The position numbers and the translations under genes were made by a program. Of a stretch of DNA of 64,000 nucleotides, positions 1-64,000 are shown in pieces. Within the stretch, counting starts at the first letter, position 1. Every line of letters begins with the position of its first letter. Source of the stretch: Lebetimonas natsushimae (GTDB lineage Bacteria; Campylobacterota; Campylobacteria; Campylobacterales; Nautiliaceae); the NCBI RefSeq assembly GCF_002335445.1, contig NZ_BDME01000001.1, positions 744,001 to 808,000 of the forward strand. Direction: 5' to 3'. A model generated the notes under the pieces. That model saw only the letters and a program-made list of their open reading frames with translations, was not told the origin of the DNA and did no database searches.

Positions 1-293
1 ATATTGATGTTACAATGATTAATTTAATTATTGAAAAAGGTCTATTAAAATCTCACAGAAAAATGAAATTAATTGTAACTCTTGTTGATAAACCGGGTTC
101 ACTTATGAGACTTACAGAAATATTAACGGAACAAAAAGCGAACATAGTTCAAATCGGTTATGACAGGACTGATTTGAATTTGGCAATAGGTGATGCAAAT
201 GTGACAATCGCACTTGAAACAAGAGGGCTTGAACATCAAGAGGCAATAAAAAGAGCACTTCATAAAAATAAATATAAATTTGTAGTAGAATAA
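1..293 (+). CDS. ilvA: Threonine ammonia-lyase (threonine dehydratase), C-terminal part
   Basis: The reading frame is open from the left edge, so only the last ~97 residues are present. They begin IDVTMINLIIEKGL, the end of the PLP-dependent catalytic domain of biosynthetic/catabolic threonine dehydratases (GGNID motif region). A C-terminal ACT domain follows (KLIVTLVDKPGSLMRLTEIL onward, roughly 70 residues). The enzyme deaminates threonine to 2-oxobutanoate, the first step to isoleucine. The single short ACT domain suggests the shorter type of the enzyme, but the N-terminus lies outside the window. It ends 9 bp before gatB and is probably cotranscribed with it. The call rests on the ACT domain and the preceding motif. 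Confidence 0.82.
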   Translation, partial: IDVTMINLIIEKGLLKSHRKMKLIVTLVDKPGSLMRLTEILTEQKANIVQIGYDRTDLNLAIGDANVTIALETRGLEHQEAIKRALHKNKYKFVVE

Positions 294-302
294 GGAGAAT
301 AA

Positions 303-1724
303 ATGAAATATGAAGTAGTAATAGGGCTTGAAGTACACGTACAACTTAATACAAAAACAAAAATATTCTGTAGCTGTGCTACAAGTTTTGGAGACACTCC
401 AAATACTAATACATGTCCTGTGTGTTTAGGATTACCAGGGGCTTTACCTGTTCTTAACAAAGAAGCAGTAAGAAAAGCGGTCATGTTTGGTAAAGCTGTA
501 AATGCTACAATAAATAAAAGAAGTATTTTTGCGAGAAAAAATTACTTTTATCCGGATTTGCCAAAAGGTTATCAAATAAGCCAGTTCGAAATCCCAATTG
601 TTGAACACGGTGAATTATTCATAGAAGTTGACGGAAAAACAAAAAGAATAGGAATTACGAGAGCCCATTTGGAAGAAGATGCAGGAAAAAATATGCATGA
701 GGGAGAATATTCAAAAGTTGATCTCAATAGAGCCGGAACCCCTTTGCTTGAGATTGTAAGTGAACCTGATATGAGAAGCAGCGATGAAGCGATTGCATAT
801 CTTAAAAAACTTCATGCAATTGTAAAATATCTCGGAATCAGTGATGCAAATATGCAGGAGGGAAGTTTCAGGTGTGATGCAAATGTTTCAGTAAGACCTA
901 TGGGACAAAAAGAATTCGGTACAAGGGTTGAAATTAAAAACATAAATTCATTCAGATTTATTAAGCAGGCAATCGAATATGAGATTCAGAGGCATATTGA
1001 AGCATACGAATATGATGAATATGATAAAGAAGTGGTGCAGGAAACAAGACTTTTTGACAGTAAAACTGGTGAAACCAGAAGTATGAGGGGAAAAGAAGAG
1101 AGTGCTGATTACAGATATTTTCCGGATCCGGATTTACTTCCGCTTGATGTTCCTGAAGAATTTTTTGATATTGAAATTCCTGAACTTCCTGATGAAAAAA
1201 AAGAAAGATACATAAAAGAATATAAACTCAAAGAATATGATGCTGGAGTTTTAACAAGCGAGCCTGCATTGGCTGAATTTTTTGAAAAAATGGTTTCTCT
1301 TGGCGTTGAACCAAATGCGGCAAACAGATGGCTTGCAATTGAACTTTTAGGAAGACTAAACAAACAAAATATTTCAATTGAAAATTCTCCTGTATCAGCT
1401 GAAAAACTTGCACTTATTGCAATAAGGGAAAAAGAGGCTGTAATTAGCGGAGCCGGAGGTAAAAAAGTATTAGACCTTTTAATGGAAGAAGACATTGAAG
1501 TTGATGCGGCTATTGAGAAATTAGGACTAAAACAAATAAGCGATGAGGGGGCGATTGAAAAAATCGTGGATGAGGTTTTAGCTGCGAATGAAGATAAAGT
1601 AGCTGAATATAAAGCCGGAAAAGAAAAACTTTTTGGATTTTTTGTGGGACAGGTTATGAAAGCAAGCCGTGGAAAAGCAAATCCACAGGTTGTAAATAAA
1701 CTCCTTAAAAGTAAGCTTTCTTGA
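303..1724 (+). CDS. gatB: Aspartyl/glutamyl-tRNA(Asn/Gln) amidotransferase subunit B
   Basis: 473 residues, the usual GatB length. The N-terminus [20 protein letters not shown] is the family signature. It is followed by the zinc-site Cys pairs (CSC, CPVC) and the DANVSVRP / [11 protein letters not shown] motifs, then the C-terminal tail domain ([25 protein letters not shown]). With GatA and GatC it converts mischarged Glu-tRNA(Gln) and Asp-tRNA(Asn) into the correct Gln- and Asn-tRNAs in the cytoplasm. A strong site (AAGGAG) precedes the ATG. Its stop overlaps the TTG start of the following channel gene, indicating translational coupling. gatA and gatC are not in the window. Confidence 0.97.
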
Positions 1725-3316
1725 AAAGAGAATCAAAACTTGTAAAAGCCCTTGTGGCTTTTGCTTTTTATTTGGATGGAAACGAAAAATATATAAAATT
1801 TAAAAGAAAAACAGACAGACTTCTTAACGACCCTACTTATATGCCTAATAAAATATTTGACATATTTATGCTTATTTTAGTAAGTATCAGTGTTGCAATA
1901 TTACTATATGATGTTAAGCATAATATAAATCCTTTTTTGGAAAAATTTGATTTTTATGTAGTTACTACAATTTTTGTAATTGAATATATTCTAAGGGTGT
2001 GGGTATATAACGATATACATAAAATTATTTTAGAGGAATATGAAATATCGAGTTTTTTGGAAAGAGGATTTGATTTAAAAGGGGTGATTTTTAAAATAGT
2101 AAAAACAAAACTTGAATATATGACCACCCCTTTTGCAATAATTGATTTTTTAGCTATTTTACCTGCATTTAGAAGTTTAAGAATTTTTAGAATTTTTATA
2201 ATTTTCAGACTTTTTAAAATTTTAAGATATACCAATAATCTAAATATTTTTCTAAGTGTTTTAAAAGAGAAAAAATTTGAATTATTCATAGTATTAATTG
2301 CCGTTGTTTTTATTGTGTTTATAGGAGGTTCGATTATATATGTTTTTGAAGCTCATATCAACCCAAATATAAAAAACCTTTTTGATGCTTATTATTGGGC
2401 TTTAATTACAATTTCCACCGTCGGTTATGGGGATATTTCTCCTGTTACCCAGGAAGGAAGAACATTAACAATGTTTTTAATTATTGTTGGTGTGGGAATT
2501 ATCTCATTTACAACGTCAATTATAGCAAGTGCATTTACAGAAAAATTATATGAGGTTAAAACAGAAAAAGTATTTAGGGAAGTTGACCATTATAATGAAT
2601 TTTATTTAATTTGCGGATTTTCGGACGAGGCTGAAATATTGGCCGAAAAATTAAAAAAAGAAAAAAGAGATTTTTTAATTGTGGATACAGATGAAAACAG
2701 GGTAAATGATGCAACGATAAGAGGATACGAAGCTGTTAAGGGGGATATTACACAAAAAGTTTTTTTGAAAAAAATCAATTTTAATAAAATAACAAAAATT
2801 TTTGTATTAACTAATTCTGACATTACGAATACCTTTATAACCCTTACTTTAAGAAGTTTTTCAAAAAATGCTGAAATTATTGCATTGGCTCATGAGGAAA
2901 AAAATATTTCAAAATTGGAAAAAGTAGGAGCCAATTATGTTATTGTCCCCACCAAGGCGACGGCTCTTCTTGCAGGTGTTTATATTGGAAGTCCAATTAC
3001 ATTTGCAGTAATTGATGCTATTTTAAGTGAAAAGAAAAATGCAATTATTGATGAGATAAAAGTAATTGAAAATTCTATTTTAGACGGTAAATTAATTGGT
3101 GAAATCGATTTTGACAAATATAAAATATTACTTTTTGGGGTATTAAAATCAAAAGAATCTGAAATGCTTCAAAAAACCTTTTCTTTATCTAAAGGGCATT
3201 TTTATTTCAATCCTCCATTTGATCTGAAACTGGAAGCTGGGGATATTATTGTTATTATGGGATACAGTGTAAGTATAAACTATTTTAAATATCAAATTGA
3301 AAAGAGTAGTATATGA
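1721..3316 (+). CDS. Voltage-sensor-type K+ channel with C-terminal RCK (TrkA-N/TrkA-C) domains
   Basis: 531 residues. Six hydrophobic segments are visible: S1 near 45-62, S2 near 77-95, S3 near 135-150, and an S4-like stretch near 150-172 with Arg/Lys at every third position ([19 protein letters not shown]). S5 lies near 188-212, then the selectivity filter TVGYGD near 233 and S6. The cytoplasmic part starts near 290 with a Rossmann-type nucleotide fold ([12 protein letters not shown]), followed by a TrkA-C-like segment. It is expected to be an inner-membrane potassium channel gated by voltage and/or ligand. The start is TTG at 1721, overlapping the gatB stop. The next gene encodes a separate RCK protein and overlaps this one, so the two products may work together. 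True voltage gating is inferred from the S4 pattern only. Confidence 0.88.
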
Positions 3317-4005
3317 AAATAGCTATTTTTGGATTTAACAAATTTGGGGAAAAAATTGCTTCAACTTTAAAAAAACAAAATGTAATAATAATTGTTTTTG
3401 ATGAAAATGAGGAAAAAAAAGCTAAAGAAAAATTTTTTGATGTTCTTTTGCTAAAAGAAATTACAGATGAGGAGTTAAATAAAATTGAAGAGATAAGTTA
3501 TGCAATCTGTGCTTTGAAAGATGAGGAAAAAAATCTGTTTTTGGTTTTGTCTTTAAGAGAAATTTTTCCTAAACTAAATATTGTAGCAAAAGTTTCAAGT
3601 AAAGAAAATGAATACAAATATAAATTAGCAGGAGCGGATAAAATATTGAATCCTTATGAAATCATTGCGAACAGAATTATGACAATACTTAAGAAACCTT
3701 TAACTCTTAAAGTTATCGAAGAAATTATTTTTTCCGACAATAAACTTTCTTTTTCTGAAATTGTAATACCTGAAAATTCTTTTTTAGAAGGTAAAGCTAT
3801 TAAAGATGTTTATAAGGAAATACAGGGTATTTATAATTTGTTAATTATAGGAATTGTTGATAAACAAATAAGTGATGAAGTTATTTTTGTTACAAAAGGT
3901 ATAAATCATATTTTAAATCATAAAGATGTATTAGTGGTAGTCGGAGATATAGACGAAATTGAAAGATTTAAAAACGATTTAGAAATATTTAAAGGAATGC
4001 AATGA
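3313..4005 (+). CDS. Stand-alone RCK/TrkA-type potassium channel regulatory protein
   Basis: 230 residues. It opens with the nucleotide-binding fold [19 protein letters not shown] (GxxxxG/A pattern). A second acidic strand ends in FDENEEK, typical of NAD(H)- or ATP-binding RCK domains. The second half (about 135-225) looks like a TrkA-C ligand-binding domain (SFLEGKAIKDVY). No membrane segment is present, so it should be cytoplasmic. It overlaps the upstream channel by an ATGA and the downstream gpsA by an ATGA. The natural inference is that it forms mixed gating rings with the channel, or regulates another K+ system. A Trk pore subunit is not seen nearby. Confidence 0.82.
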   Translation: MKIAIFGFNKFGEKIASTLKKQNVIIIVFDENEEKKAKEKFFDVLLLKEITDEELNKIEEISYAICALKDEEKNLFLVLSLREIFPKLNIVAKVSSKENEYKYKLAGADKILNPYEIIANRIMTILKKPLTLKVIEEIIFSDNKLSFSEIVIPENSFLEGKAIKDVYKEIQGIYNLLIIGIVDKQISDEVIFVTKGINHILNHKDVLVVVGDIDEIERFKNDLEIFKGMQ

Positions 4006-4889
4006 TATCTATTATTGGAGCTGGCAGTTGGGGAAGCGCTTTATATCATGCCATAAAGCAAAAAGTAGAAGGTGAGATTGTTATTACTTCTCGAAGAAGA
4101 AGAAACATTGAAGGGTTTGTTGATATTGAAAAGGCTTTGGAAAGTGAATATATTGTTATTGCAATAGCAGCTCAGGCTATAAAAAATTTTTTAAAAAAGT
4201 ATAATTTAAAAGATAAAAAAGTTCTAGTTGCAAGTAAGGGTATTGATAAAGATGAATTAAAATTTTTAAATGAAATATTCGAGGAATATGTAAGCATTAA
4301 TGATCTTGCTTTTCTTTCAGGCCCTTCATTTGCAAAAGAGGTAAAAGAAAATAAACCGACAGCTCTTGTAATTGCTTCCAAAAATATGGAGTTGGCAAAA
4401 AAATTTAAAACTTTTTTCCCAAAATTTATAAAAATTTATATAGATGATGATGTTGAGGGTATTGAAGTGGCCGGGGCGTATAAGAATGTAATAGCAATTG
4501 CAGCCGGAATATGTGAAGGTCTTAATTTAGGAGCCAATGCAAAAGCCGCATTAATTAGCAGGGGACTTGTTGAAATAGACAGATTCGGAGAATTTTTCGG
4601 AGCAAAAAAAGATACTTTTTTGGATGTGGCTGGAGCGGGGGATTTGTTTTTAACAGCAAATTCCACAATGAGCAGGAATTACAGGGTTGGAATAAATTTA
4701 GCCAAAGGCAAAGTTTTAGATGATATATTAAATGAACTAGGTGAGGTTGCAGAAGGTGTATATACCACAGAAGCAATTTATAAATTGTCACAAAAGAATA
4801 ATATTTATACTCCAATTGCCACAGAAGTATATAAAATTTTATATACCGGTAAAAAACCGGTAGAATCTTTAAGAGATTTGCTTATTTAG
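4002..4889 (+). CDS. gpsA: Glycerol-3-phosphate dehydrogenase [NAD(P)+]
   Basis: 295 residues, slightly short for GpsA (about 330) but complete. It has the N-terminal dinucleotide motif GAGSWGSALYHAI, the SKGID and LSGPSFAKEV motifs, the catalytic-lysine region GAYKNVIAIAAGICEG, and GAGDLFLTANSTMSRNYRVG. It reduces dihydroxyacetone phosphate to sn-glycerol 3-phosphate for phospholipid synthesis. It starts within the preceding gene (ATGA overlap), placing it in the gatB/channel operon. Its last 8 bp are overlapped from the other strand by a 31-codon reading frame. Confidence 0.95.
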   Translation: MISIIGAGSWGSALYHAIKQKVEGEIVITSRRRRNIEGFVDIEKALESEYIVIAIAAQAIKNFLKKYNLKDKKVLVASKGIDKDELKFLNEIFEEYVSINDLAFLSGPSFAKEVKENKPTALVIASKNMELAKKFKTFFPKFIKIYIDDDVEGIEVAGAYKNVIAIAAGICEGLNLGANAKAALISRGLVEIDRFGEFFGAKKDTFLDVAGAGDLFLTANSTMSRNYRVGINLAKGKVLDDILNELGEVAEGVYTTEAIYKLSQKNNIYTPIATEVYKILYTGKKPVESLRDLLI

Positions 4890-4977
4890 CTTTTTTTGTT
4901 GCATCAATTGCTATATAAAGAATAGCTCCTGTAGCTATTACACAAAGTGCTAATGCTATAAATCCACTAAATCCCAT
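4882..4977 (-). CDS. Small single-span membrane protein, 31 aa, unrecognised
   Basis: Reads MGFSGFIALALCVIATGAIL followed by YIAIDATKKAK and TAA. A strong ribosome binding site (AAAAAGGAGATATC) lies directly before the ATG on the minus strand. A TATAAT-like -10 (GTTATAATTTTT) of the kind used by neighbouring genes lies further upstream. The product is one hydrophobic helix with a short basic tail, as in bacterial small membrane proteins. It fills what would otherwise be a 150-bp gap between gpsA and tlyA and overlaps the gpsA stop by 8 bp. I do not recognise the family, and no partner can be named. Confidence 0.72.
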   Translation of the reverse strand: MGFSGFIALALCVIATGAILYIAIDATKKAK

Positions 4978-5041
4978 GATATCTCCTTTTTTGGTTTTAA
5001 AAATTATAACAAATTTAATATAATTGTCAAAAAGGTTTTAA

Positions 5042-5761
5042 GTGAGGATAGATAAATTTTTGGTTTTGAAAGGATATGTAACTTCAAGAAACAAAGCAAG
5101 TGAGCTTATAAAAAATAATAAAATAAAAGTAAACGGAAAAATAGTTAATAAAACTTCCTTCGAGGTAAATGAAGATGATAAAATTGAAATTTTAGAAAAA
5201 AAAATTTATGTTAGCAGAGCAGCGTGTAAACTTAAAAATTATTTAGAAAAATTTAACATAAATTTTAACGGAAAAACAGTTTTGGATATCGGAGCAAGTA
5301 CAGGAGGTTTTAGTGAAGTTAGCCTTGAAAAAGGGGCTGAAAAAGTTGTTGCCGTTGATGTTGGGACAAATCAGCTGGCAGAAAAATTAAAAAACAATCC
5401 CAAAATTGAGTCTTATGAAAATACTGATTTTAGAAATTTTGAATATAAAGAAAAATTTGATGTAATTGTAAGTGACGTTAGTTTTATATCTTTAAACAAA
5501 TTGATTAAAAAAATTGATAAATTCGCTAAAAAAGATATTATATTACTTTTTAAACCGCAATTCGAGGTTGGAATTAATATTAAAAGAGATAAAAAAGGTG
5601 TGGTTTTAGATAAAATAGCAATAGAAAAAGCAAGAAAAAATTTTGAAAAAAATTGTAAAAATTTAAACTGGAAGCTTATTAGAAATGAAGAATCAAGTAT
5701 TAAAGGAAAAGAAGGAAATATTGAATATATTTACCATTTTGTAAAGGAAAGCAATGATTAA
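5042..5761 (+). CDS. tlyA: TlyA family rRNA (cytidine-2'-O)-methyltransferase (S4-domain protein)
   Basis: 239 residues. The N-terminal S4 RNA-binding domain is at about 1-60 ([20 protein letters not shown]). A FtsJ/RrmJ-type SAM methyltransferase domain follows, with motif [13 protein letters not shown] near 80 and DVSFISL near 155. The family methylates 16S and/or 23S rRNA at cytidine 2'-OH and was first named for hemolysis. Epsilonproteobacterial members are usually this length. The start is GTG at 5042, preceded by AAAAAGG and an AATATAAT -10-like element. The end overlaps ispG by 8 bp, so the two are coupled. Confidence 0.92.
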
Positions 5762-6812
5762 AAGATATCCTACAAGAAAAATTAAAATAAGAAATGTGGA
5801 AATAGGAGGGGATGCCCCAATTTCCGTTCAATCTATGACCTATTCAAAAACAAAAGATATAAATTCTACTCTTGAGCAGATTAACAGGCTTTATTTTGCG
5901 GGTGCTGATTTGGTTAGGGTGGCTGTTTTGGATGATGAGGATGCAAAAGCTTTAAAAACTATTGTTGAAAAATCGCCTCTTCCTGTTATCGCTGATATTC
6001 ATTTTAATTATAAATTAGGTTTGGAAGCTGCTAAATATGTTGATGCGCTTAGAATTAACCCGGGAAATATTGGTGGAAAAGAAAGGGTTAGAGAAATAGT
6101 AAAAGCTTGTAAAGAAAGAAATCTGCCCATTAGAATTGGTGTAAATGCCGGAAGTTTGGAAGATCATCTGGAAAATAAATACGGACAGACCCCGAAGGCA
6201 ATGGTTGAAAGCGCCCTTTGGCATATTAAATTTTTAGAAGACTTGGATTTTTTTGATATAAAAGTTTCACTTAAAGCTAGTGATGTGTTAAGAACCGTTG
6301 AAGCCTACAGAAAATTGAGACCTCTTGTTGATTATCCTTTTCATTTGGGAGTTACGGAAGCTGGGACAAAGTTTCATGCAACTATAAAAAGTGCAGCGGC
6401 ATTTGGAGCTTTGCTTCTTGATGGGATAGGGGATACTTTAAGGGTTTCAATTACGGGCGAACTTGAGGAGGAGATAAAAGTTGCAAAGGCAATTTTGCAG
6501 GATTTAGGTTTAATTAAAGGTGTTAATATAATTTCCTGTCCCACATGTGGAAGAATAGAAGTTGATTTACCTCCTATTGTAGAGGCTGTAGAAAAAGCCA
6601 CAAAAGATATAAAAGTACCTCTTAATCTGTCTGTTATGGGTTGTGTAGTAAATGCATTAGGGGAGGCTAAAGAAGCGGATTTAGCAATTGCATGTGGAAA
6701 AGGATATGGACTTATTTTAAAAAAAGGTGAAATTATAGGAAAATACAAAGAAAAAGAGTTACTTTCAAAATTTTTGGAAGAAATAAACAAATATGTTAAG
6801 GAGAATAAATGA
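5754..6812 (+). CDS. ispG: 4-hydroxy-3-methylbut-2-en-1-yl diphosphate synthase (flavodoxin/ferredoxin)
   Basis: 352 residues, the normal length of the bacterial short-form enzyme. The N-terminal TIM-barrel part is marked by [26 protein letters not shown] and [10 protein letters not shown]. The C-terminal iron-sulfur part carries the cluster cysteines in [12 protein letters not shown] and [11 protein letters not shown]. It catalyses the penultimate step of the MEP isoprenoid pathway, using a [4Fe-4S] cluster. It overlaps tlyA at the start. Its stop overlaps the ATG of the next small gene (ATGA). Confidence 0.97.
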
Positions 6813-7093
6813 GCGCTACTACAATGATATACATAGTAGCATTATTAAGTGTTTCATTGGCGGTTATATTTTTATTATTAATTTTGAAGCCAAATAAAGT
6901 TACAAAAGAAAAATTGGAAAAAATTTTAGGAGATGAAGCTCTAAAAAATCTTAAAAATGCAAAAGATGAAACTGAAATGAAACAAATAATCAGAAATTTA
7001 CCAAAAAAAACAAGAACAAAACTTAAAGTTTTGTTAGAATCTCAGGATATAAGAGAAGCTATCAAAGCTATAAATGAACATATTAGAAATTAA
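6809..7093 (+). CDS. Small membrane-anchored protein of unknown function, 94 aa
   Basis: One hydrophobic N-terminal segment (about residues 6-26, [21 protein letters not shown]) is followed by a charged, Lys/Glu-rich helical region of about 65 residues that should face the cytoplasm. The ATG overlaps the ispG stop (ATGA), and translation is probably coupled. The last 11 bp overlap a gene on the other strand. I do not recognise a family. The coupling and intact frame support a real gene. Confidence 0.75.
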
Positions 7094-7337
7094 ATTTTTT
7101 TCTAAGTGCGGGAGAAGTTAAAACTTCTGCAATTTCTATATGCAAATCTTCTTTTTTTTCTGAATCTATTTTTTTGTATTTTCTTTCATTTTCAGATAAA
7201 ATAATACCAATTTCAATAGGATTATTTGTTGATTTAAGTTGGGTAATTAAATCGTTGTCATCAGTTTCAATAACAATTTCTTTTAGTTCAATAGTATTTG
7301 GCGAATCTTTAAAAGGAAAAGTTATTTTGATAATCAT
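7083..7337 (-). CDS. Hypothetical protein, 84 aa
   Basis: A soluble, acidic protein with no signal or membrane segment. The start is supported by AAAAAAGGATATAT before the ATG and by a GTTATAATTTT -10-like element in the 38-bp gap shared with dnaB. Its 3' end overlaps the preceding plus-strand gene by 11 bp. No motif was recognised. The alternating strand-like N-terminus (IIKITFPF...ELKEIVIET) suggests a small alpha/beta fold, which is inference only. Confidence 0.65.
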   Translation of the reverse strand: MIIKITFPFKDSPNTIELKEIVIETDDNDLITQLKSTNNPIEIGIILSENERKYKKIDSEKKEDLHIEIAEVLTSPALRKKFNF

Positions 7338-7375
7338 ATATATCCTTTTTTAAAATTATAACATAAGGAGAAGAT

Positions 7376-8776
7376 TTGAATTTATATAATTTAGATATCG
7401 AAAGAGGAATTCTAAGCGCAATAATATTTGACGGAAAAGTTTATGAAGATGTGGCGGCTATACTTAAGCCGAAAGATTTTTACCTTCCTTTTCACCAGTA
7501 CCTTTTTGAGACAATGGAAGATCTCTATCATAAAGATATGCCAATTGATGAAATATTTTTAAGGGATTTACTTGTTAAAAAGAAAAAATTTGATGAAGAG
7601 GCTTTTTTGGAAATTTTAGGTACTGCTCCGATTGAAGCAGTTGAAATATATGCAAAAGAGATAAAAGATTTATCGGTAAAAAGGGAGCTTATTCATTTAG
7701 CAACTGAAATTAAAAAAACAGTTTTGGAAGAAGATAAAAGGGCAATTGAAGAAGTAGAAGAGATTCAAAGTAAACTTTTTACAATTGCGACCTCTAATCT
7801 TTCAGGCGATTTTAAAGATTCAAATAAAATAATAAATGAAACTATTGATTATATTAAAAAACAGGTTTCAAAACAGAATAAAATAGTGACAGGTCTTGAT
7901 ACAGGTTTTGTGGAACTTAACAGAATGACAAGCGGTTTCAATGAGGGGGATTTGATAATTATTGCTGCTAGGCCTTCTATGGGTAAAACGGCTTTTGCCC
8001 TTAATCTTGCCTTTAATGTTTTAAAACAGGATAAGGGAGTTGCAATATTTTCTCTTGAAATGCCGGCAGAACAGCTTATGCTTAGAATGATAAGTGCGGC
8101 CAGTAAAATACCTCTTCAGGATTTAAGAAGGGGTAATTTAAATGATGAAGAGTGGACCAAACTTACCGAAATCAGTGATTATTTAAGTGATAAACCTCTG
8201 TTTGTAGATGATGAAGGCAGTGTAAACATTCATACAATAAGGGCAAAACTCAGAAAACTAAAAGCCCAAAATCCGAACATTTCTTTGGCTATAATAGATT
8301 ATCTGCAGCTTATTACTTCTGACATTAGAGAAAGACATCTGGCAATTGCGGAAATAAGCAGAAGTTTAAAACTACTAGCCAGGGAACTTCAAATTCCGAT
8401 AATTGCCCTGTCCCAGTTAAACAGGGCGCTTGAAAGCAGGCCTAACAAACGGCCAATGTTGAGCGATCTTAGAGAATCAGGAGCAATTGAACAGGATGCG
8501 GATATAATTATGTTTATTTACCGGGATGATGTGTATAAAGCCCTAGAGGCTAAACAAAAACAAAAAGAGGCACTTGAAAAGGGTAAAGCGGTTGAAATTG
8601 ATTTTAAGGAAAAAGAAGTTGAAGATGCGGAAATAATTATCGGAAAACAAAGAAACGGACCGACAGGTACTGTTGAAATGTTATTCCATAAAAAATATAC
8701 CTTATTTACAGATAAGGTTAGTGAGGTAACTGAAATTGAACATACGGAAGCCACTATCGATATTCCTAATATTTAG
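7376..8776 (+). CDS. dnaB: Replicative DNA helicase DnaB
   Basis: 466 residues, standard DnaB length. The N-terminal DnaB-N domain starts NLDIERGILSAIIF. The RecA-like helicase domain has Walker A ARPSMGKTAFALN near 200 and the motifs FSLEMPAEQLMLRM, IIDYLQLI and LSQLNRALESRPNKRPMLSDLRESGAIEQDAD. It unwinds DNA at the replication fork as a hexameric ring. The start is TTG at 7376 after ATAAGGAGAAGA. The comEC frame begins inside its 3' end. Confidence 0.97.
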   Translation: MNLYNLDIERGILSAIIFDGKVYEDVAAILKPKDFYLPFHQYLFETMEDLYHKDMPIDEIFLRDLLVKKKKFDEEAFLEILGTAPIEAVEIYAKEIKDLSVKRELIHLATEIKKTVLEEDKRAIEEVEEIQSKLFTIATSNLSGDFKDSNKIINETIDYIKKQVSKQNKIVTGLDTGFVELNRMTSGFNEGDLIIIAARPSMGKTAFALNLAFNVLKQDKGVAIFSLEMPAEQLMLRMISAASKIPLQDLRRGNLNDEEWTKLTEISDYLSDKPLFVDDEGSVNIHTIRAKLRKLKAQNPNISLAIIDYLQLITSDIRERHLAIAEISRSLKLLARELQIPIIALSQLNRALESRPNKRPMLSDLRESGAIEQDADIIMFIYRDDVYKALEAKQKQKEALEKGKAVEIDFKEKEVEDAEIIIGKQRNGPTGTVEMLFHKKYTLFTDKVSEVTEIEHTEATIDIPNI

Positions 8777-9929
8777 TTTTTTATTAATTTTAAGGGGATT
8801 TTTTTCTTTTATTTTTTATAAAAATTTTATTTCTCATAAAATATTTAAAATTGAAGGATATGTTTCAAATCAATATAAAAAGAAAAATTATTATGTGTTA
8901 AAAATAAAATCTAGAAATTTTTCATTTTATACAATAAACAGGTCTAATTTAAAAAATTTACTTAATGAAAATATAAGTATTAAAATTTTTACCAAAAATA
9001 TTTCTTTTAAAGACTATCTTTTTGGATTTTTTGCACCTAGTTTTGATTTAAAATTAAAAGATGTCAGTTTTTTAGAAAAATATATTGAATTTCAGCATAA
9101 AGATAAAAAAATTACTAATCTTTATAAAGCTTTGTATTTTGGAAGATCTATTGATTATGATACAAGACAAAAACTGAGTACTCTTGGAATTTCTCATCTT
9201 TTTGCACTTAGTGGGCTTCATTTGGGGGTTTTAAGCGGAATTTTATTTTTAATTTTATCTCCTTTTTATAAATTTTTTCAACAACGATTTTTCCCGTTTA
9301 GAAACAGGTTTTTTGATTTGGGAATAGTAGTTTTTTTTGTAGAATTTTTATATTTATATTTTACTAATTTTCCCCCTTCTCTTGTGAGGGCTTTTATAAT
9401 GGAGATAGTTATTTTTATAAGTCTGGTTTATCTGGAAAAAGAGCCGTTGAAAATACTTTTTTTTACTTTTTTGGCAAGCTTGCTGATTTTTTTTGAAAAG
9501 GTTTTCAGTATAGGATATTTTCTGAGTTTTATAGGTGTTTATTATATTTTTCTGTTTATTAAATATTTTAAAATAAATTTTGTAAATACTCTGATTTTAA
9601 GTTTTTATATGTATATGATGATGTTTGTGATTGGGCATTTTTTCTTTTATAATTTTAATTATTATCAGCTTTTGTCCCCAATTGTCAATATTCTGTTTTC
9701 TGTTTTTTATCCGGTAAGTATTTTTGTTCATTTTATAGGAATTGGAGATTTGTTTGATAATTTGATAAAATGGTATTTAAATTTAGGAGAGAAATATTAT
9801 TATGTTAAGATACATGATTTTACTTTAACTGTTTTTTTATTTTTAAGTTTAATTGCTTATTACAGAAAATGGGCTTTTTATGGTATAAATGCATTAGCAT
9901 TGAGTATTTTATTATATATTATTTTGTAA
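8736..9929 (+). CDS. comEC: ComEC/Rec2 family competence membrane protein
   Basis: 397 residues, largely hydrophobic with about ten membrane helices. The family hallmark LSTLGISHLFALSGLHLG (competence domain) is near residues 146-163. A PPSLVRAFIME motif near 210 is also characteristic. The protein forms the inner-membrane channel for single-stranded DNA uptake in natural transformation. Length and layout match the short ComEC of Campylobacterota, which lack the beta-lactamase domain. The most likely start is TTG at 8736, inside dnaB (41-bp overlap), with GAGG ten bases before it; an internal start slightly downstream cannot be excluded. Confidence 0.82.
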   Translation: MNIRKPLSIFLIFSFLLILRGFFSFIFYKNFISHKIFKIEGYVSNQYKKKNYYVLKIKSRNFSFYTINRSNLKNLLNENISIKIFTKNISFKDYLFGFFAPSFDLKLKDVSFLEKYIEFQHKDKKITNLYKALYFGRSIDYDTRQKLSTLGISHLFALSGLHLGVLSGILFLILSPFYKFFQQRFFPFRNRFFDLGIVVFFVEFLYLYFTNFPPSLVRAFIMEIVIFISLVYLEKEPLKILFFTFLASLLIFFEKVFSIGYFLSFIGVYYIFLFIKYFKINFVNTLILSFYMYMMMFVIGHFFFYNFNYYQLLSPIVNILFSVFYPVSIFVHFIGIGDLFDNLIKWYLNLGEKYYYVKIHDFTLTVFLFLSLIAYYRKWAFYGINALALSILLYIIL

Positions 9930-9996
9930 GTGTCTATCACTTTTATGAATTTTGAATAGTTATAGAAAAATATTCTTTTAATAAAAAAGGAGTTTT

Positions 9997-11922
9997 ATGA
10001 AATACAGTTTTAAAAATTTAGAAGAATATAAAAATTATTTTAGCTCTCTTATTGAAAAAGAGAGAAATGCAGAAAAAGAATTTCATTTAAATGAGATAAA
10101 AAGACTCTCACCTCAGGAGAGGCAAAAAAAAGGCAGGGCTGTTCTTGGATTAAAAATGAAATATATCGGCGAATTTTTAGATTTTAAAATTTATAGATTT
10201 AACAGAAACAATATGCCTGAACATCAAATAAAAGTGGGGGATATTGTATTAGTCAGCAAAGGTGACCCTTTAAAATTTGCAGTTGAAGCAACGGTGAGTA
10301 TGGTCGGTAAAAATTTTATTGAAGTTTATTCAAAAGATCCTATTTTTAGAAGTAAGCTTTACAGGCTTGATTTATTTGCAAATGATATTACTTTTAAAAG
10401 AATGTTAAAAGCGTTAGATGAAATGGAAAATGGAAAATGGAAAATGAAAAATGGGGTTGATATATTATTAGGTAAGAAAAATCCAGAAGTAATTGAAGTT
10501 ATTATAAATAGTGAAAATTTAAACGAATCTCAAAATGAAGCGCTTAGAAAATGTATAAATTCAGAAGTATTTTTAATCCATGGTCCTCCGGGTACAGGTA
10601 AAACTACTACTTTGGCTGAGGTTATAAAAAAACATATCGGTAAAAAAATTTTAGTTACAGCTGACAGTAATGTCGCAGTGGATAATATTATGGAAAAATT
10701 AGTTGATTTTAATATTATAAGAATCGGGCATCCTGCAAAAATTGAATCAAAACTTATGAAGTTTTCTTTGGATGTAAAAATCAGAAGAGATAAAAGATAT
10801 AAAGATGTTGAAAAAATTATAAAAAAAATAGATGATTTGAAATATCTGCAGGATAAAAGATGTAAAAAACCGACCCCCGGCAGAAGAAGGGGAATGAGTG
10901 ATGAGGAAATTTTAAGCTTGGCAAAAGAAGGTAAGGGAAAAAGAGGAGTTAAGGCTGAATGGATAAAAGAGATGGCCGAGTGGCTTAAAATTCAAAAAAA
11001 TATAAATAAACTATATGAAGAAAAAAACAGAAAAATTGAAAATATTATGAATGATATTTTAGATAATGCCGATGCAGTGTTCTCTACAAATTCAGGAGCC
11101 GGCGGGGAATTTTTGGAAAACAGAGAATTTGATGTGGTTTTTATTGACGAAGCAGCCCAGGCGATGGAACCGTCAACTTTAATTCCTTTAATAAAAGGAA
11201 AACAGGCTGTTTTTGCAGGGGACCATAAACAGCTGCCGCCTACAATTTTAAGCAATGAAAAAAAACTTATGGTTTCACTTTTTGAAAGGTTTACGGCTCT
11301 TTATGATAACATTTATCACACTCTTGGAATTCAGTATAGAATGAATGAAAAAATAAACAACTTTCCAAGCTGTGAGTTTTATGAGTGTAAGGTAAAAACG
11401 TATGAAAAAATAAAAAACATTACAATTAAAGATTTGGATATAAAAGAAAATGAGATATACGGGGGATATACACCGGTTGTATTTATAGATACAATTGGTA
11501 AATTTTTGGAAAAGACTAAAAGCGGCAGTTTTTCAAAATATAATCCTCTTGAAGCCGAGTATGTTAAAAATTTAGTTGATAAATTAATCGAAAACGGCGC
11601 AAAAGAGGAACATATCGGAGTGATTACTCCATATAAAGACCATGAAGAATATATAAAAAAAATTTTAAAAAGCGCAGTTGAGGTAAAATCGGTTGACGGA
11701 TTTCAGGGGCGAGAAAAAGAGATAATAATTGTTAGTCTTGTCAGGGCTAACGAAAATGAAGAAATCGGGTTTTTAAATGATATAAGAAGGCTAAATGTTG
11801 CAATCACAAGACCTAAGCGAAAGCTTATTGTAATTGGGGATGCTAATACATTAAAAATTAATAAAACTTATGAAGATTTAATTGAATATATAAAAAAAGA
11901 AGGGCTTTATAAGACTATTTAG
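9997..11922 (+). CDS. SF1B DNA/RNA helicase, UPF1/IGHMBP2-like
   Basis: 641 residues. Helicase motifs appear in order: Q-like region LNESQNEALRKC, Walker A HGPPGTGKTTTLAEV near 197, motif Ia VTADSNVAVDNIMEKL, motif II VFIDEAAQAMEPS, motif III AGDHKQLPPT, and motifs IV-VI (SVDGFQGREKEIIIVSLVRAN, LNVAITRPKRKLIVIGD). This is the 5'-to-3' UPF1-type superfamily 1B. A bacterial cellular role is not established. The N-terminal part carries a run of 7-bp repeats that adds the peptide MENGKWKMKNG near residue 143. A promoter-like 67-bp gap and AAAAAAGGAG precede the ATG. The last 8 bp overlap tpx. Confidence 0.9.
   Translation: MKYSFKNLEEYKNYFSSLIEKERNAEKEFHLNEIKRLSPQERQKKGRAVLGLKMKYIGEFLDFKIYRFNRNNMPEHQIKVGDIVLVSKGDPLKFAVEATVSMVGKNFIEVYSKDPIFRSKLYRLDLFANDITFKRMLKALDEMENGKWKMKNGVDILLGKKNPEVIEVIINSENLNESQNEALRKCINSEVFLIHGPPGTGKTTTLAEVIKKHIGKKILVTADSNVAVDNIMEKLVDFNIIRIGHPAKIESKLMKFSLDVKIRRDKRYKDVEKIIKKIDDLKYLQDKRCKKPTPGRRRGMSDEEILSLAKEGKGKRGVKAEWIKEMAEWLKIQKNINKLYEEKNRKIENIMNDILDNADAVFSTNSGAGGEFLENREFDVVFIDEAAQAMEPSTLIPLIKGKQAVFAGDHKQLPPTILSNEKKLMVSLFERFTALYDNIYHTLGIQYRMNEKINNFPSCEFYECKVKTYEKIKNITIKDLDIKENEIYGGYTPVVFIDTIGKFLEKTKSGSFSKYNPLEAEYVKNLVDKLIENGAKEEHIGVITPYKDHEEYIKKILKSAVEVKSVDGFQGREKEIIIVSLVRANENEEIGFLNDIRRLNVAITRPKRKLIVIGDANTLKINKTYEDLIEYIKKEGLYKTI
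10421..10455 (+). repeat. Heptanucleotide tandem repeat, copy 1, inside the helicase gene
   Basis: About four and a half imperfect units of ATGGAAA. They are translated in frame as MENGKWKMKNG within the N-terminal region of the helicase, just before the nucleotide-binding core. Other copies lie in hypF, at the cbiQ/cbiO junction, in ribF, in uvrC and before guaA. Confidence 0.85.
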
Positions 11923-12430
11923 CCGCTTCTTTTAATGCATTAAGAGCTGTTTCGTAGTCTGGCTCTGCTGTAATTTCAGGAACTAATTCTTTATAAGTAA
12001 TTTTTCCTTCTTTGTTCACTACAAAAACTGCTCTTGCACTAAGTCCCCTGAGTGGACCTTCCGCAATTAAAGTTCCATAATTAACTGAGAAACATTTATC
12101 TCTGAAATCACTTAAAACTTGAACGTTTTCAATTCCCTCAGTAGAGCAAAATCTTTTTGCTGCAAAAGGCAAATCCATACTAACTACACATACTGCTGCT
12201 CCCTCAACAGCTGCTGCCTGTTCATTAAATTTTCTTGTTTCAGTTGCACAAACCGGTGTATCAAGACTTGGGACTGCAATGATTAATTGGGCTTTTCCCT
12301 GTGCTCCACCGATTGTAATTTCTTCAAGTGCACTGTTTGGCAAAGTTACAACAGGAGCGTTATCTCCAACATTTACCTGATTTCCGTAAAGTGATACATC
12401 ATTTCCTTTTAATTTTGTTGTTACTGGCAT
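11915..12430 (-). CDS. tpx: Thiol peroxidase (atypical 2-Cys peroxiredoxin)
   Basis: 171 residues from ATG at 12430, chosen because AAAGGAGAAAAT precedes it; a frame opening 30 bp earlier lacks such a site. The peroxidatic cysteine is in SLDTPVCATETRKF (near 61). The resolving cysteine is in KRFCSTEGIENVQVLSDF (near 95), the Tpx arrangement. It reduces H2O2 and organic peroxides using thioredoxin, in the periplasm or cytoplasm depending on species; no signal peptide is visible here. It lies downstream of hypA on the same strand, with a TGTAACA-type palindrome between them. It overlaps the helicase end by 8 bp. Confidence 0.95.
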   Translation of the reverse strand: MPVTTKLKGNDVSLYGNQVNVGDNAPVVTLPNSALEEITIGGAQGKAQLIIAVPSLDTPVCATETRKFNEQAAAVEGAAVCVVSMDLPFAAKRFCSTEGIENVQVLSDFRDKCFSVNYGTLIAEGPLRGLSARAVFVVNKEGKITYKELVPEITAEPDYETALNALKEAAK

Positions 12431-12505
12431 ATTTTCTCCTTTTTTTAAGGAGTATAACAAAAGGAATTGAAATAAAAAAGATATATTTTGTCTTATTTTA
12501 AGATA

Positions 12506-12522
12506 TGTAACAATTTGTTACA
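12506..12522. promoter_or_regulatory. Perfect hyphenated palindrome TGTAACA-N3-TGTTACA upstream of tpx
   Basis: Two 7-bp arms, perfect inverted repeats separated by ATT, end one base before the hypA stop codon and 76 bp upstream of the tpx start. Size and symmetry fit a dimeric repressor or activator operator. No GC-rich stem or U-tract is present, so a terminator is unlikely. The binding protein is unknown; candidates include the TetR protein encoded just beyond hypA. Confidence 0.5.
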
Positions 12523-12870
12523 TTAATCTGTTTCAAGTTCCAGGCTCATTAAATACATATCTTCCCCGTCAATTATTTCCAAATTACCGCTGTTACATTT
12601 GGGACAACGGTATTCATCTTTTTTGAGTTCCGTTTCAAATCCACAATCCCTGCACCGCACAACTACCGGCTGTATTTTCATAATAAATTCAGCTTCTTCA
12701 CAGATAGTGCCTTCTTTAAAAGTTTCAAATGCCGTTTGTAGTAAATCCGGCTCCACTCCGCTTAGCACCCCGACTTTTATTTCCAGTTTTGTAACTTTTT
12801 TTGCATTATTTTTTCTTGCATGTTCATCCGCAAGTTGAAGCAAGGAATCTACAATAGAATATTCATGCAT
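12523..12870 (-). CDS. hypA: Hydrogenase/urease nickel incorporation protein HypA
   Basis: 115 residues from ATG at 12870. The N-terminus MHEYSIVDSLL has the invariant MHE, whose His2 and amino group bind nickel. The zinc site is CRDC...CPKC in the C-terminal half. HypA delivers Ni2+ with HypB to the hydrogenase large subunit. It is divergent from the TetR/hydrogenase operon, with only 51 bp between the starts. The rest of the hyp genes are 9-17 kb away on the plus strand. Confidence 0.95.
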   Translation of the reverse strand: MHEYSIVDSLLQLADEHARKNNAKKVTKLEIKVGVLSGVEPDLLQTAFETFKEGTICEEAEFIMKIQPVVVRCRDCGFETELKKDEYRCPKCNSGNLEIIDGEDMYLMSLELETD

Positions 12871-12921
12871 TTTATACCTTTTTTTTAAAATTATAATATA
12901 ATTATGAAAAAAGGCTAAAAA

Positions 12922-13500
12922 GTGAAGGAGAATAAAAAAACACAAATAATGAAAACTGCTTTAAAACTTTTTGCAAAACAAGGGTTTTATAATACTACAA
13001 TAGCTGATATTGCCAAAGAAATGGGAATGAGTGTTGGTAATATGTATAATTATTTTCCCTCAAAAGAATCTCTTGCAAAAGAGCTTTTATTATATTCTTC
13101 AAATAGATTCGGTGAAAAATTAAAAGAAATTAATGAAATGAATATTCATGCCAAAGAAAAAATAAAAAAAATAGTTGAGTTGTATTTTAATATGGCGGAA
13201 GATGAACCAGAACTTGTGGATTATTTTATGAGGGTTTATCTTTCCAATAAAGAAATTTTTGCTAATGGGTGTGAGGGAATGCTATGTGTTAGTGCGTTTG
13301 TAACTGAAATAATGATTTTCCTTGAAGAGGGTGTAAGAAGAAAAGAACTTAAAAACCAGGACTTTTTTTCGGCATTTGGTCTTTTTATGGGATATCTGGG
13401 GGGACTTGTGTTTTTAAGTAAAGAAGGTATACTTCCTAAACCTTTAAAAGAATATATAGAAAGTGTAAGTGAAAATATTTACAATGCGCTCAAAGCTTGA
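12922..13500 (+). CDS. TetR/AcrR family transcriptional regulator
   Basis: 192 residues. The N-terminal helix-turn-helix is typical (MKTALKLFAKQGFYNTTIADIAKEMGMSVGNMYNYFPSKESLAKELL, residues about 10-56), followed by an all-helical C-terminal domain. The start is probably GTG at 12922; an ATG at 12949 would cut into the first helix. It is the first gene of an operon with a two-subunit [NiFe] hydrogenase: the next gene begins 17 bp before its stop. It is divergent from hypA. The coupling suggests it responds to, or controls, hydrogenase expression. The ligand is unknown. Confidence 0.9.
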   Translation: MKENKKTQIMKTALKLFAKQGFYNTTIADIAKEMGMSVGNMYNYFPSKESLAKELLLYSSNRFGEKLKEINEMNIHAKEKIKKIVELYFNMAEDEPELVDYFMRVYLSNKEIFANGCEGMLCVSAFVTEIMIFLEEGVRRKELKNQDFFSAFGLFMGYLGGLVFLSKEGILPKPLKEYIESVSENIYNALKA

Positions 13501-14353
13501 TATTATATGGATTGATGCGGTAGGTTGCAATGGATGCAGTCATTCATTTCTTAATTATCCATATCTGAAAGAAATTTATAAAAAGTTTAATTTCTTATAT
13601 CATCCTCTTATTGATTCTCCTGCTTTTAAACTGCAAGAATGTGATATTTTAATAGTAGAAGGGGCTTTGAAAAATAATTTTCCAAGACTTGGGTATAATA
13701 TTAATGATTTAATAAGAAAACTGATTGTCAGGGCAAAAAATGTTATAGCTTTAGGGACATGTGCTGTATACGGAGGAATATTCGGTGAGGGATTAATGTA
13801 TAATAAAGATTTAAGGGGAATGTTTTATAAATGTAAAGATAAGATTATTAATATTCCGGGATGTCCTGTTCATTACGACTGGCTGGTTTATGTACTCGAT
13901 ATGATTTATAAGAATAAAAAAATTGTATTGGATAATCAAAACAGGCCAAAAGAAATTTTTTCTTTTACTTCCCATAGCGGCTGCAGCAGAAATGAGTATT
14001 TTGAATGGAAAATTGATGCCCAGAGTTTTGGTACAAAAGAAGGCTGTCTTTTTTACGAACAGGGCTGTCAGGGACCTTACACCCACAGTACTTGTAACAG
14101 GATATTATGGAATGAGGTAAGTTCCAAGCCGAGGGCCGGCACACCATGTTTTGGATGTACTGAAAGCGGTTTTCCTAAAATCGGGCTTTTTACAACCGAT
14201 ACTTTTATGGGGATCCCTTCAAAAATTCCTTTGGGAGTGAGTAAAAGGGCTTATCTTACAATAAGCGGAATGGCAAAAAGTTTGAAAAATGAAAGACTTT
14301 CCAAAAAATTAATTGACGGATGCAACGATGAAGATAACAAAGAAAATAGTTAA
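13484..14353 (+). CDS. [NiFe] hydrogenase small subunit without Tat signal (sensor/group-2-like)
   Basis: 289 residues from ATG at 13484 (the frame is open earlier). It starts directly in the flavodoxin-like domain: IIWIDAVGCNGCSHSFL supplies CxxC of the proximal cluster, with GTCAVYGG and IPGCPVHYDW. The rest of the cluster ligands follow (HSGCSR, GCLFYEQGCQGPYTHSTCN, GTPCFGCTESGFP), so three iron-sulfur clusters can be formed. No twin-arginine signal is present, so the enzyme is cytoplasmic. It overlaps the TetR gene and the large-subunit gene. It resembles the group-2 (HupU/HoxB-like or cytosolic uptake) lineage; which one is inference. Confidence 0.85.
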   Translation: MRSKLDIIWIDAVGCNGCSHSFLNYPYLKEIYKKFNFLYHPLIDSPAFKLQECDILIVEGALKNNFPRLGYNINDLIRKLIVRAKNVIALGTCAVYGGIFGEGLMYNKDLRGMFYKCKDKIINIPGCPVHYDWLVYVLDMIYKNKKIVLDNQNRPKEIFSFTSHSGCSRNEYFEWKIDAQSFGTKEGCLFYEQGCQGPYTHSTCNRILWNEVSSKPRAGTPCFGCTESGFPKIGLFTTDTFMGIPSKIPLGVSKRAYLTISGMAKSLKNERLSKKLIDGCNDEDNKENS

Positions 14354-15488
14354 TAAAATAGAAGGGGAAGCAAGTTTAAAAATATACGGGGATAAAAAAG
14401 TAGATTTTGTTGAAATTGAATTTTGGCAATACAGGGGAATTGAAAATTATTTGATAAACCGTCCGATAATGGATGCACTTGTTATAAACCCAAGAATATG
14501 TGGAATATGTGGGCACTCTCATCTGTTTGCCACAGTTAAAGCAATAGAAAATGCCGTAAACGCCAAAATATCAAAAAAGGCTAAAATTTTAAGGGACATT
14601 ACGGTTGGGCTTGAAATAGTTGAAAACCATATAAAATGGTTTTATATCACGCTTTTTCCAACACAAATCAAAGATAAAAAATATATTTTTAAAGCAAATA
14701 AATTTGCAACTCTTATTTCAAAAGCCATTGCTTTAATAGCCGGTCAGTACCCTCACAATTCTTATATGATACCTGGCGGAGTGACATGTGATCCAACCAA
14801 TTTGGAAATAATAAAATTAAAAGACTTGCTTCAAAAAATTTATGAAAAATATCAGGAAGAAATTATTGATTTGAATATGAATTCTAATGATTTAAGAGTT
14901 TTTTTTGAAAATTTACCTAGAGATATCGGAAAAAGTGTTAACAGGTTTTTGGTTCTTGGTAATAATCTTTTTTTTAAAAAAAACGGTGATGTAAGTTTAG
15001 TTAAAGAAGAAAAAAACACTTCACTTAGCAAAAATGTTTTATATAACAATTTATTTGTTGAAGTTGGACCGCTTGCAAGAAATATAGAAAATCAAAATAT
15101 AAAAAAAATTTATGATAAATATAAAGATAGTATATATACAAGAATAATCGCAAGGATATATGAAGGATTGTTGATTTTAAAATATTTAATAAAAAAGGTT
15201 AAAGAAATTGATATATGTGAACCTTCATATATTAAGCCAGAAATATATGATGGAACCGGAATTTCAGCAATAGAAGCCCCGAGGGGAAGCCTTGTTCATG
15301 AAATTAAAATAAAAAATGAAAAAATAGCAAATTATAATATTATAGTTCCAACTCAATTTAACCTTTCTTCTTCTCAAGACAAGAATAATCTTTCAGCTGC
15401 TCAGACTGCAATGATTGGTGAAAAAAAAGAATATTTAGACACAATTTTTAAATGTTTTGATATATGTGCGGTATGTGTAAGCCATTAA
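14328..15488 (+). CDS. [NiFe] hydrogenase large subunit lacking the C-terminal extension (sensor-like)
   Basis: 386 residues from ATG at 14328, short for the family. The N-terminal L1 motif RICGICGHSH and the C-terminal DICAVCVSH supply the four cysteines of the Ni-Fe site. PGGVTCDP, EVGPLARN and APRGSLVHEI are also present, so the site looks competent. The protein stops exactly at the final His of the DxCxxCxxH motif, the point where maturation endopeptidases normally cut. Absence of a cleavable tail is known for H2-sensing HupV/HoxC and some group-4 enzymes. With the missing Tat signal on its partner and the leading TetR gene, this favours a regulatory role. A cytosolic catalytic role remains possible. 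Confidence 0.85.
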   Translation: MKITKKIVNKIEGEASLKIYGDKKVDFVEIEFWQYRGIENYLINRPIMDALVINPRICGICGHSHLFATVKAIENAVNAKISKKAKILRDITVGLEIVENHIKWFYITLFPTQIKDKKYIFKANKFATLISKAIALIAGQYPHNSYMIPGGVTCDPTNLEIIKLKDLLQKIYEKYQEEIIDLNMNSNDLRVFFENLPRDIGKSVNRFLVLGNNLFFKKNGDVSLVKEEKNTSLSKNVLYNNLFVEVGPLARNIENQNIKKIYDKYKDSIYTRIIARIYEGLLILKYLIKKVKEIDICEPSYIKPEIYDGTGISAIEAPRGSLVHEIKIKNEKIANYNIIVPTQFNLSSSQDKNNLSAAQTAMIGEKKEYLDTIFKCFDICAVCVSH

Positions 15489-15499
15489 TTTGAAAAAAT

Positions 15500-15532
15500 T
15501 AATAAATTTTTAATAAATTTTAATAAATTTTA
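15500..15532 (+). repeat. Three tandem copies of a TAATAAATTTT element upstream of hydA
   Basis: Three adjacent, nearly identical 10-11-bp AT-only units lie just upstream of the -35 region of the hydA promoter. The period is close to one helical turn. They may form an UP-like element, a bent segment or a regulator array. In a very AT-rich background this may also be chance. Confidence 0.45.
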
Positions 15533-15542
15533 CTTATAATTC

Positions 15543-15572
15543 TTGAAAATGAATATTTATTTAGTATATAAT
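15543..15572 (+). promoter_or_regulatory. Sigma-70-type promoter for hydABCDE
   Basis: TTGAAA at 15543-15548 and TATAAT at 15567-15572, separated by 18 bp and 30 bp from the hydA ATG. The spacing allows a short leader containing the TTGGAGGG ribosome binding site. It is the best-formed promoter in the hydrogenase region, as expected for an abundant enzyme. Confidence 0.6.
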
Positions 15573-15601
15573 ATGATGAACAAAAAAATTGGAGGGATAA
15601 A

Positions 15602-16735
15602 ATGAATGAAGCAACTATTGCTAAAATTAAAGAGAGATTAGCATCTCTTAGAAAACTTCCAGGAATTGGAGAAAAAAGTGTAGCTCAGGTTTTAGAAGAA
15701 CACGGCTTTACAAGAAGGGATTTTCTAAAATGGTCTGCAGCAATGGCTGTGATGCTTGGACTTCCAACTAAATTTTCTCCGTTAATTGCCGAAGCGGCTG
15801 AAGTTAGTGACAGATTACCGGTTGTTTGGCTACATCTTGCTGAATGTACTGGTTGTAGTGAAAGTTTGATAAGAAACGACTCTCCTACTATTGATAATAT
15901 TATTTTCAATTTCATCAATCTTCAGTATCATGATACTATCATGGCAGCTGCTGGATGGCAGGCAGAAGAAAATTATGAAGAAGCTTTAGAAAAATTTGCA
16001 GGTAGATTTGTTCTATGTGTAGAAGGTGGTGTACCTACTAAAGATGGTGGTGAGTTTTTAACAATAGGTCCAAACGCTGAAACTGGACTTGAAAAATTAA
16101 AAAGAACTGCTGCAAAAGCTGCTGCAGTTATCAGTGTCGGAACTTGTAGTAGTTTTGGTGGAATTCAGGCAGCAGCACCAAATCCAACAGGTGTAAAAGG
16201 AGTTTATCAGGTAATTAATAAACCTGTAATTAATGTTCCAGGTTGTCCTCCAAGTGCAAAAAACATAGTTGGGACTATTTTATATGTTATCCTATTTGGA
16301 GCACTTCCAGCTGTTGATAATTTCAACAGACCAAAATTCGCATACGGGCTTAGAATACATGACTTATGTGAAAGAAGAGGACATTTTGATGCAGGTGAAT
16401 TTGTAGAACAATTCGGTGACAACGGTGCAGAAAACGGATTCTGTTTATACAAAGTCGGTTGTAAAGGACCTTATACATTTAACAACTGTTCTCGTGAGAG
16501 ATTTAACCAACACACATCTTGGCCGGTTCAGGCAGGACACGGTTGTATAGGATGTTCTGAACCAGATTTCTGGGATTCAATGGCACCTTATGAAGAACCT
16601 CTTGCAAATCATAAATTTGCTTCAGCAAGTGTTGACGCAACAGCAGACAAAGTTGGGGCAACAATTTTAACAGTTGCAGGTGTGGCAATTGTAGCACATG
16701 CAGCACTCAGTGCAATTAAAAATCCTAAGGAGTAA
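15602..16735 (+). CDS. hydA: [NiFe] uptake hydrogenase small subunit, Tat-exported
   Basis: 377 residues. The long N-region ends in the twin-arginine motif TRRDFLKW near 38-45, followed by a hydrophobic segment and cleavage near AEA-AEV. The mature part has LAECTGCSESL (proximal cluster), GTCSSFGG, VPGCPP, and the medial and distal ligands LCERRGHFDAGEF, GFCLYKVGCKGPYTFNNC and GHGCIGCSEPDFWD. A C-terminal hydrophobic helix (about 350-370) anchors it in the membrane. It oxidises H2 at the outer face and passes electrons to HydC. The layout matches HydA of Wolinella, Helicobacter and Campylobacter (group 1b). The next gene follows after 3 bp. Confidence 0.97.
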   Translation: MNEATIAKIKERLASLRKLPGIGEKSVAQVLEEHGFTRRDFLKWSAAMAVMLGLPTKFSPLIAEAAEVSDRLPVVWLHLAECTGCSESLIRNDSPTIDNIIFNFINLQYHDTIMAAAGWQAEENYEEALEKFAGRFVLCVEGGVPTKDGGEFLTIGPNAETGLEKLKRTAAKAAAVISVGTCSSFGGIQAAAPNPTGVKGVYQVINKPVINVPGCPPSAKNIVGTILYVILFGALPAVDNFNRPKFAYGLRIHDLCERRGHFDAGEFVEQFGDNGAENGFCLYKVGCKGPYTFNNCSRERFNQHTSWPVQAGHGCIGCSEPDFWDSMAPYEEPLANHKFASASVDATADKVGATILTVAGVAIVAHAALSAIKNPKE

Positions 16736-16738
16736 CAG

Positions 16739-18475
16739 ATGGCAAAAAGAGTAGTAATAGATCCGATTACAAGAATTGAGGGACATTTAAGAGTTGAAGT
16801 TGTTTTAGATGAAAACAACGTAATTAAAGATGCATATTCTTCAGCAACTTTATGGAGAGGAATTGAGGTTATTTTAAAAGGAAGGGATCCAAGAGATGCT
16901 GGATTTATGACACAAAGAATCTGTGGGGTATGTACATATTCACATTATAAAGCTGGTATTATGGCAGTTGAAAATGCACTTGGAATCGAGCCGCCTCTTA
17001 ATGCAAAACTTACTAGAAGTTTGATGAATATGGCATTATTTTTCCATGACCACATGGTTCATTTTTATCAATTACACGGGCTTGACTGGGTAGATATTAT
17101 AAGTGCACTTAAAGCTGACCCTAAAAAAGCTAGCGAAGAAGCTTTTAAATATGTACCAAAAGGATATAATCCAATCGCAACAGGTGAAGACGAGTTAAGA
17201 GAAGTTCAAAAAAGAGTGGCTAAATTTGCCGAAAAAGGTGATTTAGGACCGTTTAAAAACGCATATTTCGGACATAAAACAATGAAATTTACACCTGAGC
17301 AAAATTTAATTGCATTATCTCACTATTTAAAAACACTTGAAATTCAAAGAATTGCTGCTCAGGCAATGGCAATTTTCGGTGGTAAAAATCCACATCCACA
17401 AAGCTTAACAGTAGGTGGTGTGACTTGTACTATGGATTTACAAGATCCAAGCAGACTTGGTGAATATTTACAAAAATTCCAAATTTTGGCTGATTATGCT
17501 AACAGGGCTTATTATGCAGATTTAGCAATGGCTGCTGAAGCTTTCAGAAATGAACCAAGCGTAACACAAAAAACAAATCTTGGCAACTTCTTAACATACA
17601 GAGAGCATCAAGTTGGTGCTAATAAATGGTTGTTTGATGCATGTGGATATATTAAAAATCATGATTTAAGCAAATTCTATGAAATTGATGAAAGTAAAAT
17701 TGAAGAAGACGTAACTCACAGCTGGTACAAAGATACTGGATTTAGACATCCTTATGATGGTGAAACTGTACCAGAATATACCGGATATGTTGATGGTAAA
17801 TCAATCGACGGTAAAGGTAACGAAGTAGATACTAAGCTAGCTAATCCAAATGGTAAATATTCATGGGTTAAATCCCCAAGATATGACAGAGAACCTATGG
17901 AAGTTGGACCACTTGCATGTATGGTGGTGAATTATGCTAAAGGTAATGAAAAAGTAAGAAAAGTTGTTGATGAATTCTTAGCTCAAACTGGTCTTCCAGC
18001 AGAAGCATTATTTACTGTTCTTGGAAGAACAGCAGCAAGAATGCTACAAACTAAAGTAATTGCAGATTATGGATTAGAAGCATTTAATAACTTGGTTGAA
18101 AACTTAAAATCAGACAAATCAACAGTAGCACCTTATAAAATTGATCCTAACAAAGAATACAAAGGTAGATATATCGGAGATGTTCCAAGAGGAATGTTAA
18201 GTCACTGGTGTAGAATTAAAAATGGTAAAATTGAAAACTGGCAAGCGGTTGTTCCATCAACTTGGAATGCAGGTCCGGCTGACGGAAACGGTAAAAAAGG
18301 TGCTTATGAGGCTAACTTAATTGGTATGAAATTAGCTGATCCAACAAAACCACTTGAAGTAATCAGAAGTATTCACAGTTACGACCCATGTATTGCCTGT
18401 GCAGTTCATGTTATGGACGTAAAAGGAAAAAAACTTGGTGAATTTAAAGTAGACCCACTATACGGTGCATGCTAA
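16739..18475 (+). CDS. hydB: [NiFe] uptake hydrogenase large subunit
   Basis: 578 residues. L1 motif RICGVCTYSHY near 60-70; GVTCTMDL; EVGPLACMVVNYA; the C-terminal motif DPCIACAVHVMDVKGKKLGEF is followed by a short tail, so the precursor needs cleavage after the His by HydD. It holds the Ni-Fe(CN)2CO centre that splits H2. It is exported with HydA by the Tat pathway. Codon use and base composition match highly expressed neighbours. It is adjacent to hydA and hydC in one transcript. Confidence 0.98.
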   Translation: MAKRVVIDPITRIEGHLRVEVVLDENNVIKDAYSSATLWRGIEVILKGRDPRDAGFMTQRICGVCTYSHYKAGIMAVENALGIEPPLNAKLTRSLMNMALFFHDHMVHFYQLHGLDWVDIISALKADPKKASEEAFKYVPKGYNPIATGEDELREVQKRVAKFAEKGDLGPFKNAYFGHKTMKFTPEQNLIALSHYLKTLEIQRIAAQAMAIFGGKNPHPQSLTVGGVTCTMDLQDPSRLGEYLQKFQILADYANRAYYADLAMAAEAFRNEPSVTQKTNLGNFLTYREHQVGANKWLFDACGYIKNHDLSKFYEIDESKIEEDVTHSWYKDTGFRHPYDGETVPEYTGYVDGKSIDGKGNEVDTKLANPNGKYSWVKSPRYDREPMEVGPLACMVVNYAKGNEKVRKVVDEFLAQTGLPAEALFTVLGRTAARMLQTKVIADYGLEAFNNLVENLKSDKSTVAPYKIDPNKEYKGRYIGDVPRGMLSHWCRIKNGKIENWQAVVPSTWNAGPADGNGKKGAYEANLIGMKLADPTKPLEVIRSIHSYDPCIACAVHVMDVKGKKLGEFKVDPLYGAC

Positions 18476-18485
18476 GGAGGCACAA

Positions 18486-19184
18486 ATGAAATTTTTAAAA
18501 GTAATGGGAAATTATCTCGGCGGGATAGAGTTCTCTGCCGGGTATAGATGGCAACACTGGATAAGAGCAATTTCTATTTTTATTTTAATTGCGACTGGTT
18601 TTTATATTGCAAACCCTTTTGTGACTTATGCTAATGTGTCAATAGATCCAACCAGATTTACACAAGGATACTTTAGAGAATTTCACATAATTTTCGGTTT
18701 TGCTATGATTGGTGCTGTTTTATATAAAACATTCTTTTTTCTTTTCTTTAGAGAAGGAAAATATGAAAGAGCTTCATTAAAAGATGCGTTTAACATAAAA
18801 TTAGCCCTTCAACAAGTTGGATATTATTTATTAATTTCTAAACACCCTCATACTAAAGGTGTTTATAATCCGTTACAATTTTGGGCATATTTTGCACTTT
18901 ATGTATTCTTTTATGGTATTATAATCACTGGTTTGGCATTATATGCTGAAGTTTATCATAATGGGATGGGTGCATTTTTCTATCCATTTGCAAAATGGGT
19001 TGAAACATTTTTCGGCGGATTAGCATATGTTAGACTTTGGCATCACATTTTTATGTGGTTAATTATCCTTATTGTTTTTGTACACATTTATATGGCTGTA
19101 TTTAATGCAGTATTCGGAAAAAACGGTTCAATGGATGCCATTTTCAGTGGTATGAAATGGGAAAAAGAAGGAGAAGAACACTAA
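18486..19184 (+). CDS. hydC: Hydrogenase cytochrome b subunit
   Basis: 232 residues from ATG at 18486, chosen because AAGGAGGCACAA precedes it; the frame is open 21 bp further upstream inside hydB. Four to five membrane helices carry several histidines placed for two b-type haems (RWQHWIRA, REFHIIFG, LWHHIFMW, HIYMAVF). It takes electrons from HydA and reduces menaquinone, coupling H2 oxidation to the quinone pool. A 92-bp gap with a strong palindrome separates it from hydD. Confidence 0.95.
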   Translation: MKFLKVMGNYLGGIEFSAGYRWQHWIRAISIFILIATGFYIANPFVTYANVSIDPTRFTQGYFREFHIIFGFAMIGAVLYKTFFFLFFREGKYERASLKDAFNIKLALQQVGYYLLISKHPHTKGVYNPLQFWAYFALYVFFYGIIITGLALYAEVYHNGMGAFFYPFAKWVETFFGGLAYVRLWHHIFMWLIILIVFVHIYMAVFNAVFGKNGSMDAIFSGMKWEKEGEEH

Positions 19185-19205
19185 TTCCTTCTTTTCTTTT
19201 CATAC

Positions 19206-19253
19206 ATATATAGTAAGTAGTGAATAGCTTGCTATTTTCTACCTACTATATAT
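19206..19253. other. 48-bp near-perfect palindrome between hydC and hydD
   Basis: Two 23-nt arms around a TT centre pair at 20 positions by Watson-Crick rules plus one G-U. Mismatches are only at 19216/19243 and 19221/19238. As RNA it forms a long hairpin. No T-run follows, so a classical terminator is unlikely. It could stabilise the hydABC message against 3' decay, be a processing site, or be a regulator-binding palindrome for hydDE. Confidence 0.75.
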
Positions 19254-19276
19254 CTTAATAAATCAAAGGTAAAATA

Positions 19277-19849
19277 ATGAAAATTTTAATTTTAGGAATA
19301 GGAAATATATTGTTTGGTGATGAAGGAATAGGTGTACATTTAGCTAATTATATTGATGAAAAGTATGATTTTGTCGGACCCCATCAAGTTGATGTAATTG
19401 ACGGAGGTACACTTGCCCAAAGGCTTATACCTATAATTACAGAATATGACAAAGTCTTTATTTTTGACTGTGTAGATGTTGATGAGGCCAAAATAGGAGA
19501 TGTTTATTTTTTTGATTTTAGGGAAGTTCCTGAATGTGTAAGTTGGCAGGGAAGTGCTCATGAGGTAGAGATGCTGCAGACTCTTCAAATGATCGAAATG
19601 ATGGGAGATTTGCCTGAAACTAAAATAATAGGGGTTGTGCCATATGTTATAGGGGAGGATACGACATTCAGCATAACTCCCGAGGTTCAAAATGCAGCAA
19701 AACTAATGGAAAAAATTTTACTTACAGAACTTAATAAATTAGGCGTTGAAGCAAAAGTTAAAAACCCTGATGTAAAACTTACTGAAATAGCAAAAGATTC
19801 TTATAAAAGAGGCGTTCCTGAAGAGTCATTAAAAGGATATGAAATATGA
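19277..19849 (+). CDS. hydD: Hydrogenase maturation endopeptidase
   Basis: 190 residues. The HyaD/HybD-type N-terminus ILGIGNILFGDEGIGVHL carries the conserved Glu/Asp (GDEG) that binds nickel. DGGTLAQRLIPII and the metal-ligand region HEVEMLQTLQMIE follow. It removes the C-terminal tail of HydB after nickel insertion. It is about 25 residues longer at the C-terminus than the E. coli proteins, as in other Campylobacterota. It overlaps hydE by an ATGA. Confidence 0.95.
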   Translation: MKILILGIGNILFGDEGIGVHLANYIDEKYDFVGPHQVDVIDGGTLAQRLIPIITEYDKVFIFDCVDVDEAKIGDVYFFDFREVPECVSWQGSAHEVEMLQTLQMIEMMGDLPETKIIGVVPYVIGEDTTFSITPEVQNAAKLMEKILLTELNKLGVEAKVKNPDVKLTEIAKDSYKRGVPEESLKGYEI

Positions 19850-21591
19850 TTATGAAATTTATTTTAAAATACAGTGGAGATATACTTGAGAGATTTTTTA
19901 TAAGAATAGCAAATGAGATGAATTTAAAAATTGGTGTAAAAAAAGAAAACGAATTTACATATATTTTTCTTAAAGGGGAAGAAAACGAAATAGAAGAGTT
20001 TTCAAAAAAATTGGCAAATGAACTTCCAATGTCTATATTTTTAAATTCTTTAGATGCCTCAGTTTCAGAAGATTTTATTGATTATATCCCTGAATTTCCA
20101 AAAAGAAATCTGCCGCCTTGCCCTAGGTGTTTAAGTGAGGTAAAGAATCAAAATAATGAAAATTATTATAATCCGTTTCATCACTGTGAAATATGCGGAT
20201 ATCAGTTAAATGAAAAATTGATAATGGGAAATGAAAAATTTAATATTAATGATAAAAATGAAAGAAAAAAATATTTTGAAAAAATCGCTGAAAAATTAAA
20301 AAAAGAGGGCGTTGTCAGTATAGGTACTTTTAACGGAAAATATAAATTAACTACAAATCTTGAGAATGCAGATAAAATTGTTGCAGTTAATTTAGGGGCT
20401 GTTGCTGAATTTTTTATGAGTTTTGAAGGTGATGCCAAAGCCCTGGCAAGTATAGAAAAACCATATGTGAAACTTAAAACAAATTTACAATTTAAAAAAA
20501 CTTTCGGTATTTCTAAACCTGCTTTTTATGTAAAACTGCCTGATGATATGGTACTTGAACTTTTATGTGAGGAAATAAATGATGAAATAAAACTTTTAGG
20601 TTTAATTGAAACAAAAAAAGTGGAATTTTTTGATTTTGATGTGAAAAAAGATGAAGAAATAATTGCAGTTGTAACTGATACTAGAGAACATGTAATTATT
20701 CCTGAAAGAGGAGATAGAAGTTTAATCCCTAAATTTGAAAAATCTTTGGGAGACGTTGTAGGCACAAATAGTAAATTTGTAACCATTTCAAATGAAGAAA
20801 AAAGTGTTATTAAGTTAAATGATGAAAATTTAAAAGCGAAAGAAAATCCATTATATCTTGCCGGATTTTACGGTGTTTTGGATATGTGGAATTTAGAAGA
20901 TAAAATTACACTCGGTATTTCCCTTTATAAAGAAGAGAAAAGCAAAATTTTATTAAATTCTCCAAAATTCGGGCTTGTAGAATATATTTCATTTGATTTT
21001 AAATATAATTCTTTTGAGGAGATATTTGCTTTAATTTCTTCAATGAACGATACTGGTAAAAAACTTATAAAAAATTTTTCCCAAAAAAGAAATGATTTGT
21101 TTTTAAATGCCCTTAGTTCTAATATTCAAACAAATAAAAAAGGAATTTATTATTTATGGGGGCTTATTGGAATTGTGCTCGGATTTGCTGATAATGTCGA
21201 CGAGGCAGCGGAAAAATTAATTGAATTTGCCAGAAGTGCTATGACTAAAAAAGGTCCGAGGATTGATTATAAAATGGATGAGCGTAATTTAAATCCTCTA
21301 TGGGCAATAAGGACTGCTATGAGCTTTAGACTGGCGGGAGTCGATGATTATCTGCTGAGTTTTGGTGTAATTGAAAGTTTTGCAGAATTTTTAAACAATA
21401 TTTATGAAACTTTAAATAAAGAAATGGTCCTAAGTGGGGCTGTTCTTGTAGGGGATTTATTTGAAGGGGAATTTTTAAATAAAGTTTATACTTATATTTC
21501 TAAAAATTATCCGGTTTTTGTACCTAAAGCTTTACCTATGAGTGGTGCAATTGAGAGTTACGGAAATGCTGTTATTAATTCAAAATCTTAA
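19846..21591 (+). CDS. hydE: Hydrogenase accessory protein HydE (HypF-related)
   Basis: 581 residues. It occupies the position of hydE in the hydABCDE operons of Wolinella and Helicobacter. It contains a HypF-like zinc-finger segment (PPCPRCLSEV near 90, HHCEICGYQ near 106). The C-terminal half shows Kae1/HypF-like sequence (GIYYLWGLIGIVLG, LSGAVLVGDLFEG) without an obvious acylphosphatase domain. The exact biochemical role is not settled; it is needed for hydrogenase activity in relatives. A full hypF follows 80 bp downstream, so this is not a replacement for it. Start at 19846 or at an ATG two codons later. Confidence 0.8.
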   Translation: MIMKFILKYSGDILERFFIRIANEMNLKIGVKKENEFTYIFLKGEENEIEEFSKKLANELPMSIFLNSLDASVSEDFIDYIPEFPKRNLPPCPRCLSEVKNQNNENYYNPFHHCEICGYQLNEKLIMGNEKFNINDKNERKKYFEKIAEKLKKEGVVSIGTFNGKYKLTTNLENADKIVAVNLGAVAEFFMSFEGDAKALASIEKPYVKLKTNLQFKKTFGISKPAFYVKLPDDMVLELLCEEINDEIKLLGLIETKKVEFFDFDVKKDEEIIAVVTDTREHVIIPERGDRSLIPKFEKSLGDVVGTNSKFVTISNEEKSVIKLNDENLKAKENPLYLAGFYGVLDMWNLEDKITLGISLYKEEKSKILLNSPKFGLVEYISFDFKYNSFEEIFALISSMNDTGKKLIKNFSQKRNDLFLNALSSNIQTNKKGIYYLWGLIGIVLGFADNVDEAAEKLIEFARSAMTKKGPRIDYKMDERNLNPLWAIRTAMSFRLAGVDDYLLSFGVIESFAEFLNNIYETLNKEMVLSGAVLVGDLFEGEFLNKVYTYISKNYPVFVPKALPMSGAIESYGNAVINSKS

Positions 21592-21593
21592 GG

Positions 21594-21644
21594 CTAATTT
21601 AATAACCTTTTTTTATAATTATAAAGATAATTTACTTTTTTCAT
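21594..21644 (-). CDS. Possible 16-codon peptide antisense to the hypF leader
   Basis: The minus strand has a near-ideal ribosome binding site (AAAGGAGG, five As, ATG), then MKKVNYLYNYKKRLLN and TAG. Nothing else explains such a strong site on that strand. The peptide is very short and basic, so it may be a leader peptide, a fossil gene start, or chance in an A-rich region. Confidence 0.25.
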   Translation of the reverse strand: MKKVNYLYNYKKRLLN

Positions 21645-21671
21645 TTTTTCCTCCTTTCTTTAAGGCTTTTT

Positions 21672-23825
21672 ATGAGAATAAAATATAAAATAAACGGAAT
21701 AGTCCAGGGTGTCGGTTTTAGACCTACAGTTTATAAAATAGCAACTTCTCTTAATTTAACCGGATATGTTTTAAATTCAAGTGACGGTGTAATAATTGAA
21801 ATAGAAGGCGAGAATCAAGATAAATTTATAGACGAATTAAAAAAAAATCTTCCACCTCTTGCAAAAATTGATTCAATTGAAAAAGAGATTTTTCCAAAAG
21901 CAGGATATAAAACATTTGAAATAAAAGAATCAAAAAACAGTGATAAAACCACTTCAATTTCTCCCGATATTTGCGTATGTGATGATTGTCTTAAAGAGAT
22001 GTATGACAAAAATAATAAACGATATTTGTTTCCTTTTATAAACTGTACAAACTGCGGACCAAGATATACAATTATTGAAAATATCCCGTATGACAGAAAA
22101 AATACTTCTATGAAAAAATTTAAAATGTGTGATAGCTGCTACAGAGAATATACAAATCCACTTGAGAGAAGATACCACGCCGAGCCCACCTGCTGTTATG
22201 AATGCGGACCAAGTCTCAATGTAAAATGGAGAATGGAGAATGGAAAATGGAAAAATATTGATTTTAATAAAGAAATTGAAAAAATTGAATTTATTGCTAA
22301 TAAAATAAAAGATGGGAAAATTGTTGCCATTAAGGGGCTTGGAGGTTTTCATTTAGTCTGTGATGCTACAAATGAAAATGCGGTAAGTGAGCTGAGAAGC
22401 CGAAAAAAAAGACCTTCAAAGCCTTTTGCAATTATGTTTAAAAATATTGAGAGTATTAAAGAATACTGTGAGATTAATGAAAATGATGAAAAATTAATCC
22501 TCTCAAAAGAAAAGCCAATTGTAATAGTAAAAAAGAAAAGGGAACTCCCGGGCATTGCTCCAAACATTGGCAAATACGGTGTATTTTTGCCTTATACCCC
22601 CGTTCATTTCCTGCTTTTTGATTTTTTGGATTTCCCGATTGTTGCAACCAGTGCCAATATAAGTAACGACCCGATTATAAGGGATAGTAATGAGCTTATT
22701 CAAAAACTGGGAAATGTGGTGGATTTTATTTTGGACAATAACCGTGATATTGTAAATGCATGTGATGATTCGGTAATTCAGGGGGTAAAAGATACATTTA
22801 TCACAATGAGACTCTCCCGTGGATATGCGCCAAAATCTTTTGCTCTTAAAAAGAATATAAAACCAAATATTCTTGCGGTTGGTGCTAATCAGAAAAACAC
22901 AATAACTCTGGCTTTTAAAGATAAGATGATACTTTCACCTCATATTGGAGATTTGGGAACAATTGATTCTATTGAATATTTTGAAAGAACAATTGAAACT
23001 TTCAGAAGGCTTTATGATTTCAAAGAGGATATAATAATCTGTGATAAGCATCCGTATTATGAATCAACCAAATGGGCTAAAAAACAAAATAAAGAAGTTA
23101 TTGAAATTCAGCATCACTTTTCCCATGCCCTAAGCGGACTTTTTGAATTTGATTTAAAAGAGGCTTTGGTATTTGCGTGGGATGGAACGGGGCTCGGAGA
23201 TGACGGGGCCATATGGGGAGGAGAAGTTTTTGTTGTAAATAGAAGCGGGTATGAAAGAGTGCATCATTTTAAGTATTTTAAATTAATAGGTGGAGAAAAA
23301 GCGGTAAAAAATCCTGCCAATATGGCGGTGGCACTGCTTAATGACGATTTGGCAAAAAATTATTCAAATCATAAAATTGCTTTAGCTTTAAAAAACGGAA
23401 ATTTTCCGTTAACTTCATCAGTCGGAAGAATTTTTGATATTGCTGCATTTTTAAGCGGTATGATAGAAAAAAACGAATATGAGGGATATAGTGGAATGTT
23501 AATTGAAAAATATTACAATCCTTTAATAAAAGATTTTATTGATTTAGAAATTGACAGGGAAATAGATTTTTATCCGTTAATTGAATTTGTGGCAAGAAAT
23601 AGAGGAAAATTTGAATTAGTTTCATCAGTTTTTTTAAATACTCTTACTAATTTAATTAAAAAAATTTCCAAAAATTATAATCTGCCGGTTTTACTTACAG
23701 GTGGTGTTTTTCAAAATACAACCCTTTTATCTTTAATTGATAATGTTTATTTTAATCAGACTATTCCTGTTAATGACGGTGGTATCAGTGTAGGGCAGGC
23801 AGCTTATGGGATATGGAACTTATAA
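21672..23825 (+). CDS. hypF: Carbamoyltransferase HypF
   Basis: 717 residues. Acylphosphatase domain at 1-90 (VQGVGFRPTVYK). Two zinc fingers follow (CVCDDCLKEMYD...CTNCGPRYT near 100-135; CDSCYREYTNPLERRYHAEPTCCYECGPS near 150-180). Then a YrdC-like domain (IAIKGLGGFHLVCDA-type motif, KKRPSKPFAIM) and a Kae1-like domain (HHFSHALSGL near 478, FAWDGTGLGDDGAIWGGE). It makes the carbamoyl group that HypE turns into the cyanide ligands. The linker after the zinc fingers contains a 7-bp-repeat insertion (WRMENGKWKN). The 3' end overlaps the next gene by 6 bp. Confidence 0.97.
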   Translation: MRIKYKINGIVQGVGFRPTVYKIATSLNLTGYVLNSSDGVIIEIEGENQDKFIDELKKNLPPLAKIDSIEKEIFPKAGYKTFEIKESKNSDKTTSISPDICVCDDCLKEMYDKNNKRYLFPFINCTNCGPRYTIIENIPYDRKNTSMKKFKMCDSCYREYTNPLERRYHAEPTCCYECGPSLNVKWRMENGKWKNIDFNKEIEKIEFIANKIKDGKIVAIKGLGGFHLVCDATNENAVSELRSRKKRPSKPFAIMFKNIESIKEYCEINENDEKLILSKEKPIVIVKKKRELPGIAPNIGKYGVFLPYTPVHFLLFDFLDFPIVATSANISNDPIIRDSNELIQKLGNVVDFILDNNRDIVNACDDSVIQGVKDTFITMRLSRGYAPKSFALKKNIKPNILAVGANQKNTITLAFKDKMILSPHIGDLGTIDSIEYFERTIETFRRLYDFKEDIIICDKHPYYESTKWAKKQNKEVIEIQHHFSHALSGLFEFDLKEALVFAWDGTGLGDDGAIWGGEVFVVNRSGYERVHHFKYFKLIGGEKAVKNPANMAVALLNDDLAKNYSNHKIALALKNGNFPLTSSVGRIFDIAAFLSGMIEKNEYEGYSGMLIEKYYNPLIKDFIDLEIDREIDFYPLIEFVARNRGKFELVSSVFLNTLTNLIKKISKNYNLPVLLTGGVFQNTTLLSLIDNVYFNQTIPVNDGGISVGQAAYGIWNL
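22225..22255 (+). repeat. Heptanucleotide tandem repeat, copy 2, inside hypF
   Basis: About four units of AATGGAG/AATGGAA, read in frame as WRMENGKWKN. They lie in the linker between the zinc-finger and YrdC domains, where length variation should be tolerated. Confidence 0.85.
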
Positions 23826-24452
23826 ATAGAGTTCATATTTTACAAGTTCATTTACACTCAGTTTAAAATTGTTAAACCTAAATTCAGCTTCTTTTAAATA
23901 ATAAATAAAATTTTCTTTTTTTATTCCTTTGTATTTTTTAATAAATTCTTCAAAATATTTCCAAAATTTATAAATTAAAATCTGTTTTTGAACTTTGATT
24001 AACTGAGTTTGTCTTAGAATTGATTTAATCTCATCATAATTTAAATCTTTATATTTACTCATATCACTAAGCAGAATATTATAAATTTTACCCCCATAAT
24101 CAATTGTTAAAAAATTTTGGGCAGTATAGATGGAGTTTTTGTTTTTTCTGTTTGTTTTTGGTATATATAAATATTCGTTGAATTCTTTAATTTCCTGCTT
24201 TTTTAAAAATTCTTCTTCGCATTTGTTTAGTAGAATTTTTCTTATATTTTTAATTTCTTTCACCACCGTTGCATAGGAAATATTGTATTTTTCAGCAATT
24301 TGAGTTGGATTTAATTCATCCAAAAAGCCTTTTAATATTTTGGCTTTTTTGTCAATTTTTTTTGGTGAAAATTTTCTTTTACATTTAGCGCACTTGTAAT
24401 ATCCGTTTTTTAATTTATATAAAATATAATGATTGCAGTAAATACAACTCAT
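23820..24452 (-). CDS. Zinc-ribbon/HTH protein derived from an IS1595-type transposase, probably inactive as transposase
   Basis: 210 residues. The N-terminal zinc ribbon is CIYCNHYILYKLKNGYYKCAKCKRKFSP, the arrangement of IS1595/ISXO2 transposases. A helix-turn-helix follows (NPTQIAEKYNISYATVVKEI, about 48-68). The C-terminus FWKYFEEFIKKYKGIKKENF...EAEFRFNNFK matches the conserved end of that transposase family. The middle is degenerate: the place of the first catalytic Asp-Glu reads FNEY, and no clear second Asp or final catalytic residue remains. The frame is intact and no terminal inverted repeats are seen, suggesting a domesticated DNA-binding protein rather than a live element. It sits between hypF and the metal importer, divergent from the latter. 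Confidence 0.7.
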   Translation of the reverse strand: MSCIYCNHYILYKLKNGYYKCAKCKRKFSPKKIDKKAKILKGFLDELNPTQIAEKYNISYATVVKEIKNIRKILLNKCEEEFLKKQEIKEFNEYLYIPKTNRKNKNSIYTAQNFLTIDYGGKIYNILLSDMSKYKDLNYDEIKSILRQTQLIKVQKQILIYKFWKYFEEFIKKYKGIKKENFIYYLKEAEFRFNNFKLSVNELVKYELYL

Positions 24453-24483
24453 TTCATACCTTTTAACTCTTATTTAATGAAAA

Positions 24484-24497
24484 TGAATTATAATTCA
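24484..24497. promoter_or_regulatory. 14-bp perfect palindrome TGAATTATAATTCA, candidate operator or promoter
   Basis: A perfect palindrome lies 32 bp before the start of the transposase-derived gene. It contains a TATAAT on both strands. A 12/14 match (TGAGTTACAATTCA) lies near the importer start. It may be an operator shared by both divergent transcripts or simply a -10 region. Confidence 0.4.
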
Positions 24498-24702
24498 ATT
24501 GCACCTTTTAGAAAGCTTCTTCTTTTTTTCTTTTTAGTGCTAAAATTATATAAGAAAAAAGAAATTTTAAGAAACTTTTAAGTTATTATATTACAATACT
24601 TTCGACCATTTTAGAAAAATCCTTCTCTTTTTTTGTTCATTTAATAAATTTAGTTCTAAATATATACAAGAAATTTGTTTTTTTAAGTTATTTTTAAGTA
24701 AA
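24498..24702. other. AT-rich divergent intergenic region
   Basis: Between the transposase-derived gene and cbiM there are about 290 bp. Apart from the two related palindromic sites, several TTACAAT/TATATT -10-like elements and T-runs can be seen. No cobalamin or other riboswitch core was recognised, and no reading frame with a ribosome binding site was found. Confidence 0.5.
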
Positions 24703-24716
24703 TGAGTTACAATTCA
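24703..24716. promoter_or_regulatory. Second TGARTTAYAATTCA copy, in the importer promoter
   Basis: TGAGTTACAATTCA, differing at two positions from the perfect palindrome 219 bp upstream, lies 23 bp before the cbiM ATG. TACAAT inside it could be the -10 element of the importer operon, so a bound regulator would block initiation. Confidence 0.4.
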
Positions 24717-24739
24717 TAAAAAATAAAAAGGAGTTTAAA

Positions 24740-25387
24740 ATGCATATACCTGACGGGTATCTTTCACCTGCAACAGTCGCAGTAAGTTATGCCGTAATGG
24801 TACCTCTGTGGGCATACGGGTTTAAAAAATTAAAAGAAAAACTTGACGAAAAAACTTTGCCTCTTCTTGGAACTTTAAGTGCCCTTAGTTTTTTAATTAT
24901 GATGTTTAACGTACCGGTGCCCGGAGGAACCAGCGGACATGCAATAGGCACGTCTTTGCTTTCGATAATGTTTGGTCCGTGGGTGGCGTTTATTTCCGTT
25001 TCTTTTGTATTATTGATTCAGGCGGTTGTATTTGGGGATGGAGGAATAAGCACCTGGGCTGTTAATTCATTTGATATGGCTTTTGTTGCTGCATTTGTTG
25101 CTTATTATGTTTTTAAATCTTTGAAGGACAAAACAAGATTTGCCCCATTTATAGCTGGATATATTTCTATCAATATTGCAGCTCTTTCTGATTCATTAAT
25201 ACTAGGAATTCAGCCTCTTTTCTGGCATACTGCCGATGGACATCCGTTATATTTTCCATTTGGTTTAAGTGTGGCAATTCCTGCAATGATGGCGGCGCAT
25301 TTGGGTGTTTTTGGTGTAATTGAAGGTGTGTTTACACAAATTGTATATAGTTTTCTTAAAAAAAGAGCTAAGGAGGCAAAAATATGA
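24740..25387 (+). CDS. cbiM: ECF-type nickel/cobalt transporter S component, CbiM/NikM family
   Basis: 215 residues with about six to seven membrane helices. The N-terminus MHIPDGYLSP is diagnostic: the amino group, His2 and further His residues form the square-planar metal site. A second motif is GGTSGHAIGTSLLSIMFGPW. It captures Ni2+ or Co2+ for import. The neighbourhood (hyp genes on both sides, no cobalamin genes in view) favours nickel, which is inference. AAAAAGGAG precedes the ATG. It overlaps the next gene by an ATGA. Confidence 0.92.
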   Translation: MHIPDGYLSPATVAVSYAVMVPLWAYGFKKLKEKLDEKTLPLLGTLSALSFLIMMFNVPVPGGTSGHAIGTSLLSIMFGPWVAFISVSFVLLIQAVVFGDGGISTWAVNSFDMAFVAAFVAYYVFKSLKDKTRFAPFIAGYISINIAALSDSLILGIQPLFWHTADGHPLYFPFGLSVAIPAMMAAHLGVFGVIEGVFTQIVYSFLKKRAKEAKI

Positions 25388-25695
25388 ATAAGAATGTAAA
25401 AAGAGCATTGATTATTTTGGGATTTGTTCTTTTACTGGTTCCTCTTGGATTATTAACAGATGCTCCTGCATGGGGAGAGTGGGATAATGATTTTTATCAA
25501 AAAACATTGGGATTTGTTCCAAAAGGAATAGCTCAGGCTAAGGAATTTATCCATCCGCTTTTGCCTGATTATTCGCTTCCAGGGACAAATGATGTGGTAG
25601 GTTATTATATAAGTGCAATAATCGGAAGTGTGCTTATATTTGGGATATTTTATTTAATAGGAAAAACTATTGCAAAAAAACATGATAATAATTAG
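25384..25695 (+). CDS. Small membrane component of the nickel/cobalt ECF transporter, CbiN/NikN-like
   Basis: 103 residues with two membrane helices (about 10-28 and 75-95). An extracytoplasmic loop carries DAPAWGEWDNDFY, the pattern of PDGLE-domain/NikN proteins. These proteins assist CbiM/NikM in metal loading. It overlaps cbiM at the start and the T component at the end. Confidence 0.82.
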   Translation: MNKNVKRALIILGFVLLLVPLGLLTDAPAWGEWDNDFYQKTLGFVPKGIAQAKEFIHPLLPDYSLPGTNDVVGYYISAIIGSVLIFGIFYLIGKTIAKKHDNN

Positions 25696-26227
25696 AATAT
25701 TTTTTATTCTGACTTTTTTTCTTTTGTTAAGTATTAAAAAAATAGAATATTTAATTTTTGTAATTCCCGTTTTATGGATTTTTTCTTATAAAAATTTTGT
25801 TAAATTAAATATTAGAGTAGTTAAATCAATTTTGGTTTTTAATTTAGGTGTGAGTTTGGGATATGTATTGATGGCCTGGTTTAAACATATAAACCCCTGG
25901 GAATACGTGATTTATATAAATTTAAAAGTATATGTGCTTACTTATTTCGTATTCTGGTTTTTTGGTAAAATTTCTCCAGTTCAGTTTATGGCTTTTTCAA
26001 AAGATTTGGGATATTTGACAACTATAGCGCTTTCTCAGATTTTTTCATATAAAAAAACTTTTGAGGATTTTAAATTTGCATTTAAAAGCAGGGTGGTTAA
26101 ACTGAGCGATAAAGACCCAAAATTTATAACAAGGGTATTTGAATTTTTCTTAAACAAAGCTTTAAAAGATGCTGACGAGAGAAGTCTGGCAATGAAAGCA
26201 AGAGGATTTTTTGACAATGAAAAATGA
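25682..26227 (+). CDS. cbiQ: ECF transporter T component, CbiQ family
   Basis: 181 residues from ATG at 25682, inside the end of the previous gene; the frame is open 12 bp earlier. Four hydrophobic segments are followed by the cytoplasmic coupling helices. The conserved Ala-Arg-Gly motif is visible near the end (LAMKARGFF). It is shorter than typical CbiQ (about 220), lacking one helix region, but the coupling motif is present. It links the substrate-binding component to the ATPase. Its stop lies within a 7-bp-repeat run that continues into the ATPase gene. Confidence 0.85.
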   Translation: MIIIRIFFILTFFLLLSIKKIEYLIFVIPVLWIFSYKNFVKLNIRVVKSILVFNLGVSLGYVLMAWFKHINPWEYVIYINLKVYVLTYFVFWFFGKISPVQFMAFSKDLGYLTTIALSQIFSYKKTFEDFKFAFKSRVVKLSDKDPKFITRVFEFFLNKALKDADERSLAMKARGFFDNEK

Positions 26228-26253
26228 AAAATGGAGACTGGAGAATGGAAAAT
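26217..26253 (+). repeat. Heptanucleotide tandem repeat, copy 3, across the cbiQ/cbiO junction
   Basis: Five units (ATGAAAA, ATGAAAA, ATGGAGA, CTGGAGA, ATGGAAA) span the cbiQ stop and the first codons of cbiO. They provide several ATG codons and two GGAGA ribosome-binding-like cores. Confidence 0.85.
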
Positions 26254-27000
26254 ATTATAAAGCTTGAAAGTATTGATTTTTATTATGATGAAAAGGTGCT
26301 TGATGATATAAATTTAAAAATTAAAAAAAATGAAAAAATTTCAGTTCTCGGAAGCAACGGAAGCGGAAAATCTACCCTTTTAAGGGTTTTAGCGGGGCTT
26401 TATTTTGCAAAAAAAGGCAATTATTTTTTTGAAGGGGTAAAAGTCAATAAAAAAATAGCAAAAAAATTAAGAAAAAAAATAGGAATCCTTTTTCAAAATC
26501 CCGATTCTATGATTTTTAATCCCACAGTTTATGATGAAATTGCTTTTTCACTTAAAGAGTTTGGTTTTGATGATATTGATGACAGGGTTATAGAAATTGC
26601 CAAAAAATTTCATATTGAAAAATATTTAAGTAAATCTCCTATTAATTTAAGCGGCGGGGAAAAACAGAAAGTTATGCTGGCGGCCATTTTGGTTTATGAG
26701 CCTGAAGTTTTGCTTTTGGATGAACCTACCACGGCAATGGACCCTAAAACTACCGGATGGTTTATCGATTTTTTACTGGAACTTGATAAAACGGTTGTTT
26801 TGGCCACCCATGATTTAAGCGTTGCATATGAGACAACCGACAGGGCTGTAGTAATGAGTGAAGGGCATAAGATTATTTATGACGGGGATATGGATGATCT
26901 TATGAAAAATTTAGATATTCTGTTAGAGGCTAATTTAATACACAAACATAAACACAGGCATAAAAATTTTATCCATTCACATTACCATTTACATTTTTAG
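26224..27000 (+). CDS. cbiO: ECF transporter ATPase, CbiO/NikO family, with His-rich tail
   Basis: 258 residues. Walker A GSNGSGKST near 44, Q-loop LFQNPDSMIFNPTVYDEI, signature LSGGEKQK, Walker B VLLLDEPTTAMDP and switch LATHDLSVAYE are all intact. The C-terminus is very His-rich (HKHKHRHKNFIHSHYHLHF, nine His in 19 residues), suggesting Ni2+/Co2+ binding for storage, sensing or delivery. The start is uncertain: ATG at 26224 adds MKNGDWR from the 7-bp repeat, while ATG at 26245 begins MENIIKLESIDFYY, closer to the family. It hydrolyses ATP to drive metal uptake. Confidence 0.93.
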   Translation: MKNGDWRMENIIKLESIDFYYDEKVLDDINLKIKKNEKISVLGSNGSGKSTLLRVLAGLYFAKKGNYFFEGVKVNKKIAKKLRKKIGILFQNPDSMIFNPTVYDEIAFSLKEFGFDDIDDRVIEIAKKFHIEKYLSKSPINLSGGEKQKVMLAAILVYEPEVLLLDEPTTAMDPKTTGWFIDFLLELDKTVVLATHDLSVAYETTDRAVVMSEGHKIIYDGDMDDLMKNLDILLEANLIHKHKHRHKNFIHSHYHLHF

Positions 27001-27054
27001 TCCTTTTTTTATATAAGAAAAATTTATTTTTATAATTTTTTAATTATTTTTGGA

Positions 27055-27060
27055 TATAAT
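27055..27060 (+). promoter_or_regulatory. -10 element of the hypBCDE-ubiE operon
   Basis: GGATATAATG with TATAAT at 27055-27060, 41 bp before the hypB ATG, with T-rich periodic sequence upstream as in Campylobacterota sigma-70 promoters. The 101-bp gap separates the importer operon from hypB. Confidence 0.5.
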
Positions 27061-27101
27061 GCATAAAAATAAAAATGAATAATTATTTATAAGGAGTATA
27101 A

Positions 27102-27818
27102 ATGAAAGAAAATTTAATCAATGAAGATATTAAAAATAATCCTCAACTTAATCATAAAGTTACAGTTATTGAAAAAATATTAAGTAAAAATAACAAAATG
27201 GCTGATGAAATAAGAAGCGAATTTGATAAACATCAAATTACATGTTTTAACATGATGAGCTCTCCTGGTAGCGGAAAAACCACAACTCTTGAAAATTTGG
27301 CCGATAAATTGCCTTACAAATTTGCTGTAATTGAGGGTGATTTGGAAACAAGCAGGGATGCAGACAGAATTAGAAACAAAGGTATTTGGTCTTTTCAACT
27401 CCAAACCGGAAGGGCGTGTCATCTTGATGCCGGAATGGTAAAAAACGCAATGCCTCATTTTCCTTATGAAAATACAGAAATTGCTTTTATTGAAAATGTT
27501 GGAAATCTTGTATGTCCTGCAAGTTATGATGTAGGTGCTCATTACAATATGGTATTTGTAAGTGTGCCTGAGGGGGATGATAAAATTGAAAAATATCCTG
27601 TAATGTTTAGAAAAGCTGATATAGTAGTAATTACAAAATGTGATATGCTTGAATTTTTTGATTTTGATGTCAAAAGGGCAAAAGAGGCTGCTGATAAGCT
27701 TAAACCGGGAGTACCTGTAGTGCTTTTAAATAATAAAACTGGTGAGGGACTCGATGAAATTATTAACTGGATAAGTGAAAAAAGAAAAGAACATCTAAAG
27801 AATTTAAAGGATAAATAA
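27102..27818 (+). CDS. hypB: Hydrogenase nickel incorporation GTPase HypB
   Basis: 238 residues. P-loop MSSPGSGKTTTLENL near 50, ENVGNLVCPASYDVG and ITKCDMLEFFDFD are typical of the SIMIBI-class GTPase HypB. The N-terminal region has no His-rich stretch, unlike some homologues. The His-rich tail of the neighbouring CbiO may play that part; this is speculation. It loads Ni2+ with HypA into hydrogenases. Stop and hypC start share an A (TAATG). Confidence 0.96.
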   Translation: MKENLINEDIKNNPQLNHKVTVIEKILSKNNKMADEIRSEFDKHQITCFNMMSSPGSGKTTTLENLADKLPYKFAVIEGDLETSRDADRIRNKGIWSFQLQTGRACHLDAGMVKNAMPHFPYENTEIAFIENVGNLVCPASYDVGAHYNMVFVSVPEGDDKIEKYPVMFRKADIVVITKCDMLEFFDFDVKRAKEAADKLKPGVPVVLLNNKTGEGLDEIINWISEKRKEHLKNLKDK

Positions 27819-28126
27819 TGTGTTTGGCAATTCCAAGTAAAGTTTTAAAAGTAGATGAAAATAATATGGCTGAGGTTGATACTTTAGGAGTTAAAAGGAC
27901 AGTAAGTCTTGATTTGATACAAGAAGAGGTAAAACCCGGAGATTATGTATTAATTCATGTCGGATATGCAATGAGTAAAATTGATGAAAAATTTGCACTT
28001 GAAAGTATAGAAGTTTATAAACAGTTAGCAGAAGCTGCTGCAATGGAAGAGGATGCCATTTCTCCTGAGAAACTGGTAAATGAAGACGGACCTCTTCTTT
28101 ATAAACCGAAGGCAGAGGATGAGTAA
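27818..28126 (+). CDS. hypC: Hydrogenase assembly chaperone HypC
   Basis: 102 residues. The N-terminus MCLAIPSKVLKV has the essential Cys2 that binds the large-subunit precursor and HypD. The OB-fold core continues through VLIHVGYAMSKID. The C-terminal tail is about 20 residues longer than usual. It carries Fe(CN)2CO with HypD. It overlaps hypD by 8 bp. Confidence 0.95.
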   Translation: MCLAIPSKVLKVDENNMAEVDTLGVKRTVSLDLIQEEVKPGDYVLIHVGYAMSKIDEKFALESIEVYKQLAEAAAMEEDAISPEKLVNEDGPLLYKPKAEDE

Positions 28127-29237
28127 TTTAACTCTTAAAGACTTATATACGAAATTTAGAGATCCTGCCACCATTAAGGCTTTAGCAAAAGAGATTCATA
28201 AACTGGCTGATAAGCTTGATGAACCTATGAGAGTAATGGAAATATGCGGAGGTCATACGCATACAATTATGAAATACGGTATAAAACAACTAATGCCTGA
28301 AAATATTGAATTTATCCATGGACCTGGTTGTCCTGTTTGTGTTATGCCAAAAGAGAGAATAGACCATGCCATTACTTTAGCTAAACAGCCGGGTGTAATT
28401 CTGACTACTCTTGGTGATATGATAAGAGTACCCGGAAGTAAATCAAGCCTTGCAAAAACAAGGGCTGATGGTTATGATATAAGGCCTCTTCATTCAACAT
28501 TTGACGTACTCAATATTGCAAAAAAAAATCCGGATAAGAAAGTTATATTTTTTGCAATAGGGTTTGAAACCACAACTCCAATGACGGCAGCTCTTATGAA
28601 AAGGGCTTTTAATGAAGGAATAAAAAACATTTATTATCATATAAACCATGTTCTAACACCTCCTCCTATGAGGGCGATAATGGACAGTGGAGAAGCCAGG
28701 ATAAATGCTTTTATAGCCCCAAGTCATGTAAGTGTAATAATCGGGGCTAAAAGTTACCAGTTTTTAGTAGATGAATATAATACTCCTGTGGTGGTTGCAG
28801 GATTTGAGCCTGTTGATGTGATGGAGAGTATTTTAATGCTTGTAAAACAAAAGCTTCAAAATTATCCAAGGGTGGAAAATCAGTATAAAAGGGCTGCCAC
28901 TTGGGATGGTAATGTATTGGCTCAACAGATGACAGAAGAATTTATGGAAATTAGGGACACTTTTAGATGGAGAGGGTTAGGAGACATTCCGAAATCCGCA
29001 CTCAAACTTAAAGACAAATATGCCCAGTTTGATGCGGAAAAGATTTATGCTAATGTATTGCCAAATGAGCATATTGATGATCATAAACTATGTATTTGCG
29101 GGAAAATTTTAAAAGGATTGGCAAAACCAACCGACTGCAAAGTATTCGGGACTGCCTGCACACCTTCTAGTCCGCTTGGAAGCTGTATGGTAAGTGATGA
29201 AGGTGCATGCAATGCTTATTACAGATATGCAAGATAA
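28119..29237 (+). CDS. hypD: Hydrogenase formation protein HypD
   Basis: 372 residues from ATG at 28119, inside the hypC end; the frame is open earlier but overlaps hypC further. Diagnostic motifs: MEICGGHTHTIMKYG, IHGPGCPVCVMP, AIGFETTTPMTAA, VVAGFEPVDVM, and C-terminal iron-sulfur cysteines (CICGKILKG, CKVFGTACTPSSPLGSCMVSDEGACNAYY). It is the scaffold on which the Fe(CN)2CO unit is built. Confidence 0.96.
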   Translation: MSNLTLKDLYTKFRDPATIKALAKEIHKLADKLDEPMRVMEICGGHTHTIMKYGIKQLMPENIEFIHGPGCPVCVMPKERIDHAITLAKQPGVILTTLGDMIRVPGSKSSLAKTRADGYDIRPLHSTFDVLNIAKKNPDKKVIFFAIGFETTTPMTAALMKRAFNEGIKNIYYHINHVLTPPPMRAIMDSGEARINAFIAPSHVSVIIGAKSYQFLVDEYNTPVVVAGFEPVDVMESILMLVKQKLQNYPRVENQYKRAATWDGNVLAQQMTEEFMEIRDTFRWRGLGDIPKSALKLKDKYAQFDAEKIYANVLPNEHIDDHKLCICGKILKGLAKPTDCKVFGTACTPSSPLGSCMVSDEGACNAYYRYAR

Positions 29238-29246
29238 AGGATAAAA

Positions 29247-30230
29247 ATGGCTGATAAAATAACCTTGGCTTATGGCGGTGGAGGAGAAGAGACAAATAAA
29301 TTAATCAACGAGCTTTTTTATAAACATTTCAATAATGATATTTTAACAAGTGCAGAAGATGCCGCTGTTGTAAATGCTAATGGAAAAATTGCTTTTACTA
29401 CGGATTCATTTACGGTAAGTCCGTTGTTTTTTAACGGAGGAAATATTGGTAAACTTGCAATTGCCGGGACTTGCAATGATTTGGCTATGATGGGGGCAAA
29501 ACCTGAATATATTAGCTGCGGATTTATGATAGAAGAGGGGCTTGATTTTGAAACACTTGAAAAGATTGTAAAAACTATGAGTGAAGAATTAAGTAAAGTC
29601 GGTGCTAAAATAGTCTGCGGAGATACAAAAGTTGTACCTGCCGGAAGTGTGGATAAAATATTTATCAATACATCAGGAATTGGACATATTAAAAAAGAAA
29701 ACATCTCAGCCCATAATTTAAAAAAGGGAGATGTAATACTGGTTAGCCGTGATATAGGTAAACACGGAAGCGTAATTATGGCTCACAGGTATAATGTGGA
29801 AACTACAGCACAGAGTGACTGTAAACTTTTGTGGGATGAGGTAAATGCTTTAATAGAAGCCGGAATTGATATAAAAGCTCTTCGTGATGCAACAAGAGGC
29901 GGACTTAGTGCGGTTTTGAACGAATGGGCAAATGCAAGTGATGTTGGTATTGAAATAGAGGAAGATAAAGTACCTGTAAGTGATGAGGTAACTGGTCTTT
30001 GTGAAATTTTTGGATTTGAGCCTATGGATTTGGCAAATGAGGGAGCATTTATTGTGGCAGTTAGTCAAAATGATGCAAAAAAAGCTGAGGAGTTACTTAA
30101 AAAATTTAATTCAAATGCCTCAATTATCGGGACAGTAACTGATGGAAACAGAGTTGTATTGAAATCGCCTTGGGGAAGTAGCAGATATATTGAACTTCCT
30201 AAAGGCGAATTATTACCAAGGATATGTTAA
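29247..30230 (+). CDS. hypE: Hydrogenase expression/formation protein HypE
   Basis: 327 residues. PurM/AIR-synthase-like fold with AYGGGGEETNKLI near the start, FTTDSFTVSPLFF, GDTKVVP and DATRGGLSAVLNEWA. The C-terminus ends PRIC, whose terminal Cys accepts the carbamoyl group from HypF and becomes the thiocyanate. It works with HypF, HypC and HypD. Its stop overlaps the ubiE start. Confidence 0.96.
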   Translation: MADKITLAYGGGGEETNKLINELFYKHFNNDILTSAEDAAVVNANGKIAFTTDSFTVSPLFFNGGNIGKLAIAGTCNDLAMMGAKPEYISCGFMIEEGLDFETLEKIVKTMSEELSKVGAKIVCGDTKVVPAGSVDKIFINTSGIGHIKKENISAHNLKKGDVILVSRDIGKHGSVIMAHRYNVETTAQSDCKLLWDEVNALIEAGIDIKALRDATRGGLSAVLNEWANASDVGIEIEEDKVPVSDEVTGLCEIFGFEPMDLANEGAFIVAVSQNDAKKAEELLKKFNSNASIIGTVTDGNRVVLKSPWGSSRYIELPKGELLPRIC

Positions 30231-30922
30231 TGCAGAAAAAAATTGTAGAAATGTTTGATTCCATTGCTCCAAAATATGATATTGCTAATAGAATTTTAAG
30301 TCTTGGTATTGATATAAAATGGAGAAAAGAAGCAATTGAAGAAACTGTGAAAGATATTGATAAAAATAATATAAGAATACTAGATGTTGCCTGTGGTACA
30401 GGAGATATGATAGGTATTTGGCAAAAAACAATAAAAAACAAAACATTAAAAATATGTGGGCTTGATCCAAGTAAAGGAATGCTTGAAGTTGCAAAAAAAA
30501 GATTTCCACAGATTACTTTTTATAATGCATATGCCACTGAAATACCATGTGAAGACAGTTCTTTTGATGTAATTTCTATTTCTTTTGGAATAAGAAATGT
30601 TTTAGAAATTGAAAAAGCATTGAATGAATTCAATAGGATTTTAGATAAAAACGGTAGATTATTGATTTTGGAATTTGTAAGGGATAATAAAAATAAAAAA
30701 CTAAGAAAATGTATCGATTTTTATACAAATAAATTTTTACCAAAAATCGGAGGTATTATTACAAAAAATAAAGAAGCATATGAATATCTGCCAAAATCAA
30801 TAGAAAATTTTTATACAGTTGAAGAATTAAGTAATTTATTAAAAAAAGCTGGTTTTGAAATTAAAAAAGTAAAATTATTTAATTTTTCACAAGTAGCAAT
30901 GATAATTGCACAAAAAATATAA
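30224..30922 (+). CDS. ubiE: Ubiquinone/menaquinone C-methyltransferase UbiE/MenG
   Basis: 232 residues. The N-terminus VEMFDSIAPKYDIANRILSLG is the UbiE signature. The SAM site is LDVACGTGDM near 50, then FGIRNVLEIEKAL and a C-terminal TVEELSNLLKKAGF. It performs the last C-methylation in menaquinone synthesis, the quinone reduced by HydC. The start is ATG at 30224 (overlapping hypE) or 30230. Confidence 0.94.
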   Translation: MLMQKKIVEMFDSIAPKYDIANRILSLGIDIKWRKEAIEETVKDIDKNNIRILDVACGTGDMIGIWQKTIKNKTLKICGLDPSKGMLEVAKKRFPQITFYNAYATEIPCEDSSFDVISISFGIRNVLEIEKALNEFNRILDKNGRLLILEFVRDNKNKKLRKCIDFYTNKFLPKIGGIITKNKEAYEYLPKSIENFYTVEELSNLLKKAGFEIKKVKLFNFSQVAMIIAQKI

Positions 30923-30945
30923 TTTTTCTTTTTTATTAACTTCTT

Positions 30946-32949
30946 TCATTTTTTTGTATTTTTTAAGACTTTTAAAAATTCTTCTTTACTTAAAGGTTTA
31001 TAAAAAATATATCCTTGAATTAAATCACATTTATATTTTTTTAAGAATTCTAGCTGTTCAGGATATTCTACCCCTTCTGCAACTACGTGGAAATTTAAGT
31101 TATGAGCCATTGTAATAATAGTTTTAACAATATCCCTAGCTTGAGGTGAAGTAGGTATTTCATCTATAAAAGATTTATCAATTTTGAGCTCATCAAGAGG
31201 GAATTTTTGCAGATATTGAAAAGAAGAATAACCTGTTCCAAAATCATCTATTGAAAGATTAAAGCCATTTTCTTTTAAACAATTCATTACGTCAATAAGT
31301 TTGTGTATATCAGTAATTGTGGCTTCCTCTGTTATTTCTATGGTTATGAAATTGTCAGCAATATTAAATTTTTTTGCATAATGAGTTATTTCCTCACAGA
31401 ATCTTTCAGTTGTGAAATGTGTAGGGGATATATTAATAGCAATATTTTTTAAAGTTGATTGTTTTATGATTTCTTCATAGTCATGAATAAATTTAAAAAC
31501 TTTTTTCATAATTTCTTTTCCAAGATCTATAATTAATCCAGCTTCTTCAGCAATAGGAATAAATTCAGCAGGTGAAAAAAATTCTCCATTATCAGATTTC
31601 ATTCTAACTAATGCTTCTGCAGAATAAACAGTTCCATCTAAGCCACATTTTGGCTGGAAATGTACAATTAAACTATGATTTTTAATTGCAATTCTTAGTA
31701 CCTCTTCAATTCTTAATCTTCTATCGGTGCTAATTTGCATTTTTGGATAAAAAAGTTCTATTTGATTAGGACCTTTTAATTTTGCATGGTAAAGTGCATT
31801 ATCTGCATTTTTTATAATTGTTTCTACACTGCTTTCTTTCCCAAATATCTTAATGCCTATACTTGCACTAATATGATAATTCATATTTTTTATTTTAAAA
31901 GGTTTTTGAATTGTTTTTAATATTTTTTGTGCATAATTTAAAGCATTTTGTTTAGCTTTTTCAATATCGTCACCTATATTTTCTAAAATAAACATAAAAA
32001 CATCGCCGCCTAATCTGCCTATATCTTTTTCATTAGTTTGAAGAGTTAAGAGACGTTTTGCCATATTTTTTAAAATAGCATCTCCAACTTCGTGTCCCAA
32101 AGAATCATTTATAAATTTAAAATGGTCAATATTTATAAGAAATAATGCATGATAGTGTTGTTTTGATTTTTCATTTGTTAATAGTTCATTAATGTGTTTT
32201 TCAATTGCTTTTCTATTAAGTAGATTTGTCAATGAATCGTGAAGAGTTTGATATTCAACTTTTTGATAATTTTTATGAGCTTCTTCACGCATAAAGTTAA
32301 TTGCTTTTACTGTATCATCTAATTCATCGGGTGATTTGTTTTTAGGTCTATCTAACACTAAAGGTGGCTGTTTTTTTGTAATATCAATATTATTGAGATA
32401 ATTTCGTATTTTTACAAGATGTTTTGAAATGAGATTATTAAAAATATAAGTAATGTATATTATCATTATTATTATTAATAACAAAGCTTGAAATACAAGT
32501 AGAATTATAGATGATTTTATTTTTTTTATTACGCTTTCTGTTGAGCTTCCGAGTATGATTTTTCCAAGAAAGAATTTTTTTCCATTATGGTTATAATATA
32601 AATCAATTGTATTTTTTATATCTATATCTTTGTCATTTCCAAGAGTAATAATATTTTTGCCATTTTCATCAGTAATTTTTACAAATTTTATATCATTATC
32701 AACTAAAAATTCATGCGCTTTAATTTTAAGTGCTTTAGTATCAATTCTCCATAATGCTTGTGCGATTATCGATTTATTACTTTTTAGAGTATTTTTAATA
32801 TCTTTTTTGATTTCAGATATTTTTGTTTGGTATTGTTCATAACTAAGTATTATTGAAAATATTAAAGTAGAAATTATTATTACGCTTATAACATGTAAAA
32901 TAAATTTATTTGAGAGTTTGCTTTTTGTATTATTTTTTGTCAGTTTCAT
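30946..32949 (-). CDS. Membrane GGDEF/EAL protein with degenerate GGDEF, probable c-di-GMP phosphodiesterase
   Basis: 667 residues. One membrane helix near 14-36, a periplasmic region of about 110 residues, a second helix near 148-170, and a HAMP-like linker. The GGDEF domain (about 235-395) has GGDVF in place of GG(D/E)EF, so cyclase activity is doubtful. The EAL domain (about 410-660) keeps AEALVRM, ITEEA, DDFGTGYSS, KIDKSF and VAEGVE, so c-di-GMP hydrolysis is likely. Its start overlaps the periplasmic binding-protein gene by 20 bp. That protein may act as its sensory input. Confidence 0.93.
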   Translation of the reverse strand: MKLTKNNTKSKLSNKFILHVISVIIISTLIFSIILSYEQYQTKISEIKKDIKNTLKSNKSIIAQALWRIDTKALKIKAHEFLVDNDIKFVKITDENGKNIITLGNDKDIDIKNTIDLYYNHNGKKFFLGKIILGSSTESVIKKIKSSIILLVFQALLLIIIMIIYITYIFNNLISKHLVKIRNYLNNIDITKKQPPLVLDRPKNKSPDELDDTVKAINFMREEAHKNYQKVEYQTLHDSLTNLLNRKAIEKHINELLTNEKSKQHYHALFLINIDHFKFINDSLGHEVGDAILKNMAKRLLTLQTNEKDIGRLGGDVFMFILENIGDDIEKAKQNALNYAQKILKTIQKPFKIKNMNYHISASIGIKIFGKESSVETIIKNADNALYHAKLKGPNQIELFYPKMQISTDRRLRIEEVLRIAIKNHSLIVHFQPKCGLDGTVYSAEALVRMKSDNGEFFSPAEFIPIAEEAGLIIDLGKEIMKKVFKFIHDYEEIIKQSTLKNIAINISPTHFTTERFCEEITHYAKKFNIADNFITIEITEEATITDIHKLIDVMNCLKENGFNLSIDDFGTGYSSFQYLQKFPLDELKIDKSFIDEIPTSPQARDIVKTIITMAHNLNFHVVAEGVEYPEQLEFLKKYKCDLIQGYIFYKPLSKEEFLKVLKNTKK

Positions 32950-33754
32950 TTTCGTCTTTTATACATAAATTATTAAGATCAGAAAATCCGTGTTTTTCAA
33001 TAATTGAGGCAATAGTACCATCCATTTTCATTTGATTGATAACTTTATTGAATTTATCAAGTATATTTATATATTTTGAATTTTTATTTATTAACAATCT
33101 AAAAGCGACAGTTTTTATTGGACTGTGATTCATTACGATATTTTTATAACCTTCTGAAAGTTTATTTTTTGAGTGAATTTTTTTATGAATAAAGCATCTT
33201 GCTGTATATCCGTTTGCAATATATATATCTGCTCTACCTTTGATTAGCATTTCAAATGCGTTTTCTATATTTGGTACCCATATTATATTACAACCTTTTA
33301 AATTTGCTTTTGTCCATCCGGCGCCAAATGCTTCTACGATAGTAAAGGGTTTTAGCTCTTTTATTGATTTTATTGTCATTATTTCTTTAAAATGAGGATT
33401 GTTTTTATTGACGAAAATATATTCGCTGCTGAGTAAAATTGGGTCTGAAGCTATTGTAAATTTTAGTCTCTCAGGAGTTATTATGGAAATCATAGCATCT
33501 GATATACCATCTTTTACCATTTTTTGCGCTCTTTTCCATGGATAAAGATCAACTTTTAATGGTATATTCATACGATGAAATGCTTCTTTCATAATATCAT
33601 ATAAAATTCCGGCCGGTTTTCCATTTGAATTACGATAAATAAGTGGAGGATAATCTTCATCATCTGTATAATAAAAGGGTTTTGTATTATTTGTAGCATT
33701 AGAAAATGAGAACATTAAGATAAGTATTAATAAAAAATATTTAAAAGTTTTCAT
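32930..33754 (-). CDS. Periplasmic solute-binding protein (family 3 type), likely sensor partner of the GGDEF/EAL protein
   Basis: 274 residues. Signal peptide at 1-20 (MKTFKYFLLILILMFSFSNA). The mature part follows the family-3 binding-protein plan: YPPLIYRNSNGKPAGILYDIMKEAF, DAMISIITPERLKF, and a second lobe with RADIYIANGYTAR. No ABC permease genes are near; the only coupled gene encodes a membrane GGDEF/EAL protein. Binding-protein domains are often fused to such enzymes, so this looks like a split version. Ligand unknown. A perfect FNR-type box lies 42 bp upstream. Confidence 0.88.
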   Translation of the reverse strand: MKTFKYFLLILILMFSFSNATNNTKPFYYTDDEDYPPLIYRNSNGKPAGILYDIMKEAFHRMNIPLKVDLYPWKRAQKMVKDGISDAMISIITPERLKFTIASDPILLSSEYIFVNKNNPHFKEIMTIKSIKELKPFTIVEAFGAGWTKANLKGCNIIWVPNIENAFEMLIKGRADIYIANGYTARCFIHKKIHSKNKLSEGYKNIVMNHSPIKTVAFRLLINKNSKYINILDKFNKVINQMKMDGTIASIIEKHGFSDLNNLCIKDENETDKK

Positions 33755-33779
33755 CTTTTATCCTAAATAATATAAAATT

Positions 33780-33785
33780 ATTATA
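33780..33785 (-). promoter_or_regulatory. -10 element for the binding-protein/GGDEF-EAL operon
   Basis: GCTATAAT on the minus strand, 26 bp before the ATG and 10 bp from the FNR-type box. The inferred transcription start puts the centre of the box near -30. Confidence 0.5.
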
Positions 33786-33795
33786 GCATAAAAAA

Positions 33796-33809
33796 TTGAT
33801 AAACATCAA
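33796..33809. promoter_or_regulatory. Perfect CRP/FNR-family box TTGAT-N4-ATCAA
   Basis: The sequence TTGATAAACATCAA matches the canonical FNR half-sites in both arms. It overlaps the spacer/-35 region of the predicted promoter, a location more typical of repression than activation. It suggests redox, nitrosative or oxygen control of the downstream c-di-GMP module. Confidence 0.65.
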
Positions 33810-34055
33810 AATTTAGTTTATTGATTTTATTTTTGTAAATATTAGAAACATAAAAATTATTATAAATAAATTATAAAGCTTTTTATTTGTGTTTTTATTA
33901 AAATATGAAAATTTTTTTTAGTACTTGCAAAATATTGTGATTGAATGAATTTTTTAAATAAATTTTTTTATAAATTATTTTTTTTATAAAAAAGCAAAGT
34001 TTCGGTATGGTAAACAATAAATTGTCTGAGATTAAATGATTTTAAAAGAAGTATC

Positions 34056-34142
34056 TGGTGCGGCGAGGGGGACTCGAACCCCCACGGGCTTATGCCCACA
34101 AGACCCTCAATCTTGCGCGTCTACCAGTTCCGCCACCGCCGC
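34056..34142 (-). tRNA. tRNA-Leu (anticodon GAG)
   Basis: Class II cloverleaf on the minus strand: acceptor stem GCGGCGG/TCGCCGC, anticodon stem CAAGA/TCTTG around TTGAGGG (anticodon GAG at 34106-34108), a long variable arm (GTGGGC...GCCCGT) and the GGTTCGAGTCC T-loop. The 3' CCA is encoded. Confidence 0.97.
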
Positions 34143-34160
34143 AGACGGATTGTAATTATA

Positions 34161-35234
34161 TCAAATTTTTAAAAAATTTTTAATTCTTTTTACTGCGATT
34201 TCTAAATCTTTTATATCTTTTGTATAGGCTATTCTAATATAATTATTAAAATCACCGAAATCAATACCTGGAGTTACAGCAACTTTTGCAACTTTTAGTA
34301 ATCTATTTGCAAAATCAAAAGAATTATTGGAATATTTTGAAATATCACACCAAAGGTAAAATGCACCATCAGGTTTTGCTATATTAAAAATATTTTTTAA
34401 TTCATTGTATAAAAAATCCCTTCTTTTTTTAAATTCTTTTTTTGTCTTTTCAAGATATTTGTAATCAAATGCACTTAATGCTGCATATTGTGAAATGGTA
34501 GGAGCTGAAATTAATATATTTTGAGCAATGATTTCCGCAGTTCTTACTAAATTATCGGGGAGTATTATCCATCCGATTCTAAATCCAGGCATACAGAAAT
34601 ATTTGCTAAAACCGTTTATTACGATTGCGTTTTTGTTAAATTTTAACGCTGTTGTATACTCTTTTTCATAAACTAATCCGTGATATAGCTCGTCACTAAT
34701 TAAAAGTTTATCATTGTTTTTGCAAAAGTTGCAAATCTGCTTAAGGTTTTCTGAATTAATAACTGTACCTGTCGGGTTGTTTGGACTTGAAATCATTAGA
34801 GTGTCAAATTCTGTGCTTTTTAGTTTTTCTAAATTAATTTGATAATCTGGAAATGAAGTAGGGATATTTATAAATTTTTTATTTTCCAGTTCGGCGAAAT
34901 TTTTATAACAGGGATATCCGGGAGTAGGGGTCGCAATGGTTTTAGTGAAATAAAATGCTATTAAAAAAGCGGTAGATGTTCCGGTTGTAATAATTATATT
35001 TTCAGGATTGACGTCAACATTGTAAAAATTTTTATAATGATTTGCGATTTTTTCTCTTAGGTTTTTTAAGCCTTTGCTTTCTGTATAAAAAAATTTGTTT
35101 TCTTGGACTGCTTTTAATGCCGTGTTTTTTATTTCAGGGGATGGCAATATATCAGGTTCCCCAATTTCTAAATGAATTACATCTTCATATTTTTGGGCTT
35201 CTTTTACAATATCCATTACGATAAACGGTTTCAT
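34161..35234 (-). CDS. PLP-dependent aminotransferase, class I/II
   Basis: 357 residues from ATG at 35234, preceded by AAAGAGGAAAA; the frame is open further upstream into the neighbouring promoter. Motifs: IHLEIGEPDILPSPEI, FFYTESKGLKNLREKIA, TTGTSTAFLIAF, SSPNNPTGTVI, ISDELYHGLVY and the PLP-lysine region NGFSKYFCMPGFRIGW. It is an aspartate/aromatic-type aminotransferase; substrate cannot be settled from sequence. It shares a 41-bp divergent gap with the LysE gene. Confidence 0.92.
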   Translation of the reverse strand: MKPFIVMDIVKEAQKYEDVIHLEIGEPDILPSPEIKNTALKAVQENKFFYTESKGLKNLREKIANHYKNFYNVDVNPENIIITTGTSTAFLIAFYFTKTIATPTPGYPCYKNFAELENKKFINIPTSFPDYQINLEKLKSTEFDTLMISSPNNPTGTVINSENLKQICNFCKNNDKLLISDELYHGLVYEKEYTTALKFNKNAIVINGFSKYFCMPGFRIGWIILPDNLVRTAEIIAQNILISAPTISQYAALSAFDYKYLEKTKKEFKKRRDFLYNELKNIFNIAKPDGAFYLWCDISKYSNNSFDFANRLLKVAKVAVTPGIDFGDFNNYIRIAYTKDIKDLEIAVKRIKNFLKI

Positions 35235-35275
35235 TTTTCCTCTTTTTTTATATAATTTTATCAAAAAGGAGAGTT

Positions 35276-35869
35276 TTGGAATACCTGATTTTAGCAAGTA
35301 TAGGATTTATTGCTGCCCTGACACCAGGACCGGATATTTTTTATGTAATAAAGCAGGGACTTTGCAGCGGTTTAAAAAAAGCCCTAATTGCCGTTTTGGG
35401 AATACTGACAGGTAATATAATTTATTTGAGTCTAGTGGCAGTTGGTCTTAGTGGAATTGGTAAAAACATATATTTTCAAATAATTGTGGGAATGTTTGGC
35501 AGTGTTTATCTTTTTAAAATTGCTTTTACGATTTTTAAAGAAAAAGTTCATTTAAATTTAGTCTGTAAAGCAAGTAAGGATATTTATAAAGAAGCGCTAT
35601 TGCTTAATTTATCTAATCCAAAAGCAATGATTTTTTTTGCTGTAATTATCGCTCCTTTTATGAGTAAAAATATTATGTTAAGTTGTGTAAGTCTCTTTCT
35701 TGGCATTTGTATAGCTTTTATTTCCGGAGCAGTGGTTAGTTCTAAAATAACGATAAAAGATAATTGGTTAAATATAACAAATAAATTTGCTGCTGTTTTA
35801 TTTTTCTTTTTTGGAATGAAACTTTTATTATTTGCAATTGAAAATATAGAAAAAATAATATCAAAATAA
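35276..35869 (+). CDS. LysE/RhtB family amino-acid exporter
   Basis: 197 residues with six hydrophobic segments. The N-terminus FIAALTPGPDIFYVIKQGL contains the PGP motif of the LysE family. The start is TTG at 35276 after AAAAAGGAG. Members export amino acids or related compounds across the inner membrane. Divergence from an aminotransferase gene suggests relief of amino-acid overflow, which is inference. Confidence 0.9.
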   Translation: MEYLILASIGFIAALTPGPDIFYVIKQGLCSGLKKALIAVLGILTGNIIYLSLVAVGLSGIGKNIYFQIIVGMFGSVYLFKIAFTIFKEKVHLNLVCKASKDIYKEALLLNLSNPKAMIFFAVIIAPFMSKNIMLSCVSLFLGICIAFISGAVVSSKITIKDNWLNITNKFAAVLFFFFGMKLLLFAIENIEKIISK

Positions 35870-36284
35870 AAATATTAATATTAATGTAATAAAATAATGT
35901 AAAATAATTACAAAGCACTGACTAAATAAAGCAAAACAATTGTAAATTTTAGTGAAAAAAAATATTAAAAAATTTACTTAACCTTTTAGGACTACAGGTA
36001 TATGATGTGCAAATTTCGCAAATTTATCGTCTTGCGAGCCTAAAAACTGCAATCAGTTTTCGTTTTTTTAACGACTTTTCCATTTGTACTTTTTAGCTTT
36101 TCGTAACATTAATTTATACTTTTGTTGAGTATATTTAGTTAATTTCAAAAACTTCATTTAATAATAAAACTGCAAATATTTGCTTTTTTAATTTTTTCGT
36201 AATAGCGTTTAAATTTATATTCTTTTTGGTCTACATAATAAGTAATATCAAAATAAAAAGCATGATTATGTGTTTTTTTTATAT
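35870..36284. other. 415-bp gap with hairpins and coding-like remnants
   Basis: The plus strand has two adjacent stem-loops: CGCAA...TTGCG near 36018-36037 and AAAACTG-CAAT-CAGTTTT near 36045-36063, the latter followed by CGTTTTTTT, a possible terminator. The minus strand from about 36266 to 35990 reads like decayed protein ends: a frame without a start ending in ATGA, a 29-codon frame overlapping it, and a further segment GSQDDKFAKFAHHIPVVLKG after two stops. This may be a dead gene or a small RNA locus. Confidence 0.4.
36068..36157 (-). CDS. Doubtful 29-codon basic reading frame in the gap
   Basis: Begins MKFLKLTKYTQQKYKLMLRK and continues AKKYKWKSR to a TAA. Its ATG overlaps the stop of an upstream open segment (ATGA), as in real operons here. 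No Shine-Dalgarno site precedes it and the upstream frame has no start, so it is more likely part of a decayed gene. Confidence 0.2.
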   Translation of the reverse strand: MKFLKLTKYTQQKYKLMLRKAKKYKWKSR

Positions 36285-36971
36285 TTATTCTAAAGGTGCG
36301 TGAGGTTCAGCGTATTTCTGTTTGGCATCGACCTGAATAATTGAATATTTTATGTTTATGGTGTCTTCAATAACAACAGCTGTAAGTTTATTGCCATAAA
36401 CGCAACCTGTATCTATTCCAATACAATGTTTATTTATTTTAGGATTTAAAAATGGATTATGCCCATATACAACAAACCCTTCGTGTCCGTTATATACATC
36501 GGCCCAGTATCTGGCATTAGGATTATTATTATCTAAAGGTAAAAATTTATTATTTTCATCAACTTCTCTTAAGAAAAGAAGAAGAGTCATTAAGTTTAAC
36601 GGAGGATTGTTTAAATAAATCCTGTTTGTGATTCCGGCATGTACAATAGTGAGGTGATTTAGTTTTAAAAAAAAAGGCATTGATTCAATAAATTCAAAAT
36701 CTTTTTTTTTAAGCTGCGGATAAACCCTTTGCTGGTCTTCATCCAGATGTACTTTTCTGCCCCAGTGTTTTCTTAAATGTTTATATTCATGATTGCCCAT
36801 TATTGTAAAAATCTTGTTTTTTTTAGCATAACGGAGGGCTTCAACAGGATAGGGGCCTTTATCCAGAATATCGCCTACGCTTATTTCGTAAGCCCCTTTT
36901 GGAATTTGTTTTCTAAGTTCTTCCCATTCCTCTAGACATCCATGTACATCCCCGTAAATTACATATTTCAT
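36285..36971 (-). CDS. Metallophosphoesterase (PrpA/ApaH-like phosphatase)
   Basis: 228 residues. The metallophosphatase signature is complete: GDVHGC, GDILDKGPYP, GNHEYKH, then VHAGI and YGHNPF with C-terminal metal-ligand His residues. Members include serine/threonine protein phosphatases and diadenosine tetraphosphatases; sequence alone does not decide between them. Its ATG overlaps the stop of the Sel1-protein gene (ATGA). Confidence 0.9.
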   Translation of the reverse strand: MKYVIYGDVHGCLEEWEELRKQIPKGAYEISVGDILDKGPYPVEALRYAKKNKIFTIMGNHEYKHLRKHWGRKVHLDEDQQRVYPQLKKKDFEFIESMPFFLKLNHLTIVHAGITNRIYLNNPPLNLMTLLLFLREVDENNKFLPLDNNNPNARYWADVYNGHEGFVVYGHNPFLNPKINKHCIGIDTGCVYGNKLTAVVIEDTINIKYSIIQVDAKQKYAEPHAPLE

Positions 36972-37372
36972 TTTATGTTTGCTATTTCCTTAAGATAATT
37001 GCAGGCATCTTTTGAATGGTTGTTGCATGCTTTTTTAAGTAGAGTTATAGCTTTATTCAAATCTTTTTTTACTCCAATACCTTTGTAATAATAATATCCA
37101 AGAATAGTACAGCTGTCGTTGTCATTTAAGGCACAACCTTTTGTATAATAATCGATTGCTGCTTTTAAATCTTTTTTTACACCAAGTCCTTTGTTATAAA
37201 AATATGCCACCATTCCACACGCATATCCGTCATTTTCATTGCATCTTTTATCAAACATTCTAAAAGCTTTTACATAATGACCCTGTAATGCCTCTTGAAG
37301 GGCCGGGTCTTGAGTTTCTCCATGTTTTGCAAACGCAAAAACCGCTATTAAAATTAATAGTATTTTTTTCAT
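36968..37372 (-). CDS. Exported Sel1-repeat (HcpA-like) cysteine-rich protein
   Basis: 134 residues. Signal peptide near 1-16 (MKKILLILIAVFAFA). Two to three Sel1-like alpha/alpha repeats follow, each with a Cys pair spaced as in Helicobacter cysteine-rich proteins (CNENDGYACGMVAYFYNKG, CALNDNDSCTILGYYYYKG, CNNHSKDACNYLK). Such proteins are exported and disulfide-bonded; some bind beta-lactams or muramyl compounds. Function here is unknown. Confidence 0.9.
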   Translation of the reverse strand: MKKILLILIAVFAFAKHGETQDPALQEALQGHYVKAFRMFDKRCNENDGYACGMVAYFYNKGLGVKKDLKAAIDYYTKGCALNDNDSCTILGYYYYKGIGVKKDLNKAITLLKKACNNHSKDACNYLKEIANIK

Positions 37373-37411
37373 TTTTTTCCTTTCATATTATTTTTGTAAA
37401 AAGAATGTTTT

Positions 37412-37426
37412 GGCTTCGACGAAGCC
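37412..37426. terminator. GC-rich hairpin GGCTTCG-A-CGAAGCC between osmC and the Sel1 gene
   Basis: Seven-bp perfect arms around one base, 13 bp after the osmC stop on the minus strand. It stands out in base composition. A T-run follows only nine bases later in the minus direction, so termination is plausible but not textbook; mRNA 3' protection is an alternative. Confidence 0.45.
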
Positions 37427-37439
37427 CTTATTATCCTCC

Positions 37440-37913
37440 TCAGGCTATGCAGCCAAAGCCGTCGTCTTCTTCGAATCCTTCACTGTGGTTGTGTGTTTGT
37501 CCTGATAATATACTTTCTTTGAAAGCTATAAGCTCACCATTGTGTTTAATAGTGTAATAAATTTTACTTGTATTTCTAATAGTGTTGATTGTCGAACAAT
37601 ATGTTTCAAGTGAACTTAACACCCATCTTCTAGCAGTCATATTGTCTGCTTTTGATTTAAAGCTGTAGATAAAATGGAATTCGGTAAAAATTCTAGGATA
37701 AGTTTCTTTTCTTTTATATTCAACTTCTAAAGTAAAATTTCCCAGGTTATATCCCTTTGCTTTTGAAAGTTCTACAACATCATACGCAGAACAATTTGCA
37801 AGACCGGTTATGAACAAGTCTATCGGTGTATATTTTTTAGGATCAATTATAATTATATCTTTTCCGTTTGTGGCTTCATAAATATGGTCATTTATATGTC
37901 TAATTTTTATCAT
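37440..37913 (-). CDS. OsmC/Ohr family protein
   Basis: 157 residues. The two reactive cysteines of the family are present ([14 protein letters not shown] near 41 and [11 protein letters not shown] near 105). OsmC/Ohr proteins reduce organic hydroperoxides, although YhfA-like members have less certain roles; this one resembles the YhfA branch in length. The C-terminal tail is acidic and ends GFGCIA with a third cysteine. It overlaps argH by 14 bp. Confidence 0.88.
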
Positions 37914-39282
37914 TAATCTCCTTTAAAAAATTTTCGAAATACTCAATTTGTTTTTTTACACTTTCAGGTGCGGTACCGCCAAAACTTTTTCTTGAATTCA
38001 TAGAATTTTCAAGGCTTAAATCCACATCTTTATCAATTCTTGCATCTATACTTTTAAGTTCATCCAGACTTAAATCGCTTAAATCAACCCCCTTGCTTTC
38101 AGCCAATGCGACTGCTCTTCCTGTGATATGGTGAGCTTCCCTGAATGGAATACCTTTTTTTACAAGATAATCTGCAAGGTCTGTTGCCGTTAGATGGCCT
38201 TTTTTACAGGCTTTATACATATTTTCTTTGTTAATTTTCATTGTTTTTAATGTTTCTTTTAAAATTTCGATTGAAATCAGGGCATTTTTTACACTGTCAA
38301 ATACTCCTTCTTTGTCTTCCTGGGTGTCTTTGTTGTATGCAAGGGGAAGCCCTTTCATAACAGTCAGAAGGGCTATTAAATTACCATAAGCCCTTCCGGT
38401 TTTTCCTCTTATAAGTTCCGGTACATCTGGGTTTTTTTTCTGTGGCATTATTGAACTTCCTGTTGAATATTCGTCGCTTAGAGTAATAAAAGCAAATTCG
38501 CTTGTAGACCATAAAACAAGTTCTTCGGAAATTCTGCTTGCGTGCATCATAAGCATAGAGATGTTAAATAAAATTTCAAGTGCAAAATCCCTGTCGCTTA
38601 CTGTATCGAGGCAGTTTACACTCGGTTCGTCAAATCCAAGAGCTTTTGTGGTTTCGTTTCTGTCAATTGGATGGGGCGTACCAGCTAATGCTGCACATCC
38701 GAGAGGGTTTTTGTTGTTTCTTTTATAGCTTTCCATAAATCTTTCATAATCTCTTTTAAACATACTTGCATATGCCAGCATATGATAGGCAAAACTGATG
38801 GGCTGGGCATGTTGAAGATGTGTCATTCCCGGCATTATTGTATTAATATTTTCTTTTGCAATATTCACAAAAACTTCAATCAATTCTTTTATTTTTTTAG
38901 AAAAATCCAAATTTCTTTTTAATACCCATCTTCTGAAATCCACAGCCACCTGATCGTTTCTGCTTCTTGCAGTATGTAGTTTTTTGCCGGTGTCACCTAT
39001 TAATTCAATAAGTCTTTTCTCAATTGCCATATGGATATCTTCATCGCTTATGTCCCATTTGAATTCATTGTTTTCTATTTCTTTTTTTATTTTAAGAAGA
39101 CCTTCTTTTATTTTTTTTGCATCTTCATTTGTAATGATTCCCTGTTTTGCTAGCATTTGGGAATGGGCTATGCTTCCTTCAATATCTTCAATATATAATT
39201 CCTTGTCAAAAGGAAGTGATGCATTAAATTCATCCAATATTTTTGCAGCCTGTTTGGAAAATCTACCGCCCCAAAGTTTCAT
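37900..39282 (-). CDS. argH: Argininosuccinate lyase
   Basis: 460 residues. WGGRFSK at the start, [33 protein letters not shown] and the fumarase-superfamily signature [12 protein letters not shown] near 275 are all present. It splits argininosuccinate into arginine and fumarate in the cytoplasm. Only 42 bp separate it from the divergent small gene at 39325. A GTTATAATTTTA -10-like element serves this strand. Confidence 0.97.
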
Positions 39283-39324
39283 AAGTTTCCTTTTTTTAGT
39301 AAAATTATAACAAAAAGGTATGTT

Positions 39325-39525
39325 ATGAAAATTAATTCAAATATCAATGCAATGAATATTTATGCGGAAAAATTTAATAAAAACGCAGATAATATTGCAA
39401 AAGGCAATAATTTAACTAAAAATATAATTGAAGAAAATATAAATGCAAAAGCTTTTGAAGTTCAAACAAAACCTATAAATACAGAAAATGAGATGTTTAA
39501 AAGTCTGCTTGATATAAAGGCATAA
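39325..39525 (+). CDS. Small protein, 66 aa, flagellar-rod-like N-terminus
   Basis: No signal or membrane segment. Residues 5-30 ([24 protein letters not shown]) recall the amphipathic N-terminal helix and ANNIANxxT motif of flagellar rod/hook proteins, but the protein is far too short to be one of them. The remainder is polar. AAAAAGG precedes the ATG. The HD-domain gene follows after 1 bp, so they are coupled. Flagellar relation is only a resemblance. Confidence 0.65.
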
Positions 39526-39526
39526 A

Positions 39527-40675
39527 ATGAATCCTGAAGTTATAAAATTAATATTCAGAGCATTTACAATTGAAAGATGGAACGATTTGCCGCGCCCTGT
39601 TAAATTTATCGAGCTTGATAAACAGGCACATAAATTTATAATAGCTTATTTAATAAGTTTTTTTGAAAAAAATGTTGATTATTATAAATTAATTAACCTT
39701 GGAATTGCAAATCTTTTATATAGGGCGGTTTTAACTGATTTAAAATCCCCTGTTTATCACTTTTTAAGAAAAAAGAGGGGAAAAGAGCTGGATGATTTTG
39801 TTATCAATAAATTAAAGGATAAAATTGATGATGAAATGATTGAATATTTAAAAATTTTAAATAATGATAATTCAATAGAAAACAGAATTCATTCTGCTGC
39901 AAGTTTTATAGCTACAAAATGGGAATTTGAAATTATTTATAATACAGCGTCTTTTATATACGGGATGAATGAAATAAAAAAAAATATAGAAAATGAACTT
40001 GAGGATTTTTATAATCTAGAGGGTGTAAGAATACTTAGTTTAAAAAGAAAAAGTTATGATTTTATATCACTGTGTGGAAATTTAAGATTTCAAAAGAGAT
40101 GGGCGAATACACCCAGGGTTCCTGAAACAAGTGTACTTGGGCATATGTTGTTTGTGGCAGTTATTACATATCTTTTATCAAAAGAAGCAAAACTTAGAAA
40201 AGAAAAGATAATCAATAATTTTTTTACTGCACTTTTTCATGATTTGCCAGAAGCTCTTACAAGGGATATTATAGCTCCCGTAAAACACAAGGTTAAAGGA
40301 CTTGATGAAATATTAAAACAATATGAGCATATGTTGATAGACGAAAAAATATTGCCGCTTCTGCCTAAAAAAATGCAAAGTATTATGAATATTTATTTAA
40401 AAGACGAATTTAAAAATAAAACTTTTAAAAACGGTGATTACGAAATAATTGAAAATATTGAAAAAATAAAAAATATTCCCAACTCAATTGATGGAAGTAT
40501 GTTAAAAGCAGCTGATCATTTCGGAGCTTATGTTGAAGCTATAATGAGTGTATATTATGGTATTAAATCGGTTGAACTTGAAAGTGCAATAAATGACCTT
40601 GAAAAATTATATGAAGATAAGATTATTTACAATATAAATTTGGGAAAATATTTTAATAGAGGATTTTTTAAATGA
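39527..40675 (+). CDS. HD-domain metal-dependent phosphohydrolase
   Basis: 382 residues. The C-terminal half contains an HD domain similar to YfbR-like 5'-nucleotidases: RVPETSVLGHMLFVAVITYLL with the first His, FFTALFHDLPEALTRDIIAPVK with the HD pair, and later KAADHFGAYVEA. The N-terminal 170 residues are helical and unassigned. Nucleotide or cyclic-nucleotide hydrolysis is likely; substrate unknown. It overlaps the next gene by an ATGA. Confidence 0.85.
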   Translation: MNPEVIKLIFRAFTIERWNDLPRPVKFIELDKQAHKFIIAYLISFFEKNVDYYKLINLGIANLLYRAVLTDLKSPVYHFLRKKRGKELDDFVINKLKDKIDDEMIEYLKILNNDNSIENRIHSAASFIATKWEFEIIYNTASFIYGMNEIKKNIENELEDFYNLEGVRILSLKRKSYDFISLCGNLRFQKRWANTPRVPETSVLGHMLFVAVITYLLSKEAKLRKEKIINNFFTALFHDLPEALTRDIIAPVKHKVKGLDEILKQYEHMLIDEKILPLLPKKMQSIMNIYLKDEFKNKTFKNGDYEIIENIEKIKNIPNSIDGSMLKAADHFGAYVEAIMSVYYGIKSVELESAINDLEKLYEDKIIYNINLGKYFNRGFFK

Positions 40676-41415
40676 AGAGATTAATATTGGTAATTTTTTC
40701 ATCTGCAGTCTTATTAAATGCAACAACCGAATTTTATACATACTCATTAAAACTCAATTACAAAGAGTATGTAAACGGAAATGTTGTTGATAAAGATTAT
40801 AGTCATATAGGAAATATTTTAGGATTAGGAATCAAATATTCCAATACATATATTTTTAATTATTATTTAAAGGGTGAATATTCTGGCGGAGGTAGTTATT
40901 ATACCGGGGCAGATTGGAGCGGATATCCTGTAAATTCTAAACAAAATGGTTTTTATTTATTGGATTTGGAAGCAGGTTTTGGCAAATATTTTATTTTTTT
41001 TGCAGGATATAGGGAATGGAATAGAGGGAAAAGTAATAATTCCGGAGATTATAATGAAAAATATTATTGGAATTATATAGGATTTAAATATACATATAAA
41101 TTTAATTTTAATAAATTTTATTTTCTTCCCGAAGCGGGATATACATTGGCAATTGATCCAAAATTAAAAGTCAAATTAGGAAATGAACCAACAATAAATT
41201 TGGGAAATACAACAGGAGGCTTTATAGAAGCACCATTTTATTTTAAGTATAACAAAAATATTGAAATTAAAGTTTTCTATAAATATGAATATTGGCATAT
41301 TAATGCATCAAATGCTTATGAATTGATTTTAAACAATCATCATTACCTTATTTTTGAACCTGAAAGCATTACTGAAAATCAATATTTTGGAATAGGAATT
41401 AATTTTAAATTTTAA
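40672..41415 (+). CDS. Exported protein, probable outer-membrane beta-barrel
   Basis: 247 residues. Signal peptide near 1-17 (MKRLILVIFSSAVLLNA). The mature part alternates aromatic and polar residues in short strands with Gly/Asn turns, and ends FGIGINFKF with a terminal Phe, the BAM recognition pattern. About 8-12 strands can be guessed. Family not recognised. It is coupled to the HD-domain gene. Confidence 0.75.
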   Translation: MKRLILVIFSSAVLLNATTEFYTYSLKLNYKEYVNGNVVDKDYSHIGNILGLGIKYSNTYIFNYYLKGEYSGGGSYYTGADWSGYPVNSKQNGFYLLDLEAGFGKYFIFFAGYREWNRGKSNNSGDYNEKYYWNYIGFKYTYKFNFNKFYFLPEAGYTLAIDPKLKVKLGNEPTINLGNTTGGFIEAPFYFKYNKNIEIKVFYKYEYWHINASNAYELILNNHHYLIFEPESITENQYFGIGINFKF

Positions 41416-41431
41416 AAGAAAAAGAAGAAAG

Positions 41432-41950
41432 TTATTTATAATTTTGAATAGCTTTGTTAATAAGTTCAACTGCTTTTTCTTTTCCCTCAAATCCTGTAAC
41501 TTTTACCCATTTTCCAGGTTCTAAGTCTTTATATGTTTCGAAGAAATGTTTGATTTGTTCTAATTTAATTTCAGGCAAATCTTCCAATGAATTGATTTTT
41601 GCCATTTGAGGGTCAAGTTTTACAGTTGGAACGGCAATAATTTTTTCATCTTTTCCACTTTCATCTTCCATGATTAAAACACCAATTACTCTTGATTTTA
41701 TAACACATCCAGGTACTACGCTCTCAGAGCTTAATACCAATACATCAATTGGATCTCCGTCGTCTGCTAGAGTGTTTGGGACAAATCCGTAATTTGCAGG
41801 GTAAAACTGACTTCCATAAAGAATTCTGTCTAAAAATATTGCACCGCTGTCTTTATCAAGTTCGTATTTTATATTGCTTCCCTGAGGAATTTCAATCACA
41901 ACGTTAACAGCTTCTTCTGCATTTCCGGGTTTAATTTTTTTAATATCCAT
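41432..41950 (-). CDS. ppa: Inorganic pyrophosphatase
   Basis: 172 residues, typical family I. Catalytic motifs: [34 protein letters not shown] and [12 protein letters not shown] with the metal-binding Asp residues; C-terminal [17 protein letters not shown]. It hydrolyses pyrophosphate to drive biosynthesis. AAAAAAAGGAGCAATA precedes the ATG, which overlaps the upstream stop (TAATG). Confidence 0.97.
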
Positions 41951-42765
41951 TATTGCTCCTTTTTTTGTGTTATTATATCTAAATATTTAATTATATATAT
42001 TCCGCTTATATAAATAATCCAGTTGATATAAATCCATAAAAATACAAACATTAAGGTGGCAATAGAACCGTAAATTGAAGTATAGGTTTTATTGATTAGT
42101 ACATAATATATAAATATGTTTTTTGCTATAAAAAATGCTACAGATACCAACAAAGATGAAATAAGGGTTGATTTTGTAGTTTCATTTATTAAAATTATTT
42201 TATATGAAAGAAAGAAAGTCATCCAAATGAGCAGAAACGGCAGTATTTTTCCAAATTGTATCCAAGAGGTTAAAGTGGATTTATCAAGAAAAAACTGAAA
42301 TTTGATTGATAAATACATTGCCACCCCAAAAAGAATTGGAAAAAGTGTAAGCATTGTCCAATAAAGTTTTATTCTCTCCCAAATATTTCTTTTGGGCTGA
42401 TTAAATATTTTTGAGACTATTTCTTCGAAGTTGTTAAAAAATAAAATCGAAGTGACTATTATATATATTCCTCCGATTATTCCCATTTTTGAAGAATTTG
42501 TAAGAAAGTTTTGTAAATAATTTGAAATTATTTCTTTGTTTGATGGAAGAAGATTTGATGAGATAAACCCTTCAAGTTTATCATAAATATCAGCAAAAAA
42601 AGGAGATGACGCAATAAAGGATAAAATTATCAACAGAATTGGAACTAATGAAAAGATTGTATAAAAGCTAAGGCCTGCAGCATAAAGAGTTATTTCATTG
42701 ATTATGTCCTTTTTTATATGTTTTAAATATTTTAAGTTAAAGATTTTTTTTATTATTTCCTTCAT
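41950..42765 (-). CDS. YihY/BrkB family membrane protein
   Basis: 271 residues from ATG at 42765, two bases after the ABC-F stop; a TTG at 42780 is possible but would overlap. Six membrane segments, with the family motifs [20 protein letters not shown] and [23 protein letters not shown]. Family members were once called ribonuclease BN, which is no longer accepted; their role is uncertain. Confidence 0.88.
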
Positions 42766-42766
42766 T

Positions 42767-44698
42767 TTATTTACCTTCAAGTAATTCTCTTTTTTCTTCT
42801 AATTCTAAATATCTTTCTACTTTTTCATCATAAAGTTTTTTAATTTCTTCAAGTTCGTTTGTAAGAGTCATAAGGCCTTTTTTATTATAACAGTCCGGAT
42901 TACTTAAACATTCTTCAATTTCAGCAATTGAAGTTTCGAGTTCGTCTATCAATTTTGGAAGTTCTTCAAGTTCCCGCTGTTCTTTATATGAAAGTTTTGT
43001 CTGTTTTCTTTTAGGTTTTGGTTTTTCATTTTTTATTTTTTGTTTTTCTGTTTCTAAAAGTTTTAGCTCTTTTTCTATTTCAAGATATTCAGTGTAAGGA
43101 ATATAACTTTCTTCTACAACTCCGTCACCTTTAAAAATAAACAGTTTTTTTGCTATTTTATCTACAAAATATCTGTCATGGCTTACAAATATAACACTTC
43201 CTTCATAATCAATCAGATATTCTTCCAAAATATTTATTGTTGGAATATCAAGGTCGTTTGTGGGTTCGTCTAAAATTAATACATCAAAATCTTTTGTAAA
43301 AAGAAGGGCAAGGGCAACCCTTGTCTTTTCACCGCCACTTAAAACGCCTATTTTTTTTGTTAAATATTCAGGAGGAAAAAGAAATTCCCTTAAATATCCG
43401 TAAACATGCATACTTCTGCCTCTTACATTTACCCGATCACCACCTTCGGGACAGAAAGTTTCTATTAAATCCTTACTATCATCAAGCATAGATTTTCTCT
43501 GGTCCAAATATCCTATTTTTACATTTTCACCGATTTTTATTATTCCGCTATCAGGCTTTTCTTCTCCGATAATCAGTTTTAAAAATGTGGATTTTCCGCT
43601 TCCGTTTTTTCCTACAATTGCAATTTTGTCTTTTTGAAGTATTCTTGTAGTGAAATTTTTTATTAAAAGTTTGTTTCCAAGGCTTTTTGTAAGATTTTCA
43701 ATTTCAAACATAACCTTTTTTTTATTTATTTTTTCATCTTCTTTTGCAAGAAGCTCACGTTTTAACTGCATTTCAATTTGACGGATTTCTCTTTTATCCT
43801 CTTTTACCTTTTCTTTTAATTCAAGTACTCTTTTTTTTCTTCCCTCATTTCTTTTAAGCCTTGCCTTAACCCCACGGCTTAGCCACTCTTCTTCTCTTTT
43901 AAGAAGTCTCAGTTCATTTTCGAATTCTTTTTCCTTGGCTTTGAGAAGTTCTTCTTTTTGTTTAAGATAATCGGCATATCCGCCTTTAAAACTTCTGAGG
44001 CGGCAGTTTTCAAGTTCAATTACCCTTGTGGCAACCCTGTCGATAAAATATCTGTCATGGCTTACTACAATAAATGTATATTTGTCTTTAAGCAAGGTTT
44101 CTTCCAAAAATTCTGTCATATATACATCTAAATGGTTGGTGGGCTCATCCAGAAGCAGGACATCAGGCTTTTGAAGAAGAAGTGATGCAAGAGCCACTCT
44201 TCTTTGTTCTCCCCCGCTGAGTAAATTAATATCTTTATTTTCATATTTTTTTAAATCAAATTCCTGCATTATTCTTTCAATTCTGTCATCTAAATTCCAG
44301 GCGTTGTGGTAATCAAGAAATTTTGAGATTTTGTCCATTTCAGCCTGAATCTGTGAATTTTCAGGATTTTTGGCAAAATCTTCGGTTAATTTTAAATATT
44401 TTTTATAAGCTTCTTTAAATTCGGTGAGTTCGTTTTCAATGGCTTCTCTTACGCTAAGTCCTGTGGGAAAAGAGGGAGTCTGTTTTAGTCTTTTTATTTT
44501 TATGCCGTTTTTTGTAATGATTTCTCCGCTGTCAGGCTCGATTGTTTTATCAATTATTTTCATAAGAGTGGATTTTCCGCTCCCGTTTTTGCCTATTAAT
44601 GCGACTCTTTCATTTTCTTCTAAATGAAATTCAACATTGCATAGAATTTTTTGAGCCTCAAATTTTTTACTGACATCAATTAAATCTATTAAAGCCAC
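42767..44698 (-). CDS. ABC-F family ATPase (Uup-like)
   Basis: 643 residues. Two ABC domains, each with Walker A GKNGSGKST (near 37 and 365), signatures LSGGEQRR and LSGGEKTR, and Walker B LLLDEPTNHLD and LILDEPTNDLD. No membrane segments. A linker rich in Lys/Arg/Glu lies between them (about 240-310). The C-terminal part (about 545-643) is a coiled coil, as in Uup. ABC-F proteins act at the ribosome or on branched DNA. The start is GTG at 44698 after AAAGGAAAGAG. Confidence 0.93.
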   Translation of the reverse strand: MALIDLIDVSKKFEAQKILCNVEFHLEENERVALIGKNGSGKSTLMKIIDKTIEPDSGEIITKNGIKIKRLKQTPSFPTGLSVREAIENELTEFKEAYKKYLKLTEDFAKNPENSQIQAEMDKISKFLDYHNAWNLDDRIERIMQEFDLKKYENKDINLLSGGEQRRVALASLLLQKPDVLLLDEPTNHLDVYMTEFLEETLLKDKYTFIVVSHDRYFIDRVATRVIELENCRLRSFKGGYADYLKQKEELLKAKEKEFENELRLLKREEEWLSRGVKARLKRNEGRKKRVLELKEKVKEDKREIRQIEMQLKRELLAKEDEKINKKKVMFEIENLTKSLGNKLLIKNFTTRILQKDKIAIVGKNGSGKSTFLKLIIGEEKPDSGIIKIGENVKIGYLDQRKSMLDDSKDLIETFCPEGGDRVNVRGRSMHVYGYLREFLFPPEYLTKKIGVLSGGEKTRVALALLFTKDFDVLILDEPTNDLDIPTINILEEYLIDYEGSVIFVSHDRYFVDKIAKKLFIFKGDGVVEESYIPYTEYLEIEKELKLLETEKQKIKNEKPKPKRKQTKLSYKEQRELEELPKLIDELETSIAEIEECLSNPDCYNKKGLMTLTNELEEIKKLYDEKVERYLELEEKRELLEGK

Positions 44699-44770
44699 CT
44701 CTTTCCTTTGTTATCTTTTTGTAATTTTACCTTGTTATATTTATATTGCAAAATTAAAAAAGGAGAAAAA

Positions 44771-44845
44771 ATGAAGTTTGATTTTTTGGTTATTATTGCA
44801 ACTATACTTTTAATTTCCGCTTCAGTGTTTGTAGCTACTCTTTAA
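44771..44845 (+). CDS. Small single-span membrane protein, 24 aa, unrecognised
   Basis: Reads MKFDFLVIIATILLISASVF then VATL and TAA. AAAAAGGAGAAAAA precedes the ATG and a TTGTTATATT -10-like element lies 30 bp upstream. Nearly the whole peptide is one hydrophobic helix. The last 24 bp overlap the end of ribF on the other strand. Family unknown. It is the second such gene in the window, after the one at 4882-4977. Confidence 0.65.
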   Translation: MKFDFLVIIATILLISASVFVATL

Positions 44846-45589
44846 ATATTCTATATCTTTTTTTATCTGATGTTTTAATTCTATTAAAGTATTAAATTTT
44901 TTGTTTTCCCTTAAAAAATCGATAAATTCAATTTCCATTAATTTTCCATTATTCATTATCCATTTTTCATTATCAATTATATGTGTTTCAATAGAAAAAT
45001 TATTATCGGTCGAACGGATACCAATAAAGGTTAATGATAATAAATTATTTGTTTTTGTTATATAAACTCCCTCTTTTGGAATTATATATGGCTTAAAAAG
45101 TTCTATATTTATAGTAGGGACAAGTTTTTTATTACCGAGTCCTTGACCTTTTATCTGAGTGCCTTTTATTTTATAATTTCTTCCTAAAAATCTGTTTGCT
45201 TTTTTTATATCCTCTTTTATAAATTTTCTTATTATGTGGGAATGTACCCCGATTCCATCAATTTTTATCTCTTTAATAATTTCAACTTCGAAAAAATTTT
45301 TAAGTATATTTATATCACCGCTTCTGTTTTTTCCAAATCTGAAATCCTCCCCTAAAACAAGTTTTTTAACATTCATTTTTTTTAAAATTTCTATAAATTC
45401 AACAGGAGTCAGATTTTTAATATTTTCAAGTAAAAAATACTCGCATCCTAAATTTGTATAATAACATCTGTCAAATCCGGGAGTGATAGAACTTCCTTTT
45501 TCTATAATAATAAAAATATCCGCTCTTTTTAACAATTCCTGATGTGCTGTATGCATTCCGTCAAACCCGCCTATTGCTGCTGTTTTCAT
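44822..45589 (-). CDS. ribF: Riboflavin kinase / FAD synthetase
   Basis: 255 residues. The N-terminal FAD-synthetase domain is marked by AAIGGFDGMHTAHQELL, LVLGEDFRFGKNRSGD and the HSHIIRKFI region. The C-terminal riboflavin-kinase domain has FLGRNYKIKGTQIKGQGLGNKKLVPTINI and FIDFLRENKKF. It makes FMN and FAD. The loop after ETHIID carries an in-frame 7-bp-repeat insertion (NEKWIMNNGK). It is somewhat shorter than usual (about 290). It is divergent from the TonB receptor gene by 64 bp. Confidence 0.9.
   Translation of the reverse strand: MKTAAIGGFDGMHTAHQELLKRADIFIIIEKGSSITPGFDRCYYTNLGCEYFLLENIKNLTPVEFIEILKKMNVKKLVLGEDFRFGKNRSGDINILKNFFEVEIIKEIKIDGIGVHSHIIRKFIKEDIKKANRFLGRNYKIKGTQIKGQGLGNKKLVPTINIELFKPYIIPKEGVYITKTNNLLSLTFIGIRSTDNNFSIETHIIDNEKWIMNNGKLMEIEFIDFLRENKKFNTLIELKHQIKKDIEYLKSSYKH
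44931..44980 (-). repeat. Heptanucleotide tandem repeat, copy 4, inside ribF
   Basis: About six degenerate 7-bp units of the ATAATGG/AAAATGG type on the minus (coding) strand, read as NEKWIMNNGKLME. It is the most diverged copy; it lies in a surface loop of the kinase domain. Confidence 0.75.
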
Positions 45590-45611
45590 ATTTGCCTTTT
45601 TTTAATTTTGT

Positions 45612-45617
45612 TATAAT
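45612..45617 (+). promoter_or_regulatory. -10 element of the TonB receptor operon
   Basis: TTGTTATAATTTTAT, the same form of -10 region that precedes most operons in this window, 36 bp before the ATG. No clear Fur box was recognised beside it. Confidence 0.5.
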
Positions 45618-45653
45618 TTTATAAACATTAAATACTGTTTTAAAGAGGATTTT

Positions 45654-47654
45654 ATGAAAAAATTATATCTTATATTTTTTATTTTAATAAATCTTTATGC
45701 ACATGATGAAAATTTATTAAAAACTTTAAATGAGGTTAATGAAATTGCTTTTCAGACAAAATTAAATATTGATAAGACACCGTCAAATGTAACAGTGTTA
45801 AAAAGAGATTTTATTCAAAAAACCGGTGCTGAAACATTGTTTGAATTATTAAAATATATTCCAGGTATTCAAACTTCCATAAGCAGTTCTGGCAAAAAAG
45901 AACTGATTGTTAGAGGAAATAAATCAATTTACAGAGATAAAATAAAATTTTTAATAAACGGAATAAGTGTAACAAACAATCTTTATTCTAATCAGTTTTA
46001 TTATTACGATTTTCCTACCTCATTAATTAAAAGAGTGGAAATAACATTAACTCCTGATGCTGTAACATATGGAGACAATGCATTTTTAGGAGTTATTAAT
46101 ATAATTACTTTAGACAATTTGAATGATAATCAATTTACTTTTTATCAAAATAATAAAAATCAAACTTTGTTTTCTGTATTTCAAAAATTAAATAATTTAA
46201 CATTGGATGCATATTGTTTTTATTCCGATCCGCATATTCAACCAGTAAAAACATTTTTAACTGAAATTAATACATATAATACTGTTTTGTATAGGGAAAA
46301 TTCTCCTAATGAAAATGAAAAAAATTTAGGACTTGGAATTGAATATAAAAAAGAAAATTCTACATTACAGTACAGAATAAATTACTCTAGAAAAGGCAAC
46401 TATTTTGGAATAGTGAATTTACCGCCCATAAAAGATGATAAATATGTAATAACAATTTATCAGTATTTAAATTATAATTATTCAGTATATTTAAACGATT
46501 TTTGGAAAAACAGTGTAAATATCGGTATTAAAAATTATAAATGGGATGGTGAATATAGACTGTTTCCTTATGATTTCAATGAAACTATAGATAATAATCC
46601 TGATAATGATATTATATTTGGTGCAGTGTTACATGAGTATGAAATTTATTTAAACAATACACTGACTTTTATAAATGAAAGTCATATAACAAATTTTTTG
46701 TTTAGTATTAAATATGCAAGACCTTATAATTATTACATTAATGAAATTTATGGAAACAATTTTGTTTTAAAAAAAAATATTAAAAGAAAAATTTATGAAT
46801 TTGGAATTGAGGATTTATATTTTTTAAATGATAAATTTTCATTAATTTACGGAGGTAGGTATTCTCATTATAATCATTTTGGAAGTAACTTTTCTTATAA
46901 AATTGGTGGCGTTTACAATTTAAATGACCTAACAACATTTAAACTGCTTTTTAATACAGCATTCAGGGCACCTTCATGGGTAGAATTGTATAGTAAAAGC
47001 ATAGTCAGTTTTAACGGAAATACAGATTTAAATCCAGAAAAAATAAAAATGGCTGAATTTATTTACGACCAAAAATTAAATAAAAACAATAAATTTAAAT
47101 TTGCTTTTTATTTCGGAAAAGAATATGATTATATTGATAGGGCTTTTTCTCAAACTAAAGGGAAAGAAATTTATAAAAATTTAGGGAATCTTTTGATTAG
47201 GGGATTTGAAATAAATTATAAAAAATTATTTAAAAAAGGGTTGTTTGGCTTATCTTATTCATATAATAATAATAAGGCATTGTTTTCTAATATGGTTATA
47301 CCAGGTATAGATGAATTTAAGTGTTTGGGTATAAGAAAAAATATTTTTAATACATTTCTTAATTATAAAATTAATAAAAATTTTGATTTTTTTGTTTCTA
47401 GCTTTTATGGAAGTAAAATAAAAAAAATTTATTATGATTATGTGAATGATCTTTTTACAATAAATGCTAATATTTCTTTTAATAAAAATAAATTTATTTT
47501 TAAAATAGGTGTTGACAATATTACTAATCATAAAAATTTTGATTATTCTCTCCCAAACGATTCAATATATGGAAGATATGCTTTTTCACAAGAAAATACT
47601 GTGATACCGGAACTTGGAAGAAAAATTTATTTTAATTTTATAAAGAAATGGTAA
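45654..47654 (+). CDS. TonB-dependent outer-membrane receptor
   Basis: 666 residues. Signal peptide about 1-17. The plug domain begins near 35 (NIDKTPSNVTVLKRDFIQKTGAETLFELLKYIPGIQ) with IVRGNKS and INGISV; VEITLTPDAVTYGDNAFLGVINIITL closes the plug. A long beta-barrel ends in a final aromatic. It imports an unknown ligand such as a siderophore, cobalamin or metal complex. No TonB box is obvious. The next genes, a small exported protein and a GGDEF/EAL enzyme, are coupled by overlap, which suggests a sensing rather than a pure uptake role. Confidence 0.92.
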   Translation: MKKLYLIFFILINLYAHDENLLKTLNEVNEIAFQTKLNIDKTPSNVTVLKRDFIQKTGAETLFELLKYIPGIQTSISSSGKKELIVRGNKSIYRDKIKFLINGISVTNNLYSNQFYYYDFPTSLIKRVEITLTPDAVTYGDNAFLGVINIITLDNLNDNQFTFYQNNKNQTLFSVFQKLNNLTLDAYCFYSDPHIQPVKTFLTEINTYNTVLYRENSPNENEKNLGLGIEYKKENSTLQYRINYSRKGNYFGIVNLPPIKDDKYVITIYQYLNYNYSVYLNDFWKNSVNIGIKNYKWDGEYRLFPYDFNETIDNNPDNDIIFGAVLHEYEIYLNNTLTFINESHITNFLFSIKYARPYNYYINEIYGNNFVLKKNIKRKIYEFGIEDLYFLNDKFSLIYGGRYSHYNHFGSNFSYKIGGVYNLNDLTTFKLLFNTAFRAPSWVELYSKSIVSFNGNTDLNPEKIKMAEFIYDQKLNKNNKFKFAFYFGKEYDYIDRAFSQTKGKEIYKNLGNLLIRGFEINYKKLFKKGLFGLSYSYNNNKALFSNMVIPGIDEFKCLGIRKNIFNTFLNYKINKNFDFFVSSFYGSKIKKIYYDYVNDLFTINANISFNKNKFIFKIGVDNITNHKNFDYSLPNDSIYGRYAFSQENTVIPELGRKIYFNFIKKW

Positions 47655-48148
47655 TGAAAAAAGTATTTTTATTTTTTATTTTTATTTTTTTATATGCAAA
47701 CAGCAATTTTGAAAATAATATTGATAATGAAGTACTGTTAATAGAAGCAAAACTTTATCCTAAAATTTTATATTTAGTTAATGAAAATGAAAAAAAAGAT
47801 AATATAAAAGTAGCAATTTTAATAAATAAAAATACAAAAAAAATAGGTAAAAAATTAAAAAAATTAATAAATGATAAAAAAATTAAAGTTGATTTAATAA
47901 ATAAAATAAATTTAAAATATGATGCATATATTTTTACTACAAAAAAGATAAATAATAAGGATTTAAAATTGTTATTGATTAATAAAAAGGTAATTTTTAC
48001 AGTTTTTCCAAACAGAATAGAAAATGCAATGTTTAGTATATATATTGGCCCTAAAATATATCCGTATATAAATCCAAAATTATTAAATAAGGCTGAGGTG
48101 AAATTTAATCCAATATTATTGAAGGTAGGAAAAATTTATGAAAAATAA
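47654..48148 (+). CDS. Small exported protein, YfiR-like
   Basis: 164 residues from ATG at 47654, sharing its A with the receptor stop (TAATG); the frame is open 6 bp earlier. Signal peptide at about 1-15 (MKKVFLFFIFIFLYA). The mature part is Lys/Ile-rich with an alpha/beta rhythm, similar in size and plan to YfiR (DUF4154), the periplasmic inhibitor of diguanylate cyclase YfiN. The assignment relies on position and shape, since I see no invariant motif. It overlaps the GGDEF/EAL gene by 11 bp. Confidence 0.6.
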   Translation: MKKVFLFFIFIFLYANSNFENNIDNEVLLIEAKLYPKILYLVNENEKKDNIKVAILINKNTKKIGKKLKKLINDKKIKVDLINKINLKYDAYIFTTKKINNKDLKLLLINKKVIFTVFPNRIENAMFSIYIGPKIYPYINPKLLNKAEVKFNPILLKVGKIYEK

Positions 48149-50450
48149 ATTTTCTTTATTAAATATTATAAATTTTTTCTCAATAACTTTATTAATTGTT
48201 TTTATAAGTTACGTTTTTATTGATTTTAAAGTTATTTTTAAATCTTTAGAAGATATACAAAAAGCTAAAATTGAAGAATATTTGAAAGCAAAAAGTAGTA
48301 TTATAGCTCCTCTGATTAAATATGGATTTAACGGTTTGACTAAGGAAGAATTAAAAAAATTGGATGAGAATATAAAATATATAAAAATAAAAACAAGTAC
48401 TTTTACGTATGAAAAAGGACTGAAAAAAAATTTAAAAATAATAAAACTGCCGTTATATTACAGTAATGAAAAATTAGGGGAAATTGAAATTGGATATAAT
48501 GACAGTGGATTGTTAAAAAAATTTTCAAACAAATATTTTCAAAAAGTAACCATTTATTTAATTTTTGTTTTAGTTTTATTTTTTGTTGTTTATATCTTTT
48601 TAAGAAATAAGTTGTCGAATTTAAACAGACTAGCCCAAAAAATAGAAAAAATAAATTATAGAAAAATAAAACAAATAGAATTATTGGACAATTATTATGA
48701 GATTAAAAATATTACAAAATCTATAAATCATTTATTAAATCAAATTAATAATTTTTATTTACATCAAAAAACACTTATTAAAAAATTATTTCTTTTTAAG
48801 AAACAGTTAGAAACTGCTCAAAAAATAGCTAAAATGTTTACTTGGGAATATAACTGCGAAAATGATGAATTTTTAGCACAAAATTTTCATATGAAAAAGA
48901 AATTAGGATTTAAAAATTTTGATGAATTTTTAAATTCATTAAATAATAAAGAAAGATTCTTTCATGAAGTTAAAAAAGCTTGTAAAGAAAATAATGAATT
49001 TGAAATATTATTAAAGGTAGAAAATAAAGAATTTTATTTTAGAGTACAAGGAAAAACAAATTTAAAACAAAATAAAAAAAATGTTATTGGTGTTTTCATT
49101 GATATAACAGATGAAATAAAGAAACAAGAACAAATAAAATATTTGGCATATCACGATCCTTTAACAGGGTTAATCAACAGAATGTATTTAAAAGAACAAT
49201 TGGAATTATTACTTAATATTACAAAAAGAAACAACAAAAAACTTGCACTCGTTTTTATTGATTTAGATAATTTTAAATTTATTAACGATACATTCGGTCA
49301 TGATATAGGGGATTCGCTTTTAGTTGAAGTTTCTAAAAAATTACAAAATTCCATTAGGAGGAGTGATCTTATTTCAAGAATCGGCGGAGATGAATTTATT
49401 TTGGTTTTAAATAATATTAAAAATAAAAGTGATGTTGAAGAAATTATGAAAAAAATAAAAAATGGACTTCAAACACCAATTTATATATTAAATCACAAAT
49501 TGGAAACTACATTCAGTGCGGGTATTTCAATATTCCCAGATGATGCTGATGATACAGAAGATTTACTTAAATTTGCGGATATTGCAATGTATGAATCTAA
49601 AAAGCAGGGGAAAAACAGATACATTTTTATTAATGAAGAATTAAAAAAAGAGATAAAAAAATATTATTTGTTAGTAGATGAATTAAAAAACGCATTAAAA
49701 AAAGATCATGAACTTATTTTATATTTTCAGCCAAAAATCGATATAAATTCAAAAAAAGTAAGCGGTGTTGAGGCATTAATAAGATGGCAGCATCCACAAA
49801 GGGGATTTTTAACTCCAAATTATTTTATAGATATAGCAGAAAAGGCGAATTTAGTAAGTTTGATTGATGATTATGTTTTAGAAAAAGGTATTAAAACATT
49901 AAAGAAATGGCAAAATGATAATTATTTAAATAATTTAACTTTAGCGATAAATATTTCTGCTAATAAATTCAATGAAAATAATTTTATAGAACAGCTTAAG
50001 TATTTAATTAATCAATATAAAATAAATCCTGAAAAATTACAGATAGAAATTACAGAAACACTTTGTATGCAGAATGTATACCATACCATAAAAATGTTAA
50101 ATGAAATAAAATCTATGGGAATAAAAATAGCCCTTGATGATTTTGGAACAGGATACTCATCATTAAATTACCTTAAAAAAATTCCTTTTGATGTTTTAAA
50201 AATAGATCAAACATTTGTAAAAGATCTGTTAGAGGATAAAGACGATTTAACAATTACTAAAATGATAGTGGAAATAAGTAAAATTTTAAATAAAATAAAT
50301 GTTGCCGAAGGTGTCGAAAATGAAAATATTCTTAATCTTTTGTCAGATTTGGGAGTTTCAATAATTCAGGGATATTATTTTTCAAAACCGGTTTCAGAAG
50401 AAGAGTTGAAAAAATATATAATTAGTTTTGATTATAAAAATTATATATAG
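48138..50450 (+). CDS. Membrane GGDEF/EAL protein, apparently bifunctional c-di-GMP enzyme
   Basis: 770 residues. Membrane helix near 9-28, a periplasmic region to about 133, second helix near 135-156, then a coiled linker and a PAS-like segment (about 230-330). The GGDEF domain (about 335-490) has a canonical SRIGGDEFILVL. The EAL domain (about 510-765) has VEALIRWQHP, ITETLCMQN, LDDFGTGYSSLNYL, KIDQTFV and VAEGVENE. Both activities look intact. The periplasmic region is suited to binding the small exported protein upstream. The 3' end overlaps uvrC by 29 bp. Confidence 0.94.
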   Translation: MKNKFSLLNIINFFSITLLIVFISYVFIDFKVIFKSLEDIQKAKIEEYLKAKSSIIAPLIKYGFNGLTKEELKKLDENIKYIKIKTSTFTYEKGLKKNLKIIKLPLYYSNEKLGEIEIGYNDSGLLKKFSNKYFQKVTIYLIFVLVLFFVVYIFLRNKLSNLNRLAQKIEKINYRKIKQIELLDNYYEIKNITKSINHLLNQINNFYLHQKTLIKKLFLFKKQLETAQKIAKMFTWEYNCENDEFLAQNFHMKKKLGFKNFDEFLNSLNNKERFFHEVKKACKENNEFEILLKVENKEFYFRVQGKTNLKQNKKNVIGVFIDITDEIKKQEQIKYLAYHDPLTGLINRMYLKEQLELLLNITKRNNKKLALVFIDLDNFKFINDTFGHDIGDSLLVEVSKKLQNSIRRSDLISRIGGDEFILVLNNIKNKSDVEEIMKKIKNGLQTPIYILNHKLETTFSAGISIFPDDADDTEDLLKFADIAMYESKKQGKNRYIFINEELKKEIKKYYLLVDELKNALKKDHELILYFQPKIDINSKKVSGVEALIRWQHPQRGFLTPNYFIDIAEKANLVSLIDDYVLEKGIKTLKKWQNDNYLNNLTLAINISANKFNENNFIEQLKYLINQYKINPEKLQIEITETLCMQNVYHTIKMLNEIKSMGIKIALDDFGTGYSSLNYLKKIPFDVLKIDQTFVKDLLEDKDDLTITKMIVEISKILNKINVAEGVENENILNLLSDLGVSIIQGYYFSKPVSEEELKKYIISFDYKNYI

Positions 50451-52236
50451 TTGAAGCATCTTTTTTATTTAATACTTTTTCTAATTCTTCTAAACCAGCT
50501 TTTTTGATATTTTCAAAACTTCCAAAATAATTTAAAAGTTTTGTCATTTTGGCTTTTCCTATTCCTTTAATTTTTAATAGTTCAATCTCGGTGTCTTTTT
50601 TTCTTTTTGTCTTTCTGTGAAATTCTATTGCAAAACGATGGGCTTCATCTCTTAATTTTTGTAAAAACATAAGTCTTTTATCATTAACGCTTAGTTCCAT
50701 TTTTTTAATTTCCCATTCTCCATTCTCCATTCTCCAATGAAAATAAATCTTATCTTTTGCTCCGCCTTTTGCCCTGTGGGCTTTTGCATCTATTTTTTCT
50801 TTTGCAATTCCCAAAATATCTACATTGGCTCCAGTTGAATCTATTATCTCTTTTGCTATATTTATTTGAGCAGGTCCTCCGTCAATCAGCCAAAGTTCAG
50901 GCGGAGAAGTTTTTTCAAAACTTTTTGCCCGTCTTGTTAATAACTCTCTCATTTGGGAATATTCATCTTTTCCCTCCAAGTGGTAATGACGGTATTCATC
51001 TTTTTTAAATTTACCCTCCCATACGATCATAGCGCCTACCGTTGCCTCTCCTTGCATATGGGATGTGTCAAAAACTTCTATTTTGTATGGAATGTTTTGA
51101 AGATTAAAGAGTTTTTTAATTTCAAGAAGTATATTTTCTTCTTTTTGATTTTTCATAATTTCGTTTGCGTTTATTTTGGCAAGATTTATTAAATTTTTCC
51201 TCTCTTTTGTGGTAGGGGTAATAATTGAAATTTTTTTATTAAATTTTTCACTGAGAAAATCAGCTACTTCCTTTCTCTCTTCAAAATCTTCACCTACTAA
51301 AATTTTTGATGAGGTAAAAGGAGTTTCAGTGTTATAAAATTCTAAAATTGCTCTTTTATAAGTTTCGTCTTTATCTATTTGCGTTTGTGATTTTATAATA
51401 TTATGAGTGCTTGAAACCACTTTTCCGGCTCTTACAAATATCCTTATTACGATTCCTTTGTTCCTGAAACTCTCAACTACAAAAATATCCAAATCTTCCA
51501 GTTTTGCCAAATCCACATTTGAATAAATTTCCGCACTTTCTATGGATTTTATTCTATCCCTTATTTTGGCCGCTTCTTCAAACTGAAGATTTTCGGCAAA
51601 TTTTTTCATTTTTTTATAAAGGATATTTAAAATTTTTTCTTTGTTTAAAATAAGTTCTATTGCTTCATCTATATATTTTTTATATTCTTTTGGGGTGATT
51701 TTCCCAACGCAGGGGGCTAAACATTTTCCTATCTGATGATAAAGACATGCTTTTTTACCTTTCAGGCAGGTTTTAGACTGGACTAGCGGAATTTCTTCAT
51801 AAATAGTTTTTAATATGGCAGAGGCACCGCTGCTGAATGGTCCGAAATATTTTATGTTTTTACCTTTAATTACTTTTCTTGTTATTTCAGGTCTTGGAAA
51901 AGCTTCGTCTAAATCTATGTAAATATAAGGATATGTTTTGTCATCTCTTAACAGTATGTTATATTTTGGTTTTAATTGTTTGATTAGTGAATTTTCAAGT
52001 ATTAAAGCATCGTTTTCACTTTCAACTACTATATAGTTAAGTTTTTTGGCTTCAGTTATCATTTTATAAATTCTGGGAGAGAGATTGTCGGCAGGTCTGA
52101 ATGGATTGAATCTGAAATAGCTTTTTACCCTTTTTCTGAGACTTTTTGCTTTTCCTATATATAAAAGTTTTCCGTTTTCATCAAAATACTGATAAACGCC
52201 GGGACTATCTGGAAGTTTTTTTATAATCTCTTGCAA
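50422..52236 (-). CDS. uvrC: Excinuclease ABC subunit C
   Basis: 604 residues. GIY-YIG domain at the start (LPDSPGVYQYFDENGKLLYIGKAKSLRKRVKSYF), the Cys cluster (CLKGKKACLYHQIGKCLAPCVG), a UVR helix pair (FAENLQFEEAAKIRDRI), the RNase-H-like domain (FDTSHMQGEATVGAMIVW, LIDGGPAQIN) and C-terminal helix-hairpin-helix (LLKIKGIGKAKMTKLL). It makes both incisions in nucleotide excision repair. The start is TTG at 52236 after AAAAAGGAGAACA. The loop before LRDEAHRFAI holds a 7-bp-repeat insertion (WRMENGEWEIKKME). Confidence 0.97.
   Translation of the reverse strand: MQEIIKKLPDSPGVYQYFDENGKLLYIGKAKSLRKRVKSYFRFNPFRPADNLSPRIYKMITEAKKLNYIVVESENDALILENSLIKQLKPKYNILLRDDKTYPYIYIDLDEAFPRPEITRKVIKGKNIKYFGPFSSGASAILKTIYEEIPLVQSKTCLKGKKACLYHQIGKCLAPCVGKITPKEYKKYIDEAIELILNKEKILNILYKKMKKFAENLQFEEAAKIRDRIKSIESAEIYSNVDLAKLEDLDIFVVESFRNKGIVIRIFVRAGKVVSSTHNIIKSQTQIDKDETYKRAILEFYNTETPFTSSKILVGEDFEERKEVADFLSEKFNKKISIITPTTKERKNLINLAKINANEIMKNQKEENILLEIKKLFNLQNIPYKIEVFDTSHMQGEATVGAMIVWEGKFKKDEYRHYHLEGKDEYSQMRELLTRRAKSFEKTSPPELWLIDGGPAQINIAKEIIDSTGANVDILGIAKEKIDAKAHRAKGGAKDKIYFHWRMENGEWEIKKMELSVNDKRLMFLQKLRDEAHRFAIEFHRKTKRKKDTEIELLKIKGIGKAKMTKLLNYFGSFENIKKAGLEELEKVLNKKDASTIYNFYNQN
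50696..50736 (-). repeat. Heptanucleotide tandem repeat, copy 5, inside uvrC
   Basis: Units TTGGAGA, ATGGAGA, ATGGAGA, ATGGGAA and a decayed tail on the coding strand, read as WRMENGEWEIKK. They lie in a loop before the conserved DEAHRFAI motif. Confidence 0.85.
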
Positions 52237-52277
52237 TGTTCTCCTTTTTGTTAAAATTATACTTAAAAAAGGTTAAT

Positions 52278-53417
52278 ATGAAGTTAGAAATAGAAAGTTT
52301 AATTGTTGTCGGGCTTATAATAATTGCCGCTATTTTAGCGCTTGAGATCAGTTTTTCCCCTGCTATTTTTGAAATTATTGCAGGCACAATAGCTGCAAAT
52401 TTTTTTCATATGAGCGATTTGAAATGGGCAGAATTTTTGGCAAATATCGGATTACTTGGTCTTATGTTTTTTGCAGGGCTTGAGAGTGATGTGGAACTTC
52501 TTAGAAAAAATTTTTTAAAAGCCCTGTTTATCGGACTTTCTTCATTTTTGATTCCGTTTGTTTCGGTATTTGTGGTAACAAAATTTATTTTTTTATATTC
52601 ACTTAAAGCATCACTTCTTATCAGTATTGCATTATCAACCACATCTTTAGCTTTGGTATATCCTTTACTTAAAGACAAAAATATGCTGCATTTAAGTTCC
52701 GGTCAGACTCTTTTGGCCGGGGCAATGGTTGTGGATATTGTAAGTATGTTTTCACTTAGTTTTCTGTTTGAGGGAATTAATTTGGAAAATATTTTATTTT
52801 TACTGGTTTTACTAATAATTATGTTTATTCTGCCTAAATTTGGAGAAAAACTTTTTTCAAGGTATAAAGAAAATCATATCGAATTTCCGGTAAGGTTTAT
52901 CATTGCAATACTTATAGCCATCGGTTTTTTATCAAAGGAAATTCATATAAATGAAGCGGTTTTGGCATTTGCCCTGGGTATATTTTTTTCAGAATTTTTA
53001 AGGGAAAATGAATTGCTTGAAAAAAAATTAAGGGCCGTTATTTTCGGTTTTGTCGCCCCGTTTTTTTTCTTTAAGGCCGGTTATTCAATTAAACTTGATG
53101 TCATAAATATGAAAATTATACTTTTAAGTATAATTCTTGGAAGTATTGCATTTGGTACAAAATATATTGCAACTGTAATTGCTACAAAACCTTTTTTTAA
53201 AAAAACAGTTTATAAAATTGCAGGCCTATTTTTTAATATGAGGCTGACTTTTGGAATAGTTGCAAGTGTTTTCGGGCTTGAATTTAAAGTTATAGATATT
53301 AATACATATGTTTCTTTGCTTTTAATCATTATTTCAACATCATTAATTGCTTCAATTTTAATGAAAAGAATGCCAAGTGAAATAACGGAAGAGGAATTGG
53401 AAGATTTTATCCTCTAG
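52278..53417 (+). CDS. Cation:proton antiporter, CPA2 (KefB/NapA-like) family
   Basis: 379 residues from ATG at 52278, chosen for the AAAAAAGG before it; an upstream start would overlap the uvrC promoter. About twelve membrane helices. Family features: LGLMFFAGLESDVELLRKNF (near 62-80), SLALVYPLL, and the ion-site region AMVVDIVSMFSLSF with its Asp. No C-terminal TrkA domain. It exchanges Na+ or K+ for H+. It is 41 bp from uvrC, divergent; the 3' end overlaps the symporter gene by 11 bp. Confidence 0.9.
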   Translation: MKLEIESLIVVGLIIIAAILALEISFSPAIFEIIAGTIAANFFHMSDLKWAEFLANIGLLGLMFFAGLESDVELLRKNFLKALFIGLSSFLIPFVSVFVVTKFIFLYSLKASLLISIALSTTSLALVYPLLKDKNMLHLSSGQTLLAGAMVVDIVSMFSLSFLFEGINLENILFLLVLLIIMFILPKFGEKLFSRYKENHIEFPVRFIIAILIAIGFLSKEIHINEAVLAFALGIFFSEFLRENELLEKKLRAVIFGFVAPFFFFKAGYSIKLDVINMKIILLSIILGSIAFGTKYIATVIATKPFFKKTVYKIAGLFFNMRLTFGIVASVFGLEFKVIDINTYVSLLLIIISTSLIASILMKRMPSEITEEELEDFIL

Positions 53418-55053
53418 GTCCAAATGCTTTTTTTATTGTGTTTGGATCTGGCTTTGTAAGTATACTTACAATTATTAATGTTAAAGTTGATAAAGGCAGG
53501 GCTATCACCATGGCATCCACAAAAGCCCATTTACTGTGGCCCAAAATTGAATTTACCCCAAAAAGGGCTTTTGCCACACCCAATGCTTTTGCCTCTTTAA
53601 AATGACAAAACAGAAGCCAAAACAGTGATACAAAAAACCCGATTAGCATACTTGCAATTGCCGCAGGTTTTGTAACCCTTTTTGAAAAAAGTCCGAAAAT
53701 AAAGGCCGGTAAAAAAACTGATGCGCAGAGGGCAAAAAATATTGCGGTGCTTCTAGCGATAATTGCAGGCGCCTTTTGAAATTTATAAGCTAAAAACACT
53801 GAAAATAAAATAACAATTACAATTCCTATTTTTGTCCAGTATGTAGTTTTGTTTTTATCAGCACCAAAAGTTTCAAATATGTCTTTTCCTACTGCAGTAC
53901 CCATTGTATGAAACTGACTTGATAAGGTTGACATTGCTGCTGAAATTAAAGCAAAAAGGAAAATAAAGCCAAACCAGTGAGGCATTGCCGTATTGATAAA
54001 ATGCGGAATTACTTTGCCTATTGCACCTGCTGCCTCAAGTGAGTTTTTTCCTCCGTAATTTTCAAAATACCATGCATTGCTTAAACTGCCGACTACAAAA
54101 ATAACACCTGTCATTGCCAAAATGAAAATTCCCCCTATTAATACGGCTCTGTTTAATTCTTTTTTGCTTTTTACAGTCATAAATCTCACAACCAGCTGAG
54201 GCTGTGCAAGAACTCCAATTCCAACTCCCAATGTGATGGTGGTAATTACGAAAAGCCAACCCGGGGATAAAAATTCAGGCATTTTATTCCATCCTTTAAA
54301 TCCCCAGATTTGTGAAAGTTTCATCATAAAATCACCGCTTCCCGGAATCAATTCTTTTAAACTTATACCCTATAACTTGTTAATGACTGTTAATTGCCAG
54401 ACCTTATCAAGTTTAGAAAAAGCTTCATTTATTCCGCCAAGAGAATAAAAAACCATTCCTATTAAAACTATCATTGCAACAAACATAATGCTTCCCTGCA
54501 GGGCATCTGTATACATTACACCTTTAAGGCCGCCTGCCAGAACATATGCGGTTATTATTAATGAAAAAATTAAAAGGGCTATATGATAATTTACATGAAA
54601 ATAAACACTTATAAACTGAACGCCCCCAATTAAAACGGCCGTAGCATACAAAGGCATAAAAAAGAGAATGATAAGTGCGGCAAAAATCTGAATGAATTTT
54701 GAATCATATCTTTTTCCTAAAAATTCGGGAAATGTATGTGCATCAAGTCTTAAGCCCATTTTTCTGGTCGGGTCTCCAATAAAAACAAATGCAATAAAAA
54801 TACCCACAAAAATATTTAAAAATGTTAGCCATAAAAGTGAATTTCCAAGCCATGCCGCAACTCCTCCAAATCCTACAATCGCCGCAGTTGAAATAAAAGT
54901 GGCACCATAACTTAGAGACATTACAAAAGGATGTGCCTCTCGCCCGGCTAAAAGATAGTCTGTTGAAGTTTTTGTTTTTGAATATCCCATCCAGCCCAGA
55001 TATGCCAAAATAAACAGGTAAAGTATAATTAATGCTATTTCCCAAAAGCTCAT
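53407..55053 (-). pseudogene. Sodium:solute symporter (SSS family) interrupted by an in-frame TAG
   Basis: The first 227 codons (MSFWEIALIILYLFILAYLG ...) encode helices 1-6 of an SSS symporter, with TSTDYLLAGRE, ATFISTAAIVGFGG and GGLKGVMYTDALQG. A TAG at 54370-54372 follows INKL. The same frame then continues without shift (GISLKELIPGSGDF) through the remaining helices (LGVGIGVLAQPQLVVRFMTVKS, ALISAAMSTLSSQFHTMGT) to 53407. Without the stop the product is 548 residues, the normal length. So this is a single nonsense change, a sequencing error, or a readthrough codon, not a frameshift. The downstream part could restart at a TTG (54351), but half a transporter is unlikely to work. Confidence 0.85.
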
Positions 55054-55223
55054 AGTAACTCCTCATTAATTTCTTTTTCTTCCTCAGCCCATTTTTTTAA
55101 GAGAATTTCATTACTTTCCTCATCACCTCTGTTCCAGTTAATAATTCCATAAACCACACAGAGCAAGGTACTTAATATTGTTAGCCAAAAAGCTAAACTG
55201 ACCCCTAAATCAAAACTGTTCAT
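55050..55223 (-). CDS. Symporter small accessory protein, 57 aa
   Basis: Reads MNSFDLGVSLAFWLTILSTL and on to a charged tail ending EEKEINEELL. One membrane helix (about 8-30) is followed by INWNRGDEE, a pattern of the small accessory proteins encoded just before SSS symporters in many anaerobes. Its TGA overlaps the symporter ATG (ATGA). AAAAAAGG precedes the start. It is probably required for assembly or function of the symporter. Confidence 0.85.
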   Translation of the reverse strand: MNSFDLGVSLAFWLTILSTLLCVVYGIINWNRGDEESNEILLKKWAEEEKEINEELL

Positions 55224-55318
55224 ATTTAACCTTTTTTAATTAAATTTTAATATATTTTTAATTGATGTTTAAACTTTTTTGATATTATTATAAATAAAAT
55301 TAATTTCAAAGGGTAAAA

Positions 55319-57121
55319 ATGAAACAGACATTAATGGGTAATGAGGCTATAGCGTATGGATTACTTCATGCTAATACCCAAATGATTAGCGGATATCCTG
55401 GAACTCCCTCGAGTGAGATTTTAACCACTTTTGAAAAAATTTCTAAAAATTTGCCGGTATATGCCAAGTGGGCCACAAATGAAAAAGTCGGTTTTGAAGT
55501 TGCATATGCAGGAGCAATTGCAGGATTAAATACTGCTGTTACAATGAAACAGGTTGGACTTAATGTGGCAAGTGATGCCCTTATGAGTGCAAGTTTTATT
55601 GGAAATAAGGGGGGATTTGTTTTAATAGTTGCAGATGACCCTGGTTTTCATTCTTCCCAGACAGAACAGGATAGCCGCGAATTTGCTAGATTTGCAAGAA
55701 TTCCGGTACTTGATCCGGCAACTCCGGCTGAGGCTTATGAATTTGCAATAAAAGCTAGTGAATTATCTCAAAAATTTGGAATACCCGTGATGCTAAGAAG
55801 TGTAATGAGGGTATCACATTCAAGGGAGATAGTTGAAGTGAAAGATTTTAATTTTGAAGAAAAAAAAGGAAGTTTCAAAAGGGATATTCCAAGATGGGCT
55901 GCAGTTCCAAGGGCCGGAAGGCTTGGACAGGCGTATGAAAGGGAAAAAAAATTAAAAGAAATTGCAAAATACAGTTATGAAAATTTTATAAAACCTGAAA
56001 TTGAAAAATTAAAAGGTACAAAAAATTTAATCATCTCAAGCGGGGCGGCCTTTGGATATGTAAAAGAAACACTTGATGAGCTGGGCCTTGATATTGATGT
56101 CTTAAAAATTGATATGCCTTATCCTCTGCCTTTAGATGAGCTTAAAAGTTTAATTAAACATTATGAAAAAGTACTTATTATTGAAGAGACTTATCCGGTA
56201 ATTGAAGAAGAGTTGAGAAGTGAAAATGTATATGGAAAAATGAGCGGCGATGTGCATACAATCGATGAAATGACAAAAGAAAGAGTGCTAAAAGCATTAA
56301 AAAATGTAGGATTTTATAAGGGGGAAAATATTTATAAACCTGCATTTGAAAATAATTTTGAAGTAATTTCTAGAAAACCAAACTTATGCTCTGGATGTCC
56401 TCACAGGGATATATTTTTTGCAATAAAAAAAGTGTTTAGACCTAAAAAATCGATTTATCCTTCAGATATTGGATGTTATACACTTGGAATTAATCAACAA
56501 GCCATTGATACAGTTTTATGTATGGGGGCTAGTGTTTCAATGGCTCACGGTTTCAGTATAGCGGATAATAAAAAAACGGTAATTGCAACAATCGGGGATT
56601 CAACATTTTTCCATTCAGGTGTGGCGCCACTTATTAATGCCGTTTATCAAAAGGCAAAATTTATTCTGGTAATTTTGGATAACTCAACCGTTGCGATGAC
56701 AGGACGTCAGGCAACACCAGAAAGAGCTGCACCGGGGGAAGTTGATTTAAAAAAAGTGGTTGAAGGATGCGGGGCTGAGGTGATGGAATATTGTTATGAG
56801 CCTGACATTAAAAAAACAATAGAGTTTTTTAAAGAGGTTAAGAAAAGATATGAAGAAGTCGAAGTGCCGTTGGTGGTAATCAGCAGACAGTTTTGCGTAC
56901 TTGATAAAGAAAGGGCAAAAGAGAATTTAAAAGGTGTTTTTGCGACTGTAGATGAGGAAAAATGTGTGGCATGTGATGTATGTACAACACAGTTTGTATG
57001 TCCTCCAATGGCTTATAATGAAAAGGGGAAAATTGAAATAGACCCTCTTTTGTGTGTTGGATGCGGAGTTTGCATCAGCGGAATTTGTCCGACAGATGCG
57101 TTTATAAGGAGAGATAAATGA
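55319..57121 (+). CDS. iorA: Indolepyruvate ferredoxin oxidoreductase, alpha subunit
   Basis: 600 residues. N-terminal pyrimidine-binding-like domain (SGYPGTPSSEILTTF; TMKQVGLNVASDALMS), a middle transketolase-C-like part, then the TPP-binding domain (GDSTFFHSGVAPLINAVY, LDNSTVAMTGRQ). Two ferredoxin-type [4Fe-4S] motifs close the protein (CVACDVC...C and CVGCGVCISGICP). It oxidises aryl pyruvates (from Trp, Phe, Tyr) to aryl-acetyl-CoA with ferredoxin, or runs in reverse. First gene of a five-gene coupled operon; overlaps iorB by an ATGA. Confidence 0.95.
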   Translation: MKQTLMGNEAIAYGLLHANTQMISGYPGTPSSEILTTFEKISKNLPVYAKWATNEKVGFEVAYAGAIAGLNTAVTMKQVGLNVASDALMSASFIGNKGGFVLIVADDPGFHSSQTEQDSREFARFARIPVLDPATPAEAYEFAIKASELSQKFGIPVMLRSVMRVSHSREIVEVKDFNFEEKKGSFKRDIPRWAAVPRAGRLGQAYEREKKLKEIAKYSYENFIKPEIEKLKGTKNLIISSGAAFGYVKETLDELGLDIDVLKIDMPYPLPLDELKSLIKHYEKVLIIEETYPVIEEELRSENVYGKMSGDVHTIDEMTKERVLKALKNVGFYKGENIYKPAFENNFEVISRKPNLCSGCPHRDIFFAIKKVFRPKKSIYPSDIGCYTLGINQQAIDTVLCMGASVSMAHGFSIADNKKTVIATIGDSTFFHSGVAPLINAVYQKAKFILVILDNSTVAMTGRQATPERAAPGEVDLKKVVEGCGAEVMEYCYEPDIKKTIEFFKEVKKRYEEVEVPLVVISRQFCVLDKERAKENLKGVFATVDEEKCVACDVCTTQFVCPPMAYNEKGKIEIDPLLCVGCGVCISGICPTDAFIRRDK

Positions 57122-57642
57122 AATATCAGATTTTAATTGCCGGTTTTGGAGGACAGGGGGTTGTTTTTTTAGTTAAGGTGTTAAGTATTTGTGCAGCTAA
57201 AAAAGGTTATAAATTTTTGGGCACTGAAAATCATGGAATGAGTCAAAGAGGAGGAAGTGTAAGCTCACACATTAAAATAGGAAATTTTTACAATCCTTTG
57301 ATTGATTACGGGCAGGCCGATTTATTGATAGGGCTTGACCGGGACGAGGCAATTTTAAATTTACCTTATCTAAAAAAGGGTGGTGATTTGGTTGTAAATG
57401 CATCTGATTTTCCAAAACTTGAAGCAAACGAATATATTGTAGATGCAAACCAACTGGCAGAAGATGGACTTTTTGATGCCAAGGGGCTTAATGTGTTTAT
57501 GCTGGGGACTGTTTTAAAAAATGTTAAAAATTTTCCTTTCAGTGTAGAAGAGATAAAAGAGGCGATAAAAGAGATAAATCCTAAATTTGCTAAATCTAAT
57601 TTTGAAATTTTGGAAAAAGCTTTAAATTATGAAAGAAATTAA
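57118..57642 (+). CDS. iorB: Indolepyruvate oxidoreductase, beta subunit
   Basis: 174 residues. The N-terminus ILIAGFGGQGVVFLVKVLS is the gamma-domain motif of 2-oxoacid:acceptor oxidoreductases; GTENHGMSQRGGSVSSHIKIG follows. It completes the IorAB enzyme. It is coupled to iorA by overlap and overlaps the thioesterase gene by 14 bp. Confidence 0.94.
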   Translation: MKYQILIAGFGGQGVVFLVKVLSICAAKKGYKFLGTENHGMSQRGGSVSSHIKIGNFYNPLIDYGQADLLIGLDRDEAILNLPYLKKGGDLVVNASDFPKLEANEYIVDANQLAEDGLFDAKGLNVFMLGTVLKNVKNFPFSVEEIKEAIKEINPKFAKSNFEILEKALNYERN

Positions 57643-58036
57643 ACTTTTTTTCAGTGAAAATGCCGAATTTGGAAAAAATATAGGAATTGAGCTGATTGAT
57701 GTGAAATACGGATATGCCAAAGCAAAAATGAAAGTTACAAAATTTCATTTAAACCTTGCTGGTGTTTGTCACGGAGGGGCCATTTTTACTTTAGCTGATT
57801 TTTCTTTTGCAGTTGCAAGTAACTCTTTTGGAAAAATAGCTTTGGCTATTGATACAAGTATATCTTTTATAAATGCGGCAAAAGAGGGTGATGAACTGAT
57901 AGCTGAGGCAAAGCTTATAGGCGAATCCAACAGACTTGGGACATATGAGGTTAAAATTACCGATAAAAATAAAGTGGTTGCGTTTTTTAAAGGCACAGTT
58001 TATAAAACCAAAAAAGATTTAAAGGAGATGGAATGA
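57629..58036 (+). CDS. PaaI family hotdog-fold thioesterase
   Basis: 135 residues. Hotdog fold with the catalytic segment CHGGAIFTLADFSFAVASNS near 47-66, where Asp and neighbours match PaaI. PaaI proteins release CoA from aryl-acyl-CoAs and rescue stalled CoA. Location between iorB and a phenylacetate-CoA-type ligase supports an aryl-CoA substrate. ATGA overlap with the next gene. Confidence 0.88.
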   Translation: MKEIKLFFSENAEFGKNIGIELIDVKYGYAKAKMKVTKFHLNLAGVCHGGAIFTLADFSFAVASNSFGKIALAIDTSISFINAAKEGDELIAEAKLIGESNRLGTYEVKITDKNKVVAFFKGTVYKTKKDLKEME

Positions 58037-59328
58037 TTTACAATAAAATAGAAAGTGCAAGCAGGGAAGAAATTGAAAAAGTACAGCTTAAAAGATTAAA
58101 AGAAGTTGTAAACAGGGTTTATCATTTAAGTCCGTTTTACAGAAAAAAATTTGATGAATTAAATATAACTCCTGATGATATTAAATCACTTGATGATATA
58201 AAAAAGCTGCCGTTTACTAAAAAACAGGATTTGAGGGATAATTATCCGTTTGGGCTTTTTACAGTGCCTATGAGCGAAGTTGTAAGAATCCATTCATCTT
58301 CTGGGACTACAGGAAAGCCTACGGTTGTAGGATATACAGCACATGATATGGAAGTGTGGAATGAAGTAATGATTAGATGTTATTATATGGCTGATGTAAC
58401 AAGTAAAGATATAGTTCATAATGCTTATGGATACGGACTTTTTACAGGTGGACTTGGATTTCACGAAGCTGCCCAGAAATTAGGTGCTGCAATCGTACCT
58501 GCAAGCGGTGGGTTTACTCAAAGACAGTTAATGCTAATGAGAGATTTTGGAGCTACAATTCTATGTGCAACTCCTAGTTTTGCTCTGCATCTTGCAGAAG
58601 AAGCAAAAAAAGAAGGTCCTGAATTTAGAAAAAATTATAAACTTAGAGCTGGATTTTTTGGAGCGGAACCTACAAGTAAGGGACTAAGGGAAGAAGTTGC
58701 AAGAGCATGGGATATAGAATATTATGAAGTATATGGGCTTAGTGAAATTATAGGACCGGGAGTAAGCTGCAGTTGTAATAAAGGTGAGGGACTTCATATA
58801 AATGAAGACCATTTTTATCCAGAAATTATAGACCCAAAAACAGGAGAAGTGTTGCCTGAAGGGGAAGAAGGGGAACTTGTTTTAACAACCCTTACAAAAC
58901 AGGCGCTTCCTATTATCAGATACAGAACTGGGGATATTACAAGATTGCTGAGAGTTCCTTGTGCATGCGGTAGAACATTTGTAAGAATGGAGAGTGTAAG
59001 GGGTAGGGCAGATGATATGCTTATAGTAAACGGAGTAAATGTATTCCCGTCTCAGGTAGAACATGTAATTGCAAATACAGAGGGAGTCAGTCTTAATTAT
59101 CAGATAGTCGTAGATAAAAAAGGATATCTTGACAAACTTGAAATTATGGTTGAGGTTGATGATAACATTATGTTTGATGATGTTGCAAAACTTGAAAAAA
59201 TAAAAAAAGAACTACAAAACGCATTATTAAACAACTTATATATAAACGCAGTTGTTCATCTGGTAGAACCAAAAAGTATAGAAAGAAGTATGGGAAAAGC
59301 TAAAAGAATAGTGGATAAAAGGAAATAA
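58033..59328 (+). CDS. paaK: Phenylacetate-CoA ligase family protein
   Basis: 431 residues. AMP-binding P-loop HSSSGTTGKPTVVGYT near 90-105, with AYGYGLFTGGLGFH, YEVYGLSEIIGPGVSC, and a C-terminal CxC region (VPCACGRTFVRMES) plus the RADDMLIVNGVNVFPSQVE hinge. It ligates aryl acids such as phenylacetate or indoleacetate to CoA. With IorAB it can convert between aryl acids and aromatic amino acid precursors. 1 bp separates it from the ACT gene. Confidence 0.93.
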   Translation: MIYNKIESASREEIEKVQLKRLKEVVNRVYHLSPFYRKKFDELNITPDDIKSLDDIKKLPFTKKQDLRDNYPFGLFTVPMSEVVRIHSSSGTTGKPTVVGYTAHDMEVWNEVMIRCYYMADVTSKDIVHNAYGYGLFTGGLGFHEAAQKLGAAIVPASGGFTQRQLMLMRDFGATILCATPSFALHLAEEAKKEGPEFRKNYKLRAGFFGAEPTSKGLREEVARAWDIEYYEVYGLSEIIGPGVSCSCNKGEGLHINEDHFYPEIIDPKTGEVLPEGEEGELVLTTLTKQALPIIRYRTGDITRLLRVPCACGRTFVRMESVRGRADDMLIVNGVNVFPSQVEHVIANTEGVSLNYQIVVDKKGYLDKLEIMVEVDDNIMFDDVAKLEKIKKELQNALLNNLYINAVVHLVEPKSIERSMGKAKRIVDKRK

Positions 59329-59329
59329 A

Positions 59330-59719
59330 ATGAAACAGATTTCTGTATTTTTGGAAAGAAAAAAAGGAAGATTAAAAGAAATAACTCAATCTTTGGCAAA
59401 AGAAGGTGTAAATATTAAAGCAATAACACTGGTAGAATCAAGTGAATTTGGAATTTTGAGGATGTTGACTGAAGATATTGCAAAAGCATGTGAAGCAATA
59501 GAAAAAAACGGTTTTTCATTGACGCTCAGTGACATATTGGTTGTTGAAGTTGATGATGAAATTGGAGCGTTTAATAAAATTGTTTCCGTACTGAGTGAAA
59601 ACGATATAGATATAAATTACTGTTATACAGTAAATTCAGATAAAAAAGGAGCTTTTGCATTTAAAGTGTCTGATTTGAATAGAGCTAAAAATCTGTTAAA
59701 AGGATTTAGAGTTTATTAA
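59330..59719 (+). CDS. Tandem ACT-domain protein
   Basis: 129 residues made of two ACT modules: MKQISVFLERKKGRLKEITQSL (residues 1-65) and VVEVDDEIGAFNKIVSVLSENDI (70-129). ACT domains bind amino acids. Such proteins are commonly encoded next to PaaK/IorAB and probably sense an aromatic amino acid to control this pathway. The 3' end overlaps the DUF721 gene by 24 bp. Confidence 0.88.
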   Translation: MKQISVFLERKKGRLKEITQSLAKEGVNIKAITLVESSEFGILRMLTEDIAKACEAIEKNGFSLTLSDILVVEVDDEIGAFNKIVSVLSENDIDINYCYTVNSDKKGAFAFKVSDLNRAKNLLKGFRVY

Positions 59720-60124
59720 ATTTTTAATTTCTTCGAATTTTTTCTTTAAATCCTTTTTTTTTGCTTTTATTTCAAAATCTCCGGCTTCTTTTAAAAAAAA
59801 TTTAGTTTCTTTTGGAGGTTTTGGAATTTTTTTATATTTATACATTGTAACAATTTTTTTGGGATTTATATTTAAACACTGATTTGCACTGTGGAATGAT
59901 TTTATAATTGAAAAAATAATGTTTTTATTATAAAAAATTTCCTGCCTCAAAGCTGGATGTGATACGTTTATATACAAAATGTCGCCTTTTAAAAGACATG
60001 ATGTAATATATTTATTGTATTTACGGGGCATTAGTGCTATAATTTTTTTTAAACAACGTTTCTCTTGTAATTTATTGTTATAAGGATTTAATATATGATT
60101 AAGTATCTCTTGTGCTGTTTTCAT
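59696..60124 (-). CDS. DUF721 (DciA-like) protein
   Basis: 142 residues. The central segment LYINVSHPALRQEIFYNKNIIFSIIK is characteristic of DUF721. Many members are DciA, the loader of DnaB-type helicase in bacteria without DnaC, which fits an organism with a typical DnaB. The C-terminal third is Lys-rich and helical. Start ATG at 60124; the 5' end overlaps a plus-strand lipoprotein gene by 30 bp. The ribosome binding site is weak. Confidence 0.8.
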   Translation of the reverse strand: MKTAQEILNHILNPYNNKLQEKRCLKKIIALMPRKYNKYITSCLLKGDILYINVSHPALRQEIFYNKNIIFSIIKSFHSANQCLNINPKKIVTMYKYKKIPKPPKETKFFLKEAGDFEIKAKKKDLKKKFEEIKNLINSKSF

Positions 60125-60265
60125 ATTATAATTATATCCATTTTTTTGGGATGTGGTTATAAGGCGGACCCTGTATGGCCTGGAAATGAAAAAAATATTA
60201 CTGAGGAAATAAATAGTAGTGATCTTAAAATTATAGAAATAAATAACACAATGGAGATAAAATGA
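60095..60265 (+). CDS. Small lipoprotein, LptM-like, 56 aa
   Basis: Reads MIKYLLCCFHIIIISIFLGC, where the final Cys is the lipobox cysteine, then GYKADPVWP and a polar tail. The Cys-Gly-Tyr-Lys-x-Asp-Pro-Val pattern resembles the small lipoproteins LptM/YifL that help mature the LPS transport pore LptD. ATAAGGATTTAAT precedes the ATG. The TGA overlaps the nadB ATG (ATGA). It starts inside the DUF721 gene, head to head. Confidence 0.75.
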   Translation: MIKYLLCCFHIIIISIFLGCGYKADPVWPGNEKNITEEINSSDLKIIEINNTMEIK

Positions 60266-61680
60266 AATTTGATGTTATTATAATTGGTAGTGGAATTGCA
60301 GGACTTTGGGCTGCAAAATATATAAATGACAATTCTAAATTGTCCACTTTGATTATTACAAAAAAAGAGGTTTGGGATGCTAACAGCTTTTATGCCCAGG
60401 GCGGTGTAACTATGGCTCTTGATAAAAATGATGTTCCTCTACATATTGAAGATACAATTAAAGCCGGAAGTTTTCATAATAACAGGAAAATGGTTGAGAT
60501 ACTCTCAAAATCATCACTTAAACTAAAAGAGGACTTGAAAAATTACGGATTTAAATTTGAAGGCGTTACAAGAGAAGCCGCACATTCAGTTCCCAGGGTT
60601 TATCATGCCGGAGGTGATGCCACCGGAAGGGAGATTCATAAATTTTTGATAAAAAAAGATAAAAGTTATCTGCTTGATAATGCAGTGGTTTTTGATTTAT
60701 TGATTGAAGACAATGTTTGTTACGGTGTCAGTGTTTTAAAAGAAAATAAAAAATATAATATTTATGCTAATAATGTAATATTGGCAAGCGGCGGTATAGG
60801 GGCACTTTATAAATATGACACAAATGCCAGGACAATTTCAGGGGATATTCAGGGAATTGCAATAGAAAAAGGGGTTGAAGTAAATGATATGGAGTTTACC
60901 CAGTTTCATCCGACTGTTTTTATAGAAAGTAAGTTTTCACAAAAATTACTGCTTACCGAGGCTTTAAGGGGTGAGGGCGCACATGTTGTAGATGAAAATA
61001 ATGAAAGATTTTTATTTGAATATGATGAAAGGGGTGAACTGGCAAGCAGGGATATTGTAAGCAGGGCAATATTTATGCATCAGCAAAAAGGACACAAAGT
61101 TTTTTTAGATGTAAGTATGTTTGACGAAGAATATTTTAAAAACCGTTTTCCGACCATTTACAATAAACTAAGAGATTATGATATAAATGTTCCTTATGAA
61201 AAAATACCAATTTCCCCTGCATTTCATTATTTTATGGGTGGAATTGTCGTTGATGTAAATGCTAGAGTTAAAAATTTTAAAAATCTTTATGCAGCCGGAG
61301 AAGTGGCTAATACAGGAGTTCATGGGGCAAACAGACTTGCAAGTAATTCCACACTTGAGTGTTTTGTGTTTGGAAGAAAAGCCGCAAGGGATATTTTAAA
61401 AAATAAATTTAAGACAGATAATAAAATATTCGATATAAACAATGAAGAATTAATCAAAAAAGATGATAAAATTTTTAAGAATAAACTTAGAGAAATTATG
61501 TGGAATAATGTTGGTATAATTAGAAATAAGAGAGGGTTGGAAGAAGCTTTAAGCTTTGTTGAGGAAAATATAGGAAAGGTCGGCAGACTTACCAGGATGA
61601 GGTTTTTAACTGCCAGAGAAATAATTAAAGCTGCTTTGGAAAGAAAAGAATCACTTGGAGCACATTACAGAAAGGATTGA
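60262..61680 (+). CDS. nadB: L-aspartate oxidase
   Basis: 472 residues. FAD-binding N-terminus VIIGSGIAGLWAAKYI, YAQGGVTMALD, AAHSVPRVYHAGGDATGREI, the catalytic part EALRGEGAHVVDENNERFLF with SRDIVSRAI, and HYFMGGIVVD. It oxidises aspartate to iminoaspartate for NAD synthesis; fumarate can serve as acceptor in anaerobes. It is shorter at the C-terminus than E. coli NadB (540), as in some relatives. It overlaps the lipoprotein gene. Confidence 0.93.
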   Translation: MKFDVIIIGSGIAGLWAAKYINDNSKLSTLIITKKEVWDANSFYAQGGVTMALDKNDVPLHIEDTIKAGSFHNNRKMVEILSKSSLKLKEDLKNYGFKFEGVTREAAHSVPRVYHAGGDATGREIHKFLIKKDKSYLLDNAVVFDLLIEDNVCYGVSVLKENKKYNIYANNVILASGGIGALYKYDTNARTISGDIQGIAIEKGVEVNDMEFTQFHPTVFIESKFSQKLLLTEALRGEGAHVVDENNERFLFEYDERGELASRDIVSRAIFMHQQKGHKVFLDVSMFDEEYFKNRFPTIYNKLRDYDINVPYEKIPISPAFHYFMGGIVVDVNARVKNFKNLYAAGEVANTGVHGANRLASNSTLECFVFGRKAARDILKNKFKTDNKIFDINNEELIKKDDKIFKNKLREIMWNNVGIIRNKRGLEEALSFVEENIGKVGRLTRMRFLTAREIIKAALERKESLGAHYRKD

Positions 61681-61681
61681 T

Positions 61682-62986
61682 ATGGAACATACTTTAGATT
61701 TAACACATACGTGGGTTGGTTGGGGAGTTTTAATTATTTTTGTTCTCGGTTATATTTTAATTGCCACAGAGGAAAAATGGGATATGAATAAAGCCAAACC
61801 GGCTTTGTTTATAGGTACATTTTCTTTTATGCTAATTGGTGTTTACTATTATGTTAATAGTTTAGACATATCTCCTCTTCATCATCAGTTAAAAGAACTT
61901 ATAGAAGAAATAGCAGAGATTTTCTTTTTCTTGTTTGTTGCAATGACATATATTGAAAGTCTGATTGAGAGGGGTGTGTTTGATGCCTTAAGATACAGGC
62001 TTATTTCACGGGGTTACAGTTATAAAAAACTTTTTTGGATAACAGGAAGTCTTGCTTTTTGGATAAGCCCTGTTGCTGATAATTTAACGACAGCCCTTAT
62101 TCTTTCGACTGTTTTATATACCATAGATAAAACTCGTACCAATTTTTTGGTACCCGGTGCAATTAATATTGTTGTAGCTGCGAATGCCGGTGGTGCATGG
62201 TCGCCGTTTGGTGATATTACAACTCTTATGGCCTGGACTGCAGGGAAAGGTGAAATTATAGACTTTTTGGCTCTGTTTCCCGCTTCATTTTTAGGATGGT
62301 TTTTAACTGCATGGCTTTTAGGTTTATTTGTACCAAAAGGTGAGCCTCATTTTGATGTGCTTACCACTCCGAAAGGGGAAATTAAAAAAGGCGGAAAAGT
62401 TGTTATATTCTTAGGGTTTTTCACTATTTTTATAGCCGTGTTTGGACATATTGTGATGCATTATCCTGCAATGTGGGGAATGATGTTTGGTTTGTCACTG
62501 TTACAGCTTTATGCTTATTATCATAAAAGAAAACATAAAGAGCAATTTAACGTATTTATAAATATGGCAAAAGTTGAAAATGATACGCTTCTTTTCTTCT
62601 TTGGTATTTTAAGTGCTGTTGGAGCTTTGTCATTTTTAGGATGGCTTGTGTATGTTGTTAATCTTTATGATATTGTGGGAGATACTGTTGCAAATATTGG
62701 TGTTGGATTTGTAAGTGCAATTATTGACAATGTGCCTGTAATGGCGGCTATTTTAAAAGCAGATCCCCAAATGGGACCGGATCAATGGATGCTTGTTACA
62801 TTAACTGCCGGTATCGGTGGAAGTTTAATTAGTTTTGGTAGTGCTGCCGGAGTTGGTGTAATGGGTAGAATGAGAGGGATATATACATTTAATTCCCATA
62901 TGAAATACGGATGGGCGGTATTAGCCGGATATGTATTAAGCTGTGCTATTTGGTATGTGCAGTTTGAAATGTTGGGGCTTTATTAA
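61682..62986 (+). CDS. nhaD: Na+/H+ antiporter NhaD
   Basis: 434 residues from ATG at 61682, one base after the nadB stop; the frame extends 27 bp into nadB. About twelve helices with the NhaD/ArsB-like hallmarks ISPVADNLTTALILSTV, NAGGAWSPFGDITTLMAW, AIIDNVPVMAAILK and GGSLISFGSAAGVGVMG. It extrudes Na+ in exchange for H+, fitting a marine habitat. The C-terminus lies 1 bp inside a 95-bp repeat region. Confidence 0.94.
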   Translation: MEHTLDLTHTWVGWGVLIIFVLGYILIATEEKWDMNKAKPALFIGTFSFMLIGVYYYVNSLDISPLHHQLKELIEEIAEIFFFLFVAMTYIESLIERGVFDALRYRLISRGYSYKKLFWITGSLAFWISPVADNLTTALILSTVLYTIDKTRTNFLVPGAINIVVAANAGGAWSPFGDITTLMAWTAGKGEIIDFLALFPASFLGWFLTAWLLGLFVPKGEPHFDVLTTPKGEIKKGGKVVIFLGFFTIFIAVFGHIVMHYPAMWGMMFGLSLLQLYAYYHKRKHKEQFNVFINMAKVENDTLLFFFGILSAVGALSFLGWLVYVVNLYDIVGDTVANIGVGFVSAIIDNVPVMAAILKADPQMGPDQWMLVTLTAGIGGSLISFGSAAGVGVMGRMRGIYTFNSHMKYGWAVLAGYVLSCAIWYVQFEMLGLY

Positions 62987-63079
62987 AATGTAAAATTGAA
63001 AATGGATAATGGAAAATTAAAAAGTTAAAATAAAAATTATTCCATTCTCCATTATCCATTGTCCATTCTTCATTGTTTT
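62985..63079. repeat. Heptanucleotide repeat, copy 6, as two facing arms before guaA
   Basis: Left arm (about 62999-63017) has plus-strand AATGGATAATGGA units; right arm (about 63041-63073) has the complement CCATTCTCCATTATCCATT form. AATGGATAATGGA and TCCATTATCCATT are exact complements and can pair in a stem with a loop of about 25-30 nt. It is the only intergenic copy and the only one with both orientations. It sits between nhaD and guaA and may act as a terminator, attenuator or mRNA-stability element. Confidence 0.8.
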
Positions 63080-63106
63080 GCTACAATTTCAATAAAAAGG
63101 ACTTGA

Positions 63107-64000
63107 ATGCAGGTTGAAATATTAATACTTGATTTTGGGAGCCAGTATACACAGTTAATTGCAAGAAGACTCAGAGAAGAGGGGGTTTACAGTGAAATAG
63201 TCCCATATTATGACGGATTAAAAGCAGCAACCCAAAAAAAACCAAAAGGGATTATTTTTAGTGGAGGACCTGCAAGTGTTTATGATAAAGATGCATATAG
63301 AGTTGATAAAAAAATATATGAATTGGGTCTTCCGATTTTAGGAATTTGTTACGGGATGCAGTTAATAACCGTTGATTTTGGCGGTGAAGTTGTAAGAGCT
63401 GACCATCATGAATACGGAAAAGCGGAACTTTTTATAGATGAACCGCATAAAATTTTTAAAGATGTAAGCAATCCCACAATTGTTTGGATGAGTCATTCAG
63501 ACAGGGTTGAAAAGCTGCCTAATGGATTTAAAAGAATAGCCCATACTTCAAATGCACCGTATGCTGCTATTGTAAATGAAGAAAAAGAAATATACGCAAT
63601 CCAGTTTCACCCAGAAGTTGCCCATTCAGTTGAAGGAAGTAAAATTTTAAGAAATTTTGCAAGAGAAGTTTGTGGTGTTACTAGTAAATGGGATATGGCG
63701 CATTTTGCAAAAGAACAAATTAAAAAAATAAAAGAGCAAGTCGGAAATGACAAAGTAATCTGTGCCCTAAGCGGCGGAGTTGACAGTTCTGTAACAGCGG
63801 CATTGCTTCACGAAGCAATAGGTGATCAGTTAATTCCTATATTTGTAGATACGGGACTTCTCAGAAAAAATGAAAGAGAAGAAGTAGAACATGCTTTTAA
63901 AAATGTTTTACATGTTCCTTTAATTACAGTGGATGCAAGAGATAAATTTCTCAGTCGTTTAAAAGGTGTAACTGATCCGGAAGAAAAAAGAAAAATAATA
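63107..64000 (+). CDS. guaA: GMP synthase (glutamine-hydrolysing), N-terminal 298 codons
   Basis: The frame runs off the right edge. It starts ATG at 63107, [20 protein letters not shown], after AAAAAGG. The GATase domain has GICYGMQ with the nucleophile Cys near 83 and the His-Glu (QFHPEVAHS) near 168. The ATP pyrophosphatase P-loop [15 protein letters not shown] begins near 217. It aminates XMP to GMP. The remaining ~215 residues lie outside the window. Confidence 0.97.

Follow-up and report, generated by a model that had tools for sequence, protein, structure and literature searches.

A TetR-family repressor encoded with a group 2d [NiFe] hydrogenase in Lebetimonas natsushimae: a possible kinase-free, H2-responsive switch

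Among described systems, the H2-sensing hydrogenases HupUV and HoxBC of group 2b offer the closest comparison to the locus analyzed here. They share with it a hydrogenase that is not exported, a position near uptake hydrogenase genes, and a large subunit (LSU) that ends right after the last Cys motif. They form a separate clade, however, and signal through a PAS-histidine kinase, HupT or HoxJ, whereas the output in our case appears to be a TetR repressor. A further likeness exists with a hydrogenase of Ideonella, labeled here as group 2c by judgement from its neighborhood, which is also a putative sensor with a non-kinase signaling neighbor (a diguanylate cyclase/phosphodiesterase) but differs in having a C-terminal extension and a protease gene and in falling outside the 2d clade described below. 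For the repressor, TetR/AcrR proteins such as FadR of Bacillus have the same TetR_N domain and a palindromic site overlapping promoters, and the operator of Bacillus FadR resembles the TGAATGANTATTCA palindrome discussed below; the ligand domain of the present protein differs in having no solved structure match and in carrying an invariant Cys pair.

The same lineage as the hydrogenase studied here includes hydrogenase III of Aquifex aeolicus and HupSL of Sulfurospirillum multivorans, both of group 2d, a cytoplasmic pair found in Campylobacterota and Aquificota. The function of group 2d is described as unresolved and perhaps regulatory (PMC10052474). A 2009 annotation of the Nautilia profundicola equivalent labeled it an H2-sensing hydrogenase of group 2, and the same paper also proposed a ferredoxin role (PMC2628731). 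For S. multivorans, a TetR gene was reported to precede hupSL, with no more said of it than that it might repress hupSL (PMC5357620), and TetR-family regulators go unmentioned in a 2019 review of how respiration is regulated in Campylobacterota (PMC6682613). Our own literature search, with subscription journals mostly outside its reach, returned no account of the conserved pair, the Cys pair, the operator, or the regulon set out here.

Within the window, the whole 64-kb stretch of L. natsushimae DNA that was analyzed, open reading frames for a TetR-family protein, a hydrogenase small subunit (SSU), and an LSU overlap in series on the plus strand:

12523..12870, minus strand: hypA, an open reading frame with its start at about 12870, divergent from the TetR gene; context, not a predicted target
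12922..13500, plus strand: TetR-family repressor, 192 aa, GTG start; PF00440; Cys pair C117/C122 in the motif GCEGMLC
13484..14353, plus strand: SSU of the hydrogenase assigned to group 2d, ATG start; Pfam and PDB matches; no Tat signal
14328..15488, plus strand: LSU of the same hydrogenase, ATG start; PF00374; C-terminal DICAVCVSH, no maturation peptide

The TetR and SSU genes overlap by 17 nt and the SSU and LSU genes by 26 nt. Pfam recognizes TetR_N in the first protein, NiFe_hyd_SSU_C and Oxidored_q6 in the SSU, and NiFeSe_Hases in the LSU. The initial annotation had described these three overlapping genes at the same coordinates, as well as an operon lying directly before the hyd genes and divergent from hypA, and both descriptions hold on the open reading frames, with Pfam agreeing on the identity of the proteins; the genes directly downstream are hydABC. 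Its observation that the hydrogenase has no Tat signal is likewise correct, as the SSU has no RR motif and the neighboring HydA carries RRDFLK. The gap between hypA and the TetR gene (12871-12921) contains, in Nautiliaceae, an ATTATA-N-TATAAT palindrome that probably overlaps divergent -10 boxes.

Phylogeny places the enzyme outside the group first suggested for it. In the LSU tree, 34 sequences from Campylobacterales and Aquificota form one clade with 100/100 support, apart from the references for groups 2a, 2b, 2c, and 1. On this placement the hydrogenase is of group 2d, a name taken from the literature on these phyla (PMC5401914, PMC10052474) and not from HydDB. The HupUV-like (2b) label of the initial annotation is set aside, because the LSU falls in a separate clade from HupV, which was the single reference for group 2b in this comparison, and groups instead with the Aquificota enzymes. 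All 60 Campylobacterales relatives of the LSU end at the same place, without a C-terminal maturation peptide; HupV likewise has none, and the 2a, 2c, and group 1 references differ. The L2 motif at the LSU C terminus (15462-15488) reads D-I/V/L/E-C-x-V-C in most 2d enzymes, where DPCxxC is usual. In the SSU, the proximal cluster motif is CNGC here and CxGN in most other 2d enzymes, and a change from CxxC to CxGN was rejected as a mark of a sensor, as the 2a references have CxGN too. The nearest solved relative by sequence for both subunits is 7utd/7uur, which is distant and listed as hydrogenase-2; we take it to be Huc, the mycobacterial group 2a enzyme.

The arrangement of TetR and hydrogenase genes is not a product of chance, since the same gene order is present across Campylobacterales and in many Aquificota. 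A survey of gene neighborhoods found the order TetR-SSU-LSU in 56 of the 60 Campylobacterales loci fetched, the remaining four being on truncated or split contigs or without a labeled TetR at that position, and the order persists in Campylobacterales loci in which other genes intervene before hydABC or hydABC does not follow directly. In many Aquificota loci, too, this TetR gene immediately precedes the hydrogenase pair. In another Aquificota set the pair sits within a hypB operon without an adjoining TetR, and this lineage encodes the TetR elsewhere in the genome, in several cases beside hydA, hypX-hypD-hypC, or nikR/cbiO. The combination of a catalytic clade for the LSU with no TetR linkage in other genomes, which would have told against a regulatory pairing, was thus not what we found. 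Some Aquificota have GGDEF-domain genes adjacent to TetR/hydA or following the operator (L207, 6286-7137; L303). On a plasmid of Sulfurimonas paralvinellae (L328, NZ_CP041407.1, 4541-10441), TetR, the 2d pair, and hydAB lie together after an integrase gene, and because they are carried together the module may move as a unit.

Co-occurrence extends beyond physical linkage. The LSU family is present in about 67 of 150 Campylobacterales genomes; TetR and the 2d LSU are both present in 66, TetR only in 4, the LSU only in 1, and neither in 79 (p = 2e-36). Among Aquificota genomes, which were reached through a 16S pattern, the corresponding counts are 54, 6, 3, and 73 (p = 4e-27). These Fisher p values overstate independence because the genomes are related. 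The joint decay of TetR and the 2d hydrogenase is a pattern independent of them: two apparent exceptions are contig ends that read TetR and then SSU (G058, G251), two genomes with TetR only retain a decaying SSU remnant beside it (G182, G184), and in three genomes with no 2d LSU the TetR gene is fragmentary or contains stops (G106, G203, G209). One genome, G148, is a real exception, in which TetR and a hydA site are kept with no detectable 2d hydrogenase. The correlation between TetR and LSU distances is 0.82, which fits co-inheritance and by itself is not separable from vertical descent.

The TetR protein has a PF00440 TetR_N helix-turn-helix (59.7 bits) and is the more conserved of the two partners, with a mean identity within Campylobacterales of 63% against 44% for the LSU. 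Its C-terminal ligand domain found no solved relative, with structure matches confined to the helix-turn-helix half. Both Cys residues (C117, codon 13270-13272; C122, codon 13285-13287) are invariant in 56 of 56 Campylobacterales TetR sequences and in a 24-row alignment spanning the two phyla. TetR paralogs (L222-L231) lack both Cys residues and are not beside a group 2d hydrogenase. A single-sequence AlphaFold model of TetR was set aside (mean pLDDT 66, Cys loop below 50).

A candidate operator emerged from an unsupervised scan for spaced palindromes, in which TGAAT-N4-ATTCA was found in 49 of 81 regions upstream of hydA, against 0.1 expected. Palindromes of the TGAATGANTATTCA type stand at the hydA promoters of TetR-bearing genomes of both phyla, and the aligned sites read TGAATGANTATTCATT. 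The exact motif gave 72 matches in the 150 Campylobacterales genomes, compared with 10 for a reversed control, and is present in 29 of 136 Aquificota genomes; its association with TetR presence per genome has p values of 3e-16 and 8e-10 in the two phyla, again inflated by the relatedness of the genomes. At the hydA promoters of TetR-less genomes, none of nine came within one mismatch of the motif, the best having two to four. The sites follow the -10 box and precede the ribosome-binding site; those of Nautiliaceae are instead found within the spacer separating -35 from -10. A repressor would act at such positions. Degraded hydA sites, such as TGAATTATCATTTT, are seen in one family (f10: L052, L062, L064, L070) and might fit constitutive expression of hydABC there.

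Among 60 fetched site-bearing loci, 34 have the site at hydA and others at hypC, hypB, cbiM, a NicO-like gene, or a TetR paralog; about ten lie at other or unidentified genes, and five matches fall inside unrelated open reading frames, all in TetR-less genomes. The NicO assignment is weak, resting on one Pfam match below the cut-off. In Aquificota, too, cbiM has a putative operator (L302, L315), and the hyp targets in other genomes have it at hypB or hypC (hypCD). The same scan upstream of TetR itself showed no enrichment, and for this reason the idea that the TetR operon serves mainly to regulate itself was rejected; in one genome (G232), the site stands before hypB, which precedes TetR there.

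It could be argued that a different regulator, perhaps one of the Crp/Fnr type, binds these palindromes and that the connection with TetR is indirect. TGAAT-N4-ATTCA does have the geometry of a Crp/Fnr site, and such proteins also favor 4-nt spacers. We nevertheless regard this explanation as very unlikely, as the presence of the site tracks TetR in both phyla and its positions at -10/+1 or within the -35/-10 spacer are those of a repressor site. Two TetR paralogs (L225, L231) moreover are preceded by an exact copy of the site and a third (L227) by a copy with one mismatch, and the operator of Bacillus FadR, itself a TetR-family protein, is similar.

In the window, putative TetR operators accompany three sets of genes downstream of the locus:

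15550..15563, plus strand: TGAATATTTATTTA, putative hydA operator for TetR, within the spacer of a promoter with -35 TTGAAA (15543-15548) and -10 TATAAT (15567-15572)
15602..16735, plus strand: hydA, small subunit of the Tat-exported uptake hydrogenase (open reading frame, RRDFLK), predicted target
16739..18475, plus strand: hydB, uptake hydrogenase large subunit (PF00374, 679 bits), predicted target
18465..19184, plus strand: hydC, cytochrome b (open reading frame limits, synteny), predicted target
24484..24497, plus strand: exact palindrome TGAATTATAATTCA, 0 mismatches to TGAAT-N4-ATTCA, between a Zn-ribbon gene and cbiM
24703..24716, plus strand: putative operator TGAGTTACAATTCA, 1 mismatch, 37 nt upstream of cbiM, containing a TACAAT -10-like box
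24740..27000, plus strand: cbiM-(103 aa)-cbiQ-cbiO, nickel/cobalt uptake (open reading frames), predicted target
27076..27089, plus strand: putative operator TGAATAATTATTTA, after -10 TATAAT and before the ribosome-binding site of hypB
27102..30230, plus strand: hypB-hypC-hypD-hypE, maturation genes (open reading frames), predicted targets

Across the whole 64 kb, sites with up to one mismatch are not above chance (9 found, 10.2 expected), so the argument for the window rests on placement and conservation. The hydA, cbiM (two sites), and hypB promoter regions together hold four sites against 0.08 expected (0 of 5000 shuffles), a shuffle value that is optimistic because the regions were picked after the sites had been seen. 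A composite of promoter and operator occurs once in the window, with 0.01 expected. As for conservation, the hydA site is kept in an alignment of Nautiliaceae promoters and is the counterpart of the palindrome conserved at hydA in other families, the site at 24484 has the same exact counterpart upstream of cbiM in a relative (G125, L345), the site at 24703 recurs before cbiM as TGAGTTATAATTCA or TGAGTTATCATTCA in three further Nautiliaceae, and the site at 27076 is conserved in G088 as TGAATTATTATTTA.

Of the two targets proposed in the initial annotation, the hyd genes are retained, as predicted target hydABC with an operator-like site on the hydA promoter. For hypA, no operator-like site is present in the 51-nt gap between it and TetR, and a match to TGAATATTCATGCA in relatives is hypA coding sequence; the predicted hyp targets are instead the downstream hypBCDE genes. 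Beside the cbiM operator, a 210-aa Zn-ribbon/HTH-like protein is encoded on the minus strand (23820-24452), and at L280 and L281 similar-looking proteins are encoded divergently to NicO-like genes that have this operator too. A one-mismatch match in the intergenic region ahead of an argH-like gene (39326-39339) is probably due to chance.

The distribution of these sites bears on the view that the group 2d hydrogenase is a catalytic enzyme supplying reduced ferredoxin to the reductive tricarboxylic acid cycle, with TetR as a local repressor of the hydrogenase operon. Such a function has been proposed for Aquifex hydrogenase III and for Epsilonproteobacteria (PMC2628731, PMC5401914, PMC5357620), and the local role for TetR follows the suggestion made for hupSL (PMC5357620). 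Against it, operator-like sites stand on hydA, cbiM, hypB, and hypC and show no enrichment upstream of TetR. Soluble H2 uptake was undetected in S. denitrificans (PMC4584964), Aquifex hydrogenase III has proved difficult to detect (PMC10052474), and the LSU is without a C-terminal peptide, like HupV. We consider this view quite unlikely.

Sequence comparison shows the linkage, the co-occurrence, the conserved Cys pair, and the operator-like sites with their targets, and at the level of sequence the predicted regulon is well supported; that TetR binds the palindromes and represses the genes behind them is what we infer. What TetR responds to is a separate matter. It might control the hyd/hyp/nickel regulon while sensing nickel, thiol redox state, O2, or a metabolite, with the 2d hydrogenase as its partner for some other reason. 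The predicted regulon includes nickel importers, the two conserved Cys residues together with a Glu could bind metal, the Aquificota TetR often adjoins nikR/cbiO, and G148 has TetR and a hydA site without a 2d hydrogenase. Yet TetR follows the 2d hydrogenase and not hydABC, at least nine genomes with hydA having no TetR, 2d pair, or operator; a nickel-repressed model fails to explain joint control of hydA, hypB, and hypC, and a separate nikR stands beside TetR in Aquificota. A signal other than H2 seems to us unlikely.

A kinase of the HupT type would offer another route from the hydrogenase to gene expression. No kinase gene is present near the TetR-SSU-LSU operon, as initially annotated. The genome has 12 HATPase_c places, and scanning covered nine of the proteins: none of the nine is at the hydrogenase locus, and in none was a PAS domain recognized by Pfam beside HisKA, although a divergent PAS could escape Pfam. 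No HupT-like kinase was found among the nine.

We consider it fairly likely that the locus encodes a kinase-free, H2-responsive switch in which hydABC, the nickel-uptake genes, and the hyp genes are under repression by TetR, with the 2d hydrogenase as the sensor. TetR would bind TGAATGANTATTCA-type palindromes overlapping the promoters of hydABC, cbiMQO or a NicO-like gene, hypB, and hypCD, and would thereby repress the uptake hydrogenase, the nickel importer, and the maturation genes. H2 would reduce the cytoplasmic group 2d hydrogenase, and the reduced enzyme would bring about release of the repressor, the simplest route being that it passes electrons to the C117/C122 loop or touches it. H2 as the signal, the hydrogenase as the partner that delivers it, and the Cys pair as its receiver are each inferred. 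That the switch is a one-step H2 sensor, with the hydrogenase passing its redox state directly to TetR via the Cys pair in both phyla, has in our judgement slightly less than an even chance. The kinase-free link between hydrogenase and TetR proposed in the initial annotation is, on this account, supported in part, by linkage in two phyla, unlinked co-occurrence, operator-like sites, and the lack of a HupT-like kinase among the proteins scanned, and revised as to the HupUV label and the hypA target.

The main counter-evidence comes from published expression data: in S. multivorans, which has the order TetR-hupSL-hyd, H2 brought no significant change in the hydB transcript, and the hupL transcript was near undetectable (PMC5357620). 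A Sulfurovum indicum transcriptome was rejected as a test of the H2 response because both compared reductions use H2.

In conclusion, this analysis proposes a regulator for hydABC in Campylobacterota. For group 2d, carbon fixation and regulation stand as competing ideas, and the second becomes directly testable through a TetR partner that is conserved and has a defined operator and regulon. If the proposed switch is true, kinase-free H2 sensing would be present in two phyla that, by published accounts, include many hydrogen oxidizers of vents, and the group 2d hydrogenases would gain a function.
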